Both the position numbers and the translations under genes were made by a program. This document shows positions 1 to 64,000 of a stretch of DNA of 64,000 nucleotides, in pieces. This stretch comes from Aquimonas sp. (lineage in GTDB: Bacteria; Pseudomonadota; Gammaproteobacteria; Xanthomonadales; Xanthomonadaceae), in NCBI GenBank assembly GCA_022241605.1, contig JAKOMQ010000008.1, positions 62,001 to 126,000 of the forward strand, written 5' to 3'. Position 1 is the stretch's first letter. Each line of letters starts with the position of its first letter. The notes under the pieces are model-generated. The model saw only the letters and a program-made list of their open reading frames with translations, made no database searches and was not told the DNA's origin.

Positions 1-1
1 T

Positions 2-1021
2 GCCGGGGCCGGACATATCCATTGCGTGGACGCCAATCCGCGCCAGAACGCACTGCTGGAGCTCAAGCTGGCAGCTGTCCGTGGGCTGGAGTACGAGGAC
101 TACTTCCGCTTGTTCGGCCACGGCTTTCACCCGCGCGCAGGGGAGCTTTACGCCACTTGTCTGCGGCCGCAGCTGGGCGCGTTTGCACGCGACTTCTTCG
201 ATCGGCACTGGGGCTGGTTCTGCAGCTCGCGCGGCAGTTTCTATTTCCATGGCCTATCCGGGCTGGCTGCGCGTGGCTTCGGGGCCTGGCTGCGCCTGCA
301 GCCGCGCCTCAGCGAAGGCTTCCGCGCCCTGTTCGCCGCCGACAGCATCGAGCAGCAGCGGGAGATCTACTGGCGCGAGATCGCGCCACGCATGTGGACC
401 AGGACGTTCAACTGGATGCTGTCCCGCCAGCTGGTGATGAACCTGCTGGGGGTCCCTCATCCGCAGCGCAAGCTGGTGGAAGCTCAACATCCGGGGCGCA
501 TCGCAGGTTTCATCCGCTCCGCGCTGGAGTATGTGATCTGCGAACTCCCACTGCGCGACAACTATTTTTGGAAGGTCTACTTCAGCGGCAGCTACACGGA
601 GGACTGCTGCCCGGAGTATCTGAAGCCCGAGGGTCATGCGCGTCTGCGGGCGGGCATCGTCGACCGCATCGATTGGCACACCTGCACGGTCACCGAGTTC
701 CTGCACTCGCACCGGCGTCCGCTGGATCGGTTCGTCCTGCTCGACCACATGGACTGGATGAGCAGCTATCAGCCCGCGGCGCTTATCGAAGAATGGGAGG
801 CAATCATGGAGCGTGCCGCGCCTGGCGCCCGGATCCTGCTGCGCAGCGCGCAGTCGAAGCCTGGCTACCTCGATCGCATCAGGCTGGGCCGGCACCAGCA
901 AAGGCTGCGCGATTTGCTTGTGTTCCAGGATGCATTGGCAGACTCGCTGCAACGCGAAGACCGAGTGCATACCTATGCTGGCTTGCTGATCGCCGATTGC
1001 CCCGCCAATGCGCGGATTTGA
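2..1021 (+). CDS. btaA: BtaA, S-adenosylmethionine:diacylglycerol 3-amino-3-carboxypropyltransferase (5' end outside window)
   Basis: BtaA moves the 3-amino-3-carboxypropyl group of S-adenosylmethionine onto diacylglycerol, the first step of the betaine lipid DGTS, a phosphorus-free membrane lipid. The reading frame is open to the window edge and reads AGAGHIHCVDANPRQNALLE, the nucleotide-binding loop plus the VDxNPxQ..LLELK signature of the family. The ORF-track start at base 26 (GTG) is therefore internal and the gene is truncated by the window. About 339 residues are visible, against roughly 400 in full-length BtaA. The stop lies inside btaB (14-base overlap), so the two genes are translationally coupled. 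The identification is from family memory and the btaB neighbour supports it strongly. Confidence 0.88.
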   Translation, partial: AGAGHIHCVDANPRQNALLELKLAAVRGLEYEDYFRLFGHGFHPRAGELYATCLRPQLGAFARDFFDRHWGWFCSSRGSFYFHGLSGLAARGFGAWLRLQPRLSEGFRALFAADSIEQQREIYWREIAPRMWTRTFNWMLSRQLVMNLLGVPHPQRKLVEAQHPGRIAGFIRSALEYVICELPLRDNYFWKVYFSGSYTEDCCPEYLKPEGHARLRAGIVDRIDWHTCTVTEFLHSHRRPLDRFVLLDHMDWMSSYQPAALIEEWEAIMERAAPGARILLRSAQSKPGYLDRIRLGRHQQRLRDLLVFQDALADSLQREDRVHTYAGLLIADCPANARI

Positions 1022-1742
1022 AACGCTCCGCTCGGAACTTTCGGTGCTGCGCCAGTGCCTGCGCGGCATGCCGCGTCGCGGCCAGCAGGCGGGACGGCTC
1101 GATGCCTTCTATGGCCCACAGGCCGAGCAGTACGACCGCTTTCGCGAGCGCCTGCTGCACGGTCGCGCCGAATTGATCGCTGCACTGGACCTGCCGCAGC
1201 GAGCCCGAGTGCTGGAGCTGGGCGGTGGCACCGGCCGCAACCTCGAGTTCTTTCCGGAACAGCGCCGCGCCGACCTGCACTTCGAGCTGGTCGACCTTTG
1301 TGCGCCGCTGCTGGAGGTGGCGAAACACAGAACGCGCGACTGGCCAAGCGTGCGCATCACTCTGGCCGATGCCTGCAGCCACCAGCCCGACCAACCGGTG
1401 GACTGCGTGTACTTCAGCTACTCCCTGAGCATGATCCCGGACTGGGGTTTGGCGCTGGACAATGCGTTGCGCAACCTCAATCCCGGCGGCCTGTTGGCCG
1501 CGGTGGATTTTCATGTCTCCAGTGCCTGCCCCCCGCCCGGACGTGCGAGCCATTCCGCGCTCGCACGGGCTTTCTGGCCCCGCTGGTTCGGGCACGACGG
1601 CGTGCAGCTGGGCCCGGAGCGTCTCGACGCGCTGTGCAAGCGCTTGCCTCGACACGCGCTGCTGGAAACGTCTGCGCCGGTGCCCTACATGCCGGGGCTG
1701 CGCGTGCCCTACTACCGGTTCATCGGACGCAAGCCCGGTTGA
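1008..1742 (+). CDS. btaB: BtaB, SAM-dependent N-methyltransferase for betaine lipid DGTS
   Basis: This 244-residue class I methyltransferase is expected to add three methyl groups to diacylglyceryl-homoserine, the BtaA product, giving DGTS. The SAM-binding motif I is VLELGGGTGRNLEF near residue 68, followed by an acidic strand-2 end (FELVDL) and the motif LNPGGLLAAVDFHV near residue 160. The ATG lies within the last codons of btaA, a 14-base overlap typical of a coupled operon. No Pho box can be judged because the operon promoter is outside the window. In other bacteria these genes are induced by phosphate starvation; that is inference here. Confidence 0.87.
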   Translation: MRGFETLRSELSVLRQCLRGMPRRGQQAGRLDAFYGPQAEQYDRFRERLLHGRAELIAALDLPQRARVLELGGGTGRNLEFFPEQRRADLHFELVDLCAPLLEVAKHRTRDWPSVRITLADACSHQPDQPVDCVYFSYSLSMIPDWGLALDNALRNLNPGGLLAAVDFHVSSACPPPGRASHSALARAFWPRWFGHDGVQLGPERLDALCKRLPRHALLETSAPVPYMPGLRVPYYRFIGRKPG

Positions 1743-1808
1743 AGCGCAGAGCAGGCGCAGTCAACCCAGCGGCGCAGTCCGGCCTCTCCTCCGACGGCCC
1801 TCCCCTGC

Positions 1809-4139
1809 TCAGCGCCTGCGGCTGGCAGGGGCAAAGAAAAACTCGCCTGCCTCGTGACCGGCAAACTGGATGGGCGCGTACTGAGGGACCTGCGAGACCG
1901 GAGCATCCAGCGCTGCAAATGCCAGCGCCGAGTTGATCTCGCGATGCAGGCGACCGCCCTCGAGAACCCGCGCATTTGCCGAGAGGACGTTCAAGAAAGC
2001 CCGGGCAAAGTAGCTGTGCTCCCCACTGCCGCTGTCTGGCACCGGCTGCAAACCGCCCGAAGTGAGCGCGAGCCGCGCCTTGGATCCGGTCGCCCCACGC
2101 ACCCACACGTCCCAGTCGGCGCCCGGCTCGGTGGCAGCGTAGGTCGCGATGGACGCGCCCACCAGTGCGCCTGAGTAACAGGAGTCAGCCACCACCAGCA
2201 CCTGTCGGGCTGGCATCGCCTCGATCAGACTCGATATGGAACGGTTGGAGACCCAGCTGTCGGGACTGGCGCGGCGGCCATCGACCGGAATCCAGTAGCC
2301 CTCGCTGCCGCTGGCGGAAAGCTCGCCATGGCCTGCGTAGTAGACCAGAAGCGAATCATCCGGCTTGAGGCTATCGCGCAACTCCGCCAGCGCGGAAAGC
2401 ATGTCCAGACGATTGGCGTCGAGCAGCAGGCGCACTTCGTGGCCATAGCGCTCACGGAGCAGGCGCGCCACCGCGGTGGCGTCATTGACTGCGCTTGCCA
2501 GCGGCGGAAAGCCTTCGTCCACATAGCGATTGTTGCCAACGACAAGGGCATAGGCGCGGCCTGACTTGACGCCCTGCGGCAGGCTGCCGAGGCTGCGCGG
2601 GGCGGCGGCCTGCTGCTCCATGGGCAGCAGGCTGAAGCTAAGCTCGGCGGTTTCACCGCGACGCCCATAGGCCCGAATCTCTACCTCGGTGCCCTCGGTG
2701 GGCACCTCCAGCGTCGCCCGGAACAGTCCGTTCTCGGCAAGCACCACCGGCAGCTGGTTGACGGTCAGGCGCTCGACCATCGCCGGTCGATCGACCCTTC
2801 CGACCACCGCCTGCCGCCCACCACTGCTGCGAACCGCCGCACCGCCGCCGCTGCGGGTCAGCGCCAACGCTGGACTGATCAGCTCCAGGCTGGGCGCGTT
2901 CGCGGCCAGCATCTCGCCCTCACGCATGCGCTCCTGCTCAAGCATCGCGATCTGCATGCGTTGGTCGCGGAGCACGCTGTCACGCTGCACGAGCTGAGTC
3001 TCCAGCACTTTCATCAGGCGCCAGTCTTCGTTGGCGCGCGCGTCCAGCCGGGCCTCCAGCTCGCTGATGCGCTGGTCGTACTCATCGCGCAAGGCCTGCA
3101 GGCCGGATTCCGCCGCAGCCAATGCGGTCTCGGTGTCCGCAATCTGGCGTTCACCGGCAGCCAGTGCGGACTGCAGTCGCTGCTTCTGCTCTGCGATCGA
3201 GTCTGCGGGAGCCGCTGCAGCGTCGATCGCCGCAGCCTCGCTGATGGCTTGGTCGCGTCGGCGCTCCAGCGCCTGCTGCTGCTGCGCCAGGCGCGCGCGC
3301 AGCTGCTCAAGCTGCGCCTCCTGCGCCTCCATTTGTGAGCGCTGGGCGACCAGAGCCTGCTCAGCCGCGCCAGCGCGCTGGCGCGCCGACTCCAGTTCCG
3401 CCAGCAAGTCAGCCCGCTCCCCCTGCAGTCGCTGCAGTGCCTGACGACGCTCGCCGAGCTCCCGCTGCAGCGCCTCCACCCGTGCCTGCAGACGCGTGAT
3501 CTCGCCACGCTGGCGCTCGATCTCGGCGTCGCGGGTCGCAAGCTCCACCCGCACCACGGATGCATAGAGCAGCTCATCGCCTGCCCCGGCGGACTGCCGG
3601 TACAGGTTCAGGGCGCGCAGCGGGTCACGGCCCACTCCTTCACCCTCCTCCAGCAGCAGCGCGAGGTTGGCCATGGCTCGACGATTACCGCCGGCCACGG
3701 CGCGCTCGAACCATGACGCCGCGCGCGCAGGATCCGGCGCAATACCGAGGCCCTTGAGATGGATCTCGCCGACATAATTCTGGGCTTCGGCATCCCCACT
3801 CTCAGCTGCGCCAAGCCAGACCTGCAGCGCAGTGCGGTAATCGGCCCGATCGAAGGCTACGAACTCGCCTCCCCGGATCGCACAGTCGGCTTGGCTGGTG
3901 CGGATCGGACGGCGTGCGGCCATGAAGCTCGCCTGCCCACCAAGGCGGCGGACCTGGCCAGGCAACAGGCAGTCGACAATCATCAGGTCTTCAGCCGTGG
4001 CCACGCGCGCGCCGCGCGCTTCGGCGATGGGTGCCGCACCCGCGCCGGCCACCACCAGCACCGCGCCGACAAGGGCTGCGTAGACGCGCATGCAGTGCGC
4101 ATTCGAGAATCCGGTGCGGCTTGGGTTCATGCTCGACAT
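1809..4139 (-). CDS. Exported caspase-family (C14) protein with Sel1-like repeats and a long coiled coil
   Basis: The 776-residue protein has five parts. An N-terminal signal/anchor segment covers residues 18-40, and Sel1/TPR-like repeats about 100-190 (two AxxGxxxA motifs). A long Glu/Arg/Gln-rich coiled coil covers about 195-410, a beta-rich Ig-like linker about 430-520, and a peptidase C14 caspase-fold domain about 540-776. The catalytic dyad is present: His604 in YYAGHG and Cys654 in ADSCYSG. GGAGGG five bases before the ATG supports this start over the later Met17. The gene is divergent from the autotransporter gene, with a 185-base shared upstream region. The substrate is unknown. The signal segment places the protease in the periplasm or at the inner membrane, unusual for a caspase-like enzyme. 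Activity on its own is untested; pseudo-enzymes exist but both residues are kept here. Confidence 0.82.
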   Translation of the reverse strand: MSSMNPSRTGFSNAHCMRVYAALVGAVLVVAGAGAAPIAEARGARVATAEDLMIVDCLLPGQVRRLGGQASFMAARRPIRTSQADCAIRGGEFVAFDRADYRTALQVWLGAAESGDAEAQNYVGEIHLKGLGIAPDPARAASWFERAVAGGNRRAMANLALLLEEGEGVGRDPLRALNLYRQSAGAGDELLYASVVRVELATRDAEIERQRGEITRLQARVEALQRELGERRQALQRLQGERADLLAELESARQRAGAAEQALVAQRSQMEAQEAQLEQLRARLAQQQQALERRRDQAISEAAAIDAAAAPADSIAEQKQRLQSALAAGERQIADTETALAAAESGLQALRDEYDQRISELEARLDARANEDWRLMKVLETQLVQRDSVLRDQRMQIAMLEQERMREGEMLAANAPSLELISPALALTRSGGGAAVRSSGGRQAVVGRVDRPAMVERLTVNQLPVVLAENGLFRATLEVPTEGTEVEIRAYGRRGETAELSFSLLPMEQQAAAPRSLGSLPQGVKSGRAYALVVGNNRYVDEGFPPLASAVNDATAVARLLRERYGHEVRLLLDANRLDMLSALAELRDSLKPDDSLLVYYAGHGELSASGSEGYWIPVDGRRASPDSWVSNRSISSLIEAMPARQVLVVADSCYSGALVGASIATYAATEPGADWDVWVRGATGSKARLALTSGGLQPVPDSGSGEHSYFARAFLNVLSANARVLEGGRLHREINSALAFAALDAPVSQVPQYAPIQFAGHEAGEFFFAPASRRR

Positions 4140-4324
4140 GATGCCCTCCAGCGGCCGATGGCCTTGGTGAATTCCGGGTGAGTATACTGATACCCGTTTT
4201 GCACCAGTGCCAAAGCATCAAGAGTCATCAGTCACGGTTGCGACCAAGGTCAACCGCGAGCGTTTGGTGGGTCGGGCGCACGAAGACAGGGGCGCGCCCC
4301 GAGAACAACAACGGGGATACCGGC

Positions 4325-7300
4325 ATGTCTGGATCGATTGTGGAATCCGCTGGGCGGCTGTGTTCGCTCTGGCTTTCGTTGCTGCTCGGATCCGCGATGG
4401 TCTGGCTTCCGCAGACAGCCTCCGCGAGCGGCTGCGCGCTGCAGTTCGTGCAGACCTCGCCCATCGCGATCGGAGCCGGTGGAACCGCCACGGTCAATCT
4501 GGCCGTCGTGGACGCGATTCCCGGCGTGTGTTCCAGCGCCTCGTTCCTCATTTCGACGCTCTCGGACACCTCCGCCGGCACGGTGATCAGCCCCCCTACC
4601 GGCACCATGAACTTTGGCGACCCGGCGGTGGCGCTGCTGATCCAGGCCCCCGCGACAGGGGGCGGCAGTGTCGAGTTCCAGGCCCTGTGCAACTCCGGCT
4701 GCGAAAGCGTCAGCAATCCCAATCCCGTGTTCACCGTCAACATCGTCACCGACGTTTACTCGATGGCTTTTTTCAGCCCGACCAGCGGCGCGGGCTTTAT
4801 CTCCGGCGGCGGCAGCCTTGATCTGTCGGTCCTGCTCTCTCGCAACGGAATGCCCGGAAATCTCGGCCCCGGCGAAGGCGAGGTCTGTTTCGATCTGCCC
4901 ATCAGCCAGAATCCGATGGGCGCCAGCCTGGCGGGCGGCGTCGGCCCCTGCGGCATCAGCGGGCGCCGCGCAGATGCCAACGTCGATGGCGTCGCTACGG
5001 TGACCCTGGTCGGAAGCCCCAACATGTGCGCGCAGACCCTGGTCACCGCGACGGCTGTGGGCTTCCCCAGCCCGCCCAGCCTTACCTTCGGCATCACCGG
5101 AACCGATGTGCTCGATATCGTCACGGTGTCAGGCGACGCGCAGCAGGCCGTCGCGCAGACGCCCTTCCCGTTGCCGCTGGTGGCCCGGCTGCAGTGCGGT
5201 ACGGCCGCCCCCACCAGCCTTGCCGGCCTGCCCGTGCGCTTTGAACGTATCAACGGCGAGACCGCGGTGATCGACGGCGGCGCGATTTCGGCGATCCGGA
5301 TCACCGACGCCAGCGGCCTCGCAAGCGTGGGCGTGGCGGCCACCAGCCTGCCCGGCGGCACGGTGTTCCGGGCCTGCCCCGATTTCGACATCGGCTGCGA
5401 TGCCAGCACAACCTTCAATCTGACGAATCTTGGCGTGGCCGATCCGGCACTGATCGTGGTCGGTGCCGCCCAGGTGGAGCTGGCACCCGGCAGCTCGACC
5501 ACCCTGCAGGCGCAGGCAATCAACGACAGCCTGCCGGCGAGCAGCGTTGCGGTCGGGTGGAGCACGGTTTCCGGGCTCGCCACCTTGTCGATGACGGGAA
5601 CAGGGACCGACGACGGCGGCTTTGTGCAAAACACTGTCACCGCACCAGCCAGCACCGGGCTGTCCGTCATCCGCGCCGAACGCGCGGATTTCCCCGGAGT
5701 AGTGGCGGAGTTCGAAGTCGAGTCGGTGGTGTACTCGATGTCCGTTGCCACTCTGCCCGTTGGCGACGCAGGTGTGCCGCTCGTGTTCGGTGCTGGGGTT
5801 GAGCGCCAAGGCGCAACCACCTCCCTTGTGGCAAACGGAGTCGTCTCGTTCAGCGTGGTTGCCGGGCCACCGGGCGCAAGTCTGACAGCGCTGGATGGCG
5901 GCCAGATCGTTGACAGCCGCGCACGATTTGAACTTCTCGCAGCAGATCCCGGCGTCTACGTGGTACGCGCGCTGTATGCGCCGCCCTCGGGGCTTCCGCC
6001 TGTGTTTGAAGACCTGCCGATCGAGTTCACGGGCGTTGCGTCCGGCCAGCTCGAGGCGCGCTTCTCGGCCCCGGATTTCCAGCTCTACAGCGATGAAACC
6101 TCAGCATCAGGCCTCCTGCTCACCGTGTCGAATACGGACACAGGCGCAGCGCAGCCGGGGCTACTGACCGAAATCCGCATCGAATCCGGCGACGCTGCGT
6201 TTGCCGGCGCAGGCGGCAGCGTGCTGCTGTCCACCGATGCCAGTGGCCAGATCCGCACGCCATCGATCGAGGTGTCCAGCAGCGTGCGTGACGTAAGGAT
6301 CGTGGCGCGGCACCAGGGCACGGTGCTGGGGGAGATCGTTCTGCCGGTAGCGGCATCGAGCTACGCGATGCAGTTCCTTCCTCCGAATCAGGCCCTTGCG
6401 CCTGGCGCGACACTCGCGGTGGGCGTGGCCATGACCCGCACCGGCAGCGGGCCCGCTGAGCCTTTCTGGGGCGCCCAGGTGGGCTGGTCCGCCCAAGGCG
6501 GAAGGCTGCAGTCCGCACAAACGTTCACCGAGCAGGATGGACGCACGTTCAACCGCCTGACCGTCGATTCCGCAATGCCGGTCGTGCTTGCCGCGTCGTT
6601 CGATCCGGGCGGTGGCCTGGTCGGCGCCAGCATTCGCGTCGAGCTGGGCAGCCAAGCCACGGGGCTGCGGATCCTGTCTGGCGATGGACAGTCGGCATTG
6701 CCCGGCTTGCCCTTGCCCAATCCGATCATCGTGGAATCGCTGCTTGGAGGCCTGCCGCAACCGGGCGTTGCGGTTGAGCTCCGCTCCGAGCCGCCGGGTC
6801 TGGCCGCAATCGATCCGCCAGTGGCGACCAGCGACAGCAGCGGTCGAGCCCGATTCACCGTGCGCCTGCTGGAGAATGCTCAGCCCGGCCTCGTGCTGGT
6901 GGCAAGCCGCCCCGATGCTCCAGAGGCACGCGCCCCGGTTCGTGTCGAGGTCGGTCAGGGCCCCGCGCAACGCGAGCTCTTAGCCCTCTCCGGTGGCGGC
7001 CAGTTCACGCAGCCCGGCACTGAATTCTCCGAGCCGCTGGTGGTGGAGGCTCGCAACGACGGCCAGCCGGCCGCGGACATCGCTGTTCGTTTCGAGGTCA
7101 ACCCAGCGGGTGCCGCCACGGTTTTGGCATCCGATGCGCGTACCGGGCTGGATGGACGTATCGAGGCACGCATCCGGCTCGGCGCCGCCGCGACCGGGCC
7201 CATTGAGGTGACGGCCGTGCGCAGCGATGAACCGCAGGCGTCGGCACGCTTCACCCTGTTCCCTGCCGTCGGCGGCGCCGAACAGCGGCTTGAGATCGAC

Positions 7301-9451
7301 TCTGGCAACCAGCAGCTCGGCATCGCCGGAACCCGCGCGCAACCGCTGGCAGTGCGCTACCTGGTGAATGGCGAGGGTGTGGCGGGTGCGCGGGTAGCTT
7401 GGCAGGTGATCAGCGGCAGCGCCGTTCTTGATGCGCCTTCCACGTTGACCGACGCTGCCGGACTGGCACTGCAGGGACTGCGCTTTGGCAGCGCGGCGGG
7501 CGAGGTTCGCGTGCGCGCCAGCATCGACAGTCTGGACGTGGTGTTCGTCCTGCAATCGCGGCCGGCCCAGTTCGAAATCAGCGGAGGCAACGCGCAGAGT
7601 GCGGCGCCCGGCCAAGCGCTTCCCGATGCGCTTCGAGTGCGCGTGCTGCCCGAGCCGATTGCGGGCCTCGGCGTGGAGTGGCGGGTGCTGAGCGGCGGTG
7701 GCCGCATGGACGGCGCAAGCAGCCTCACCGACACCAGCGGTGAAGCCCGGATGCGCTGGACACTCGGGCCTGAGCTCGGGCGCCAGACCGCGGCGGCGCG
7801 TCTTCCGGACGGTGCGGAACTGGTTTTCGAGGCGCAGGCCGTGGGCCTTGGCGACGGCCAGTTCCGGATCGTTGCCGGCAACAACCAGCAGCTCGTCCCC
7901 GGAGTGCCGAGCGAGCCGCTGGTCATCGAACTGCTTGGCACCTCTGGACAGCCCTTGGCTGGGATCCCGCTTCGCTGGAGCACCGGGCGCGGCGTGCTGC
8001 TGGGCGACGAGGCCACCAGCACCGGCCAGGACGGGCGCTCCAGTATCCGGATCCGCTTGGACCTGCCCGGCGAGTCAAGGGTGCGCGTGCAGGTGCAGGA
8101 CACCGAGCTCGCGCTCGAATTCGTGGTCAACGGCGCTATCGCGCAGTCGCTGGGCGCCAGCGGCCGCCGTCAATCTGTCGCGCAGGCGCTGGATGCGAGC
8201 TGCGATGCGCTCTCACGCCTGCAAACCCTTACCCCCATGCAGCAGGATCTGCTGGACCGGTGTCGAGAGTTCTCGGATGCCGCGAGCTCCGACGTGCCGG
8301 GCATCGGCCGCGCGCTCGACCAGCTGCCCAACGACGTTGGCCTGAGCCTCGCCCGTGCGGGTGATGAATCCGTCCGCGGCCAGGTCCAGAACGTGGACCA
8401 GCGCCTTCGGACTTTGCGCGGCGAACGCGGCGGCGCGGGCAGCAATCGCCTGCAGCTCGGCCTCGGCGTCAGTACGCCATCCGGCACCCTTCCGGTGGCT
8501 GCCCTGCCCGGCATGGCGCTGGCAGTGGACGGCGAAGCTCTGGAGCGTGAGATCGGCGAGACCTTCGAGCGTTGGGGCGCCTTCGTTACCGGCAGCATCG
8601 GGCGCGGACGCTCGCGCAGCAGCGGCGAAGCCCTTCGCTTCGACTATCGGCTGGGCAGCGTCACCGCAGGCGTCGACTACCGGCTCTCGGACCGGCTGGT
8701 GCTGGGCGCTGCGGTCGGCTTCAGCCGAGATGAAACCGAGTTCTCAGCGGGCCGCGGCACGCTGGAGAGCAGCGGCACCGCAGTGTCCGCCTTTGCCAGT
8801 TTCTGGCTGCCCCAATCGTGGTACGTCGACGCCAATCTTTCTGCGGGCCGAAACAGTTTTGATCTGGAGCGCAGTCTGGTCTACAGCTTGGTTGACCGGT
8901 CAGGTGCGACACGCCGAATCGATCAACGCGCCTGGGGCGATACCGATGCTCGACTGACGGGCGGAAGCCTGACCACGGGCCGTGACTGGCAGCGACGCAG
9001 CCTCAACATCGGCAGCTATCTGCGCGCACAGTTCAGCCGCGTCGATTACGACCCGTTCCAGGAGCGCATGCTGACCGACAGACCCGGTAGCGGCCTCGCG
9101 CTCAGCGTGGAGTCCCCGGCATGGAACAGCCTGGAAGGCGTATTTGGCGCTCGCGGAAGCTGGGTGATCAGCCGCGACTGGGGCGTGCTGATGCCCAACT
9201 TCATGCTCGAATACAGCCACGAATTCCGCGACGACCCCAGTCGGTTGAACCTGCGTTTCCTGGCCGACCCAACCGCCACGGTGTTCAGCCAGTCGGGCGC
9301 GGGGATCGACAGCAGCCACGTCAATCTTGGGCTTGGCACGTCGATCCTGCTGCCGGGCGGGCGCTCGGGCTTCGTCCAGTATGAGCGCCGCCTGTTCGAC
9401 GATCGAATCAGCCACTGGCTGCTGAGCATCGGTGGACGCTTCGAGTTCTGA
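4325..9451 (+). CDS. Large autotransporter (type Va) with tandem bacterial Ig-like repeats
   Basis: The encoded protein has 1708 residues. The ORF track starts 49 codons early; the ATG at 4325 is preceded by a GGGGA element and opens a clean signal peptide (MSGSIVESAGRL, hydrophobic core, cleavage after TASA). The passenger is a chain of invasin/Big-like beta-sandwich repeats. Five clear ones in the second half share SG-x-x-Q-x-x-x-PG, PLxV and a later GxxxxW or GxxVxF strand. The C-terminal 290 residues from RWGAFVTGSIGRG onwards form a 12-strand autotransporter beta-barrel ending in alternating aromatic residues (SIGGRFEF) as BAM requires. A Cys pair (ALDASCD, LLDRCRE) lies just before the barrel. 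It is probably a surface adhesin; no protease or pertactin motif is visible. A strong hairpin follows the stop. Confidence 0.85.
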   Translation: MSGSIVESAGRLCSLWLSLLLGSAMVWLPQTASASGCALQFVQTSPIAIGAGGTATVNLAVVDAIPGVCSSASFLISTLSDTSAGTVISPPTGTMNFGDPAVALLIQAPATGGGSVEFQALCNSGCESVSNPNPVFTVNIVTDVYSMAFFSPTSGAGFISGGGSLDLSVLLSRNGMPGNLGPGEGEVCFDLPISQNPMGASLAGGVGPCGISGRRADANVDGVATVTLVGSPNMCAQTLVTATAVGFPSPPSLTFGITGTDVLDIVTVSGDAQQAVAQTPFPLPLVARLQCGTAAPTSLAGLPVRFERINGETAVIDGGAISAIRITDASGLASVGVAATSLPGGTVFRACPDFDIGCDASTTFNLTNLGVADPALIVVGAAQVELAPGSSTTLQAQAINDSLPASSVAVGWSTVSGLATLSMTGTGTDDGGFVQNTVTAPASTGLSVIRAERADFPGVVAEFEVESVVYSMSVATLPVGDAGVPLVFGAGVERQGATTSLVANGVVSFSVVAGPPGASLTALDGGQIVDSRARFELLAADPGVYVVRALYAPPSGLPPVFEDLPIEFTGVASGQLEARFSAPDFQLYSDETSASGLLLTVSNTDTGAAQPGLLTEIRIESGDAAFAGAGGSVLLSTDASGQIRTPSIEVSSSVRDVRIVARHQGTVLGEIVLPVAASSYAMQFLPPNQALAPGATLAVGVAMTRTGSGPAEPFWGAQVGWSAQGGRLQSAQTFTEQDGRTFNRLTVDSAMPVVLAASFDPGGGLVGASIRVELGSQATGLRILSGDGQSALPGLPLPNPIIVESLLGGLPQPGVAVELRSEPPGLAAIDPPVATSDSSGRARFTVRLLENAQPGLVLVASRPDAPEARAPVRVEVGQGPAQRELLALSGGGQFTQPGTEFSEPLVVEARNDGQPAADIAVRFEVNPAGAATVLASDARTGLDGRIEARIRLGAAATGPIEVTAVRSDEPQASARFTLFPAVGGAEQRLEIDSGNQQLGIAGTRAQPLAVRYLVNGEGVAGARVAWQVISGSAVLDAPSTLTDAAGLALQGLRFGSAAGEVRVRASIDSLDVVFVLQSRPAQFEISGGNAQSAAPGQALPDALRVRVLPEPIAGLGVEWRVLSGGGRMDGASSLTDTSGEARMRWTLGPELGRQTAAARLPDGAELVFEAQAVGLGDGQFRIVAGNNQQLVPGVPSEPLVIELLGTSGQPLAGIPLRWSTGRGVLLGDEATSTGQDGRSSIRIRLDLPGESRVRVQVQDTELALEFVVNGAIAQSLGASGRRQSVAQALDASCDALSRLQTLTPMQQDLLDRCREFSDAASSDVPGIGRALDQLPNDVGLSLARAGDESVRGQVQNVDQRLRTLRGERGGAGSNRLQLGLGVSTPSGTLPVAALPGMALAVDGEALEREIGETFERWGAFVTGSIGRGRSRSSGEALRFDYRLGSVTAGVDYRLSDRLVLGAAVGFSRDETEFSAGRGTLESSGTAVSAFASFWLPQSWYVDANLSAGRNSFDLERSLVYSLVDRSGATRRIDQRAWGDTDARLTGGSLTTGRDWQRRSLNIGSYLRAQFSRVDYDPFQERMLTDRPGSGLALSVESPAWNSLEGVFGARGSWVISRDWGVLMPNFMLEYSHEFRDDPSRLNLRFLADPTATVFSQSGAGIDSSHVNLGLGTSILLPGGRSGFVQYERRLFDDRISHWLLSIGGRFEF

Positions 9452-9460
9452 ATGGACTGC

Positions 9461-9486
9461 GGCGGCCTGTCCTTGGACAGGCCGCC
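9461..9486 (+). terminator. Strong hairpin after the autotransporter gene
   Basis: GGCGGCCTGTCC and GGACAGGCCGCC form a perfect 12-bp stem (effectively 11 bp with a CTTG loop), ten bases after the stop codon. No long T-run follows (CTTCC), so intrinsic termination is probable but not certain. Confidence 0.65.
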
Positions 9487-9571
9487 CTTCCTCAGCAATT
9501 TCTCGGAACCTGTGGAAATCTGAATGCCGTAGTGACAGTACCGCGTCGCGCGTATCGCAAGGCGCGGCGCG

Positions 9572-9596
9572 GGAGTGCAGGCTGCCCCTGCACTCC
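9572..9596. other. Second hairpin in the autotransporter/epmA convergent gap
   Basis: GGAGTGCAGG, a five-base loop and CCTGCACTCC make a 10-bp perfect stem in the 225-base gap between convergent genes. It may end transcripts arriving from epmA on the minus strand, but no U-tract is visible on that strand. Nothing else is recognisable in the gap. Confidence 0.45.
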
Positions 9597-9676
9597 AAAA
9601 GCCTCAAAGCCCCTGATGCGCGCCGCCGCTGCTCGCCTCCGGCTGGCCGCAAAAGGCAGAGAAGTCCCGCACAGTC

Positions 9677-10663
9677 TCAGGCCCTGTGCTGAGCAAAGGC
9701 CAGAACGTCGTCAATATTGCGCGATCCGAGCAGCTGCATCGCAAGGCGATCGACACCGAGCGCCACGCCAGCACAATCAGGCAGGCCGGCCTGCAACGCC
9801 GCCAGCAGACGCGTGTCCATAGGCAAAGCGTGATCCGCGCGCCGGTATCTGGTGGCAAGGTCTTGATCGAAGCGTCGTCGCTGCTCGTCCGCATCCGTGA
9901 GTTCGTGGTAGCCGTTGGCTAGCTCCACGCCGCCGACGTAGGCCTCGAAGCGACTGGCGCGTGCCGCACTGCCCTCGCCTTCCAGACGCGCAAGGGCAGC
10001 CTGGCTGGGTGGGAAGCCGTGCACCAGCAACAGTTCGTCGGGCGGCCTGCCGGGTTCAATGCGGTGACTCATCAGCAGATCCAGCAGGTCATCGCGGGAC
10101 AGCCCCTCGGGATCGATCGACCAGAGCGCCAGAGGCTGCAGCAGTTCGGCGCAGGAGGCCTCGAAGGGATCGAGGCCGAGCGACTCCCGGTAAAGCTCGG
10201 CATAGCTGAGGCGGCGCGGCACAAGTCTCCGCCCGACCAGGGCAAAGCAGTCCTGCAGCAAAGCTTCGACCTCATCCATCAGCTGGTGATGGTCCCAGCC
10301 GAGGCGATACCACTCCAGCATCGTGAACTCGGGGTTGTGACGGCCGCCGGCTTCGCCATCGCGGAACACCCGGCCGAGCTCATAGCAGTCACCCACGCCC
10401 GCGGCCAGCAGGCGCTTCAGGGCGAATTCCGGGGATGTACGAAGATAGCGTCGGCGGCTGCCGCCGGCCTGCGGGCCCGAGTAGTCCAGAGCGAAGCTGC
10501 GGATGTTCGGATCGGTATTGGCCGCGGCCGAGAGCACGGGCGTTTCGACCTCCAGTACCGCTCGCGACTCGAAGAACCCGCGGATGCACCGATTGAGCCC
10601 GGCGCGGAACCTCAGCGCCTCGACAGCGGCGCCGGGACGCCATTCGAAGGCCGGTTCGGTCAT
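9677..10663 (-). CDS. epmA: EpmA, EF-P--(R)-beta-lysine ligase (PoxA/GenX)
   Basis: A class II lysyl-tRNA-synthetase-like enzyme of 328 residues with no anticodon-binding domain. EpmA activates (R)-beta-lysine with ATP and attaches it to a conserved lysine of elongation factor P, which helps ribosomes through polyproline stretches. The class II motifs are present: motif 2 in YLRTSPEFALKRLL and RVFRDGEAGGRHNPEFTMLEWY, motif 3 near the end in GVALGVDRLAMQLLG. The ATG at 10663 is preferred to the track's upstream GTG at 10699 because it matches the family N-terminus and leaves a 13-base gap to lepB instead of a 23-base overlap. It is the third gene of lepA-lepB-epmA, all translation or secretion functions. 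Confidence 0.9.
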   Translation of the reverse strand: MTEPAFEWRPGAAVEALRFRAGLNRCIRGFFESRAVLEVETPVLSAAANTDPNIRSFALDYSGPQAGGSRRRYLRTSPEFALKRLLAAGVGDCYELGRVFRDGEAGGRHNPEFTMLEWYRLGWDHHQLMDEVEALLQDCFALVGRRLVPRRLSYAELYRESLGLDPFEASCAELLQPLALWSIDPEGLSRDDLLDLLMSHRIEPGRPPDELLLVHGFPPSQAALARLEGEGSAARASRFEAYVGGVELANGYHELTDADEQRRRFDQDLATRYRRADHALPMDTRLLAALQAGLPDCAGVALGVDRLAMQLLGSRNIDDVLAFAQHRA

Positions 10664-10676
10664 GCCTAGCGCGTTG

Positions 10677-11480
10677 TCAGCGGATCCGGGTACCGACACG
10701 ACTGAAGTCGATGCCGTTGTCCCAGTTCATCCAGATCAAGAATGCGCGCCCGACCAGATTCTCCTCCGGCACGAAGCCCCATGCGCGACTGTCTTCGCTG
10801 TTGTCGCGGTTGTCGCCCATCACGAAAAACTGGCCCTCGGGCACCACCCAGCGGCCTTCGCCGCGGTTGGCGAAACGGATCGGCATGACCAGGATCTCGT
10901 GCTCGGCATCGGCCTCACCCAGGCTCTCGCGCTTGTGGTCGGCCCCATCCATGTCGCGGCGCTTGCCAACGCCCATGTAGCGTCCGATGCGCTCCTGGCT
11001 CAGCGCCTCGCCGTTGATGTAGACGACCTTTTCGCGGTAGACGACCTCGTCACCGGGCAGGCCGATGATTCGCTTGATGTAGTCCTGGCGCGGGTCCTGG
11101 GGGTAGCGGAACACAACGACATCACCGCGCTCGGGGCTGCCGAGCTCGACGAACTTGGTGTTCAGCACCGGCAGGCGCAGCCCATAGGTGAACTTGTTGA
11201 CGAGGATGAAATCGCCAATCAACAGGTTTGGCATCATCGAGCTGGAGGGGATCCGGAACGGCTCGGCCAGGAAGCTGCGCACCAGCAGCACGATCAGGAT
11301 CACCGGAAAGAACGAGCGAGCGTATTCGACGATGACCGGCTCGCGGATGACCTCCGCACCAGCAGGGGATGCCAGGGCGCGCTCGGCGCGGGCCTTGGCG
11401 AAGAACAGGTGGTCGATGGCCCAGACCAATCCGGTGAAGGCAGCGAGACCCACCAGTAGTGCGGCGAAATCGAAGTTCAC
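10677..11480 (-). CDS. lepB: LepB, signal peptidase I
   Basis: This membrane-bound serine protease removes signal peptides from Sec and Tat substrates. The protein has 267 residues with an N-terminal transmembrane segment (residues 5-22) and a second one (about 54-70) before the periplasmic catalytic domain, as in Escherichia coli LepB. The catalytic Ser81 lies in RIPSSSMMPN and the general-base Lys136 in DYIKRIIGLPGD. The box MGDNRDNSEDSRAWG, diagnostic for the family, is complete. lepA lies upstream with a 77-base gap, the classical lepA-lepB arrangement, and epmA follows closely. Confidence 0.96.
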   Translation of the reverse strand: MNFDFAALLVGLAAFTGLVWAIDHLFFAKARAERALASPAGAEVIREPVIVEYARSFFPVILIVLLVRSFLAEPFRIPSSSMMPNLLIGDFILVNKFTYGLRLPVLNTKFVELGSPERGDVVVFRYPQDPRQDYIKRIIGLPGDEVVYREKVVYINGEALSQERIGRYMGVGKRRDMDGADHKRESLGEADAEHEILVMPIRFANRGEGRWVVPEGQFFVMGDNRDNSEDSRAWGFVPEENLVGRAFLIWMNWDNGIDFSRVGTRIR

Positions 11481-11557
11481 GCGTCGGAATTCCTGAGGCT
11501 GGGGAGGTGGCGATGGCGCGTGCGGGCAGGCGCCGACGCGCGAGAATGCCGTGCCGG

Positions 11558-13351
11558 CTACTTGTTGTCGACCTGCAGCACGGCGAGGAAGGCCTCCTGA
11601 GGAATGTCGACGCTGCCGACCTGCTTCATGCGCTTCTTGCCTTCCTTCTGCTTCTCCAGCAGCTTGCGCTTGCGGCTGACGTCACCCCCGTAGCACTTGG
11701 CCAGCACGTTCTTGCGCATCGCCTTGACCGTGGAGCGCGAAATCACCTGCGCACCGATTGCGGCCTGGATGGCGACATCGAACATCTGCCGCGGAATCAG
11801 TTCCCGCATGCGTTCGCAGATATCTCGGCCTCGGCGATCGGCGTACATGCGGTGGCAGATCATCGAAAGCGCATCGACGCGGTCGCCGTTGATCAACACG
11901 TCCAGCCGCACGAACGGGCCGGCTTCGAAACGCACGAAGTGGTAGTCGAGCGAGGCGTACCCGCGGCTGACGGATTTCAGTCGGTCGAAGAAATCCAGCA
12001 CGACTTCGGCCATCGGCAACTCGTAGCTGATCTGAACCTGGCTGCCGAGATACTGGATGCCCTTCTGCGAACCGCGCTTTTCTTCGCACAGCTTGATCAC
12101 GTTGCCGACGTAGTCGGGCGGCGTGAGCACGGTGGCCAGGATGATCGGCTCGCGCACCTCTTCGATCTTGTTGACCGGCGGCAGCTTGGCGGGGTTGTCC
12201 AGCGATACGATCTCACCGTCGGTGGTCAGCACCTCGTAGATCACCGTCGGCGCGGTGGTGATCAGGTTGAGGTTGTACTCGCGCTCCAGCCGCTCCTGCA
12301 CGATTTCCATGTGCAGCATGCCGAGGAAGCCGCAGCGGAATCCAAAGCCCATGGCCTCGGAGCTCTCAGGCTCGAAGCGCAGCGCGGCATCGTTCAGGCG
12401 CAGCTTCTCCAGCGCCTCGCGCAGGTTCGGGAAGTCCTCGGCGTCAACCGGAAACAGGCCGGCAAACACGCGTGGCTGCATCTGCTGGAAGCCCGGCAGC
12501 GGATGTGCGGCGGGTTTGGCTGCCAAGGTGATGGTGTCGCCCACCGGTGCGCCATGCACGTCCTTGATGGAAGCGCACATCCAGCCGACCTCGCCCGGCC
12601 CCAGCTTGTTCTTGACCAGGCGCTTGGGCGTGAACACGCCAACCTGGTCGACCTGATGGACGCGGCCGGTAGTCATCACCAGGATCTTCTCGCCGGGGAT
12701 CAGGTCGCCCTGCATCACCCGCACCAGCGACACCACGCCCAGGTAGTTGTCGAACCAGGAGTCGATGATCAGCGCCTGCAGGCGGTCGGTGTCGCCGACC
12801 TTCGGCGGCGGGATCTTGAGCACGATGGCCTCAAGCACATCGCGCACGTTCAGGCCGGTCTTCGCGCTGATTTGCAGCGCGTCCGTGGCGTCGATTCCGA
12901 TCACCGCCTCGATCTCGCCCTTGACCTTCTCGCAGTCGGCGGTGGGCAGGTCGATCTTGTTCAATACCGGTATGACCTCAAGCCCCTGCTCGACCGCGGT
13001 GTAGCAGTTGGCCACCGACTGCGCCTCGACACCCTGCGCCGCGTCCACCACCAGCAGCGCACCCTCGCAGGCCGACAGCGAACGGCTCACCTCGTAGCTG
13101 AAGTCGACGTGGCCGGGGGTGTCGATGAAATTGAGCTGGTAGGTCTGGCCGTCGAGCGCGGTGTACGGCAGCGAGACTGACTGCGCCTTGATGGTGATGC
13201 CGCGCTCGCGCTCGATGGGGTTAGAGTCGAGCACCTGGGCCTCCATCTCGCGATCGGCAAGCCCGCCGCAGATTTGGATGATGCGATCGGCCAGGGTGGA
13301 CTTGCCATGGTCGACGTGGGCAATGATGGAGAAGTTACGGATGTGCTGCAT
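11558..13351 (-). CDS. lepA: LepA, elongation factor 4 (translational GTPase)
   Basis: EF4/LepA is a ribosome-associated GTPase linked to translation initiation, ribosome assembly and back-translocation. From the ATG at 13351 the protein has 597 residues, the normal family length. The track start lies 34 codons upstream in sequence unlike the family. G1 is AHVDHGKS at residues 11-18, G3 DTPGHVDF and G4 NKIDLP. The LepA-specific C-terminal domain ends in [13 protein letters not shown]. It is the first gene of lepA-lepB-epmA. The 102 bases upstream separate it from the end of the his operon on the same strand. Confidence 0.97.
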
Positions 13352-13453
13352 GGTGGGGCCGCGCGGCCGTCCCGGGTCTGGAGATGACCCGCAATTATGC
13401 CACGGGCCCGCCAGCGTCCCGTGAGAGCGGGTGCCAACGGGCCAGCCCTGCAT

Positions 13454-13684
13454 TCAGCCAGCGGAGCCCGCCCAGCGCAGGCACAGACGACGGATCGGCG
13501 GCGCCAGGAAGTACAGAATTGGCAGAGCCGCGCACCATGCGGGCAACAAGGCCCGCAGCCACGCACCGGCGAACGCTGGCCCCACTCCGACATTGACTGC
13601 CGTCACCAGCGCGCTCATCAAGAGCACCATGGCGGTTCCCATAACGAATGTGAAAAGCAGGTGGGCGCGCTGTTCGCGGTTCAC
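13454..13684 (-). CDS. Small two-helix membrane protein of the DUF2798 type
   Basis: The ORF track hides this 76-residue protein inside a longer false ORF. Its GTG start overlaps the hisIE stop as GTGA, which argues for translational coupling. Two hydrophobic helices are visible, about residues 9-30 (LLFTFVMGTAMVLLMSALVT) and 45-62, with a positively charged C-terminus (PPIRRLCLRW). Length and helix spacing match DUF2798 proteins, small membrane proteins of unknown function. Being last in the his transcript does not by itself suggest a role in histidine synthesis. The family assignment is by pattern only. Confidence 0.7.
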   Translation of the reverse strand: MNREQRAHLLFTFVMGTAMVLLMSALVTAVNVGVGPAFAGAWLRALLPAWCAALPILYFLAPPIRRLCLRWAGSAG

Positions 13685-14337
13685 GGAGCGGCTTCCGGAT
13701 TGCCCGGACTCGGCAGCTTCAAATGGCGCTGCTGCAGCAGGGCCTCGACGCCTGCGAGCGACAGCCCTCGCGCGCGCAGCAAAACCAGCACGTGGTAAAT
13801 CAGATCTGCGCTTTCGCCCAAAAGGTCCGAGTCCTCCTGTGCCACTGCCGCCAGCGCCGTTTCGACCCCTTCCTCGCCCACTTTCTGGGCAATGCGGCGG
13901 ATACCCCCCTCGAACAGCTTGGTGGTGTAGCTGCCCTCGGGGCGCTCGCGCTCGCGCCTGGCAATCAGCGCATCGAGATCGCCCAGAAAGCTTCCGGGTG
14001 CCTTCGGAAAGCAGCTGGTGCGCTGCAGGTGGCAGGTGTGGCCCTGCGGATTCGCCTGAATCAGCAGGGTGTCGGCGTCGCAATCCGTCTCGACACTGAC
14101 CAGCTCGAGTACGTGCCCGCTGCTCTCGCCTTTGGTCCACAGCCGGCCCTTGCTGCGGCTGAAGAAAGTGACGTGGCGGCAGGCCAGCGTTTTCTCCAGT
14201 GCCTCGCGATTCATATAGCCCAGCATCAGCACGCGCAGGGTCGCTGCATCCTGAACCACGGCGGGCAGCAGACCGTCCTGCTTGTCCCACGCGAGCTGAT
14301 CCAGGGTTTCCGGGCTTACGAGCAGATCCTCAGACAT
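13681..14337 (-). CDS. hisIE: HisIE, phosphoribosyl-AMP cyclohydrolase / phosphoribosyl-ATP pyrophosphatase
   Basis: This bifunctional enzyme carries out steps 2 and 3 of histidine biosynthesis. The HisE-type C-terminal half removes pyrophosphate from PR-ATP and the HisI-type N-terminal half opens the adenine ring of PR-AMP. The cyclohydrolase domain is about residues 1-118 with the metal-site sequences ETDCDADT and [11 protein letters not shown]. The pyrophosphohydrolase domain is about 120-205 with GEEGVET and a DLIYH helix. At 218 residues it matches fused enterobacterial and xanthomonad forms. It follows hisF and overlaps the downstream DUF2798 gene by four bases. Confidence 0.95.
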
Positions 14338-15103
14338 CTCGCACCTCGATACCGTGCTGTTTGAGCGTGGCCTTCAAATCGGGAATGGCGATCGCGCCGG
14401 AGTGGAACACGCTGGCCGCAAGTGCGGCATCCGCATCGGCCTTCTCGAACACCTCAACAAAATGCTCAGGAATGCCGGCTCCTCCGCTCGCGACCAGCGG
14501 CACCCTGCACAGCGCGCGCACCTCGCGCAGCTGCTCGATGTCGTAGCCGGCGCGCACGCCGTCGGTGCCCATGCAGTTCAGCACGATCTCGCCAGCGCCG
14601 CGCTGCTGGACCTCGACCACCCAATCCAAGGTGCGGCGACTGAGCGCACGGGTCTTGCTGGGGTCGCCGGTGTACTGGCGCACCCGCCACTCGCCGTCGT
14701 CGTCGCGCAGGCTGTCGATGCCGACCACGACGCACTGCACGCCAAATGCCTCGGCCAGTTCGTCGATGAGCTCAGGTCGCTCCAGTGCGGGTGAGTTCAC
14801 CGACACCTTGTCGGCTCCGGCAAAGAGAATGGCGCGCGCATCTTCCACCGAGCGGATACCGCCGGCGACACAGAAGGGAATGTCGATCAGGCGGGCGACG
14901 CGCTCGACCCAGCCGCGATCGACGCTGCGACCCTCTGGGCTGGCAGTGATGTCGTAGAACACCAGCTCGTCGGCGCCGGCATCGCGGTAGCGCGCGGCCA
15001 GTTCCTCGATAGCGCCCATCACCACGTGATCGCGGAAGCGCACGCCCTTCACCACCTGGCCATCGCGCACATCCAGACAGGGAATCAATCGGCGACTCAG
15101 CAT
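14330..15103 (-). CDS. hisF: HisF, imidazole glycerol phosphate synthase cyclase subunit
   Basis: HisF is the (beta-alpha)8 cyclase subunit that joins PRFAR and the ammonia delivered by HisH to give imidazole glycerol phosphate and AICAR. The 257-residue protein begins [15 protein letters not shown] with catalytic Asp11. The second catalytic aspartate is expected in the central [12 protein letters not shown] region, and phosphate-binding loops are seen in [11 protein letters not shown]. It overlaps hisA upstream and hisIE downstream by a few bases, so the three are tightly coupled. Confidence 0.96.
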
Positions 15104-15834
15104 GCCAGCGCCTCCGCGACGGTGAAGCGGCCATCCAGCAGCGCCTTGCCCAGCACCACGCCAGCCGCCCCGACCTCGCGCGCTGTGCGAATGTCATCCA
15201 GACCCGCAACGCCGCCGGAGGCAATCAGCTGCACCTCGGGCGCGCGCTCGATCAGCAGCCGATACAGGTCGAAGTTCGGCCCGGAGAGCATGCCGTCGCG
15301 GGCGATGTCGGTGCACAGCAGGTGCTTCAAGCCCGCCGCGCGGTAGGGCTGAAGCAGGACAAACAGTTCCTCACCGGCGCTCTCGGTCCAGCCGTGCGTG
15401 GGCAGTCGCCAGACGCCCTCGGCATCACAGCGGGTATCGAGCGCGATGCACAGATGCCCGGCGCCGAAACGCGCCAGCCAGTCAATGACAAGCTGCGGCG
15501 ACTTCACCGCCAGCGAGCCGATCACTACGCGCTCCACGCCAGCCGTGAGCAGCGCTTCGACATCGTCGGCGCTGCGCACGCCGCCGCCGCTCTGGATCCG
15601 CAGCGCGCTCTGGGCGCGCAGGGCCTTCACCAGCGGTGCGAGCGTGTAGCCGCCCGCCTTGGCGGCATCCAGATCGACCAGGTGCAGCCACTCGGCGCCC
15701 GCGCGCGCGTAATCGAGCGCCAGCTGCAGTGGATCAGCGGCGTAGCGGGTTTCCTGGGCGTAGTCGCCCTGTTTCAGCCGCACCACGCGTCCGTCGCGGA
15801 CGTCGATGGCGGGAATCGCGGTGAAGCCGGTCAT
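15097..15834 (-). CDS. hisA: HisA, ProFAR isomerase
   Basis: HisA is a (beta-alpha)8 isomerase that converts ProFAR to PRFAR (Amadori rearrangement), step 4 of the pathway. The ATG at 15834 shares ATGA with the hisH stop and gives 245 residues opening [20 protein letters not shown]. The track start four codons earlier lies inside hisH and is less likely. Catalytic Asp11 is in AIDVRDG, and the second aspartate in [10 protein letters not shown]. The phosphate loops IQSGGGVRS and [11 protein letters not shown] are present. HisA and HisF are visible homologues lying side by side. Confidence 0.96.
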
Positions 15835-16430
15835 TGGCCGTCCCACTCCATGAAGTTTCTGAGCAGCTGCGCACCGACGGCAGCCGAGCGCTCGGGGTGG
15901 AACTGCGCACCGGCGACGTTGCCGCGTCGGACGATGGCGCTGAAGGCCTCGCCGTGCGTGCTCGATGCTAGCGTGTACTCGCCCACCGGCGCGGCGTAGC
16001 TGTGCACAAAATAGGCCTGCGCGCCCTCGCTGATGTTCTGCAGCAGCGCGGACTCGCGCTCGCGATGCAGGCGGTTCCAGCCCATGTGCGGCACGCGCAC
16101 GCCGGGCGACTCCTTGAGCTTCTGCACCTGCGCCGCAATCAAGCCGAGGCCCTCAACGCCGCCTTCGGCGCTGCGCTCGAACAGCAGCTGCATGCCAAGA
16201 CAGATGCCGAACAGCGGCCGCGGGAACGTGCGGATGGCATCGACAAGCTGCAGCTCGCGCAGCCGCGCCATCGCCGCACCCGCCGCGCCCACGCCGGGCA
16301 GCAGGGCGCGTTCGGCCTGGCCAAGTTGAGCAGCGCTGCGCACCAAGGTCGCCTGCACGCCGAGCCGTTCCAGTGCGTAGCAGACCGAGCCGATGTTGGC
16401 GACGCCGGAATCGATCACCGCCAGCCGCAT
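15831..16430 (-). CDS. hisH: HisH, imidazole glycerol phosphate synthase glutaminase subunit
   Basis: HisH is the class I glutamine amidotransferase that hydrolyses glutamine and channels ammonia to HisF. The protein has 199 residues. The nucleophile is Cys77 in GICLGMQLLFE, the catalytic His and Glu are in QFHPERS near residue 183, and the oxyanion strand is in LLPGVGA. The ATG overlaps the hisB stop by one base (TGATG). Confidence 0.96.
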   Translation of the reverse strand: MRLAVIDSGVANIGSVCYALERLGVQATLVRSAAQLGQAERALLPGVGAAGAAMARLRELQLVDAIRTFPRPLFGICLGMQLLFERSAEGGVEGLGLIAAQVQKLKESPGVRVPHMGWNRLHRERESALLQNISEGAQAYFVHSYAAPVGEYTLASSTHGEAFSAIVRRGNVAGAQFHPERSAAVGAQLLRNFMEWDGQ

Positions 16431-17578
16431 CAGAGCGTCCCCTTGGTGCTGGGCAGATCGAAGCCCTCGCGCTTGATCGCCGCGCGCAGGGCGCGCGCCA
16501 CCGCCTTGAAGCTGGCCTCGACCATGTGGTGCGCGTTGTCGCCGCGCACCGACAGGTGCAGGTTCAGGCCGGCGGTCTCGCAGAGCGAGCGGAAGAAGTG
16601 CGGCACCAGCTCGGTCGGCAGCTCGCCTACGCGTTCGCGCGGGTAGTGCCCGTCGAACACGAAGTAGGGCCGGCCGCTCAAGTCCAGCGAAGCGCGCACG
16701 AGCGTCTCGTCCATCGGAATCACCAGGTCCAACGCCGCCGGCTGCGACTCGGCGGCGCCTTCCGCGCCTTCGGCCGCCCAGGCGTAGCGGCCGATGCCGC
16801 GCTTGTCGCCCAGCGCCTGCTTCAGCGCCTGGCCCAGCGCCAGTGCGCTGTCTTCGACGGTGTGGTGCTCGTCAATGTGCAGGTCGCCGGCGCATTTCAG
16901 CTTCAGCGCGAAGCCACCGTGCTTGCCGAGCTGCTCCAGCATGTGGTCGAAGTAGCCCAGTCCGGTCAGTGCGACCGGCTCGGCCGGGCGATCCAGATCG
17001 ACGTGGACCTCGATCTTCGTTTCCTTGGTGATGCGCTCCACGCTGGCCTGACGCGGCGCATCGGCCAACAGGTGGGCGATCTCGGCCCAGCTGTATTCCG
17101 GGCCCGCGCCGGCGGTGGCCTTGGCGCCGGCCGTCACCTTCAGCCGGAAGCCGCGCACGCCGAGGTTGTCGGCGAACTCGATGTCTGTGTCGCGGTCGCC
17201 CACCATCGCGCTGCCGGCGAGGTCGATGTTCCGGTCGCGCAGGTAGTGCATCACCAGCCCCAGCCGCGGTTTGCGGGTGGGCGCGTTGTCCTGCGGGAAG
17301 CTGGTGTCGATCAGCACCTCGCGGAAGGTGATGCCCTGCGATTCGAAGATCTGCATCATCAGATCGTGCGGGGCCTGGAAGTTCGCCTGCGGATAGGCCT
17401 CGGTGCCGAGACCATCCTGGTTGGAGACGATCACGAACTCGAAGCCGGCGGCCTTCAGCTTGAGCATGGCCGGAATCACACCCTCGACCAGGCGCAGCTT
17501 GGCGTAGCTGTCGATCTGATAGTCGGCGGGCTCTTCGATCAGGGTGCCGTCGCGGTCAACGAAGAGGATGCGCTTCAT
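16430..17578 (-). CDS. hisB: HisB, histidinol-phosphatase / imidazoleglycerol-phosphate dehydratase
   Basis: A bifunctional enzyme. The N-terminal HAD-family domain (residues about 1-165) dephosphorylates histidinol phosphate; its motif DRDGT carries Asp8 and Asp10. The C-terminal domain (about 185-382) dehydrates imidazoleglycerol phosphate and shows the metal-binding [13 protein letters not shown] and [10 protein letters not shown] sequences and a late [10 protein letters not shown]. The ATG at 17578 shares ATGA with the hisC stop and begins [17 protein letters not shown]. The track's start 28 codons upstream is inside hisC. The fused form is characteristic of enterobacteria and xanthomonads. 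Confidence 0.96.
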
Positions 17579-18672
17579 GCCGCGGCCTCCTGCGTGCTGC
17601 CGGCGAATACGGCCAGGGCGGCAGCGTTCTCTTCCGGCGTGCCGATCGACACGCGCAGGCAATCGCCCAGCAGTGGATAGCGGCTGATGTCGCGCAGCAC
17701 CACGCCGGCGGCCAGCGCGCGCCGATACGTGGCCGCAGGATCGGCGCAGCGCACCACCAGGAAGTTGGCATCGGAGGGATACACGCCGAGCACGCCGGGC
17801 GCAGCCTCAAGCTGCTCACGCAGAGCCTCGCGGCCGGCGATCAGCTCGTCGACATGCGCCTGCGTCTTCGCCAGCACCTCCGGCTGCAGCGCCGCCAGCG
17901 CGTCGCGCGCGCACGGGGCCGAGATCGGATACGGCGCCATGATCGAGCGCAGCACGCGGATCAGCTCGGGTGCCGCGATCAGGCTGCCGATGCGTGCGCC
18001 GGCCAGCGCATGCGCCTTCGACAGCGTGCGCAGCACCGCCAGCTGCGGAAAGCGCTGGCGAAGACCGACCGCCGAAGCCCGCTGCATGAACTCACCGTAG
18101 GCCTCATCAACCACGACCACAGCGCGACCTTCCAGCGCTGAAGCGATGAGCTCGATCGTCTCGACAGGCAGGGCCTGCCCGGTCGGGTTGTTCGGTGTGC
18201 ACAGGAAGACCAGCTTGACTGGATTGTTGGTCGCCGCTGCGATCACTGCGTCAGCATCCAGCGCAAAGGGGCGCGCCGCGTCACCGGTGGCCGCCAGCGG
18301 CACTTCGATCAGCCCGGCGTTCTGCACGCGCGCCGCCACCGCGTACATCCCGAAGGTCGGCGGGCAGATCAGCACAGCGTCTTCGCCGGCGCGGCACAGC
18401 GCGCGCACCAGAAGATCGATGGGCTCATCGCTGCCGCGACCGACCAGCAGCTCATCGGCCTTGGCCCCGTAGAGGTCTGCCAGCGCTGCGACCAGCGCTT
18501 CGGGCTGCGGTTCGGGATAGCGGTTCAAGCCCGCGCCGCCAGCGATCTCCGGCGCCCAGGGTGACTCGTTGGCGTTCAGGAACACGCGACCACCGCTGGC
18601 CTCCTTGCGCGCCGACGAATAGCCGCCGAAACCGCGCAGGTCCGGGCGTACCAGATCGAGCAGCGTACTCAT
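17575..18672 (-). CDS. hisC: HisC, histidinol-phosphate aminotransferase
   Basis: A fold-type I PLP enzyme that transfers the amino group of glutamate to imidazole-acetol phosphate. The length is 365 residues. The PLP lysine is Lys219 in [19 protein letters not shown] near residue 161 and the DEAYGEF aspartate near 189 contact the cofactor. Substrate arginines are expected in the C-terminal part. Start and stop each overlap the neighbouring genes (ATGA), so the gene sits within one polycistron between hisD and hisB. Confidence 0.96.
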
Positions 18673-20054
18673 GCCCTGCCCTCCGCGATCGCGGCCAAGC
18701 GACGCGTCACCGCTCGCTCATGCGCGATCAGGCCTTCGGCACGCGCCATCTCGGCGGCGTCGGGGCCAGCGATGTTCAAGCCTTCGGCGCTGACTTCCTG
18801 CACGGTGATCAGCTTGACGAAGCTGGTCACTGAGACGCCGCTGTAGGCGCGCGCCGCGCCATAGGTCGGCAGCACGTGGTTGGTGCCGCTGCAGTAGTCG
18901 CCCAGCGCTTCCGGCGCGAGTGCCCCAAGGAAGATAGAGCCGGCGCTGCGCACGCGCTCCAGCCACTGTCGCGGCTGTTCGACCTGCAGGATCAGGTGCT
19001 CGGGCGCATAGCGGTTGCTGATCTCGATCGCCTGCGGAATATCGCGGCTCAGAATCAGGCGGGCGTGGGTCAGGGCCTTGGCGAGGATCTCGCGCCGCGG
19101 CAATTCGGCGGTCTGCTTCTCCAGCTCGACGGCCACCGATTCCAGCAATGCCTGGGAGTCGGAAATCAGCAGCACCTGCGAGTCCGGGCCGTGCTCGGCC
19201 TGGCTGAGCAGGTCTGAGGCGATGAACTCGGGCGACGCATTCGCATCGGCAATCACCAGCACTTCGGAGGGCCCGGCCGGCATGTCGATGGCCGCCCCGT
19301 CGGGATCGTTCGCGACCTGCATCTTGGCCTCGGTCACGAAAGCGTTGCCGGGGCCGAAGAGCTTGTCGCACTTGGGCACGGTCTCGGTCCCATAGGCCAT
19401 GGCGGCAATGGCCTGTGCGCCGCCGAGTTTGAACACGGTGCTGATGCCACAGAGGCGTGCCGCCACCAGGACAGTGGCATCCACGCTGCCGTCCGGCTTG
19501 GGCGGCGTGCACAGCACAACCTCGGCACAGCCCGCGATCCGCGCGGGCACGCCAAGCATGATCGCAGTCGAGGGCAGTGGCGCGCTGCCGGCAGGCACAT
19601 ACAGCCCGACCCGTTCGATGGGGCGAATCACGCGCTCGCAGTTCAGACCGGGCTCGGTTTCCAGCGCATAGCCGCGCGGAGCGCCGGCCTCGTGGAACTT
19701 GATGAGCCTCCCTATCGCGTTGGCAATGGCCTGCTTCAATGCCGGTGCGACCTGGGCTTCGGCCGTCTCGAACTCGTCCTCGGTGACGCGGAAGCTGGCG
19801 AGCTCACAGCCGTCAAAGCGACGGGTCAGGGCACGCAGGGTGCTGTCGCCGTCGGCTCGGACCTGGCTGATGATTCGCTCGACGTTCTCGGCGAGCACCG
19901 CACGTGCGCCTTGAGCGGGGCGGCGCAGGGTCATGCGCCGCTGCGCATCGTCGAGACCATTCCAGTCCAGCATGTGGAGCTCGCGCGCGCGAAGGGGTAG
20001 CGAACGCGTCTCTGTGGTCAGTTCCGTGGCGGTGTTTTCGGTCGCGGTATTCAT
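18669..20054 (-). CDS. hisD: HisD, histidinol dehydrogenase
   Basis: A zinc enzyme that oxidises histidinol to histidine in two NAD-dependent steps, the last in the pathway. The product as annotated is 461 residues, about 25 longer than the Escherichia coli protein. The first 25 residues ([17 protein letters not shown]) are a polar, Thr/Glu-rich extension before the usual opening, so a later Met28 start is possible. The family signature GPDAAEMA and the zinc-site regions [13 protein letters not shown] and [10 protein letters not shown] are present. The upstream ATG is kept because it forms the ATGA overlap with hisG seen at other junctions of the operon. Confidence 0.95.
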
Positions 20055-20950
20055 GTCAGCATCTGCTCCACCGGCAGCACCAGCAGACGCCGTGCTCCGG
20101 CTTTCTTCAAGTCTTCAAGCTGCTGCCAGGAAAGGCTGCCCTGACAGACGGCCTGGACGCCCACCCCGGTAGGCTGGCCATCCAGGCTGAGAATCGAGGG
20201 GCGTTCATTGCTGGGCAGCAGGCGCAGCACCTCGTCGAGACAATCGCGCTCGGTTTCAAGCATCAACAGGCGCGCATCGCGAACCTGCAGTACGCCATCG
20301 AGACGGCGCAGCAGCTGGGCGGCGATATCGCCGCGCTCGTCCACCAGCAGCTCGGCCGGGCCAGCCAGAACGGCCTCGCTTTCGTGGATGACCACCACCT
20401 CGCGCAGCTGGTTGGCGGCAAGGGTTCCACCGGTCGAGACGAGGTCGCAGATGGCCTCGGCCTTGCCCAGGCGCGGCGCAATTTCCACCGACCCCGACAG
20501 GATCACAACCTCGGCGCGAGCGTTGTGTCGACGCAGCCAGTCCTCTAGCAGCGCCGGATAGCTGGTGGCAATGCGCAGGCCGGACAGGCTCTGCGGGCCA
20601 TCCCAAGCCATGTCCAGCGGAAGTGCGATCGACAGGCGGCAGCGGCCGAATCCCAGCGCGCGCACCTCCTTGAACGCGGGAGGCAGGCCGCGGGCGATGC
20701 GATCCAGCGCCTGCTCGTCCAGCACGTTGCGTCCGACGATGCCGTAGTCGCAGGTACCTTCGGCGATCAGGCCGGGGATGTCGTCATCGCGGACGAGCAG
20801 CAGATCCACGGGCTGCGATTCGCCGAAGCAGAACAGGCGATCACGGCTTTCGCGAAAGCTGAGTCCGGAGCGAGCCATCAGCTCGCGGGCGGGTTCGGAC
20901 AGACGTCCGTTCTTCTGCGCAGCGATGCGCAGGCGGTCACGATTCTTCAC
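20051..20950 (-). CDS. hisG: HisG, ATP phosphoribosyltransferase (long form)
   Basis: HisG condenses ATP with PRPP to give PR-ATP, the committed and feedback-regulated step. The 299-residue length indicates the long, homohexameric form with its own C-terminal regulatory ACT-like domain (about residues 225-299); no hisZ is therefore needed. The N-terminal [16 protein letters not shown] and the PRPP-loop region [15 protein letters not shown] are clear. It is the first enzyme gene of the operon, 35 bases after the TrpR-like gene. Confidence 0.96.
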
Positions 20951-20985
20951 GGGGAGGGGCTCGAAGCGGAAGGAGAAGGGGCTGC

Positions 20986-21336
20986 TCAGGACGTTGCGGA
21001 CGCAATCCTGGCCGGGTCGTGCAATTTCAGATGTCGGGCCGCGGCGCGGTAACCACCGGAGCCATGGGTCAGGCAGCGCGCCACCCGCCCGACGGTGGTA
21101 ACGCTGACCCCGGTAAGGTCATGGATATCGCGGTACGTCCGACCTGCCAACAGCAGCGGAACCACCCGCCAACGATCGACAAGGGCCTCCAGCTCAGCAG
21201 GCGTGCACAGATCTTCCAGAAAGGCATGAATCTCGACGGGATCGCGCAAGCGCGCAAGGGCCGCGCACAGCGCTTCGATGGGCGCTTGGGTGCTGGCAGG
21301 CGGCGGCGGGGGGCGGGCTCCGAGGCGACGTTTCAC
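20986..21336 (-). CDS. TrpR-like (YerC/YecD type) DNA-binding regulator heading the his operon
   Basis: A 116-residue protein of the TrpR/YerC-YecD helix-turn-helix superfamily. A Pro-rich N-terminus precedes a helical region (about residues 30-75) with FLEDLCTPAELEALVDRW and the HTH-like TYRDIHDLTGVSVTTVGRVARCL. GTG is the only reasonable start; ATG at 21347 would open a four-codon reading frame (MSLP) ending at this GTG. It is the first gene of the his transcript. The likely role is repression of the his operon, perhaps in response to an amino acid. Autoregulation is suggested by the palindrome overlapping the -10 element upstream. The ligand is unknown. Confidence 0.8.
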   Translation of the reverse strand: MKRRLGARPPPPPASTQAPIEALCAALARLRDPVEIHAFLEDLCTPAELEALVDRWRVVPLLLAGRTYRDIHDLTGVSVTTVGRVARCLTHGSGGYRAAARHLKLHDPARIASATS

Positions 21337-21356
21337 GGCAGGCTCATGTGATAGCG

Positions 21357-21372
21357 TGCTGATACATTAGCA
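21357..21372. promoter_or_regulatory. Imperfect palindrome TGCTGATACATTAGCA over the his -10 element (operator candidate)
   Basis: The two half-sites fit TGCTnATnnATnAGCA with dyad symmetry. The site covers the predicted -10 hexamer and start point of the gene for a TrpR-like protein, a position expected of an autorepressor operator. It differs from the CTAG-centred TrpR operator of Escherichia coli. It lies in the divergent region shared with the acylase gene. Confidence 0.45.
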
Positions 21373-21392
21373 GGCTATGTTCGGCGCCTCAA
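21364..21392 (-). promoter_or_regulatory. Predicted sigma-70 promoter of the his operon
   Basis: On the minus strand TTGAGG (21392-21387), a 17-base spacer and TAATGT (21369-21364) make a reasonable -35/-10 pair. The expected start point is near 21357, some 20 bases before the TrpR-like GTG. Prediction from sequence only. Confidence 0.5.
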
Positions 21393-21467
21393 GTATTTCC
21401 TTCCAAGGCCTGATCCGAACTGGGCCTGTCCTACGGTTAGGATGCGCCCTCCACGGGGGACGATACG

Positions 21468-23852
21468 ATGAAAAAATTCATTCTTGCCGGGCTGGCGCTG
21501 GCCATGTTCCTGCTGCTCGCCGTTCCGCTGGCCGCTTGGATGGCGCTGCAGGCAAGCGTGCCGCAGATCGAAGGGCGAGCCGCACTGCCCGGCCTTGGCG
21601 CCGAGGTGCGCATCGAGCGTGACTCGCTTGGTGTCGCAACCCTCCACGCGAACAGCGCAGCCGATGCAGCCCGTGCACTCGGCTTTCTGCACGCGCAGGA
21701 AAATTTCCTCGGCATGGATCTGGCTCGTCGTACCGCAGCAGGCGAGTTGGCCGAGCTGCTGGGTCCGATGGCGCTGCCCCGTGATCGGGAAAACCGTCCG
21801 CACCGGCTGCGCGCGCGCAGCGTTGTTGCATTGGACGATCTCAACGAAATCGAACGCAGCGAGCTCAGGGCGTATGTCGAAGGCGCAAACGCAGGGCTTG
21901 CTGCCCTGCGCGCACGGCCCTGGCCCTACCTGATCCTGCGTAGCCGGCCCGAGCCCTGGCGCGAAGAGGACAGCCTGCTGGTGGGTTTGGCGATGTTCTT
22001 CGAACTGCAGGACGCGCAGAACCGTCGCGAGCTGAGGCTGCTCCAGCTGCGCGCGCACCTGCCGGATGCGCTGGTCGACCTGCTGGCAAGCCCCGGCAGC
22101 GAGCTCGACGCACCTCTGTTCGGCAAGCCCTGGCCGGCGCTGAGCCCGGAAGCACTGGCCGCTGCTCTTCGCGGCCAAGCAGCCGACGCAGCGCTGCAGC
22201 TGCCCGATGAAGAAGCCGCGTCCCTCGAATCGCCCTCGCCCGGCAGCAACAACTTCGCGGTGGCCGGCAACCTCACTGCCGACGGGCGTGCCCTGGTGGC
22301 CGATGACATGCACCTCGGGCTGCGCGCGCCGGGCTTCTGGTACCGCGTGCGCCTGATCTATCCGGATCCGCGCGGCGTTGATGGCCGGGTCGATGCCAGC
22401 GGCGTCAGCCTGCCGGGCGTGCCCGCCATCGTGGTCGGCAGCAATGGCCATGTGGCCTGGGGCTTCACCAACAGCTACGGGGATTGGCATGACTGGGTCG
22501 CCATCGACTGGATCGACGCCGAGACCGGGCGCTATCACACTCCCGAGGGCATGGCCGAGGTCGAGCTGCACCGGGAGACGCTGGCCGTGCGCGGCGGCGA
22601 ATCGGAAATCCTCGAGGTCCGCCAGACCCGCTGGGGCCCGATCCTTGCCCGCAGCCCTGACGGACAGGACCTGGCCCTGCTGTGGACGGCCCACCGTCGG
22701 GGTGCCATCGATCTGGGCATGGGCGCATTGCTGCACGCGGCTGACATCGATCAGGCGCTGGATATCGCGCAGCGCAGCGGCACACCCGTGCAGAACTTTG
22801 TCGGCGGTGACGCCAGCGGCCGTATCGGCTGGACCTTGATGGGCCGCCTGCCGCAGCGCCTTGGCGACTGTGACCCGCTGCAGCCGCTGCGGCCTCTGCA
22901 CGGCTGCGACTGGGCGCCAGACTGGCTGGACCCGTCGCTGGCGCCAATCCTTGTTGATCCGCCGCACGGCCGTCTGTGGACCGCCAATTCGCGAGTGGTC
23001 GACGACGCAGGGCTTGCCCTGATCGGCGATGGCGGCTACGACCTGGGCGCACGCCAGCGGCAGATCAGAGACGCCCTGTTCGCACGTGAGCGCTTCTCCG
23101 AAGCCGACCTTCTGGCGCTGCAGCTGGAGGACCGCGCGGTCTTCATGCAGGGCTGGTGGGAGCGTCTGCGCAGCGTGCTGGAGCGGCCCGATCGCGCGCC
23201 CGAGCTGGCGGCGCTGGAGGCCGCCACCCGCGAGCGTCCAGATCGCGCCAGCGTGGACTCGGTGAGTTACCGCGCCGCGCGCGGCTTCCGCGCCCTGCTG
23301 ATCGATGCGCTGCAGGCGCAGCTGTACGCCCCCGTGCGCGAAGCCTTGGACGACGAATTCGCGGCGCCGCGCACCCCACAGTTCGAATCCGTGCTGCAGG
23401 CCTACCTGCAGCTGAGCGAAGAAACCCTGCCGGAGGGATGGCCACTGCCGGAGGACCTGCAGGCCAGCGCGGCCGCAGGGCTGGCAGAGGACTGGCAACG
23501 CCAGGGATCAGACTTCTCGCAGCGCAACTGGGGGGAGCGCAATACAAGCGTGGTCTGCCACCCGCTGGCGGATGCCCTGCCGGAACCCCTGCGTGCGCAG
23601 CTGTGCATGCCAGGCGGGCCCCTGCCGGGTGACAACCACGTTCCCCGCGTGCAGGGCCCGCGCTTCGGCGCCAGCCAGCGCATGGTGGTGGCGCCGGGAC
23701 GCGAAGCAGAAGGCATCTTCCACATGCCGGGCGGCCAGAGCGGCCACCCGCTCTCGCCGTTTTGGGGCGCGGGGCACGGCGACTGGGCGGCGGGTCGGCC
23801 AAGCGCGTTCCTGCCCGGGCCGGCTCGGCATGTGCTTGTGCTGCAGCCCTGA
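21468..23852 (+). CDS. Penicillin-amidase-family (Ntn-hydrolase) acylase, exported
   Basis: The 794-residue precursor belongs to the penicillin G acylase / AHL acylase family of N-terminal nucleophile hydrolases, which are cut autocatalytically into alpha and beta chains. An N-terminal hydrophobic signal segment is seen (MKKFILAGLALAMFLLLAVPLA). The predicted nucleophile is Ser260 in PSPGSNNFAVAG, so the alpha chain with spacer is about residues 25-259 and the beta chain 260-794. VVGSNGHVAWGFTNSYGDW is the family's oxyanion region. The substrate is unknown: N-acyl homoserine lactones, beta-lactams and other amides are all possible. The gene is divergent from the his operon and no partner is obvious. 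Confidence 0.88.
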   Translation: MKKFILAGLALAMFLLLAVPLAAWMALQASVPQIEGRAALPGLGAEVRIERDSLGVATLHANSAADAARALGFLHAQENFLGMDLARRTAAGELAELLGPMALPRDRENRPHRLRARSVVALDDLNEIERSELRAYVEGANAGLAALRARPWPYLILRSRPEPWREEDSLLVGLAMFFELQDAQNRRELRLLQLRAHLPDALVDLLASPGSELDAPLFGKPWPALSPEALAAALRGQAADAALQLPDEEAASLESPSPGSNNFAVAGNLTADGRALVADDMHLGLRAPGFWYRVRLIYPDPRGVDGRVDASGVSLPGVPAIVVGSNGHVAWGFTNSYGDWHDWVAIDWIDAETGRYHTPEGMAEVELHRETLAVRGGESEILEVRQTRWGPILARSPDGQDLALLWTAHRRGAIDLGMGALLHAADIDQALDIAQRSGTPVQNFVGGDASGRIGWTLMGRLPQRLGDCDPLQPLRPLHGCDWAPDWLDPSLAPILVDPPHGRLWTANSRVVDDAGLALIGDGGYDLGARQRQIRDALFARERFSEADLLALQLEDRAVFMQGWWERLRSVLERPDRAPELAALEAATRERPDRASVDSVSYRAARGFRALLIDALQAQLYAPVREALDDEFAAPRTPQFESVLQAYLQLSEETLPEGWPLPEDLQASAAAGLAEDWQRQGSDFSQRNWGERNTSVVCHPLADALPEPLRAQLCMPGGPLPGDNHVPRVQGPRFGASQRMVVAPGREAEGIFHMPGGQSGHPLSPFWGAGHGDWAAGRPSAFLPGPARHVLVLQP

Positions 23853-24133
23853 AAGAATCTCAAGAAACCATCCGCCTGCTTCGGCCGCCGCTGTACGCCC
23901 TCGCTGCAGCATCTGGGCTTTTTCACACGCTCTGAGGTCAGAGCGGCGCCTGTTCCGGTCGATCATTGCCAGAGACGGGCGAAATCTGACATCCTCACGC
24001 ACGGCGTCGGTCAAAATGTGACCGCAGGCGTCGGAAAATCCCCTACATCGAGGCATACTGCGCCGCACTGAACGTGGCGCGGAGGTGGCGCTACGGACGG
24101 CCTGTCGAAGCACTGCACGATCCCGGAGCACCC
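23853..24133. other. Intergenic stretch with one copy of a 29-base dispersed repeat
   Basis: I see no gene in this 281-base gap. Bases 23865-23893 (AAACCATCCGCCTGCTTCGG...) match 28 of 29 bases of 35606-35634 downstream of tsf. No terminator-quality hairpin was recognised after the acylase gene. Confidence 0.6.
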
Positions 24134-24556
24134 ATGAGCCTGCTGATCAAAGCCCTGTCCTTCACCCGTTTTCTGACCCTGCGCCGCCAGCTTCGGGAAA
24201 TGCGCAAGCTGGTCGAAGGCCTCTCCCCGAGCGCGCGCTCGGCGGTCGCCACATTGACGATGGGCGAGATCCAGAATGCCGCCCGGGCGCCGGTTCCACA
24301 CCTCTATGGCAGCAGCGAAGTCCACCGCTATCAGCCGTGGGGCGACGCCGGCGGCCAAGCCTTCCAGCGCGCCCGAAGCAGCGTGGCCCAGCTCAAGCTG
24401 CGCGGCATCGCGCTGTGGCTGGCGGTGGTCTACCACGAAACCCGCGACATTCCGCATGAAGGGCTGGCTGGCATCCATCGCGAAGTGCTTGGCTTGCTGG
24501 GCCTGCTAAAGGGCACCTATGCCAACCCCGGCCGGGTTTCCGAGCGCACCGCCTGA
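24134..24556 (+). CDS. Protein of unknown function, 140 aa
   Basis: I do not recognise this protein. It is 140 residues, with no signal peptide or clear membrane helix. A basic amphipathic N-terminus (FLTLRRQLREMRKLVEGL) is followed by a mixed region containing PHLYGSSEVHRYQPWGDAG and a C-terminal helical half (LGLLGLLKGTY). The ATG at 24134 has a GGAG element nearby and is preferred to the track start 20 codons upstream. Codon usage matches its neighbours. It stands alone between the acylase gene and the convergent dapE gene. A copy of AGGGCATCTGAGA lies just after its stop. Confidence 0.6.
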   Translation: MSLLIKALSFTRFLTLRRQLREMRKLVEGLSPSARSAVATLTMGEIQNAARAPVPHLYGSSEVHRYQPWGDAGGQAFQRARSSVAQLKLRGIALWLAVVYHETRDIPHEGLAGIHREVLGLLGLLKGTYANPGRVSERTA

Positions 24557-24699
24557 GGGCATCTGAGAATACTCTGCGTGGTGAGATGGTCACTGGGCGA
24601 CCTCGCCACGCCATTGGTCTTTCTCAAAAACGCCAGTGCCAAGGCCGAACGCAAACGGGCGCCACACGGCGCCCGTTTGGGTTACCTCAACCCGAAGGA

Positions 24700-25827
24700 T
24701 CAGCCCAGGCAGCGACGGGCGATGTCCTCGAACAGCGCCGGCAGCCGGTTCAGTTCGTCCACGGCCACGCACTCGTCGACCTTGTGGATGCTCGCATTGC
24801 GCGGCCCCAGCTCCACTACCTCGGCGCCCAGCGGCGCGATGAAGCGCCCATCTGACGTGCCGCCGCCGGTGTTTTCGTCCGGCACAAGATCCAGCTGGTC
24901 CCCCAGTGCGCCGCGCACGGCCGCGCGCAGCCGTCCCTCACCGGTGTGGAAGGGTTCGCCCGAACGGTGCCAGTGGAACTCTGCCGGCACCTTGGCGACG
25001 CTGAACGCCTGCTCGATGTCCGCGATCAGTGCGTCTGCGCTCCAGCGCGGCGAATAGCGCAGATTGAACTGAACTGCAGCGCGGCCAGGGATCACGTTGC
25101 TGACGCCGGTGCCGGCGTTGAAATTGGCGATCTGGAAGCTGGTGGGTGGAAAGTCCGGCCAGGGCGCGCCATCCCAGTCGCGCGCCGCGAGTGCGGCCAG
25201 GAGCGGCAGCGCGCGGTGAATCGGGTTGTCGGCCTTGTCCGGGTAGGCTACATGCCCCTGCACGCCGAGCACGGTGGCAGTGCAGGTCAGCGAACCGCGG
25301 CGCCCGATCCGCACCACGTCGCCCAGCCGCTGCGAGGACGAGGGCTCGCCAACCAGGCACCAGTTGATCCGCTCGCCGCGCCCGCGGAACAGCTCAGCGA
25401 CCCGGCGAACGCCGTCGATGGCGTCGCCCTCCTCGTCAGACGTGAGCAGCAGACCGACCCTGCCCTGCCAGTCGCGGCGTGCGGCCAAGGCCTCCAGCGC
25501 AAGCACGAACGCAGCCACGCTGCCCTTCATGTCGGCGGCACCACGCCCACGCAGCATGCCGTCTGGCGTCAGCGTGGGTTCGAAAGGCGGACTGCTCCAG
25601 GCCTGCTCCGGCCCCGGCGGCACCACGTCGGTATGGCCGAGGAAGGCAAAGGTCGGGCCGCTCTCACCCAGGGTGGCCCAAAGGTTGTCGACCTCGCCAA
25701 AGCGCAGATGCTCGACGTGAAACCCGGCCGCCTGCAGCCGCTCCGCGATCAGGGCCTGGCAGCCGGCATCGGTCGGCGTGACCGAAGCACGTCGGATCAG
25801 CTCGGCGGTGAGTTCGACGACATCCAT
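24700..25827 (-). CDS. dapE: DapE, succinyl-diaminopimelate desuccinylase
   Basis: A di-zinc M20 amidohydrolase that removes succinate from N-succinyl-LL-diaminopimelate in the lysine/peptidoglycan precursor pathway. From ATG 25827 it is 375 residues, the family length; the track start six codons earlier lies over the arsC/yffB stop. Metal-site sequences are visible: [38 protein letters not shown] and a late NASIHKVDE. The dimerisation domain is inserted at about residues 180-290. It lies 7 bases after the yffB-like gene, the same order as in Escherichia coli. Confidence 0.95.
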
Positions 25828-25834
25828 GGCAGCC

Positions 25835-26182
25835 TCAGGCGCCAAAACGCAGGCCGAACTGCTTTTCGCTGAAGCCCACCGAGACGGCGTCCTCGGTGAC
25901 CACCACCGGGCGCTTCACCAGCGCGGGGAACTCCTTGACCAGCGCCAGCCAATCGGCGTCGCTGCTGGCCTGCTTGCGCGCGTCCGGCAGGTCGCGCCAG
26001 GTGTAGCTGGCGCGGTTCACGAGCTTTTCCCAGGTCAGCGTCTTGGCCCAGGCCTTCAGCAGCTTGGGATCGATGGGGTTGTCGCGATAGTCGATGAAGG
26101 TGTGGGCAATCCCGCGCGCGTCCAGCCAGGCGCGGGCCTTGTCGCAGGTGCTGCACTTGTCGAGACCGTAGAGGGTGGGCAT
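25835..26182 (-). CDS. ArsC/Spx-family thioredoxin-fold protein (YffB type)
   Basis: A 115-residue protein of the arsenate reductase/Spx fold. The N-terminal [18 protein letters not shown] carries a CxxC pair. The later [19 protein letters not shown] resembles the Arg-Pro loop of the ArsC family. YffB-type members are not shown to reduce arsenate and their function is unsettled. The ATG at 26182 is chosen because the track start 16 codons earlier begins in repeat DNA. It lies directly upstream of dapE, as yffB does in Escherichia coli. Confidence 0.85.
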
Positions 26183-26191
26183 GGTTTGGGC

Positions 26192-26352
26192 CGGGATTCG
26201 TGGTTGGAGATTCGGGGTTCGCAACTTCACCAGTTAGCGCGTCGCGGGATTGCGAGAGACAGCTTCGAGGCGGCACGACGAAGCATGGAGCGAGACAACC
26301 CGAGTCAGGGTCGACCTTCGGCGAATCCCGAATCCCGAATCTCGAATCCCGA
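26192..26352. repeat. Intergenic element bounded by inverted GGGATTCG-type arrays (copy 1)
   Basis: GGGATTCG and AGATTCGGGG arrays at 26193-26220 face CGAATCCC arrays at 26322-26352, with about 100 non-coding bases between. The left arm contains GATTCGGGGTTCG and the right arm four units of roughly CGAATCCC. The same architecture recurs at 45121-45303. It occupies the gap between the dapD stop and the yffB-like start. The pattern suggests a small non-autonomous, REP/MITE-like element. Confidence 0.6.
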
Positions 26353-26359
26353 TCGGCAG

Positions 26360-27226
26360 CTACTCGCCAGACCTCAACAACTCATTGATGCTCGTCTTCG
26401 CCCGCGTCTTTGCATCCACCTGCTTGACGATCACCGCGCAGTAGAGCGAGTGGGTGCCGTCCTTCGCGGGCAGTGAGCCGGAGACGACCACGCTTCCGGC
26501 CGGCACGCGGCCGTAGCTGATCTCACCGGTGGCGCGATTGTAGATGCGCGTGCTCTGGCCGATGAAGACGCCCATGCCGATCACCGAGCCACGCTCCACG
26601 ATCACGCCTTCCACCACCTCGGAGCGGGCGCCAATGAAGCAGTCGTCCTCGATGATCGTCGGCGCTGCCTGAAGCGGCTCCAGCACGCCGCCGATGCCGG
26701 CGCCGCCGCTGATGTGCACGCCGCGCCCGATCTGGGCGCAGCTGCCCACCGTGGCCCAAGTGTCGACCATGCAGCCATCGCCGACATAGGCGCCGATGTT
26801 GACGAAGCTCGGCATCAGCACCACGTCGCGGCCGAGGTAGGCGCCGCGACGCACCACCGCGCCCGGCACCACGCGCACGCCCTGCTCCGCCGCCCAGTTG
26901 CTGTCGCCGGTTTCAATCGCGCGCAGCGGGACCTTGTCCCAGGCCTGCAGCAGGCTGCCGGCCGGGTCGTGCGCCGGCTCGGGCATCAGGCGGTTGCCGC
27001 TGCAGCGGAACGACAGCAGCACTGCCTTCTTGATCCACTCGTTGACCTGCCAGCCGCCCGCGGCCGGCTCGGCCACGCGCAGCTCGCCCGACTCCAATGC
27101 CGCCAGCACCCGCTCGACCGCAGGGCGGGTGGAGCCCTCGATTTCGCCAGGGGTGAGCGTGGCGCGGCGCTCGAAAGCGCTTTCGATGACGGGTTTGAAT
27201 TCAGGCGTGAGCGCGCTGGCCGACAT
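26360..27226 (-). CDS. dapD: DapD, tetrahydrodipicolinate N-succinyltransferase
   Basis: DapD transfers succinate from succinyl-CoA to tetrahydrodipicolinate in lysine/diaminopimelate synthesis. The 288-residue protein has an N-terminal helical domain and a left-handed beta-helix of hexapeptide repeats (about residues 115-240; for example [20 protein letters not shown]). It ends in a C-terminal segment, [17 protein letters not shown]. The ATG at 27226 lies 26 bases inside the 3' end of glnD; the track start 12 codons earlier is also inside glnD and is less family-like. It belongs to the map-glnD-dapD gene run. Confidence 0.95.
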
Positions 27227-29882
27227 GCGGGGTGTCCTTGTCCATGGTGTCTGAAAGTGCATCGATCAGGGCCGCGCGCAGGGGCTCCAGCCGGTCTGGA
27301 TCAGTGATCGGCCGATCCTGCTCGTCGCTGATCTGGAAAAAGTCCTCGACCCGTTCGCCGAAGGTAGCGATTCGGGCGTCGTGCAGGCGCACGCCGTGCT
27401 CGCGCAACACCGCAGCAGCGCGCGCCAGCAGGCCGGGGCGATCCGTGCAGACGAGAGTCAGGCGGGTGCGGCCCTGAGCCGGATCGGCGCTGAACTCGAT
27501 CTGCACCGGGATCCGGAAATGGCGGAGCTGTCGCGGCACGATCCGGTTGGGCGGGCTGACCTCCGCGCCGATATCGGCAAGTGCCTCACGCAGGGACGCG
27601 GCCACGGTCGCCGCGCGACGCTCGGGCGAGACAAACTCCATGCCGGCGTCGAGCACCTGGAAGGTGTCGAGGCTGTAGCCGTTGGTGGAGGTGACGATGC
27701 GCGCCTCGGCAATGGACAGGCCGAGACGGTCAAGGGTGGCGGCCGCCACCGCGAACAGGCCATCGCGATCCGGCGAGTAGACAAATATCTCCAGCGCGCC
27801 GGACCGCGAGTGCGGACGGGCCAACACCAGCGGCTCGTGATCTCCCGTCGCGCCGCGCTGGGCGATGCCGCGGGTCTGCCAGGCGATCTGCTCCGGGCTG
27901 TAGCGCAGGAATCCCTCTGGCGGGAAGCCGGCCCACACGCGTTCGATTTCAGCCGCGTCAATGCCAGCCTCCAGCAGCCGCTCAAGCGCGGCAGCGCGGG
28001 TCTCGGCGATGCGCTCATCCGCATAGACGCGATTCTCCAGCCCACGTCGCAGCGCGAAGCGGGTGGCGCCGTGCAGGTCGGCCAGCAGGCGGTCCTTCCA
28101 TGCGTTCCACAGCTTGGGGCTGGTGCCAGCGATGTCCGCAACGGTCAGCAGATAGAGGTAATCGAGCCGTTCACGCTCACCGACCACGCCGGCGAAACGG
28201 GCGATCACCTCGGGGTCGGAGATGTCCTGGCGCTGGGCGGTGATGGACATCGAAAGGTGCTGGCGCACCAGCCATGCCACCAGGTCAGCGTCGGCGGTGG
28301 ACAGCCCGTGCTCGCGACAGAAGGTCAGCGCGTCCTCCGCTCCCAGGCTGGAGTGGTCCCCACCGCGGCCCTTTGCAATGTCGTGGAACAGCGCGCCAAG
28401 CAGCAGCAATTCGGGCTTGCGCAGGCGCGGCCACAGCTCGTGCGCCAATGCGAAGCGCTGCTTCGATTCCGGCTCGGAAAAACTCTCGATGTTCCGCAGC
28501 ACCATCAGCGTGTGCTGGTCCACGGTGTAGACATGGAACAGGTCGTACTGCATGCGCCCCGAGACGTTGCCGAAAGGCGGCAGATAGCGGGCCAGCACGC
28601 CGAGTTGCCACATCCGCGACAGCGTGGCCACCGGCTGTGGGCCGCGCAGCAGACGCATGAAGGCGGCCCGAACTTCGGGACGGGCGCGGAAGTCGTCATC
28701 GACCCGAGGCAATGCCTCACCCAGCGCACGCGCCGTGCTGGAATGCAGGCCCTTCAGCGAGGGATTGGCCGCCCACACCCGGAACAGCGCCAGAATCTTC
28801 AGCGGCTCGCTGCAGAACGCGGTTTCATCGAGCAGACGCAGATAGCCGCCGCCCGCCGCAAAGTCCTCGTCTAGCGGCTCGATGGCCGGCTCGCCCGTGA
28901 GGGATTCCTCGAAACGCTGCAGCAGGCGCGCATTCAAACGCAGCACCACCGCCACGCTGCGGAAGTAGCCCTGCATCAACTGCTCCACCGCGAGGTTGTC
29001 GGCGTGCTCGTCCTTGAAACCCAGCCGCTCCGACAGCGGCCGCTGGAAGTCGAACAGCAGGCGTTCCTCACGACGGCCGGAAACCAGGTGCAGGCCATAG
29101 CGCAGGTGCGAAAGCGCACGGCGCTCGCGTTCGAAGGCAATGAACTCGTCACCGCCAATGGCACCCAGCGGTTTGAGCTCGGCGATCTCGCGCACCCCAT
29201 AGATGCGCTGGGCCATCCAGGCCAGGGTGTGCAGGTCGCGCAGGCCGCCCGGACCCTCCTTGAGGTTGGGCTCCAGGTTGTAGGCGGTGTCGTTGTAGCG
29301 CGCATGGCGGGCGCGCTGCTCGGCGCGCTTGGCCTTGAAGAAGTCTTGCGGGCTCCAGAAGCCCTCGCTGCGCACGGCACGCGACAGCTGCTGGGCCGGT
29401 GCCGGGTCGCCGCAGATGAAGCGCAGCTCGCTGAGCGCGGTCGCTACGGTCGCGTCCTTGCGGCCTTCCTCCAGACACTGCGCGGTCGATCGCACCGCGT
29501 GCCCGGGCGCCAGGCTGGCGTCCCACAGCCGGGTCAGGAAGCGCTCGATGCTGGCCTGGCGCTCGCTGCAGATGTCGCCTTCGCAGAGCAACAGGATGTC
29601 CACGTCCGAATGCGGGAACAGCTCCCCGCGGCCAAAGCCTCCGGTGGCAAACAGGGCCAGCCCAGCGGTCGCGCCGAAGTCGCGCCGGTAGGCATCCGCG
29701 AGCAAGGTGTCGACCTGGGCGCTGCGATCCGCCAGCAGGCGATCGACGTCGATGCCGGCGTCGAAGCCGACCGCTCGACGGACATCGCCGGCCGCCAGCT
29801 CGGCCTTGGCAAGCGCCTGCCATGCGTCATCGCCAACCGCTGCGAGGCGCTGCCCCAGCCCGGCCAGCTCGCCCGTGCTCAC
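27201..29882 (-). CDS. glnD: GlnD, bifunctional [protein-PII] uridylyltransferase / uridylyl-removing enzyme
   Basis: GlnD senses glutamine and uridylylates or deuridylylates PII proteins, setting nitrogen metabolism. The 893 residues show a nucleotidyltransferase domain with [19 protein letters not shown] near residues 80-98 and an uncommon-to-lose middle domain. An HD domain follows ([15 protein letters not shown] near 500) for the removing activity, then two C-terminal ACT domains, one from about 690 and one from about 800 ([18 protein letters not shown]). The start is GTG, overlapping the map stop as GTGA. The gene order map-glnD-dapD is shared with many gammaproteobacteria. Confidence 0.96.
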
Positions 29883-30655
29883 GCCGGCATCCGCCCCTTG
29901 TCACCGAGCGTCAGCACATCGAAACCGGTCTCGGTGACCGCGATCATGTGCTCCCACTGTGCCGACAGCGAGCGGTCCTTGGTGACCACGGTCCAGCCAT
30001 CTGGCAGCAGGCGCGTATGGCGGGCGCCGGCGTTGATCATCGGCTCGATGGTGAAGGTCATGCCCGGCTTCAGCACGAGCCCGGTGCCCGGGATGCCGTA
30101 GTGGAGCACCTGCGGATCCTCGTGATACACCTGCCCGATGCCGTGCCCGCAGTACTCGCGCACCACCGAGAAACGCTCGGACTCCGCATAACTCTGGATA
30201 GCGTGGCCGATATCGCCCAAGGTGGCGCCCGGCCGCACCGTGCGGATTCCGCGCCACATCGCCTGGAAAGTGACATCGACCAGGCGCTTGGCCAGCACCG
30301 AGGGCTGGCCCACGAAGTACATGCGGCTGGTGTCGCCGTGCCAGCCATCCTTGATGACGGTGACATCGATGTTGATGATGTCGCCGTCCTTCAGCACCTT
30401 GGATTCGCTGGGGATGCCGTGGCAGATGACGTTGTTCACCGAGGTGCAGAGGGTCTTCGGGAAGCCGCGATAGCCCACGTTGGCCGGGATCGTGCCCTGC
30501 ACCTTGACGATGTGCTCGTGGCAGATCCGGTCCAACTCCTCGGTGCTGACGCCGGGGCGGACATGCGGGGTGATGATGTCGAGCACCTCGGCGGCCAGCC
30601 GGCCGGCCTCGCGCATCTGCTCGATCTGCTCTGGGGTCTTGACGGAAATGGCCAT
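29879..30655 (-). CDS. map: Map, type I methionine aminopeptidase
   Basis: Map removes the initiator methionine from nascent proteins. From ATG 30655 it has 258 residues; the track start seven codons upstream lacks family similarity. The five metal ligands are recognisable: two Asp in NIDVTVIKDGWHGDTSRM, His in CGHGIGQVYHE, Glu in TIEPM and Glu in the final MIAVTETGF. The gene is divergent from rpsB, but an Rhs-derived block of about 2.7 kb now lies between them. Confidence 0.96.
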   Translation of the reverse strand: MAISVKTPEQIEQMREAGRLAAEVLDIITPHVRPGVSTEELDRICHEHIVKVQGTIPANVGYRGFPKTLCTSVNNVICHGIPSESKVLKDGDIINIDVTVIKDGWHGDTSRMYFVGQPSVLAKRLVDVTFQAMWRGIRTVRPGATLGDIGHAIQSYAESERFSVVREYCGHGIGQVYHEDPQVLHYGIPGTGLVLKPGMTFTIEPMINAGARHTRLLPDGWTVVTKDRSLSAQWEHMIAVTETGFDVLTLGDKGRMPA

Positions 30656-30662
30656 ACGGCGA

Positions 30663-31345
30663 TTATCGGCCAGCACGGCCTGCGGGGGAAACTGCCAAAC
30701 GGACTGGTTCGGGCGTGATCCGAAAGGAGCGGCAGGCGCCCCACCATGTGACGCGGGCTAGCGGCTTCCGACAGGGCAACGCTGGCAGCACCCCAAGCTC
30801 GGGGTCGTTGACGCGACCGCCCATGTGGACCAAGCCCACCGAGTCCAGCTGCTCGTGCCCGGTGAAGCCGCGCGTGGTGTACGGCGGAATCACGAAGGCC
30901 GCCGCGCTGTTCCAGTCGTTGCCGTTGCGACGACCGCCGTGCGGATCGAAGCTCATCCGCTGCAGCACCGCGCCGGTGGCGCTGGCGATCACGCCTACCG
31001 AGCCCAGCGCATCGGTGAACAGGTACTGCTTCAGCGGCGCGCTGCCGTTGCTGTAGCGCGTTTCGATCAGCACGCCGAGCTGGCGGCGGTCCTCCACCAC
31101 CCCGTCGGGACGGGTGACCTCCTCGACGCTGCCAAAGGTGCGGGTGACTGTGATCTGCCCGTTGATGGTCTCGCGCCGCAGGTAGCGGCTGCCGTCGGGG
31201 GCGTAGGAGAGCTCCAGGTGGGCCGACGAAGATCGAATTCAAGGGCGGCATGCGGGCTGGCGTAACGCCCCACCCGGAGCTCCTGGCTGTCACCCAGGTA
31301 CGTGTTCGGCGGGGATCTGACACTTAGCGGTCTGTGTTGCTGCAA
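30663..31345 (-). pseudogene. Degraded Rhs/YD-repeat core fragment (copy B)
   Basis: On the minus strand two frames carry Rhs core sequence. The upstream one reads TYLGDSQELRVGRYASPH. After a shift near base 31215 the frame continues LELSYAPDGSRYLRRET, QYLFTDALGSVGVIAS and RGFTGHEQLDSVGLVHMGGRVNDPELG. The core then ends abruptly where RFLQPDP is expected, and the tail (PALPCRKPLARV) is unlike Rhs. It has no usable start and no toxin of its own. Bases 30792-31104 are a close copy of 32977-33289. It is best read as a displaced orphan Rhs tip left by an earlier toxin cassette. Confidence 0.8.
30792..31104. repeat. Direct repeat copy B (Rhs core)
   Basis: Aligned by hand without gaps to 32977-33289 at a constant offset of 2185 bases, with about 15 mismatches in 313. 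The two copies flank the toxin end and the immunity candidate, so recombination between them would delete both. Confidence 0.85.
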
Positions 31346-31800
31346 GCCAAGGCTATTCGACCCATGATCAAGCTAAACGCCTCTGGAGACACCGATGAGT
31401 CGTTACCTCGCTCGGTCATGCGCGACAGGTCCAAACCGTCAACAAAAAGACCTGTGCCATTCCTTCGACCGATAAAAACCCCACCAACCGATCCGTCATT
31501 ACCAAAATAAATAGGGCGAACTTCAGCCCCTCTTAATACGGTCGGCAACCCATCATCGAGAACCGATCGACGAATAGCTCCGTGCCACCCTGGAAACACA
31601 AGCCTCCCTAGCGTTCTTTCCTCATTGATCAGAATTCTTCCAAGGATCTTCTCGTCCGCCCAATCAAGCACGTCCTCTCTTACTCGATCGTTCTCCAAAA
31701 GCTCGCGCCAGTATGCGCACTCTCTGGCGTCGGAATGCTCATGACTGCACCCCACGAACATGAAGGTGATGCACGCAATCAAGAAAGGCCGACAGCACAT
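31324..31800 (-). CDS. Lipoprotein, candidate immunity protein for the Rhs toxin
   Basis: A 158-residue protein with a lipoprotein signal: a short hydrophobic stretch (FLIACITFMFVGC) with a lipobox before Cys18. No known domain was recognised. It starts one base after the toxin stop on the same strand, the position of an immunity gene in polymorphic-toxin loci. A membrane-anchored periplasmic location would fit a toxin acting in the periplasm or entering through it. Base composition is distinctly lower in GC (28 or 29 of 60 on two lines counted by hand) than the surrounding genes, which suggests recent transfer. The role is inferred from position only. Confidence 0.65.
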   Translation of the reverse strand: MCCRPFLIACITFMFVGCSHEHSDARECAYWRELLENDRVREDVLDWADEKILGRILINEERTLGRLVFPGWHGAIRRSVLDDGLPTVLRGAEVRPIYFGNDGSVGGVFIGRRNGTGLFVDGLDLSRMTERGNDSSVSPEAFSLIMGRIALACSNTDR

Positions 31801-31801
31801 A

Positions 31802-32749
31802 TTATCGCCCTCGCCTGTTGTAGAAATCGTAGCCGTATGCCGTCCACCTCAATCGATTCGGTATTCGGTCAGCCCCCTTAAATGCCAGATTGTAGGTAAC
31901 GACTGAGTTGTATGCGGTGCTAAAGTGGTTGCCGCGAGCGGCGTGGAGCATACCTTGATAAAGATAGTTTATGTCTCCGCCCACTTGAATTGCAGACAAC
32001 CCACCCGGCGCACCAACTATTCGAAACTGATCTCCGCCATAGCGCCCATAAAATACGCTATCGCCAGTAGCGTTTACGCCCCAAAGCACTTCTGAAAAGC
32101 GATTCAGCGACATATTTCGATAGCCTCCGGCTGCGGAAGATCGCATATCCAACATGCGCGCCTCCGTCTCCATTATGTAATGCAGCTCGTCCACGGTTAT
32201 TGATTTAACCCCATCCTCGCCTGCAGGCCGCTCAAGAATACCGCGAACACTGTCAAGACGCGAAGCCAATTCGTCAGACCAGAATGGCTCTTCTTGCTCC
32301 CTGCGGCTCGCTTGGGAGGCCCCCTCATGCGCCATCGTATTAAACGCAAACGACATCGCCGCAGTCACCGCCCCATTGGCAAACTTCCCTCCGCTCAAGC
32401 TCGATGCCGTGCCACCGATCATGGCATGCACCACGCCGCGGGCGGCTTGGGTCTCAATGCCCTGGGTCAGTGGGCCGGCGGCTTCGGAGAAGCCTGCGCT
32501 GGCAAAGCCATGCGCGAACTTGCCGCCCTGCAGGCTGCTGGTAATGCCGCCTGCGCTGCCGTGGGCCACGATCTTGCTGACCCGGCCGATGGTGTTGAGC
32601 TTGTCGCCTGTGCGCGCCCAGGCCGACGCCTGGGTGCCGGCATCGAAGTAGCTGCCGATCCCGAAGAACAACGCCCCTGAAAAGGCCCCGTACAAGCCGC
32701 CCTTCAGGCTGCCGCTCTGCACCGCACCGGCCGCGAATCCGCCGGCCAC
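31802..32749 (-). CDS. Rhs toxin C-terminal part (frame-separated from its core)
   Basis: The frame reads a small-residue-rich segment typical of the region after Rhs cores (GGLYGAFSGALFFGIGSYF and two SSLxGGKFAxG units), followed by about 165 polar residues. That variable end contains SITVDELHYIMETEARM, QVGGDINYLYQGM and a final AYGYDFYNRRGR, and is the likely toxic domain. I cannot assign it to a named toxin family. The track's GTG start is internal. Translated without the shift, the frame runs on from the core fragment at 32704-33285 (see the 8-G tract). GC falls towards the 3' end, matching the adjacent immunity gene. Confidence 0.65.
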   Translation of the reverse strand: MAGGFAAGAVQSGSLKGGLYGAFSGALFFGIGSYFDAGTQASAWARTGDKLNTIGRVSKIVAHGSAGGITSSLQGGKFAHGFASAGFSEAAGPLTQGIETQAARGVVHAMIGGTASSLSGGKFANGAVTAAMSFAFNTMAHEGASQASRREQEEPFWSDELASRLDSVRGILERPAGEDGVKSITVDELHYIMETEARMLDMRSSAAGGYRNMSLNRFSEVLWGVNATGDSVFYGRYGGDQFRIVGAPGGLSAIQVGGDINYLYQGMLHAARGNHFSTAYNSVVTYNLAFKGADRIPNRLRWTAYGYDFYNRRGR

Positions 32750-32807
32750 CGTGACCGCAAAGGCTTGGCCGGTGCCGAGCGTCGTTCCCCAAATGCCGCC
32801 GGCCCAG

Positions 32808-32815
32808 CCCCCCCC
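32808..32815. other. Homopolymer tract (8 C on plus, 8 G on coding strand) at the Rhs frameshift
   Basis: The run sits exactly where the Rhs core frame and the toxin frame part. Adding one base restores a continuous frame across both ORFs. It could be a slippage or phase-variation site, a fixed mutation, or a sequencing error. Confidence 0.75.
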
Positions 32816-32976
32816 GTGTACACCGTGATCGCCACCGCCACCACCGTGCGCAGCAGCTGGCCCAGCGACAGGTAGCCGCTGGGGTCGGTCAGCGCCAGCG
32901 GGTTGTTCAGCACATAGCTGTAGCGGTTCAGGCCCTGCAGGCCGGCATCCAGCATCGGGTCCGGCTGCAGGAAGCG

Positions 32977-33289
32977 CCCAAGCTCAGGGTCATAGACGCG
33001 AGCGCCCATGTGGACCAAGCCCACCGAGTCCAGCTGCTCGTGCCCGGTGAAGCCGCGCGTGGTGTATGGCGGAATCACGAAGGCCGCCGCGCTGTTCCAG
33101 TCGTTGGCGTTGCGACGGCCGCCGTGCGGATCGAAGCTCATCCGCTGCAGCACCGCGCCGGTGGCGCTGGCGATCACGTCCACCGAGCCCAGCGCATCGG
33201 TGAACAGGTACTGCTTCAGCGGGGCGATGCCGTTGCTGTAGCGCGCTTCAATCAGCACGCCGAGCTGACGGCGGTCCTCCATCACCCCG
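32977..33289. repeat. Direct repeat copy A (Rhs core)
   Basis: Partner of 30792-31104, encoding the conserved Rhs core tip; about 95% identical by hand count. Confidence 0.85.
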
Positions 33290-33350
33290 CCCGGCCCTGC
33301 GCTCCTTCACGCTTCTGGAGCTCCGGGTGACCGTGGTCTGGCCTGCGGGT

Positions 33351-33379
33351 TTGCCAGGCAGGAGCCCATGGGCTATGCT
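33351..33379 (+). promoter_or_regulatory. Predicted sigma-70 promoter of rpsB-tsf
   Basis: TTGCCA, a 17-base spacer and TATGCT give a strong consensus-like promoter about 215 bases before the rpsB start. The Rhs homology fades where this promoter begins. Confidence 0.65.
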
Positions 33380-33385
33380 TCCAAG

Positions 33386-33594
33386 GCTTTGTCGGCCATT
33401 TCGGTGGCCTGCATAGCCGCCCACGCCGGGCGCACCGGCGAATTCACACACAGGCAGCACCCCGTCCGACGGGGTCCCGCAGGTAGCCTCCAGGCTGGCT
33501 GCGGGCGTCGGGCGCGAGCCCTGTGGAGGCCCAACCCCAGGACCTTTCTCCGCCCTATATGTCGGCGGATTGGTTCGTATTTCAGGAGCACACC
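33386..33594 (+). promoter_or_regulatory. Long rpsB 5' leader
   Basis: About 210 untranslated bases follow the predicted start point. They contain a short hairpin at 33476-33492 (ACCCCGT-CCG-ACGGGGT) and a GC-rich region around 33490-33540. In other proteobacteria the rpsB leader binds ribosomal protein S2 for autoregulation. That role is plausible here but the structure was not modelled. Confidence 0.4.
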
Positions 33595-34434
33595 ATGCCT
33601 CAGGTCACCATGCGTCAGATGCTGGAAGCCGGCGTTCATTTCGGCCACCAGACCCGTTACTGGAACCCGAAGATGGGCGAGTACATCTTCGGCGCGCGCG
33701 GCAAGATCCACATCATCAACCTCGAGAAGACCGTGCCGCTGTTCAGCGACGCGATGAACTTCCTCTCGGGCATCGCCCAGAAGCGCGGCACCGTCCTGTT
33801 TGTCGGCACCAAGCGGTCCGCCCGCGAAGCCATCAAGGAAGAAGCCACCCGCTGCGGGCAGCCTTTCGTGGCGCAGCGCTGGTTGGGCGGCATGCTGACC
33901 AACTTCCGCACCGTGAAGGGCTCGATCTCGCGCCTGAAGGAGCTGGAAGCGGCCGCCACCGACGGCACCTTCGAGAAGCTGGTCAAGCACGAAGTGCTGC
34001 AGCTGCAGCGCGAGACCGACAAGCTGGAAGCCTCGATCGGCGGCATCAAGAACATGGGCGGGCTGCCTGACGCGCTGTTCGTGATCGATATCGGCCACGA
34101 AAATATCGCCATCCTGGAAGCCAAGAAGTTGGGCATCCCGGTGGTCGCCGTGGTCGACACCAACTATGACCCGAGCCTCGTCGACTACCCGATCCCGGGC
34201 AACGACGACGCCATCCGCGCCGTGCAGCTGTACACCCGCGCGGCTGCCGATGCCGTCCTCGAAGGCCGCGCCGCGGCCCCGCAGAGCGCCCGCATGGACG
34301 ACGAGTTCGTCGAGCTGGACGCCGAGGGCAACCCCGTCGCGAAGAGCGACGACGAGCGCAAGCCGGCCCGTCGCCCGGCCCCCGGCAACAAGCGTCCCGG
34401 CGGCGGCCAGCGCCGCGGCCGCGACGGCGAGTAA
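33595..34434 (+). CDS. rpsB: 30S ribosomal protein S2
   Basis: S2 binds late to the 30S subunit between head and body. From the ATG at 33595, preceded by AGGAGCA, the protein is 279 residues and begins [20 protein letters not shown]. The signature regions [12 protein letters not shown] and [12 protein letters not shown] are present. The C-terminus carries a 40-residue Arg/Lys/Gly-rich extension ([11 protein letters not shown]) beyond the Escherichia coli length. tsf follows after 135 bases with a stem-loop between. Confidence 0.97.
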
Positions 34435-34443
34435 GCCTGTCGC

Positions 34444-34468
34444 GAACCCCGCGTACCGCGCGGGGTTC
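34444..34468 (+). terminator. Stem-loop between rpsB and tsf (partial terminator or attenuator)
   Basis: GAACCCCGCG, loop TACCG and CGCGGGGTTC form a 10-bp stem eight bases after the rpsB stop. No T-run follows, so it more likely reduces read-through or stabilises the rpsB message than ends it fully. Confidence 0.5.
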
Positions 34469-34569
34469 ATGCGCCTGCAATGCGGGGCAGACACTCTGCC
34501 CCGTTCGGCGCTTTCCATCACGGGCATGGCGGAGTCCCCGCTGTGCCCAGCAACCTTGAAAGGATCCCC

Positions 34570-35448
34570 ATGGAAATCACTGCCAGCCTGGTGAAGGAAC
34601 TGCGTGAGCGCTCCGGCGCCGGCATGATGGAGTGCAAAAAGGCCCTGGCCGAAAACGCCGGCGACATCGAAGCGGCGATGGAACACCTGCGCAAGACCGG
34701 CTTGGCCAAGGCTGACAAGAAGGCGGGCCGCGTGGCTGCGGAAGGCCGCATCGGCGTCGCCCAGGACGGTGCCAACGCGGTGCTCGTCGAGGTCAACTGC
34801 GAGACCGACTTCGTAGCCAAGGACGAGAACTTCCTGACGTTTGTCGACACGGTTGCCCAGGCCGCCCTTGCCTCCGGTGCCGCCGACGTGGAAGCGCTGA
34901 AGGCCGCCAAGCTGGCCGATGGCGCCAGCGTCGAGGAAACTCGTGCGGCGGTGATTGCCAAGGTGGGCGAGAACGTGCAGGTGCGCCGTATGGTGCGCTT
35001 CGAGAGCAGCGACAACATCGCGGCCTACATCCACGGCGGTCGCATTGGCGTGCTGGTGGAGCTCAAGGGCGGCGACGTCGAGCTGGCCCGCGGCATCGCC
35101 ATGCATGTAGCGGCGATGAACCCGCCCTACAACAAAGCCAGCGACGTGCCGGCCGACTTCCTGGCCAAGGAGAAGGAAATCGAGCTGGCCAAGATGTCCG
35201 ACAAGGACCGCTCCAAGCCCGCCGAGATCCTCGAGAAGATCATCAGCGGCAAGGTCAACCGTATCGTCAACGAGGTCACCCTCTACGGCCAGCCGTTCGT
35301 CATCAATACCGACCAGAGCGTCGAGGCCGCTGTAAAGGCCGCCGGCGCCGACGTGGTGCGCTTCGAGCGCCTCGCCGTTGGCGAGGGTATCGAGAAGGTG
35401 GTCGAGGACTACGCGTCGGAAGTGATGAAGGCCGCGGGTCTGGCCTGA
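34570..35448 (+). CDS. tsf: Elongation factor Ts
   Basis: EF-Ts is the guanine nucleotide exchange factor for EF-Tu. From ATG 34570, preceded by AAAGGAT, it is 292 residues and opens [26 protein letters not shown], the universal N-terminal module. [12 protein letters not shown] follows near residue 77. The coiled-coil and subdomain C end at MKAAGLA. The track start 30 codons earlier is in the intergenic region. A hairpin terminator follows. pyrH and frr, often next in other genomes, are not here. Confidence 0.97.
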
Positions 35449-35474
35449 TACGTCTACCGACGGCTTTGAAAACG

Positions 35475-35510
35475 ACAGGGCGCGGCCACTCGGCTGCGCC
35501 CTGTTTCGTT
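35475..35510 (+). terminator. Rho-independent terminator after tsf
   Basis: ACAGGGCGC and GCGCCCTGT form a 9-bp stem with a 12-base loop, followed by TTCGTT. Confidence 0.7.
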
Positions 35511-35768
35511 ACGCGGGCTTTTTACGCCACGGCGAACCCTCGCACGGCTGAACACGCCCCCGCCCGCTGCGCGTCCCGGCCTAGGGCATCTGAGAGCATG
35601 TGAGCAAACCATCCGCCTGCTGCGGCCGCCGCTGGACACTCGTGCCGGCGGCTGGCGGCGACGGGTGGCTCGGCCCCGACCCGACCCGGCCGAAGGCAGG
35701 CCCGCATGGCATAATCCCGCCGCCCGGGCGTCCGCCGGGGCATCTCCACGATTTCCCGGGAGCCCGGC
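35511..35768. other. Non-coding gap with the second 29-base dispersed repeat
   Basis: No gene is seen here. Bases 35583-35595 (AGGGCATCTGAGA) match 24556-24568 after the unknown gene. Bases 35606-35634 match 23865-23893 after the acylase gene at 28 of 29 positions. Confidence 0.6.
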
Positions 35769-36377
35769 ATGACGATCGCCATTCGCGACGTTGGCGAGCA
35801 CGACCTTGATTCCGTCCTCGCGCTCAACAACAGCGCTGGGCAGAGCATCCTTCCACTCGACGCCGAGCGCGTGCGCTTTTTCATGCGCCACGCCGATTAC
35901 TTCCGCGTCGCCGAGGTCGACGGTCAGATCGCAGGTTTTCTGATCGCGCTGCGCCCGGGAACGCCCTACGGCAGCTCCAACTACCGATGGTTCTGCGAGC
36001 AGTTCGAGGAGTTTCTCTACATCGACCGCATCGTAGTGGCCGGATCGCGTCGCGGCGCTGGCCTCGGCCGGGTGTTCTACGCCGACGTGACCAGCTACGC
36101 CGAGGTGCGGGTGCCGATCCTGGCCTGCGAGGTGTTCCTTGAGCCGCGTAACGACGCCGCCCTGCTCTTCCACGGCACCTATGGCTTCCGCGAGGTCGGT
36201 CAGCACCTCATGGCCGAGTCGGGTCGTCAGGTCAGCCTGCTGGTCAAGGATCTGCCGAGCTTCGCGTTCGTACGCGACAACTACCTCGGTGCGGGTGGCC
36301 TGCCCGAAGAGCCCTGGCTGATCAGCCGGACGCGGCTCGGCGATGTCCCCGCGGCCATCCGAGCCAGCGCAAGCTGA
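35769..36377 (+). CDS. GNAT-family N-acetyltransferase
   Basis: A 202-residue GCN5-related acetyltransferase. The acetyl-CoA loop is [19 protein letters not shown] near residues 90-108. The strand before it (YIDRIVV) and the later [17 protein letters not shown] are typical of the fold. The substrate is unknown. A GGGAG element sits eight bases before the ATG. The stop shares TGATG with the minC start, so the gene is likely co-transcribed with minCDE, though a division role is not implied. Confidence 0.85.
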
Positions 36378-37153
36378 TGGCCGTCGCGCCCAGCTTCGAG
36401 CAGGCCGGTGAGCTCAAGATCGGTCAGGTCGGAATCGCCAACCTGCGTATCCGTGAACTGGACACGCCGCGTCTGGTGGCCGAGATGCGCGAGCGCGTCG
36501 AGCGCGCGCCCAAGCTTTTTGCCCGCGCGGCGGTGGTGGTGGACTTTGGCTCCCTGAGCCAGTGCCCGGCCGAAGACGAGGCACGCGCCCTGATCGATGG
36601 GCTGCGTTCGGCCGGCGTGCTGCCCGTAGCGCTGGCCTTTGGTACTCGCGAGGTCGATGCCCTGTCCGAGCGTCTCGGCCTGCCGCTGCTGGCGAAGTTC
36701 CGCGCCCAATACGAAACCGGCCGCGAAACCAGCGCCAGCGCCACTCCTGCCCCGCCCGCCCCGGCTCCTCCCGAGCCTGCACCGGCGCCTGCGCCCGCGC
36801 CCGCCGCTGCGACATCCCTGCCCGCCACGAGCCTGCTGCATGCAGCGCCGGTGCGTTCGGGCCAGCAGGTCTACGCGCAAGGCCGCGATCTCACGGTCTG
36901 CGCCATGGTGGCCAATGGTGCCGAGGTGATCGCGGACGGCAGCATCCACATTTACGGCAACCTGCGCGGCCGCGCGCTGGCGGGCGCCCGTGGCGATGTC
37001 AACGCGCGCATCTTCTGTCGCGAGTTCAATGCCGAGCTGGTCGCAATCGCCGGCAACTACAAGGTGATGGAATCCATTTCGGAGAGTCTGCGCGGCAAAC
37101 CGGTGCAGATCTGGCTGGAAGACGACAAACTGCAGTTCGCAGCCATGGCCTGA
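36377..37153 (+). CDS. minC: MinC, septum-site determining protein
   Basis: MinC blocks FtsZ polymerisation away from midcell when brought to the membrane by MinD. The 258 residues show an N-terminal MinC_N domain (about 1-112) and a very Pro/Ala-rich linker (about 118-145). The C-terminal right-handed beta-helix, about 155-255, contains [18 protein letters not shown] and dimerises and binds MinD. It overlaps the upstream GNAT stop by one base. minD follows after 57 bases. Confidence 0.94.
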
Positions 37154-37210
37154 GGCCCGGCTGTCATTCCTGTTCACTCATTCGCAGCACACGCAGATGG
37201 AGTAAGTGCC

Positions 37211-38020
37211 TTGGCAGAAATCATCGTCATCACCTCGGGCAAGGGTGGGGTCGGCAAGACCACCAGCAGCGCCAGCATCGCGGTCGGCCTGGCCCGCCAG
37301 GGCAAGAAGGTGGCGGTCATCGACTTCGACGTCGGCCTGCGCAACCTCGACCTGATCATGGGCTGCGAGCGTCGCGTGGTGTACGACTTCGTCAACGTCA
37401 TCCAGGGCGAGGCCACCCTCCGGCAGGCCCTCATCAAGGACAAGCGTTTTGACAACCTGCATGTGCTCGCCGCCTCGCAGACGCGCGACAAGGACGCGCT
37501 GACCCGCGAAGGCGTGGAGAAAGTCCTGAATGATCTGGCTGCCGAGGGCTTCGATTTCATCCTCTGCGACAGCCCGGCCGGCATCGAGAAGGGTGCCTTC
37601 CTCGCCATGTACTTCGCCGATCGCGCGGTGGTGGTGGTCAATCCCGAGGTCAGTTCGGTGCGCGACTCGGATCGCGTGCTCGGCCTGCTGGCCAGCAAGA
37701 CCCGCCGCGCCGAGCGCGGTGAGCGCGTGCAGGAGTACCTGCTGCTGACGCGCTACAACCCAAGGCGCGTCGAGGCCGGCGAGATGATGAGCATCGCCGA
37801 CGTCGAGGAAGTGCTCGGATTGAAGGCCATCGGGGTGGTGCCGGAATCGCCGGACGTGCTGTCCTCGTCCAACAAGGGCGAGCCGGTGATCCTGGAGGAG
37901 ACATCCGCCGCCGGCCAGGCCTACACCGACGCGGTGGCTCGTCTGCTCGGCGAGGACCGCCCCATGCGCTTCACCCAGGTCGAGAAGAAAGGCCTGCTGC
38001 AGAAACTCTTTGGAGGCTGA
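37211..38020 (+). CDS. minD: MinD, septum-site determining ATPase
   Basis: A ParA/MinD-family ATPase that oscillates with MinE and recruits MinC to the membrane. The 269 residues carry the deviant Walker A GKGGVGKTT at about 9-17, the Walker B region DFILCDSPAGIE and a C-terminal membrane-targeting amphipathic helix (KKGLLQKLFGG). The start codon is TTG at 37211: GGAG lies at 37199-37202, eight bases upstream, and the next residues AEIIVITSGKGG match the family. An ATG at 37197 would meet a stop two codons later. Confidence 0.95.
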   Translation: MAEIIVITSGKGGVGKTTSSASIAVGLARQGKKVAVIDFDVGLRNLDLIMGCERRVVYDFVNVIQGEATLRQALIKDKRFDNLHVLAASQTRDKDALTREGVEKVLNDLAAEGFDFILCDSPAGIEKGAFLAMYFADRAVVVVNPEVSSVRDSDRVLGLLASKTRRAERGERVQEYLLLTRYNPRRVEAGEMMSIADVEEVLGLKAIGVVPESPDVLSSSNKGEPVILEETSAAGQAYTDAVARLLGEDRPMRFTQVEKKGLLQKLFGG

Positions 38021-38026
38021 CGGCCC

Positions 38027-38298
38027 ATGGGATTCCTCGATTTCCTGAAAGGCAAGCCGAAGGCCACGGCAAACATCGCCAAGGAGCGCCTGCGCATCAT
38101 CGTCGCCCAGGAGCGCAGCGCCCGCGGCGGCCCGGACTACCTGCCACTGCTGCGCCGCGAGCTGCTGGAGGTGATCCGCAAGTACGTCAACGTCGACGTC
38201 GACGCGGTCAAGGTCGACCTCGTCAAGGAAGGCGAGCACGACGTGCTGGACATCTCGGTCGCACTTCCCGAGGGCGAGGCGCGCGCGGGAAACCCCGA

Positions 38299-38302
<4 letters not shown>
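38027..38302 (+). CDS. minE: MinE, cell division topological specificity factor
   Basis: MinE stimulates the MinD ATPase and drives its pole-to-pole oscillation. At 91 residues it matches the family. The N-terminal membrane/MinD-binding part (MGFLDFLKG, then [13 protein letters not shown]) is followed by the beta-rich dimerisation domain ([19 protein letters not shown]). It lies six bases after minD and overlaps the next gene by four. Confidence 0.95.
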
Positions 38303-39448
<1,146 letters not shown>

Positions 39449-39449
<1 letters not shown>

Positions 39450-39889
39450 TGTCCACACCCTTGCCTGCCCGCCACGAACGTCTGTTCGACGAAAACGACA
39501 GCCCGGTGCCTGATGAGATCGGTCTTCTCGCTCATCGCATCGGCGCGATCGCGCTGTTCGCCCTGATCGCCATGCAGTTCATCTGGCATCTCGCCTGGCT
39601 ACCGCCCGAGCGGGTGCCGGTGGGCATCGTCCTTGCGCTGATGGTGATACCGCTGGCAGTCCCGGCCTTTTTCCTGCTGTTCGGCGCCAAAAAGGCCCTG
39701 TTCTGGGCAGGCTTCATCGCCATGCTGCACTTCTGCCACGGCGTGATGGAGGCCTGGAGCAGCTCCACGGCGCTTGTGCCCGGCCTCATCGAAGCCACGC
39801 TGGCAGCCATTGTCTGCTGTGCTGCCGGCTGGCACGGGCTGGCGCGCCGCGTTTACTGGCGCAAGCTGGTGAACCAGGCCTCGGAGTAG
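39449..39889 (+). CDS. DUF2069 inner-membrane protein
   Basis: A 146-residue protein with four predicted membrane helices, starting at LLAHRIGAIALFALIAMQFIWHLAW and ending with LIEATLAAIVCCAAGW. It matches the DUF2069 pattern (short cytoplasmic N-terminus, FFLLFGAKKALFWAGFI core). In other gammaproteobacteria this family often follows a WrbA-type gene, as here. The function is unknown. The ATG overlaps the wrbA stop as TGATG, and a TTG one codon earlier is the track's choice. Confidence 0.8.
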
Positions 39890-39939
39890 CAAGCCAACAC
39901 GGTATACTTTGCGGCTGTCCCGTCCCCGGCTGCCTGCGC

Positions 39940-40428
39940 ATGGACCAGCTCTGCATCGTCACCACCGGTGGCACGATCGACAAGATCTATTTTGACGACA
40001 AGTCGGACTACCAGATCGGCGACCCGCAGATCGGCCGCATCCTGGAAGAACTTGGCGTGGCCTTCCGCTTCTCGGTGATCCCGATCCTGCGCAAGGACAG
40101 CCTGCACATCACCGAGGCCGACCGCGCCCTGATCCGTCAGGCCATTGCCGCACAGCCGGCCACGCATGTGCTGGTCACCCACGGCACCGACAGCATGGTC
40201 GAAACCGCACGCGTGCTGTCCGACCTCGAGGGCAAGACGATCGTACTGACCGGCGCGTTGAATCCGGCGCGCTTCCGCGGCTCGGATGCCGAGTTCAATA
40301 TTGGCACCGCCGTCGGCGCCGTGCAGTGCCTGCCAGCGGGCGTCTATATCGCCATGAATGGCCGGATCTGGGATCCGGCGCGCGTGCGCAAGAACGTTTC
40401 CGCCAACCGCTTCGAGGCCGCAAGCTAA
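39940..40428 (+). CDS. Asparaginase-like N-domain protein (lacks C-terminal domain)
   Basis: A 162-residue protein corresponding to only the N-terminal domain of L-asparaginases, which are normally about 330 residues. The catalytic pieces are kept: Thr in TTGGTIDK, Thr-Asp in THGTDSM, and a Lys in RVRKNVSANRF that aligns by position with the active-site lysine. The stop falls where the linker to the C-terminal domain would begin, and the sequence downstream does not continue the frame. Short stand-alone forms occur in related bacteria as far as I recall, so this may be a real family. A TATACT element lies at 39903-39908. Confidence 0.75.
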   Translation: MDQLCIVTTGGTIDKIYFDDKSDYQIGDPQIGRILEELGVAFRFSVIPILRKDSLHITEADRALIRQAIAAQPATHVLVTHGTDSMVETARVLSDLEGKTIVLTGALNPARFRGSDAEFNIGTAVGAVQCLPAGVYIAMNGRIWDPARVRKNVSANRFEAAS

Positions 40429-40530
40429 ACCGCCCGGCGCGCCAGGCCCAGGGCCCGCGCTCCGAGCATCCCGCCCACCTGTGCGGGCGCGACACCCGCC
40501 CCTACCAAACCCCAGCCCCAGGAGCCCGCC

Positions 40531-41892
40531 ATGGCCGAATCCAGCCGCCAGGACAAGGCCGCGCGCCAGCTCAAGCTGCTCTCCGATGCGCTCGACTCCG
40601 GCCGCCTGGGGCCGGTGCGGCGCATGGTCAACTCGCTGAGCCCGGCTGAGATCGGCAACCTGCTGGAATCGCTGCCGCCCGCCAAGCGCACCATCGTCTG
40701 GGGCCTGGTCGACGCCGAAGACGATGGCGAGGTGCTGGTCCACGTCGGCGAGGAGGTCCGCGAGGGCCTGCTGGCGGCGATGGACACCGACGAGATCGTC
40801 GCCGCCGCCGAATCGCTGGACATCGATGACCTGGCCGAGCTCATGGAGGACCTGCCAGACCAGGTCATCGATGAAGTGCTGCGCTCGATGGACCGGGAAA
40901 ACCGCGAGCGCCTCGAGCAGGTGCTCAGCTATCCGGAGGACAGCGCCGGCCGTCTGATGAACCCGGACGTGGTCACCGTGCGCGCGGATGTCACGGTGGA
41001 GGTGGTGCTGCGCTACCTGCGCCTGCGCGGCGAGGTGCCTGACAACACCGACCACCTGTTCGTGGTCGGCCGCCGCCGCCAGTACCTCGGCCGCATCCCG
41101 CTGACAGCGCTGCTGCTGTCCGAGCCGGGCAAGCCCGTCAACCAGTTGATCGACGAGGACGACCAGGGCGCGATCGCGGTCGATACGCTGACCGCCGAGG
41201 TCGCCAAGCAGTTCGAGATCCACGACTGGATCTCGGCGCCGGTGGTCGACGAGAACAACACCCTGCTCGGCCGGATCACCATCGACGACGTGGTCGACAT
41301 CATCCGTGAGCAGGCCGAGCACCAGGTGATGTCCGCGGCCGGCCTCGATGAGGAAGAGGACATGTTCAGCCCGGTCCCGCGCGCAGCGCGTCGACGCATC
41401 ATCTGGCTGGGCATCAATCTCGGCACCGCGTTTCTGGCTGCCAGCGTGGTCGGCCGCTTCGAGGCCACCATCGAACAGGTCGTCGCGCTGGCCGTGCTGA
41501 TGCCGATCGTGGCGGGCATGGGCGGCAATGCCGGCACCCAGGTGCTGGCGCTGATGATTCGTGGCCTCGCGCTGGGCCAGGTCAGCTCTGCCAACGTGCG
41601 CGTGCTGCTTTGGAAGGAGTTCCGCGTGGCCCTGCTCAACGGCCTAGCCCTCGGCGCGCTGCTGGGCTTTATCGTCTGGCTGTGGTTCAGCAATATCGCG
41701 CTGTCGGGCGTGATCTTCGCGGCGCTGGTCATCACGCTCTGCTGCGCCGCGATCGCAGGTGTGGCGGTGCCCTTGGCGCTGCGGAGGATGGGCTTCGATC
41801 CGGCGCTGGCCAGCAGCATCTTCCTGACCACGGTGACCGATGTGATGGGCTTCTTCGCCTTCCTTGGCCTCGGCACCTGGCTGTTGCTGTAA
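40531..41892 (+). CDS. mgtE: MgtE-family magnesium transporter
   Basis: A magnesium channel/transporter gated by cytoplasmic magnesium. The 453-residue protein has an N-terminal superhelical domain (about 1-130), two CBS domains (about 135-260, starting YPEDSAGRLMNPD) and a linker helix. Five membrane helices cover about 290-453. The family pore-helix signature is MPIVAGMGGNAGTQVLALMIRGLALG, where the conserved Asp/Asn-rich region binds the ion. It stands alone after a 102-base gap. Confidence 0.94.
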   Translation: MAESSRQDKAARQLKLLSDALDSGRLGPVRRMVNSLSPAEIGNLLESLPPAKRTIVWGLVDAEDDGEVLVHVGEEVREGLLAAMDTDEIVAAAESLDIDDLAELMEDLPDQVIDEVLRSMDRENRERLEQVLSYPEDSAGRLMNPDVVTVRADVTVEVVLRYLRLRGEVPDNTDHLFVVGRRRQYLGRIPLTALLLSEPGKPVNQLIDEDDQGAIAVDTLTAEVAKQFEIHDWISAPVVDENNTLLGRITIDDVVDIIREQAEHQVMSAAGLDEEEDMFSPVPRAARRRIIWLGINLGTAFLAASVVGRFEATIEQVVALAVLMPIVAGMGGNAGTQVLALMIRGLALGQVSSANVRVLLWKEFRVALLNGLALGALLGFIVWLWFSNIALSGVIFAALVITLCCAAIAGVAVPLALRRMGFDPALASSIFLTTVTDVMGFFAFLGLGTWLLL

Positions 41893-42062
41893 CGAGCCGG
41901 GATTGGGTATTGGGGATTCGTAGAGCTTACTGCGGCGAGACCGCCGTGCCGCGCGCTTTCTGCAGGAGCCTGCTTGCAGGCGACCGCAGCCTGAGCCGTG
42001 CCTCCGTGCCCGTGTCGCAAACATGCTCGGCGCCGAGCAGGAGTCCCAGCTTCAGCGAATCA
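41893..42062. repeat. Intergenic repeats: half of a GGGATTCG element and a REP-like hairpin
   Basis: GGGATTGGGTATTGGGGATTCG at 41900-41921 resembles the arms of the elements at 26192 and 45121. Bases 41961-41984 (TGCAGGAGCC-TGCTTGCAGG-CGAC) fold as GCCTGC-TT-GCAGGC within the AGGAGC...GCGAC frame of REP sequences in xanthomonads and pseudomonads. No gene was seen. Confidence 0.5.
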
Positions 42063-43727
42063 TCAGCCCACCCAACAGGACGCCAGCAGCTTCGCCACGG
42101 GTGCGCCGGACGGCAGGGTGCCGAGCGCGCGACCGCCCTCGCCGCCCAGGCGCGTCGCGCAGAAAAGCGCGGCGATGTCCGGATCCGACGCCTCCAGCAG
42201 CAGCCGCGCCTGCAGCAGCAGGGCGAGGCGCTCCACGCCCCAGCGCGCCCGGAACTCCTGCACCTCCGGCGGTGAACCCAGCCACCCGCTGATCTCGGCA
42301 AGCGCGCGGTCGTAGTCGGCATGCGCGCCACGCGCAGGCTCCAGCTCACGCCGCAAGGCTTCAGCACAGGCCGGCTCGCGCGCCAGCGCACGCAGCACGT
42401 CCAGGCACTGGATGTTGCCGCAGCCTTCCCAGATCGAGTTCAGCGGCGCCTCTCGATAGAGCCGCGCCAGGATCGACTCCTCGACGTAGCCTGCGCCGCC
42501 CAGACATTCCTGGGCCTCGTTGACCACCGCAGGCGCTCGGCGGCACACCCAGTACTTGCCGATGCCGGTGGCGACGCGCGCCAGCGCGGCCTCATGCGCG
42601 TCGCTGCCGCTACGGTCAATGGCGGCCGCCACACGCAGCGCCAGTCGCGTCGCCGCTTCGGACTCCAGGGCCAGCTCGGCCAGCACGTGCGCCATCAGTG
42701 GATGCTCGATCAGGCGCCGGCCAAAGCTGCGTCGGTGGCGGGCATGGTGCAGGGCTTCGACCAGGGCGCGGCGCATTTCGGCCGCCGAGCCCAGCATGCA
42801 GTCCAGCCGCGTCAGGGCCACCATCTCGATGATCGTGGCCACGCCGCGGCCGGGCGCGCCCAACCGATGCGCCCAGGCGCCCTGAAACTCCACCTCGCTG
42901 CTGGCGTTGGCCCAGTTGCCCAGCTTGTCCTTGAGCCGCTGCAGCCGGATCGCGTTGCGGCGGCCGTCGTCCAGCACCCGCGGCAGCAGGAAGCAGGACA
43001 GCCCGGCTTCGCCCTCCTGCGCCAGCACCAGGAAGGCATCGCTCATTGGCGCGGAGAAGAACCACTTGTGCCCGACCAGGGCGAACTCGGCACCGCCCAG
43101 CGCATGCGCGCGAGTGCTGTTGCTGCGCACATCCGAGCCGCCCTGCTTCTCGGTCATGCCCATGCCCAAGGTCAGCCCGCGCTTGTCGGCAAGCCCCGCC
43201 AGTCGCGGGTCGTACTCGGCGCTGCACAGTGTGCTCAGCCAGCGCGGGTCAAGCCCGGGCTCGGCCGCGAGCACCGCTGCACCGGCATGGGTCATGGTCA
43301 GCGGGCAGCTGGAGCCGGCTTCGGCCTGATGGTGCAGGTAGCTGAGCGCGGCCCGCGCCACCTGTCGACCGGGCGCCTGCGACTGCCAGCTCAGCGCGTG
43401 CACACCGTGCGCGATCGCGGTGCGCATCAGCGCGTGGTAGCTGGGATGGAACTCCACCTCGTCCAGCCGATGCCCGTAGCGGTCAAACAGGCGCAGCTCG
43501 GGCCGGTGGCGGTTGGCGAGGAAACCATGCTCCAGCAGCTCGCCGCCGACCAGGCGCCCGTAGTCGCCAAGCCGGCCATCGAAGCCGGCCGCGCCGTGGC
43601 GGGCCACGCAGTCGCGCAGCACCGGGTCGCTGGCATAGGCGTCATAGCCCAGCAGCGGCGGCGGCTGGTTGTCGACCGCGTGGGTGCTGAAGCGCTCGGG
43701 CTGGAAGGGCGAATCGGTGGCGGTCAC
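42063..43727 (-). CDS. aidB: AidB-type acyl-CoA dehydrogenase-like protein
   Basis: A 554-residue flavoprotein of the acyl-CoA dehydrogenase superfamily, closest in pattern to AidB of the adaptive response to alkylation damage. AidB has an extra C-terminal DNA-binding region. Visible are MGMTEKQGGSDVRSN (flavin-binding), GHKWFFSAPMSDAFLVLAQ, and NEAQECLGGAGYVEES near residue 425. IWEGCGNIQCLDVLRAL is highly characteristic of AidB. No ada or alkB is nearby. The start is GTG at 43727, 32 bases after the rnfH stop, so it may be co-transcribed with ratA-rnfH. Confidence 0.85.
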   Translation of the reverse strand: MTATDSPFQPERFSTHAVDNQPPPLLGYDAYASDPVLRDCVARHGAAGFDGRLGDYGRLVGGELLEHGFLANRHRPELRLFDRYGHRLDEVEFHPSYHALMRTAIAHGVHALSWQSQAPGRQVARAALSYLHHQAEAGSSCPLTMTHAGAAVLAAEPGLDPRWLSTLCSAEYDPRLAGLADKRGLTLGMGMTEKQGGSDVRSNSTRAHALGGAEFALVGHKWFFSAPMSDAFLVLAQEGEAGLSCFLLPRVLDDGRRNAIRLQRLKDKLGNWANASSEVEFQGAWAHRLGAPGRGVATIIEMVALTRLDCMLGSAAEMRRALVEALHHARHRRSFGRRLIEHPLMAHVLAELALESEAATRLALRVAAAIDRSGSDAHEAALARVATGIGKYWVCRRAPAVVNEAQECLGGAGYVEESILARLYREAPLNSIWEGCGNIQCLDVLRALAREPACAEALRRELEPARGAHADYDRALAEISGWLGSPPEVQEFRARWGVERLALLLQARLLLEASDPDIAALFCATRLGGEGGRALGTLPSGAPVAKLLASCWVG

Positions 43728-43759
43728 GGGCGCTCCACGCAGATGGCGGGCGCCTGAAG

Positions 43760-44113
43760 CTAGCGCCCCCGCTTCGGCCTGCCAAGCGTATCGCCGCTCT
43801 CGGCCGCGCGCAGCCGCCGGGCGTCCTTGGGATCGATCAGCAGCGGCCGGTAGATTTCCACCCGATCACCGCCCCGCAAGGGCCGGTCCAGCGCGCACGG
43901 ATGCGCGTAGATGCCGAGCTCGGGCGCGGCCTGCGCAAGCTCGGGAACGCGCTCTCGCAGGCCGCTGGCCTCAAAGGCTTGCAAGGCGGTGCTGCCCGCC
44001 GGCAGACGCAGCCTCACTCGCCAGGCGCGCTCCGGCAGCGCAAAAATCACCTCGACCTCGATCAGGTCCGCGGCCGGAGCGGGATCGGCCTCAACCACTG
44101 CGCTGGGCCTCAA
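43760..44113 (-). CDS. RnfH-family (RatB) ubiquitin-fold protein
   Basis: A small beta-grasp protein of 117 residues if read from the TTG that overlaps the ratA stop (TTGA), or 112 from GTG 44098. The family core VEVIFALPERAWRVRLRLPAG, YAHPCALDRPLRGGDRVEIYRPLLIDPKDARR is nearly diagnostic. The function is uncertain; the name comes from the rnf operon, and ratA-ratB is its usual neighbourhood. A 19-base tandem duplication spans the start. Confidence 0.85.
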   Translation of the reverse strand: MRPSAVVEADPAPAADLIEVEVIFALPERAWRVRLRLPAGSTALQAFEASGLRERVPELAQAAPELGIYAHPCALDRPLRGGDRVEIYRPLLIDPKDARRLRAAESGDTLGRPKRGR

Positions 44114-44129
44114 ACACTGCGCTGGGCCT
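44092..44129. repeat. 19-base tandem duplication at the ratA/rnfH junction
   Basis: CAACCACTGCGCTGGGCCT (44092-44110) and CAAACACTGCGCTGGGCCT (44111-44129) differ at one base. The duplication covers the ratA stop codon and the rnfH start. Confidence 0.85.
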
Positions 44130-44538
44130 CGCGCACGAAGTCATCGACCATGCGGTCAGCGACGCTCTGGAAGCCCAGCGCCAGCGCCCCGCCCACCAGG
44201 CGCCCCGCGGTTTCAAAGTTGAGATCCAGCGCCACCTTGCAGGCGTCCTCGGCCAGCGCCGTGAACTCCCAAACCCCGCTCAGCTTGGTGAACGGCCCCT
44301 CGACCAGCGCCAGCTCGATACGCTGCGGACGCTGCAGCCGGTTGCGTGTGGTGAACGCCATGCGCAGCCCCCCCATTTTCAGCTCCAGCCGCGCCAGCAT
44401 CATTTCCTCGCTGCGCTCGAGGATCTGCGCGCCCTCGCACCAGCCGAAGCGGCGCGGGTAGTCCTCGACCTCATTGACCAAGTCGTAGAGCAGCGCGGCG
44501 GGGCGGCGCACCAGGGCGCTGCGGGCGATCCGGGACAT
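44110..44538 (-). CDS. ratA: RatA-like START-fold (coenzyme Q-binding) protein
   Basis: A 142-residue START/Coq10-like protein. The Escherichia coli homologue RatA was reported to bind the 50S subunit and block 70S formation. Other homologues assist ubiquinone function, so the toxin label should be used with care. [36 protein letters not shown] is the family N-terminus. ATG 44538 is chosen; the track start is 15 codons upstream. The gene is divergent from smpB, the conserved ratA-smpB pairing. Confidence 0.88.
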
Positions 44539-44612
44539 CAGGCGGACTCTCCGGGGCTCGCCGCAGCCGCCCGCGTAGGCCACAATCGCGGGTTCGAGCT
44601 TGGGACGAGGCC

Positions 44613-45104
44613 ATGAGCAAAAAGAAGACCAGCAAGGATAGCGGATCGGGCACCATCGCCCTCAACAAGAAGGCACGCTTCGAATACTCGCTGGAAGACC
44701 GCTTCGAGGCGGGGATTGCGCTGCAGGGTTGGGAGGTCAAGGCCCTGCGCGCTGGCCGCATCAACTTCAACGAGAGCTACGCCATCGTCCGCGGCGGCGA
44801 GCTGTTCCTGTTCGGCGCGCAGATCACCCCGTTGATCAGCGCCTCCACCCACGTCATCACCGACGACCGCCGCACCCGCAAGCTGCTGCTGCACAAGCGC
44901 GAGATCAGCAAGCTCATCGGCGCCGTCGAGCGCGAGGGCTACACGCTCATCCCCACCGCCCTGTACTGGAAGAACAACCGGGTGAAGTGCGAAATCGCGC
45001 TGGCCGAAGGCAAGAAGGCCCACGACAAGCGCGCCGCCAGCAAGGAGCGCGACTGGCAGCGCGACAAGCAGCGAGTGATGCGCAGGCATAATCCAGCGGC
45101 GTAG
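44613..45104 (+). CDS. smpB: SmpB, tmRNA-binding protein
   Basis: SmpB carries tmRNA to stalled ribosomes and takes the place of the codon-anticodon pair. The 163 residues show the OB-fold with [32 protein letters not shown] and the C-terminal tail [20 protein letters not shown] that enters the mRNA channel. The gene lies 325 bases before ssrA on the same strand, completing the trans-translation module. Confidence 0.97.
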
Positions 45105-45120
45105 CGGGCGGGCTGCGCAC

Positions 45121-45303
45121 GCGGGATTCGGGATTCGGGATTCGGGATTGGGGATTCGTGGACTTCGTTGGCTCCCGCGACGGCGCGATGGCTGACTGAC
45201 TTGGTAGGCTCGGCGTCTGCTAGAGACGACCATCGCCAGCTGGGACGGCAGCGCATCACGGACTCCCGACGCGGGAATCCCGAATCCCAACACCCGAATC
45301 CCG
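45121..45303. repeat. Intergenic element bounded by inverted GGGATTCG arrays (copy 2)
   Basis: Four units of GGGATTCG at 45121-45160 face CCCGAATCCC/CGAATCCC units at 45268-45303, with about 105 bases between. It lies in the smpB-ssrA gap and shares its architecture with 26192-26352. Confidence 0.65.
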
Positions 45304-45345
45304 GCGCCCCAGGCGCCCAACCTGAACCCGAGGTCCAAGTTCGGC

Positions 45346-45375
45346 TTGTGGCCGCTGCCCCCGTCTCCATATACT
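45346..45375 (+). promoter_or_regulatory. Predicted ssrA promoter
   Basis: TTGTGG, an 18-base spacer and TATACT lie about 55 bases before the mature tmRNA 5' end, leaving room for a short 5' leader removed by RNase P. Confidence 0.6.
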
Positions 45376-45429
45376 GGCAAGACGCGTAGCACAGGCTGAT
45401 CGAAGGCCCGCCACGTAGCGGCAAACCCC

Positions 45430-45784
45430 GGGGGCGACCAGGCTTCGACGGGGGTGTGAAACCGGAGGTGCGTGTCGAGGGGGCAGCTTTCCTCGTTAAT
45501 CCAGCGGCAACCAAGCTAGTTGCGAACGACGACAACTACGCACTCGCCGCCTAAGTAGGCGAGTCCGACCCCCATCGGTGCCTGTAACGGTGGATCGGTC
45601 GGTCATATTTACGGGATCGTCCGAAGGCTGCTGTCTGACAGCCAAGGCCTAAAACTTCCAGACTGGTTCCGGGGTGTTCTTGGTGTGCTGTGTTGCCCCG
45701 GCCGAGAACTGACAGCGCACTACACACGTAGATCCAAAGACGTAATGCCTTCGGACGGGGGTTCGATTCCCCCCGCCTCCACCA
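45430..45784 (+). ncRNA. ssrA: tmRNA (SsrA)
   Basis: The RNA rescues stalled ribosomes. The 5' end GGGGGCG pairs with CGCCTCC just before the encoded ACCA at 45781-45784, forming the acceptor stem. The T-arm is GGGGGTTCGATTCCCCC near 45757. The tag is read from GCG at 45522 and gives ANDDNYALAA followed by TAA at 45552-45554, with the hydrophobic ALAA end recognised by ClpXP. The mature length is about 355 bases. No intron or permuted form is seen. Confidence 0.95.
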
Positions 45785-45791
45785 ACACCAG

Positions 45792-45820
45792 AAGGGCCCG
45801 GATGATCTCCGGGCCCTTTT
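45792..45820 (+). terminator. ssrA terminator
   Basis: AAGGGCCCGGA and TCCGGGCCCTT pair perfectly over 11 bp around TGATC, followed by TT (total T4). It may also act on the opposite strand for the gene ending at 45863. Confidence 0.8.
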
Positions 45821-45862
45821 CATTGCTGAGCGCGGCGGCAATCCGCGGCTCCCCGCTTGCCC

Positions 45863-46465
45863 TCACCGCAACAGCTGCACTGCCTGCAAGAGGCTCGCCA
45901 TCACGAAGCCGGCGAGGAAGAACAGGTAGGACAGGCGCAGGTACCGGTACTTGTAGCGGGAGAGGTAGTAGCCGAGGCCGTAGAGGTCGCGGGCCATGGT
46001 GCGGTAGACCGAGCCGTCGGCGCGCATGGCCTGGCTGACCTCGCGCTCGAAGCGCTCGGGCTTGAGCTCGGCGAAGTGGCCGAAGAACAGCAGGTTGAAG
46101 CCGCGCGGCAGCGGGGCATCCGGGTCCTTCAGGCGCAGCGGGCGGTACTTGGGCAGCACCGCAAGGACGGCCAGAAACAGCGCGAACAGGGTGAAGCCCG
46201 ACAGCACCGACATGGCCAGGCGCAGTTCGGGATCGGTGACCTGGCGCAGGCTGACTGTGAGCACGATCGAGGACACCGTGATCAGGATGTTGGCCTTGAT
46301 GTCGGCCATGGTGGAGAGCTGCACGTGGTGCTGCTGGGCGGTGCGCAGCATCACATCGCCGGTGTTGCGCTCGGGCACCGCGGAGAACAGGGCGCGCCCG
46401 GCCTCGGCCGCTGCGTCTTCGCCGTGGGAGTCCTGCACTTCGGGTGGCGGCGGCGGCGTGCTCAT
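45863..46465 (-). CDS. PycTM/DUF5706-like membrane protein (Pycsar effector-type domain), no cyclase nearby
   Basis: A 200-residue membrane protein. A Pro-rich start precedes LRTAQQHHVQLSTMADIKANILI (about residues 40-62), the pattern of the PycTM/DUF5706 domain that serves as membrane effector in some Pycsar anti-phage systems. Helices are seen at about 58-76 and 82-104, with a third at 176-197. No uridylate or cytidylate cyclase is adjacent; the partner upstream is NAD kinase, four bases away, then glutamate dehydrogenase. It is therefore either an orphan effector-type protein or a member of the family with a housekeeping role. Family assignment is from memory of the motif. Confidence 0.7.
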   Translation of the reverse strand: MSTPPPPPEVQDSHGEDAAAEAGRALFSAVPERNTGDVMLRTAQQHHVQLSTMADIKANILITVSSIVLTVSLRQVTDPELRLAMSVLSGFTLFALFLAVLAVLPKYRPLRLKDPDAPLPRGFNLLFFGHFAELKPERFEREVSQAMRADGSVYRTMARDLYGLGYYLSRYKYRYLRLSYLFFLAGFVMASLLQAVQLLR

Positions 46466-46468
46466 GGG

Positions 46469-47230
46469 TCAGCTCTCGAACTGCTCGGCGAGGATGCGTT
46501 CCTCGAGGTTGTGCTCGGGGTCGAACAGCAGGCGCACCGTGCGGTCTTGGGCCTGGCGCACGCGCACTTCCACCACATCGCGGATCTCGGTGGAATCAGC
46601 GGTGGCGCTGACCGGGCGCTTGTAGTGATCGAGGATCTCGAAGCTCACTTCCGCATCCGAACGCAGGATGGCGCCGCGCCAGCGGCGCGGCCGGAACGGG
46701 CTGATCGGGGTCATCGCCAGCACCTCGCTGTCCAGCGGCAGGATCGGCCCGTGTGCGGACAGGTTGTAGGCCGTGGAGCCGGCCGGCGTTGCCACCATGA
46801 TGCCGTCGCAGACCAGCTCCGGCAGGCGCACCGAACCGTTCAGGTCGATCCGGATCTTGGCCGCCTGCTTGGTCTGGCGCAGCAGCGAAACCTCGTTGAA
46901 GGCGAGCGCACCGGAAGAGGCGCCGGAGTCGGAGATGGCGATCATCTCCAGCGGGCGCAGTACCGCGGCCTGGGCCGCGCGGATGCGCTGATCCAGACCA
47001 TCGGTACGGAAGGCGTTCATCAGAAACCCGACGCTGCCGGTCTTCATGCCGAACACCGGCACGCCCAGCGACTGCGTGCGGTGCAGGGTCTGCAGCATGA
47101 AGCCGTCGCCGCCGATGGCGACCACCGCCTCGCACTCGTCCAGCGGCACCGTAGGGTGAACTGCTTCCAGCTCCGCCCGCGCCGCCTGTGCCTCCGGCGC
47201 GCGGCTGGCAAGGACGGCGAGACGGAGCAT
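46469..47230 (-). CDS. nadK: NAD kinase
   Basis: NadK phosphorylates NAD to NADP. The 253-residue protein shows GGDGFML at about residues 40-46, the catalytic Asp region, FNEVSLLR near 113 and the nucleotide-binding [16 protein letters not shown] near 155. It is somewhat short compared with the roughly 290 of Escherichia coli. It sits two bases after the glutamate dehydrogenase stop and three before the PycTM-like gene, forming a three-gene run. Confidence 0.95.
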
Positions 47231-47232
47231 GC

Positions 47233-50200
47233 TCAGGCGCCCCCGGCCGAAGCCAGCTGCGCGAGGCGCCGCACCGCCACCGAAACGGTGGGATAGTCCA
47301 TGGTCAGCTGGCTGCGCATGTCGGCAAACATCCCCAGGGTGAACTTCAGCGCAGCGTCATCGCGGCCGAGCCAGCCGGACAGGCGCTGGCCGACGTCGCC
47401 CTTTCCGTGGCGCAGCACCTGGGCCACAAGTGCGCCCTGCTGCTGCTGCATCTCGTCACGCATGCTGCCACGCGCCAGCGCATGCCAGCGGCCATCGACG
47501 GGGAGTTCCTCGATCCGCTGCAGCAGCCACTGCAGGTGCAGGGCCTCGCCAAGGCCGGAGTAGACGCGCGCCACGTCCGTCACCGACAGCTCATGCGCCA
47601 CGCCGACTTCGATCACGTCCAGCGCCGAGTACAGCATCGACAGCGAAGCCAGCGCGGTCGCGAGGCCTTCCGGCAAGCCGGCTTCGATCCAGCGTTCGCG
47701 GGCCGCCGCATGGCGCTCGCGGTCGGTCTCCGACAGGATGCCCGGCAGCGCCGCTCGCAGGGCCTCGATGCCCGGCTGGTAGCGCTCCACCGCCTCGGCG
47801 ATATCGAAGCGATCACCGGGGCGGTTCAGCAGCCAGCGCGTCATTGCGCGCAGCAGGGTCCAGATCTCCAGCAGGGCGTCGACCTGGGCGGTCTCGGGCA
47901 CCTTGAGGTCGAGCGCGTCAATCTCCGCCCACAGGGCGCGCGCGTCCAGCACTTCACGGGCGATGCTGTAGGCCTTGGCGATCTGCGCCGGATTGCGGCC
48001 GGTGTCCTCCTGCATGCGCATCATGAAGGTCGCGCCCATGCGGTTGACCATCGAGTTGGTCACCGCGGTGGCGATGATCTCCCGGCGCAGCCGGTGGCGC
48101 TGCATGTGCTCGGCATAGCGCTCCTGCAGGGCCTGCGGGAAATAGCGCGCCAGCTCCTTGGAGAGGTAGGGATCCTCCGGCACATCGGACTCCAGCAGCT
48201 GCTGGAAGGCCACGATCTTGGAATACGACAGCAGGATCGACAGCTCCGGTCGGGTCAGGCCCAGACCGCGCGCCTTGCGCTCGGCGAACTCGGCGTCCGA
48301 GGGCAGGTACTCAAGCTGGCGGTCGAGCAGGCCCTGGCTTTCCAGCGTGCGGATGAAGTGCTGCTTGGAGCCGAGCCGATACACGCTCATCCGCTCCATC
48401 ATGCTGATCGACTGGTTCTGCCGATAGTTGTCGAACAGGACCAGCTGCTCCACCTCGGAGGTCATCTCCGCCAGCAGGGCGTTGCGATCGGCCAGCGGAA
48501 GCTCGCCGCGGCCCACCGCATCGTTCAGCAGGATCTTGATGTTGACCTCGTGGTCCGAGGTGTCGACACCGGCCGAGTTGTCGATGAAATCGGTATTGAG
48601 CAGCACGCCGGCGTGCGCGGCCTCGATGCGGCCCTTCTGGGTCATGCCCAGATTGCCGCCCTCGCCCACCACGCGGCAGCGCAGCTCGTTGCCGTTGACG
48701 CGGATGGCGTTGTTGGCGCGGTCGCCGACCTCGGCGTGGGTCTCGCCCTCGGCCTTGACGTAGGTGCCGATGCCGCCGTTCCAGAGCAGGTCAACCGGCG
48801 CCCGCAGGATGGCCGACAGCAGCTCGTTGGGCGACAGCGCGGTCACGCCCTCTGCCAGCCCGAGGCATTCGCGCACCTGCACGCTGATCGGGATCGATTT
48901 CAGGCTGCGCGGGTAAACGCCCCCGCCAGCGCTTATCAGCGACTTGTCGTAGTCGTCCCACGACGAGCGCGGCAGTTTGAACATGCGCTCGCGCTCGGCG
49001 TAGCTGATCGCGGAATCAGGACTCGGATCGAGGAAGATGTGGCGATGGTCGAAGGCCGCCAGCAGGCGGATCTGCCTCGACAGCAGCATGCCGTTGCCGA
49101 AAACGTCGCCGGACATGTCGCCGACGCCGACGCATGTGAAGTCAGTGCTCTGCGAGTCGCGGCCCATGGCGCGGAAGTGGCGCTTGACCGACTCCCAGCC
49201 ACCCTTGGCGGTGATGCCCATGCCCTTGTGGTCGTAGCCCACCGAACCGCCGGAGGCGAACGCATCGCCCAGCCAGAAGCCGTGCTCGGCCGAAATCGCG
49301 TTGGCGATATCGGAGAAGGTGGCCGTGCCTTTGTCCGCCGCGACCACCAGGTAGGGGTCGTCGAGGTCGCGACGCAGCAGATCCTGCGGGTGGATGACGC
49401 CCTGCTCACCGAGGTTGTCGGTGATGTCCAGCAGGCCGTTGATGAACAGCCGGTAGCAAGCGATGCCCTCGGCCAGGATGGCGTCGCGATCGCCGCCGAG
49501 CGGCGGTCGTTTGGCATAGAACCCGCCCTTGGCGCCGACCGGCACGATGACGGTGTTCTTGACCATCTGCGCCTTGACCAGGCCCAGCACCTCGGTGCGG
49601 AAGTCCTCGCGCCGGTCGGACCAGCGCAGGCCGCCGCGGGCCACCGGGCCGTAGCGCAGGTGCACGCCCTCGACGCGCGGGCCGTACACGAAGATCTCGC
49701 GATAGGGCCGTGGCTTGGGCAGGTCCGGCACCTCGCTGGGATCGAACTTGAAGCTGATGTAATCGCGGTGGTGGCCGCCCGGGCGCTGGAAGTAGCTGGT
49801 GCGCAGGGTGGCCTTCATCACGCCGAGGAAGCTGCGCAGGATGCGGTCCTCATCCAGGCTGGAGACGTCCTCCAGCAGGCCGCTCAAAGCGTCGTCGCAG
49901 GCATCGACCAGGGCGCCGGAATCGAGGCCGCGGGCCTCGACCACGGATTCCACCAGCGACTGCGCCGGCGCCGAGGGCTCATTGCCGGCAATGTCCATCA
50001 GATCGGCACGCAGGCGCTGCGCGGCCTCCGCACGCTCGGCCTCGGTCTCCGCGCCGCGGAAGGGATCGAACAGGCCGTGGAAATACTCCACCATCACCCG
50101 CGCGATCAGCGGGTAGCGGATCAGCGTGGCTTCCATGTAGGCCTGCGAGAACGGCGCCTGGGCCTGCAGCAGGTACTTGCTGTAGCCGCGCAGCATCGAC

Positions 50201-52173
50201 ACCTGCCGCCAGTCCAGCCCGGCCGACAGGATCAGGGCGTTGAAGCCGTCGTTCTCGGCGTGCCCGCGCCAGACTTCCTCGAAGGCGTTCTCGAAGCGGC
50301 CGCGCAGCGCGTCCACATCGATCGATGCAAAACCGATCTGCTCCTGCGAGCTGACCACCTCGAAATCCTGGATGAAGATCGACTCCGTGCCGATCACCAT
50401 TTCGAAGGGATGCTCGGAGAGGATGCGCAGGCCCATGTTCTCCATCATCGGCAGCGCGTCGGAGAGCACGATCGGGCTGCCGTAGCGGAACAGCTTGAAG
50501 CGCAGGCGCGAGCCGGTCTCGCGGCTGCTGCGATACAGACGCAGGCGCAGATCCTCGGGCCCGTGCAGGGCGGCGGCCTGCTCGACGTCGGCTGCGGCCA
50601 CCTCGGGAGAGGCCTGTTCGATGTAGCCCACCGGCAGCGACTTTCCGTACCGCTGGGTCAGCTTGAGCCCACGCTCCTCACCGTGCTGGCTCACCAGCAG
50701 GTCGCGCAGCTCGTCGTGCCAGTTGCGCACGATCTGCGCCAGCCGGGCCTCGATCGAAGCGGTGTCCACCTGCACCGGCTCGCCGGCGCGCGGGCGCACG
50801 ATCATGTGCAGCTGGGCCAGCGGCGAGTCAACCATCTGCACGTTGGTATCAAGCCGCTCGCCGTGCAGCGCTTCGCGTAGCAAAGCCTCGGTGCGCAGGC
50901 GCACCTCGGTGTTGTAGCGATCACGCGGAATGTAGAGCAGCGCCGAGTAGAAGCGGCCGTAGCGGTCGCGGCGCAGGAACAGGCGCGTGCGGGCGCGTTC
51001 CTGCAGCGCCAGGATGCCCATTGCCGTGGCGTAGAGCTCGTCCTCACCAGACTGGAAAAGCTCGTCGCGCGGCAGGCTCTCAAGGATGTGCCTGAGCGAC
51101 TTGCCGCTGTGGCTGTTGGGAGCCAGGCCGGAGGTGCGCATCACATACTCATAGCGCTGACGAACCAAAGGGATCGTCCATGGCCGGGATGCATATGCGC
51201 TGGAGGTGTACAGACCGAGGAAGCGATGCTCGGCCACGGCGCGGCCCGTCTCATCGAACACGAGCACGCCGATGTAGTCCATGTAGCCAGGACGATGCAC
51301 GGAACTGCGCGCGTTGGTCTTGGTGAGGATCAAGGCCGCCATGGCGCCGGACTGGGGCATCTGGGTCGCCGCCAGGGTCTTCAGCGGGCGCGGTTTGGCG
51401 GCGGCATCCTTGCCGGCCAGAATGCCAAGTCCCGTTCCCTGCACCGCATACAGCAGATCCTCGCCGCTGGAATCGTCGCGCCGATACTCGCGATAGCCAA
51501 GGTAGGTGAAGTGCTCATCGACCGCCCAGCGCAGGAACTCCTGCGCTTCGCGTCGGCCGTCTTCGCTGACCGGCATCGGCCGTGCCGCGAGATCCGACAC
51601 CAGCGCGGTCATGCGTTCCCGCATCGGCGACCAATCGCGCACGCAGGCGCGGACATCGGAAAGTGCATTCAGGATGGCTTCCTGCACGCGCCGCAGGTCT
51701 TCGGGCTCCGCGAGTCGGTCGATCTCAAGGTGCATGACCGACTCATCGCCGCCCTGCCCGCCAAGCGTCAGCACATGCCCGCCCGGATCGCGCTGTACCG
51801 CCAGCACCGGATGGATGACCGCATGCAGCTGCAGGTCACAGGCCGCCACGGCCATGCTGACCGAATCCACCAGAAAGGGCATGTCGTCATTGACGATCTG
51901 CACCACCGTGTGCCCGCTGTCCCAGCCCTCGGCGGCACGCGTATTGAAGATGCGCAACTTGGGCGCGCCGGACCTGCGTTCGCGCATGAATTCGATGAGG
52001 TCGGCGATCAAGGCCGCCCACAGCTCGGGCGAGCGCCCCGCCAGTTCGTCCTCGGGCATGCGGCCGAAAAAACGCCGCGCAAACATGGCGGCATCAGCCT
52101 GGCGCGGCGCCGGCAGGCGTGCATTGAGAGCGTCCAGGATGGGATCGAGCAGGGTGCTATCGATGATCGACAT
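47233..52173 (-). CDS. gdhB: Large NAD-specific glutamate dehydrogenase (about 180 kDa type)
   Basis: Oxidative deamination of glutamate to 2-oxoglutarate with NAD. At 1646 residues it belongs to the large, ACT-domain-bearing class of Pseudomonas and relatives. The N-terminal half carries regulatory ACT-like domains. The dehydrogenase core lies about 720-1260 and includes [17 protein letters not shown] and the nucleotide-fold region [15 protein letters not shown], with [18 protein letters not shown] near 1195. A helical C-terminal domain follows. A 1230-codon antisense ORF on the other strand is a shadow. The gene name follows Pseudomonas usage. Confidence 0.94.
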
Positions 52174-52598
52174 GGCCTTGTGGGAATGGCTCGGGGGGCG
52201 GAGCCGTTGGTGTGGCGTGAATTGTAGTGGGGTGAGGGCCGGGATTGGGGATTTGGCCGTGCCGAGTCACACTCGCGCAGGGCGCCTTGGTGCACCGCAA
52301 AAGAAAAGGGCTAGGCTCTCGCGAGCCCCGCCCTGTCGTGATGCGGGCAAGTGGCCGCGTCGCCCGCGCGACCGCGTCGGTCAGCTCAAGACCACCAGCC
52401 AAGATCGCCAGACTGGACACGGACCCACAGCCGCCCCGACGCCTGTCCGGACGCGGGTGGGGCATGCTCCGATTGCGGTCAACGCAAACGTCCTTGGCTC
52501 GACCGCGCAGGGACCAGTGCCTGCCGCCGGATGACGCGCCCCCAGTGAGGGCGCGCGGTCATTGGCTCGCGAAGCCGGGATCGGCTAACGTCCTTCGC
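52174..52598. other. Divergent intergenic region between the GDH and sigma-factor genes
   Basis: This 425-base gap holds no convincing gene. GGGATTGGGGATTTGG at 52241-52256 is another piece of the GGGATTCG repeat family. A short hairpin (GCGCCC..GGGCGC) lies near 52539. I could not settle promoters for either divergent gene. Confidence 0.4.
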
Positions 52599-53168
52599 AT
52601 GCACTCAGACCCGCCCCAGACCGAGCCCGCACGCAGCGCTGCTGCCGAGTCCGCCGACAGCACGGACGCGGTCTGGACCACGTCGCTGATGCCCCTGCTC
52701 GAGCGGATCGCGGAAAAACATCTGCGCGGTGAGCGCGAAGCAATCACGCTTGAGGCCGGCGATCTTGTGCAAGAGGCCTATCTGCGCCTGTCGGAGCTGG
52801 AGCTGCCGATCCGCAGCCGCCAACATTTCCTGAGCCTCGCATCTACCGCCATGCGCCGCGTGCTGGTGGACCATGCGCGCCGCAAGCAGGCCGGCAAGCG
52901 CGGCGCGCGCCCGATCAAGGTTACCCTGCGGGCCTGCGATGACGGCCTCGCCGGCAGTGGTGCCGTCCAGCTGCTTGATCTGGATGAACTGCTCAATGAC
53001 TTGGCGCGGCTGGATGCCCGCAAGGCGCAGCTGATCGAGCTGCACTACTTCGGAGGACTCTCGCGCGCCGAGATGGCCGAGGTGACAGGGCTTTCGCCCG
53101 CCACGCTCGGGCGCGAGCTGAGCTTTGCGCGGAGCTGGATCCTCGCCCAGCTGGAGACCAGCGGATGA
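52599..53168 (+). CDS. ECF sigma factor of the Ser/Thr-kinase-linked group (ECF43-like)
   Basis: A 189-residue extracytoplasmic-function sigma factor. Region 2 runs about residues 45-105 (GDLVQEAYLRL, FLSLASTAMRRVLVDHARRK). Region 4 is about 130-185 with LIELHYFGGLSRAEMAEVTGLSPATLGRELSFARSWI, including the DNA-recognition helix. The ARRKQAGKRG element after region 2 is typical of the group that travels with protein kinases. The ATG at 52599 is chosen over the track start 118 codons upstream. The stop shares ATGA with the kinase gene, so the two are coupled. In this group the kinase is thought to switch the sigma factor. Confidence 0.88.
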   Translation: MHSDPPQTEPARSAAAESADSTDAVWTTSLMPLLERIAEKHLRGEREAITLEAGDLVQEAYLRLSELELPIRSRQHFLSLASTAMRRVLVDHARRKQAGKRGARPIKVTLRACDDGLAGSGAVQLLDLDELLNDLARLDARKAQLIELHYFGGLSRAEMAEVTGLSPATLGRELSFARSWILAQLETSG

Positions 53169-55918
53169 GCACTACCGGGGCCGACCCGGCGGAGCAGGCG
53201 GCCGCCCACCCTGCGCCTGCGGGCGACCTGTCAGCGCTTGAGGCGCTGTACCACGAAGCGCTGAGCGTGCCGCTCGCCGCACGCGCCGAGTGGGTCGCCG
53301 CGCGCCTCGGCCACGATCCGGCCCAGGGCCGCCTGCTGCTGCGCATGCTTGCGCATGCCGAGGACGAAACGACGGGTCTCTCCAAGGCCATCCACAGCGT
53401 GGTGCGCGAGACCTCGGCTCCGCGCGACAGGTCCGGCGAGCGGATCGGCCGCTATCGCCTGATCGCGCGCATACGCCATGGCGGCATGGCCGAGATCTAC
53501 CGGGCCGCGCGCGACGACGGTGAGTTCGATCATGAGGTCGCGCTCAAGATCGCTCGCAGCGATCTCGCCAGCCCCGACCTCAGCACCCTGTTCGCCGCCG
53601 AGCGCGCGCTGCTGGCGCGGCTCAAGCATCCGAACATCATCGAGATCTTCGACGGCGGCACCACGCCCACGGGTGAAGCCTGGTTCGTCATGTCGCTGCT
53701 CGACGGCTTGCCCCTGCTCGCCGCGCTGGGTCAGCACACACTCGACAGCCATCAGGTGCTCGGCCATCTCATCGACCTGTGCGCCGCGGTCGGGCATGCC
53801 CATGGCCAGCTCATCGTCCACCGCGACATCAAGCCGGAGAACATCCTGCTCTGCCGTGCCGGCGACGGCCTGAGCCTCAGGCTGCTGGATTTCGGCATCG
53901 CCGCGCAGCTGGCCGGCGGCGTCCATGTCACGCGCGGATCCGACAGCGAGAAACCGGGCTGGCACAGCCCCGGCTACGCCGCGCCGGAGACCCGGGCGGG
54001 CCGGCCTAGCGGCGCCGCAACCGACATCTACTCGATCGGCCGCGTGGTGCTCGACTGCATCGACCAGGTTGCTCCCCGCTTTCGCGAAGAGCTGCGGGCG
54101 ATTGGCGAGAAAGCCAGCCGCGAAGATCCCGCCGAACGCTATGCCAGCGCCTCCAGCCTGGCCGAAGACCTCGAACGCATGCGCCGGCGCGAGCCCATTT
54201 CGCTGTTCCGGCATCGCCGCCTGCATGTGATCGGCCGCGCGCTCGAACGTCATCGCTGGGCGACGGCCGCGGGTCTGGTGCTGGTGCTGGCTGGCGGAAC
54301 CTGGGCGGTGCGGGAATCCCAGCTGCGCACGGAAGCACTGCAGGCGACCGTACGCGCGGAAGCCGAACGCGACCGCGCGGCAGCCATGCGCGACTTCCTT
54401 CTGAACATTTTCGACAGCGGCAATCCCGCGCTGAATCGCGGTGAGGAGCCTCGCGTTTCGGAACTGGTGGTCGACCAGCTGGATCGCCTGCAGGGCGCGC
54501 AGAACCTCGACCCTGCCTCGCACTACCAGCTGCTGCGCAGCTTCGCCAGCCTGCTGCTGCAGCTGGACCGCCGCGCGCTGGCCGAGCGAGCATTCGTGCA
54601 GGCACAGGACCTCGCCGCGGCGCAGTTCGGTCAAGGAAGCACGCCCTGGATCGCCGTGCTCGCACGACGCGGCCAGCTGGCCAGCCGAGATGCACGCTTC
54701 GAGGATGCCGAAAACCTGTTCCAACAGGCCAGTACCGCGCTGGATGCGCTGCCGCTGTCGGTTGAGGCCGCGCGCGAGGGCTCGGTTCTGTACTCCTCGT
54801 GGGGGGCGCACGCCCAGCGCCAGGGCAGGCTGGAAGAGGCCGAACGCCTGATCCGCATGGGCCTCGGCTACAAACCGATGCTGAAGGCGGCCGGCGACGC
54901 GGCCGGCGACGACACCTCGATGCGGGTCACCCTGGGCGCCATTCTGAGCGCGCGCGGTGATCTGGCCGGCGCACTGGAGACCTTCGAGGCCGCCTACCAG
55001 GACCACCTCGCCGCGGGGCGCAGCCAGACGCTGGAGCATCTCGCCCTGCTCGGCTGGCTTGGTATCAGCTTTGATCGCAGCGGCCGCGGCGCGGAGGCGG
55101 AGCCCTATCTGGTCGAAGCCGTCGAGCTGGCCGAAAAACTCTTCCCGGAGGCGAACAGTCGTCTCAGCGGCGCGTACGCCAATCTGGGTCGGCTGTATCT
55201 CAACCAAGGGCGCCTGGGCGAGGCGCGTCCCCTGCTGATCCAGTCGCTGGCGGTGTCGGAGGCTGCGGGCGACGGCGGCACACCCAACCACGCGCTGCGC
55301 CTGAACGCGCTCGGGCTGCTCGCGCTTGAGGCCGAGCAGTTCGGCGAGGCTGTCGCCTACCTGGAGCAGGCCCTGCAGCTGTCGCAGGCCACGCTCGGCG
55401 ATGGCCACCCGCGCACGCAAGCGACGCGCTTGGCGCTGTTGACCGCGCGCGTGGAATCGGGCGGTCGCGTGGCGCTGACGCGCGAGTTCGATGCACTGCT
55501 GGCGGTCACCGCGGACGCTCCGTTCCGCATCGAGCTGCTGCTGCTTGCGACCCGCGTGGCCGCCGAAGCGGGCGACACGGAGCGCGCCCAAACCCTTCAG
55601 CAAGAAGCGGCCCCACGCCTGGCCGCGCTCGAAGCGGACGCGCCCGAGACACCGCACCGACGCTGGCTTCAGGCGCAGACACAGCTCGCCCTGGGCCAGG
55701 CCGACACCGCCCGCGACGGCTTCCTGACGGCTGCCGCCCACTACCAGAGCTCGGGCCGGAACCTGCACCCGGGCCGCGGCAGGGCGCTGCTGCGGGCTGC
55801 TCTGCTGCACCCGCCCGGCAGCGCCGAACGCATTCTGCTTGGCGACGAGGCGCGGGCCCTGCTCGCGGCACAACTGCTGCCTCCAGCGCCTTCACTGGCC
55901 CTGCTCGAAACGCTCTGA
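53165..55918 (+). CDS. Membrane-anchored Ser/Thr protein kinase with TPR sensor region
   Basis: A Hanks-type kinase of 917 residues. The kinase domain is about residues 97-340: Gly-loop RHGGMAEIY, catalytic Lys128 in EVALKIA, HRD at 219-221 in HRDIKPENIL, DFG at 242-244 and APE at 273-275. A single membrane helix (about 365-382) is followed by an extracytoplasmic region of TPR-like repeats (about 400-880). Kinase inside, TPR outside suggests transmembrane sensing of a protein or cell-wall ligand. It is translationally coupled to the ECF sigma factor upstream. Confidence 0.92.
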   Translation: MSTTGADPAEQAAAHPAPAGDLSALEALYHEALSVPLAARAEWVAARLGHDPAQGRLLLRMLAHAEDETTGLSKAIHSVVRETSAPRDRSGERIGRYRLIARIRHGGMAEIYRAARDDGEFDHEVALKIARSDLASPDLSTLFAAERALLARLKHPNIIEIFDGGTTPTGEAWFVMSLLDGLPLLAALGQHTLDSHQVLGHLIDLCAAVGHAHGQLIVHRDIKPENILLCRAGDGLSLRLLDFGIAAQLAGGVHVTRGSDSEKPGWHSPGYAAPETRAGRPSGAATDIYSIGRVVLDCIDQVAPRFREELRAIGEKASREDPAERYASASSLAEDLERMRRREPISLFRHRRLHVIGRALERHRWATAAGLVLVLAGGTWAVRESQLRTEALQATVRAEAERDRAAAMRDFLLNIFDSGNPALNRGEEPRVSELVVDQLDRLQGAQNLDPASHYQLLRSFASLLLQLDRRALAERAFVQAQDLAAAQFGQGSTPWIAVLARRGQLASRDARFEDAENLFQQASTALDALPLSVEAAREGSVLYSSWGAHAQRQGRLEEAERLIRMGLGYKPMLKAAGDAAGDDTSMRVTLGAILSARGDLAGALETFEAAYQDHLAAGRSQTLEHLALLGWLGISFDRSGRGAEAEPYLVEAVELAEKLFPEANSRLSGAYANLGRLYLNQGRLGEARPLLIQSLAVSEAAGDGGTPNHALRLNALGLLALEAEQFGEAVAYLEQALQLSQATLGDGHPRTQATRLALLTARVESGGRVALTREFDALLAVTADAPFRIELLLLATRVAAEAGDTERAQTLQQEAAPRLAALEADAPETPHRRWLQAQTQLALGQADTARDGFLTAAAHYQSSGRNLHPGRGRALLRAALLHPPGSAERILLGDEARALLAAQLLPPAPSLALLETL

Positions 55919-55928
55919 GCGTCGGCCG

Positions 55929-56831
55929 GTGCGCCCGCGAGCGCGCCTCGTCTGCGCAGGCCGAAAGCGCGGCTGCGGCGAGAGCAACGGACCCGAATCG
56001 CCGGCACAGATCCGGGCGCACACCGCCAGAATCGAACTGGCCCCGGAAGCCGGTAGGGGCGTGTGCATTCTCAGCGTCACCGGGAGATTCGAAGATCTCG
56101 GCTCTGCGGTCAGCGGCGCCGGTGACATCAACGGCGATGGCATTGACGACCTCATCGTTGGCGCCCCCGGCACCTCCGGTCAAAACGGCGCTGCACAGGT
56201 CGTGTTCGGCGCCATCGGCGAGCAGCCCATCGACATGCTTGCGTCCTCCCGCCTTTTCGGTGGGCTGGATGGCCGCAACGGCTTCAGCGTATGGCCCGAC
56301 TTCTATGAGAATTTCTTCGGCAATGCGGTCAGTCGACTCGGCGACTTCAGCGGCGTCGGCGTGGATGACATCGTCATCGGCGCGCGCAGCAGCAACCAGC
56401 AACCCGGCAGACCGGGCCGCGCGATCGTAGTGTTCGGCGGCCTCACCGGTCCGGGCGAAGTGCCCGTGGCGGGCCTGTCGCAGACGGCGCTGGATTTCGG
56501 CGACGTAGTGCTCGGCCAGACCTCAGCGGCACAGACCATCACGCTGACCAACACCGGCTGCCTGCACGCCCTCGAACTCGGCGCACTCGCGCTGAGCGGC
56601 GCCCATGCCGGCGACTTCAGCGTGAGCAACGACAGTTGCTCGAATCGGACACTGACGCAGGGCGCGACCTGCAGTTTCCAGATCACGCTCAGCCCGAGCG
56701 CGCCGGGTATGCGCAGCGCAGTGGTGGACATCCCGTCCAACGCGCCCTCGGGGCCCGACGTGGTGACGCTGGACGGCGTGGGCGAAGCCCTCGCCGATGC
56801 GGTGTTCAGCGATGGCTTCGAGGGCGATTGA
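55929..56831 (+). CDS. FG-GAP / choice-of-anchor D protein with C-terminal GFE motif; N-terminus unclear
   Basis: Visible parts are two FG-GAP (integrin-like) repeats, with GDINGDGIDDLIVGAPG and GDFSGVGVDDIVIGA, and a beta-sandwich of the choice-of-anchor D type (LDFGDVVLGQTSAAQTITLTNTG). The end is FSDGFEGD. These are hallmarks of exported surface proteins, yet the frame has no signal peptide. The first FG-GAP unit also appears cut. The coordinate given begins at an in-frame GTG soon after the kinase stop; GTG 56061 is an alternative. It is either a truncated gene or one whose 5' end was lost when the kinase became its neighbour. Confidence 0.6.
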   Translation: MRPRARLVCAGRKRGCGESNGPESPAQIRAHTARIELAPEAGRGVCILSVTGRFEDLGSAVSGAGDINGDGIDDLIVGAPGTSGQNGAAQVVFGAIGEQPIDMLASSRLFGGLDGRNGFSVWPDFYENFFGNAVSRLGDFSGVGVDDIVIGARSSNQQPGRPGRAIVVFGGLTGPGEVPVAGLSQTALDFGDVVLGQTSAAQTITLTNTGCLHALELGALALSGAHAGDFSVSNDSCSNRTLTQGATCSFQITLSPSAPGMRSAVVDIPSNAPSGPDVVTLDGVGEALADAVFSDGFEGD

Positions 56832-57218
56832 TCGCGGAGCTGCGAAGCCTTCGTGGACGATGCCGAAGCCCTTTTCGGGACTCGTCCCGAGAGCAAGTGC
56901 CACCGGCTCAGGGGCTTGGGCAGCAACCCGAGCCCCGGGGCGTCAGCGGCCCGAGTGGATAAAGGTCCGATGTCGGGGCCCAACGGATCCCTGCCGCCCA
57001 GACTAACGTCACCCTGACGCCCTCAGTCACGCCGCTGGCAGCGCGGCGAGCGGGCGCGGCGAGCGGGCGCCCGGCCGCGATCACTTCGCGTCGCTTTTTG
57101 CGCCTTTACTCGAAAGGGTCGATTCGCCGACTCTTCAATGGCGCACGCCCAGGCGTCCAGCACGGCCGGCCACCCCGATGCGGAGCCTTGCGCGCTCTCG
57201 ATCCAGCAAGGAACCCGA
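56832..57218. other. Gap before the beta-helix gene with a 13-base tandem repeat
   Basis: No gene was found. GCGCGGCGAGCGG occurs twice in tandem around 57042-57067. The signal for the downstream gene's promoter was not identified. Confidence 0.4.
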
Positions 57219-60200
57219 ATGCACCCGACTCCCTGTCGTCCGAACCGCCATCCACGTCCGGCCACGCCATCGGGAGCTGCGCTGTGTGCGCTCGCGATCC
57301 TGATCGCAGCCCCGCTGCCTCAACTGGCGCACGCGGCCACCCTCACGGTCACCTCGACCGCTGCGGATCGCGGCAGCTTCACCGAGCTGCAGTGCCTGCC
57401 GCCGGGCAGCGACGTGGATCCAGGTCCGGGCGCGGCCACCGGCACCGGCGGCGCCACTCTGGCTGCGGCGATGGCCGATGGGGTGGTCACCCTGCGCGAG
57501 GCGATCTGCGTCGCCAACAACACGCCCGAGCCGGACGTGATCGTGCTGTCGCCGGCGACCTACACATTGAGCGTGGCCGACAACTACTGGTACGGCCCGA
57601 ACGCGCTGCCGCCGATCGCCGATGACATCACGATCGAGGGCAATGGTGCGGTGATCCGCCGCAATCCGGCCAACAGCGATGCCGTGCTGAGCCAGCGATT
57701 CCGCTTTTTCTTCGTCCCGCGCAAGACCCTGACCGATGGCATTGCGATCCGCGGCGGCGTCGACCGTGGCCGGCTGGTCCTGAGGGACCTCACCCTGCTC
57801 CAAGGCCTCGCCCAAGGCGGCTCGGGCGAAACGGGCGGCGGCGGCGCGGGAATGGGCGGGGCGATCTTCAATCAGGGGCGGGTCGACCTTGAGCGGGTCT
57901 CCTTCATCGGCAACACCGCACGCGGGGGTGCCTCGGGACCCGGAATCCTCGTCAACACCGGTCGCGGCGGCGGCATGGGCCAGAATGGTCCGGCCGGCGG
58001 TGGCTTCGGGCCGGGCCAGTTCGGTGGCGCCCTTGGCGGGACGTCCCTGTTCCAGCCTGGCGTCGGAATCGACACCCTCACGTATGGCTGCGGTGGCGGC
58101 GCAGGTTTTGGGCTTGGCGCCGGTGGCAATGCCTCCGTGCGGGAGCTCGTGCCGGGAGCGACCATGGTCTTCGGCGGCTCGGGCGGCGGGCTCGGCAATG
58201 TGGGCGGTTCGGTCACAACGTTTTGCGCCTTCGACGATCTGACCGTGTGCTCGGGCAAAGGCCGCGACGGCGGTGGCGGTGGCGTCGGCGGCGCCAACTC
58301 CACCGATGGCAGCGGCGCCGGCGGTGGCTTCGGGGGTGCCGGCAGCACGGCGACCACCTGCGGCGGTGGCGGCGGGGTTGGCGGTGGCGGTGGAGAGGGA
58401 AGATTCAACGCCGACTTCATCGGCGGCGCCGGCGGATTCGGTGGCGGCGGAGGCAGCACATTCGCGGGCACGACCACCCCCGCCACGCCCTTCGTTGGGG
58501 GCGACGGAGGCTTCGGCGGAGGCGGCGGTGCCGGTTATCACCCCAGCGAGCCGCTGTTTGGTCGGGGCGGTTTCGGTGGTGGCGATGGAGGCAACATCGG
58601 GGGAGGCTTCCCCAGCGGCGGCGGCGGCGCCGGAATGGGCGGCGCGCTGTTCAACCACGGCGGCGAGGTGATCGCCAGCAACACCTCATGGAGCGGCAAC
58701 AGCGCTGTCGGCGGTGCGGCGATCGTGGCGCGCTCGGCGGCGCCGGGCGCCGGCATGGGCGGCGCGATCTTCAATCTGGATGGCATCCTGGACATCCGTT
58801 TCTGCACGCTGTCCGGCAACCGCGTCTCTCGGGAAGTGCCCAATGTGTTCGAGGACCCGGCCCCCGCTGGCGGCGCGATCTACAACCGCGTGCAGAACCC
58901 CGCGATCTACGGTTTCGCGCCGAGTGTGTCCATTCGCGCCTCGATCCTGGCGAACTCGCTGGATGAGGACGATCTGCCAATCTCCGACTGCAACCACTCC
59001 GCGCATCCCGACGCTGGCCTCAGCTCACAGCTTGCGGTTTCGGAACAGAATCTGTTCGAAAGCTCTTCCACCATCGCCAACTCACCGGTCGCACACAGCG
59101 CCTGCGCGCTGGGTACCGGCAGTGTGCTGGGCGATCCGCAGCTTCTCCCCATCGCCAACAACGGCGGCCTGACCGAGACGATGGCGCTGGACCTCGGCAG
59201 CCCGGCCATCGATGCCGCCAGCACCTGCACGCAGCCTGCGACCGACCAGCGCGGCGTGCCGCGGCCACAGGGCGCCGCCTGCGACGCCGGCGCGTTCGAG
59301 CGCGAGCTTCTCTTGTGTCCGGCGGGCGGCGTTCTCCACGTCGACGCCCAGGCCGCCAGCGGCGGCGATGGCCTGAGCTGGGCCACGGCTTTCGCCGACC
59401 TGCAGGACGCACTGGCCGTGGTGGACGCCTGCGAGGTCTGGGTGGCGGCCGGCGTCTACCGGCCCACCGCGGACTCCAGCGAGCGCAGCGCCAGCTTCGT
59501 CCTCAAGAACGGCGTGGCCGTCTACGGCGGCTTCGCTGGCACGGAAACCGCCCGTGATCAGCGCGACCCGCTGGTGAACCTGAGCGTGCTCTCCGGCGAC
59601 ATCGACAACAACGACAGCACCGACGCGAACGGTGTCGTGGTCAGCGCAGACGACATCGTCGGCGCCAACAGCCATCACGTCATCGTGGGCGACGCCATCG
59701 ATGCCACGGCCATCTTCGACGGCTTCACCATCACCGCCGGGCTGGCCGACGGGGCCGCCACCGCCGATAGGCGCGGCGCCGGCATGACGCTCGCGAACGC
59801 CAGCCCCTTGCTCAGCCGGATCGACTTCGTCGGAAACCGCGCTGCTTCGTCGGGCGCTGGCCTGTACAGCAGCGGCACCGGCACCAGCCCTACCCTGAGC
59901 CACGTCCGTTTTCGTTCGAACGTCTCCGGGGCGACCGGGGGCGGGTACTTCAACCAGTCCGGCAACCCCGCGCTGAGCGATGTGGAATTCAGCAGCAATC
60001 GCGCCGCCAACGGCGGTGGCATGCTGAGCCAGCTGGGTGCCCCAACCCTGAACAATGTCAGCTTCATCAACAATCGGGCCGTCTCGGGCATGGGCGGTGG
60101 GATGGCGAACAATTTCTCCGACCCCGTGCTGACCAACGTCAGCTTCATCGGCAATTCCGCCCAGGCAGGCGGCGGTGGGATGCGGATCGATCGGGGCAAC

Positions 60201-61700
60201 CCGGTGCTGACCAATGTCAGCTTCATCGGCAACCTTGCCTCGTCCGGCGGCGGGATGCGGCTTGATCAGGGCAACCCAGTCCTCACCAACCTCAGCTTCA
60301 GCGGCAATCGCGCCACGGGCGAGGGCGGCGGCGGCGGGTTGCTGAGCTTCCGGGTGCTGCAGCCGCCCGGCGCCACCTTGCTGCGCAATGCGGTGTTCTG
60401 GAACAACCAGGACAACAGCGGCACCGGCACGCAGACGGCATCGTTCCGTTATGTCAGCTTGGACGATGGGGTGCCCGGCATCGCCTACAGCTTGGTGCAG
60501 GGCTGCAATCCGGGCGGTGGCTGGGTCAACGCCTGCGGTGTCGACCGCGGCAACAACCTGGCCGACGCCGACCCCGTGTTCGTTGCCCTGCCCGATCCCG
60601 CGACGGCGCCCAGCGCAAGTGGCGACCTGCGTCTTCGGGCGCGCTCGCCGGCGGTCAATACCGGCAACAGCAGCCTCAACGCTACGGACCTCGACCTCGC
60701 AGGCAACGCCCGCGTGTTTGGCGGCACCATCGATCTGGGTGCGTTTGAAACGCCGTATCTGGGCATCAGCCTGAGCGCGGCCGGCGGCGGCTCCGGCAGC
60801 GCGGGCCTGGTGTCCCCGCTGCCCGGGCGATTCGATGCTGGCGAGGACGTGACGGTGTCCGCCACGCCAGCCGCGGATTCCGACTTCGCCGGCTGGAGCG
60901 GCGATCTCACCGCTTCGGCGAATCCGCTGACGTTCGCCATCAGCGGCGACACGACGCTGATCGCAAACTTCGCGCTCAAGACCTACGTGGTCACCGCCAG
61001 CAGCAGCGGCCAGGGCGGCATCACCCCGGCCAGCCAAAGCGTGGTCATCGGCGGGACGGCCAGCTTCGCCGTGACACCCGCTGTCGGCTGGGCACTCGAC
61101 AGCGTCAGCGGCGACACCTGCACGCCGGCCGATCAGGGCTCAGGCAGCTGGACCGCCGCGGGCATCAGCCAGCCCTGCGCGGTGCTGGCGGAATTCGTGC
61201 CGGTGTCCGCCGACCTGCAGGTCGCCAAGGACGCCGGCGTCGACTCGGCACTCAACGGCCAGGTGCTGGTCTATGCGATCACCGTGGCCAATGCCGGCCC
61301 GGCCGCGGTGACCGGTGCCCAGCTTGCCGACACCCTGCCGGCCACCCTGGTAGACGCCGAGTGGGCCTGTCTGCCGGCCGCGTCCAACGTGCCCTGCCCG
61401 CCCGCGCCCTTCGACGCCGGCAGCGGCAACCTCTACGCCGAGATCGACCTGCCGGCCGACGGCTTCCTGCGCTATGACCTTTCCGCGCGGGTCCAAGCTG
61501 CCGCAGGAACCGTGGTGGCGAACACGGCCACGGTGACTCCGCCTGCGGGCATCGACGAGCTCGACCCGTCCAACAACAGCGCCAGCGACAGCCTTCAAGT
61601 CGTGCCGGTCGGAATGTTCGGCAACGGTTTCGAGGCCGGGCCCAGCCCGCTTACCGTGCCGGCGGCGGCCAAAGCGCAGCGGGAGGCTTCCGGGAGGTAG
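57219..61700 (+). CDS. Large exported Gly-rich beta-helix protein (choice-of-anchor Q, bacterial-repeat and DUF11 domains)
   Basis: A protein of 1493 residues from ATG 57219, preceded by AAGGAA; the track starts 27 codons early. It has a signal peptide with cleavage near AHA-ATL (about 39). A glycine-rich stretch of some 275 residues follows (about 205-480; many GGGG and GGFGGG units), then a choice-of-anchor Q-type ending of a first beta-helix (GGLTETMALDLGSPAID, near 646). A second beta-helix runs from about 700 to 1190 with near-identical coils such as NPVLTNVSFIGN. Next come FAGWSGD bacterial-repeat modules near 1219 and a DUF11-like domain from about 1330. The C-terminus carries MFGNGFEA. 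It is probably cell-surface or secreted. No enzyme motif was recognised. Confidence 0.85.
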   Translation: MHPTPCRPNRHPRPATPSGAALCALAILIAAPLPQLAHAATLTVTSTAADRGSFTELQCLPPGSDVDPGPGAATGTGGATLAAAMADGVVTLREAICVANNTPEPDVIVLSPATYTLSVADNYWYGPNALPPIADDITIEGNGAVIRRNPANSDAVLSQRFRFFFVPRKTLTDGIAIRGGVDRGRLVLRDLTLLQGLAQGGSGETGGGGAGMGGAIFNQGRVDLERVSFIGNTARGGASGPGILVNTGRGGGMGQNGPAGGGFGPGQFGGALGGTSLFQPGVGIDTLTYGCGGGAGFGLGAGGNASVRELVPGATMVFGGSGGGLGNVGGSVTTFCAFDDLTVCSGKGRDGGGGGVGGANSTDGSGAGGGFGGAGSTATTCGGGGGVGGGGGEGRFNADFIGGAGGFGGGGGSTFAGTTTPATPFVGGDGGFGGGGGAGYHPSEPLFGRGGFGGGDGGNIGGGFPSGGGGAGMGGALFNHGGEVIASNTSWSGNSAVGGAAIVARSAAPGAGMGGAIFNLDGILDIRFCTLSGNRVSREVPNVFEDPAPAGGAIYNRVQNPAIYGFAPSVSIRASILANSLDEDDLPISDCNHSAHPDAGLSSQLAVSEQNLFESSSTIANSPVAHSACALGTGSVLGDPQLLPIANNGGLTETMALDLGSPAIDAASTCTQPATDQRGVPRPQGAACDAGAFERELLLCPAGGVLHVDAQAASGGDGLSWATAFADLQDALAVVDACEVWVAAGVYRPTADSSERSASFVLKNGVAVYGGFAGTETARDQRDPLVNLSVLSGDIDNNDSTDANGVVVSADDIVGANSHHVIVGDAIDATAIFDGFTITAGLADGAATADRRGAGMTLANASPLLSRIDFVGNRAASSGAGLYSSGTGTSPTLSHVRFRSNVSGATGGGYFNQSGNPALSDVEFSSNRAANGGGMLSQLGAPTLNNVSFINNRAVSGMGGGMANNFSDPVLTNVSFIGNSAQAGGGGMRIDRGNPVLTNVSFIGNLASSGGGMRLDQGNPVLTNLSFSGNRATGEGGGGGLLSFRVLQPPGATLLRNAVFWNNQDNSGTGTQTASFRYVSLDDGVPGIAYSLVQGCNPGGGWVNACGVDRGNNLADADPVFVALPDPATAPSASGDLRLRARSPAVNTGNSSLNATDLDLAGNARVFGGTIDLGAFETPYLGISLSAAGGGSGSAGLVSPLPGRFDAGEDVTVSATPAADSDFAGWSGDLTASANPLTFAISGDTTLIANFALKTYVVTASSSGQGGITPASQSVVIGGTASFAVTPAVGWALDSVSGDTCTPADQGSGSWTAAGISQPCAVLAEFVPVSADLQVAKDAGVDSALNGQVLVYAITVANAGPAAVTGAQLADTLPATLVDAEWACLPAASNVPCPPAPFDAGSGNLYAEIDLPADGFLRYDLSARVQAAAGTVVANTATVTPPAGIDELDPSNNSASDSLQVVPVGMFGNGFEAGPSPLTVPAAAKAQREASGR

Positions 61701-61836
61701 GTAAGGCGCGCCATCAGAGCCTGTGAATAACCCGGGCGCCGCGCAAGAGGCGATGGAGGCGCCTCTGCAGCACGTGGCGTCACGCCTTATGGCCCCAACC
61801 CGAACCAAGACATCCGGCGTGAGTCAGTGACGACCT

Positions 61837-63618
61837 TCAGGCGGCGCGCTCTTCCTCGGGGTCTGCATCGCCGGCGACCACGAGGCGGTCCCGTCCAGAC
61901 TCCTTGGCCCGATACAGGGCCTGATCGGCACGACGGTACAGCTGCTCGGGACTCTCGCCTTCCCGCCGCGAGGCCAGTCCGGCGCTCAGGCTCAAACGCA
62001 ACCCCTGTGCATCGACCAGAGCGGAGCGATAGTCGCGTGTCGACTGCAGGATGCGTTCGGCCAGCGCCTGCGCGGACGCAAGGCTGCAGTCCAGCAGCAG
62101 CACGGCAAACTCCTCGCCGCCGATTCGGGCAACACACGCAACTTCCGGCGCTTCGCGCCGCAGCAGCTCCGCCAAATCGCGCAGCACGGCATCGCCGACG
62201 GGATGCCCATGGCGATCATTGATGCGTTTGAAATGGTCGAGATCGAGCACCAGCAGGATGGGCTGCGAGCCTTCGGACGCGGGCTTCCGGCAGGCCAGCT
62301 CGAAGCGTTCAAACAGTGCGCGACGGTTGTCGAGGCCGGTCAGGGGGTCGGTACGGGCAAGCCGCGCCAGTTCGGCCGCCTGGGCGCGCTGCTGGCGCAG
62401 CAGCCGCCACAGCAAGGCTGCAACCGCCAGCACGCTCAACGCGCCAAGCAGGACAAGACCGAGCGCCAGGCGCTGGCGCTGCAGCGATTCCTGGCTGCGC
62501 TCGAACTCGGCGCGCGAGGCTTTCAGCTCCAGTGACTTGATCAGCCCCTGCTGGCGGAGTTCTTCGATCTCGCGCTCACGCTCGGCTGCGGCGTAGCGGG
62601 CTTCCAGTTCGGCCAGCGCTCGCCGGGTCCTCTCAGCGCTGTGTCCCTCCAGCCATTCGACGTATTCGCGCGCCGCCGCCAGCGCGCCTGCAGGTCGCCC
62701 GGCGGCCTCAAGCGCTTCGAGCAGGACGGGCAATGACGAGCCCAGCACCGCGTCGGAAAGCAAGTCCCGCCCCTCCGCGACGCTGCGTTCAGCGGAGCTG
62801 GCCGCCTCCTGCGGGCGCCCGAGCTGGATAAGTGCGCGCGCGACATTGGCATGGGACAGGGCCGCGTGTTCGCGCCGACCGCTGGCCTCCTCCGCGGTCA
62901 GGGCACGCCGTGAGCGCAGCAGCGCCTCCTCCGCGCGGCCCAACTCCAGCAGCAGGCGCGCCAGATTGTCGTCCATGACCGAAGCGAAGGTGACCAGGCC
63001 CGCGTCGACCGCGAGGGCCTGGGCCCGCTCGCCGTGGGCGACGGCCTCCTCATAGCGATCCTGATGGAAACGCTGCACCAGACGGAGGTTCTGCACGCGC
63101 GCCCGTTCGTATGCGAGAGCGACCGTATCGGCGAGGGTTTCGGCGCGGGCACAGTCGGCTTCCGCGCGGTCCGCATGGCCGGTGTCGGTCAAAATTTCGC
63201 AAAGACCCGAGGCCCCGCGCAGCCTGAGCAGCGGGTCTTCCGCGTCTCGCAGGTGGTCGCCGGCCCGGAGCACCGTTTCCATCGCAGACGGGTAATCGCC
63301 GTCCAGCATCTTGAGGCTTGCCTCAGCCAGCAGTGCGTAACCCTCTGCCCCATCTGCAGCCTGCCTCTGCTCAAGCTCCCGCAGGCGCTTGATGGCCCAT
63401 TCCACCTCTGCGCGCCTCGACAGCAGCTGGGCCGCGCGAACCATGTCCAACAAAAGTTCGCGCTGATGGGCGGCCGTAGGCGCATCCGCTTCAATCAGGG
63501 CCCGCCCTTCGCTCAGGAGCTGCCTGGGCGCCTCCAGCGAGCGTCGGATCGACTCGGCAGCATCGAAGGCCCAAGCAGAAGGCGTTAGCAGCAGGGCGAG
63601 CAGGCAGACAGATCGCAT
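61837..63618 (-). CDS. TPR-containing diguanylate cyclase (GGDEF protein)
   Basis: A 593-residue protein: a signal peptide (MRSVCLLALLLTPSAWA), TPR-like helical repeats in the periplasm (about 20-340), a coiled coil (about 330-385), a membrane helix (about 388-410) and a cytoplasmic GGDEF domain. Its active-site loop is GGEEF at 500-504, so c-di-GMP synthesis is expected. The RxxD product-inhibition site before the loop is absent; the residues there read PEVA. The signal sensed by the TPR region is unknown. The protein-plan is common in this order. It is convergent with the beta-helix gene. Confidence 0.9.
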   Translation of the reverse strand: MRSVCLLALLLTPSAWAFDAAESIRRSLEAPRQLLSEGRALIEADAPTAAHQRELLLDMVRAAQLLSRRAEVEWAIKRLRELEQRQAADGAEGYALLAEASLKMLDGDYPSAMETVLRAGDHLRDAEDPLLRLRGASGLCEILTDTGHADRAEADCARAETLADTVALAYERARVQNLRLVQRFHQDRYEEAVAHGERAQALAVDAGLVTFASVMDDNLARLLLELGRAEEALLRSRRALTAEEASGRREHAALSHANVARALIQLGRPQEAASSAERSVAEGRDLLSDAVLGSSLPVLLEALEAAGRPAGALAAAREYVEWLEGHSAERTRRALAELEARYAAAEREREIEELRQQGLIKSLELKASRAEFERSQESLQRQRLALGLVLLGALSVLAVAALLWRLLRQQRAQAAELARLARTDPLTGLDNRRALFERFELACRKPASEGSQPILLVLDLDHFKRINDRHGHPVGDAVLRDLAELLRREAPEVACVARIGGEEFAVLLLDCSLASAQALAERILQSTRDYRSALVDAQGLRLSLSAGLASRREGESPEQLYRRADQALYRAKESGRDRLVVAGDADPEEERAA

Positions 63619-63788
63619 CGGGGCAGTCTAGCGGTAGGGCCACTTTCCCGGGCGGACCAACACTCCGGCATGCGACACCCGCAGCGATCCCGCCCATGGT
63701 TGGGTAACACCAGACGTTTGGGGCCGGGCATTGCATGCCCTCAAGGGCGTCCGGCGAGCTGAAGACCGCAGTCATTGCACGGCGGGCT

Positions 63789-63824
63789 GCCTGCTGCGGG
63801 CGCGCAGCGGCGCCCGCAGCAGGC
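63789..63824. terminator. Hairpin between gcvP and the GGDEF gene
   Basis: GCCTGCTGCGGGCGC and GCGCCCGCAGCAGGC pair over 15 bp around a six-base loop. It lies 20 bases after the gcvP stop on the minus strand. No U-tract follows. Confidence 0.6.
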
Positions 63825-63844
63825 GGCAAGTTGCTCGCGTGCGC

Positions 63845-64000
63845 TCAGGCCGCCTCGTCCCGATAGTCCTCCGGGCTCGGACAGGTGCAGATCAGGTTGC
63901 GGTCGCCGTAGACGTTGTCGACGCGGCCGACCGGGCACCAGTACTTGTCGGTGCGTGCGACGCCGGACGGGAACACCGCCTCCTCGCGCGAGTACGGGCG
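63845..64000 (-). CDS. gcvP: GcvP, glycine dehydrogenase (decarboxylating), C-terminal 51 residues
   Basis: The P-protein of the glycine cleavage system decarboxylates glycine with PLP. Only the 3' end is in the window, and the ORF track lacks it because no start codon is present. The reading frame gives [33 protein letters not shown] and a final DYRDEAA-stop. These match the invariant C-terminal segment of GcvP (W-P-x-V-G-R-x-D-N-x-Y-G-D-R-N-L). The residue after KYW is Cys where Pro is usual. Confidence 0.9.

What the first reader, a model, noticed from the sequence alone, without database searches (positions are those of the whole stretch)
30656..33350. Rhs polymorphic-toxin island inserted between map and rpsB
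map and rpsB are normally adjacent and divergent in gammaproteobacteria. Here about 2.7 kb of Rhs-derived sequence lies between them: a 5'-truncated core tip, a toxin end, a lipoprotein gene and a second core tip. No promoter, PAAR region or full core is present. It looks like a detached orphan cassette of the kind that usually lies downstream of a complete Rhs gene, parked in a conserved housekeeping site.
Basis: partly seen in the sequence, partly recalled or inferred. Interest (0 to 1): 0.7.

Follow-up and report, generated by a model that had tools for sequence, protein, structure and literature searches.

The report
Stray toxin–immunity cassette between housekeeping genes
Between two essential genes of a Xanthomonadaceae bacterium lies a broken-off end of an Rhs weapon gene with its probable antidote, a known kind of silent spare cassette, but far from any parent gene in the assembly and carrying a toxin–antidote pair that Pfam, NCBIfam and PHROGs do not describe.

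Summary
The map–rpsB interval is 2,942 bp here, against 329 and 333 bp in two congeners whose empty site aligns to both flanks. The insert (about 30707–33344) sits between the divergent map and rpsB promoters and spares both. On the minus strand it reads: 5'-truncated Rhs core tip, linker/pretoxin and toxin ORF, lipoprotein gene, second core tip. The two tips form a 300-bp, 95% direct repeat. It matches a displaced ("orphan") Rhs-CT/immunity module, a published kind. Unlike the published ones it is solitary: the 75%-complete assembly holds no parent Rhs gene of this SpvB/TcB-like type, while congeners carry such genes elsewhere. The toxin domain has no Pfam, NCBIfam or PHROG match. It recurs as the C-terminus of Rhs proteins in Lysobacter, Pseudoxanthomonas and Luteimonas, always followed by an exported protein homologous to the window lipoprotein, with two invariant cysteines. 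I infer a periplasm-acting toxin and its periplasmic immunity protein. The toxin is probably not made: no start or promoter was seen, and the frame is broken at a G-run. Toxin activity, target and expression are untested. The site is not sacrosanct: 7 of 29 relatives measured have other DNA over 1 kb there.

The parts
29879..30652 (-). map (methionine aminopeptidase), native left flank
   Evidence: 92–93% aa identity to congeners
30653..30706 (-). Native map leader, with the conserved ATAAT (-10-like) box of map on the minus strand at about 30661–30666; the left junction follows
   Evidence: Aligns to the empty sites of G002 and G003 up to 30706; ATTAT 15–18 bp from the interval start in both congeners and most other short intervals
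30707..30785 (.). Insert, unassigned sequence between the left junction and core fragment 2
   Evidence: No second copy in the genome
30786..31238 (-). Core fragment 2: Rhs core tip, cut off after DPELG, without the DPxG end
   Evidence: 55% aa to residues 853–1007 of G003's Rhs; repeat copy 30792–31091
31324..31800 (-). Lipoprotein gene (158 aa, lipobox-like FVGC), probable periplasmic immunity protein
   Evidence: Homologous to the gene directly after the same toxin in eight other loci; leave-one-out E = 2.4e-08
31802..32335 (-). C-terminal toxin domain (177 aa) of an undescribed family, motif G-x-D-I-N-Y-x-x-Q-G-M
   Evidence: Leave-one-out HMM E = 4e-20; no Pfam, NCBIfam, PHROG or PADLOC match
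32336..32749 (-). Linker and pretoxin region, DUF637-like
   Evidence: Weak DUF637, E = 0.0016, below cut-off; 59% aa to the linker of G003's Rhs
32797..32812 (-). Frameshift between the core 1 frame and the toxin frame, at an 8-base G-run
   Evidence: The two frame matches to the same relative meet here; sequence
32813..33344 (-). Core fragment 1: 5'-truncated Rhs core tip including the Rhs_assc_core end (DPSGY); no start codon or N-terminal domain of its own
   Evidence: TIGR03696 E = 1e-21; 64% aa to G003; homology to core 2 runs to about 33344
33331..33379 (+). Right junction (33331–33344) and the retained rpsB promoter TTGCCA-17-TATGCT (33351–33379)
   Evidence: Homology to G003 begins at 33331; promoter scan
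33441..33535 (+). rpsB leader RNA (t44-like), native
   Evidence: RF00127, 32.5 bits, E = 2.3e-4, below gathering score 44
33595..34434 (+). rpsB (ribosomal protein S2), native right flank
   Evidence: 93% aa identity to congeners

Best explanation
A solitary displaced (orphan) Rhs-CT/immunity module of the SpvB/TcB-like Rhs type. Shown by sequence: insertion of about 2.6 kb at a site empty in congeners, 300-bp direct core repeats at both ends, no N-terminal secretion region, a toxin domain whose relatives are C-termini of full Rhs proteins, and a directly following exported protein that is homologous wherever this toxin occurs. Inferred: the toxin acts on the periplasm or cell envelope of a competitor; the lipoprotein neutralises it in the periplasm; the toxin is at present silent here; the core tips would let it recombine onto a full Rhs gene of the same type, or let the unit be lost as a circle. 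Insertion between the two divergent promoters left map and rpsB expression signals intact, which explains why it is tolerated.
For: Empty site in G002 and G003 and interval lengths. Repeats. Core identity and relatedness to full-length genes in congeners. Toxin family at the C-termini of Rhs proteins in Lysobacter sp. yr284, Pseudoxanthomonas sp. Root630, Luteimonas endophytica and others. Toxin homology leave-one-out E = 4e-20. Immunity homology of the window lipoprotein E = 2.4e-08 against 5,000 shuffled decoys, with two invariant cysteines. Promoters retained on both flanks. Published precedent: orphan modules lack initiation and export signals and act after recombination with the main rhs gene (PMC3967940); displaced tips with core fragments (PMC2935791).
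Against: No parent Rhs gene of this type was found in the assembly, so the recombination route may not exist in this genome. Core fragment 2 and the 5' end of core fragment 1 are degenerate and the frame is broken, so it may simply be decaying. Toxicity, immunity and periplasmic location are not tested. The 79 bp at 30707–30785 are unexplained.
Confidence: 0.8

Rival explanations
1. Remnant of a complete Rhs locus that once stood at map–rpsB and lost its N-terminal part by deletion, rather than insertion of a detached module.
For: The second core tip downstream is what a chain of displaced tips leaves (PMC2935791). Accessory DNA occupies this interval in 7 of 29 relatives measured.
Against: The junction falls between the two native promoters, with only about 20 bp of native spacer missing. 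None of the nine occupied or unresolved relatives gave a hit to the core tip, toxin or lipoprotein, and congeners are empty.
Confidence: 0.25
2. Assembly artefact: repeat-rich Rhs sequence joined wrongly into the map–rpsB interval of a fragmented genome.
For: Genome in 75 contigs, 75% complete, with ambiguous bases (X in the translation) inside another Rhs contig. Core repeats are classic misassembly points.
Against: Both junctions are unique and lie in a 137-kb contig. The module occurs once, and no other contig holds this core type.
Confidence: 0.08
3. Selected immunity island: the lipoprotein is expressed from its own promoter and kept to protect against kin that carry this toxin, the toxin part being debris.
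For: Intact lipoprotein ORF with conserved cysteines, while the core is degraded. Two relatives carry distant family members with no toxin relative recognised beside them, one near a PAAR-like sequence.
Against: The toxin ORF of 315 codons is intact too. The sigma-70 scan found no promoter-like site upstream of the lipoprotein gene.
Confidence: 0.2

Closest known systems
Orphan rhs-CT/rhsI modules of Salmonella Typhimurium LT2 (PMC3967940) and dissociated rhs tips of Enterobacteriaceae (PMC2935791)
   Same: Core fragment plus toxin plus immunity gene, no initiation or export signals, low G+C tip, direct core repeats, extra core fragment without a tip, frameshifts
   Different: [quoted passage not shown] this one stands alone, and no same-type gene is in the held assembly
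SpvB/TcdB-type (TcB-like) Rhs polymorphic toxins, the TcdB/TcaC export class of PMC3482391
   Same: Core tip and linker are 59–64% identical to a congener Rhs of this kind; Luteimonas carries the same toxin domain on a 2,385-aa SpvB/FG-GAP/TcdB_midN/RHS protein
   Different: Only the last part of such a protein is present here
Ntox44 (PF15607)
   Same: Short helical Rhs-tip toxin with an exported or anchored neighbour; superficially similar G-x-x-I-x-Y motif
   Different: No detectable homology in profile-profile or HMM tests

Membership tests
Orphan Rhs-CT/immunity module | Rhs core fragment fused to a C-terminal toxin region, far shorter than a full gene, lacking N-terminal and initiation signals | tested here: met
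   here the fusion frame is broken at a G-run
Orphan Rhs-CT/immunity module | Cognate immunity gene directly downstream | tested here: met
   Homologous gene follows the same toxin in nine loci including this one; function untested
Orphan Rhs-CT/immunity module | Located downstream of a full rhs gene of the same clade (the usual location rather than strictly defining) | tested here: not met
   None in the 64-kb window or in the 75%-complete genome. I therefore call it a solitary orphan
Orphan Rhs-CT/immunity module | Toxin inhibits growth and immunity protects | not testable with these tools
   Needs an expression assay
SpvB/TcdB-type Rhs | N-terminal SpvB and beta-propeller (FG-GAP) regions | tested here: not met
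   Absent in the fragment; present in the Luteimonas protein with the same toxin domain. Assigned by core and linker similarity only
Ntox44 | Match to PF15607 over cut-off, or profile similarity | tested here: not met
DUF637 pretoxin | PF04830 over its gathering score | tested here: not met
   18.7 bits against 26.6; similar at most

The most novel reading that the evidence does not exclude
A solitary, mobile Rhs tip unit bounded by core repeats that can settle away from Rhs loci in a promoter-spacer safe site, carrying a new periplasm-acting toxin family with a new lipoprotein immunity family, and serving as a dispersed reservoir for Rhs tip exchange.
Probability: 0.2. Interest if true: 0.6.

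Novelty: new member of a known kind. Interest (0 to 1): 0.42.

Why it matters
It shows an orphan Rhs tip away from any same-type Rhs locus, with an empty-site comparison that fixes both junctions, bearing on how tips travel between genomes. The toxin and its exported partner form a recurring pair that Pfam, NCBIfam and PHROGs do not name, a directly testable candidate for a new envelope-acting antibacterial toxin and its periplasmic antidote.

Tried and rejected
Ntox44 membership: rejected by HMM and profile-profile tests. Toxin fold: AlphaFold2 with four sequences gave pLDDT 52.8 and no credible PDB match; the immunity model was also poor (pLDDT 62.5), so no catalytic claim is made. The PDB profile hits to SAKe designs span about 25 residues with no stretch significant on its own and are discounted. 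Toxin relatives in plasmids, phages or viral contigs: none. DNA match of the insert elsewhere in the genome: none. A second copy of 30700–30795: none.

Full report
What was checked. The window is bases 62001–126000 of contig C50 (136,917 bp) of a 2.98-Mb, 75-contig, 75%-complete genome. Its family includes Luteimonas endophytica: G332 contig C45 and NZ_JARXRM010000046 have the same length, 294,377 bp, and gave the same toxin match, so the organism is a member of the Xanthomonadaceae (family placement of Luteimonas from my own knowledge). Between map and rpsB lie 2,942 bp. On the minus strand, toward map, come a 5'-truncated Rhs core tip, a linker and toxin ORF of 315 codons, a 158-aa lipoprotein gene and a second core tip. 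The two tips share a 300-bp repeat at 95%. The toxin and lipoprotein genes drop to 51–54% G+C.

The empty site. In the two same-genus genomes that hold the locus, map and rpsB are 329 and 333 bp apart. The left flank of the window aligns to both up to 30706 and the right flank aligns to G003 from 33331. The insert is therefore about 30707–33344, with about 20 bp of native spacer missing relative to G003. Core homology at the right end runs to about 33344, overlapping the native alignment by roughly 14 bp, which may be junction microhomology or chance. The insert lies between the divergent promoters. The rpsB promoter TTGCCA-17-TATGCT at 33351–33379 and the conserved ATAAT box of map are kept, as is a t44-like rpsB leader.

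How unusual the site is. Of 29 relatives measured, 20 have a 249–511 bp interval, 7 have 1.1–6.7 kb of other DNA, and 2 show no map within the stretch fetched. None of the nine occupied or unresolved stretches gave a hit to this core tip, toxin or lipoprotein. So the interval accepts accessory DNA in this family, but Rhs DNA there was seen only in this genome.

Parentage. A congener Rhs protein (1,409 aa in L075) and a 3,007-aa one (L076) carry related core tips, the first with the same linker, elsewhere in their genomes. Searching the window's own genome with the 1,409-aa protein finds strong matches only in the two core tips and the linker of this insert; the other hits are weak. The own genome's other Rhs genes, on C41, C46 and C47, belong to other core groups. 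The parent is missing, either from the organism or from the missing quarter of the genome.

The toxin and its partner. The toxin domain (31802–32335) has no match in Pfam, NCBIfam, PHROGs or PADLOC. The leave-one-out HMM E-value for the window domain is 4e-20. In all nine loci examined the next gene encodes a lipoprotein, membrane-anchored or signal-peptide protein of one family (signal types judged by eye), with two invariant cysteines; the window lipoprotein scores E = 2.4e-08 against the other eight, with the best of 5,000 shuffled decoys at 0.29. A constant exported partner with paired cysteines indicates, by inference, a periplasmic immunity protein and a toxin that acts in the periplasm or envelope. 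Immunity relatives with no recognised toxin beside them occur in two genomes. Structure prediction was too weak to name a target.

State of the cassette. No start codon, promoter or secretion region serves the toxin. The core 1 frame and the toxin frame meet at an 8-base G-run near 32797–32812; whether that is a sequencing error, decay or phase variation cannot be told. The two core tips differ by 7 synonymous and 6 non-synonymous codons over 100. Recombination between the tips could remove the toxin and immunity genes as a circle; this is inference.

Comparison with the known. Orphan Rhs modules with the same anatomy are described in Salmonella, where they become active after recombination with the main gene (PMC3967940), and as strings of displaced tips in Enterobacteriaceae (PMC2935791). 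Both describe modules downstream of an intact gene of the same clade. This one is solitary in the available assembly, and its toxin–immunity pair is undescribed in the libraries searched. I file it as a new member of a known kind.

Noticed in passing
G000:C39:27847-28182 (L107): The genome also holds an Ntox44 toxin domain (E = 1.6e-22) followed by a small lipoprotein gene, another probable toxin–immunity pair.
   Followed up: partly
L074 (G000:C46): Two closely similar tandem Rhs genes, each followed by a small exported-protein gene, and then an ORF that looks like an IS110-type transposase (by eye, no family search).
   Followed up: no
L072 (G000:C47): Tandem Rhs tips with different ends and a transposase-like ORF between them.
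   Followed up: no
L091-L094, L096-L098: The map–rpsB interval holds 1.1–6.7 kb of other DNA in seven relatives; some of the ORFs look fimbrial, dioxygenase-like or metallo-beta-lactamase-like by eye. It may be a recurrent insertion site.
   Followed up: partly
L127 and L115 (G823:C308): An immunity–toxin–immunity string of this same family on a short contig with an Rhs-like repeat piece after it, apparently a second orphan array.
   Followed up: no
L125 (G265), L126 (G409): Distant immunity-family lipoproteins without an obvious toxin beside them, one downstream of a PAAR-like sequence.
   Followed up: no
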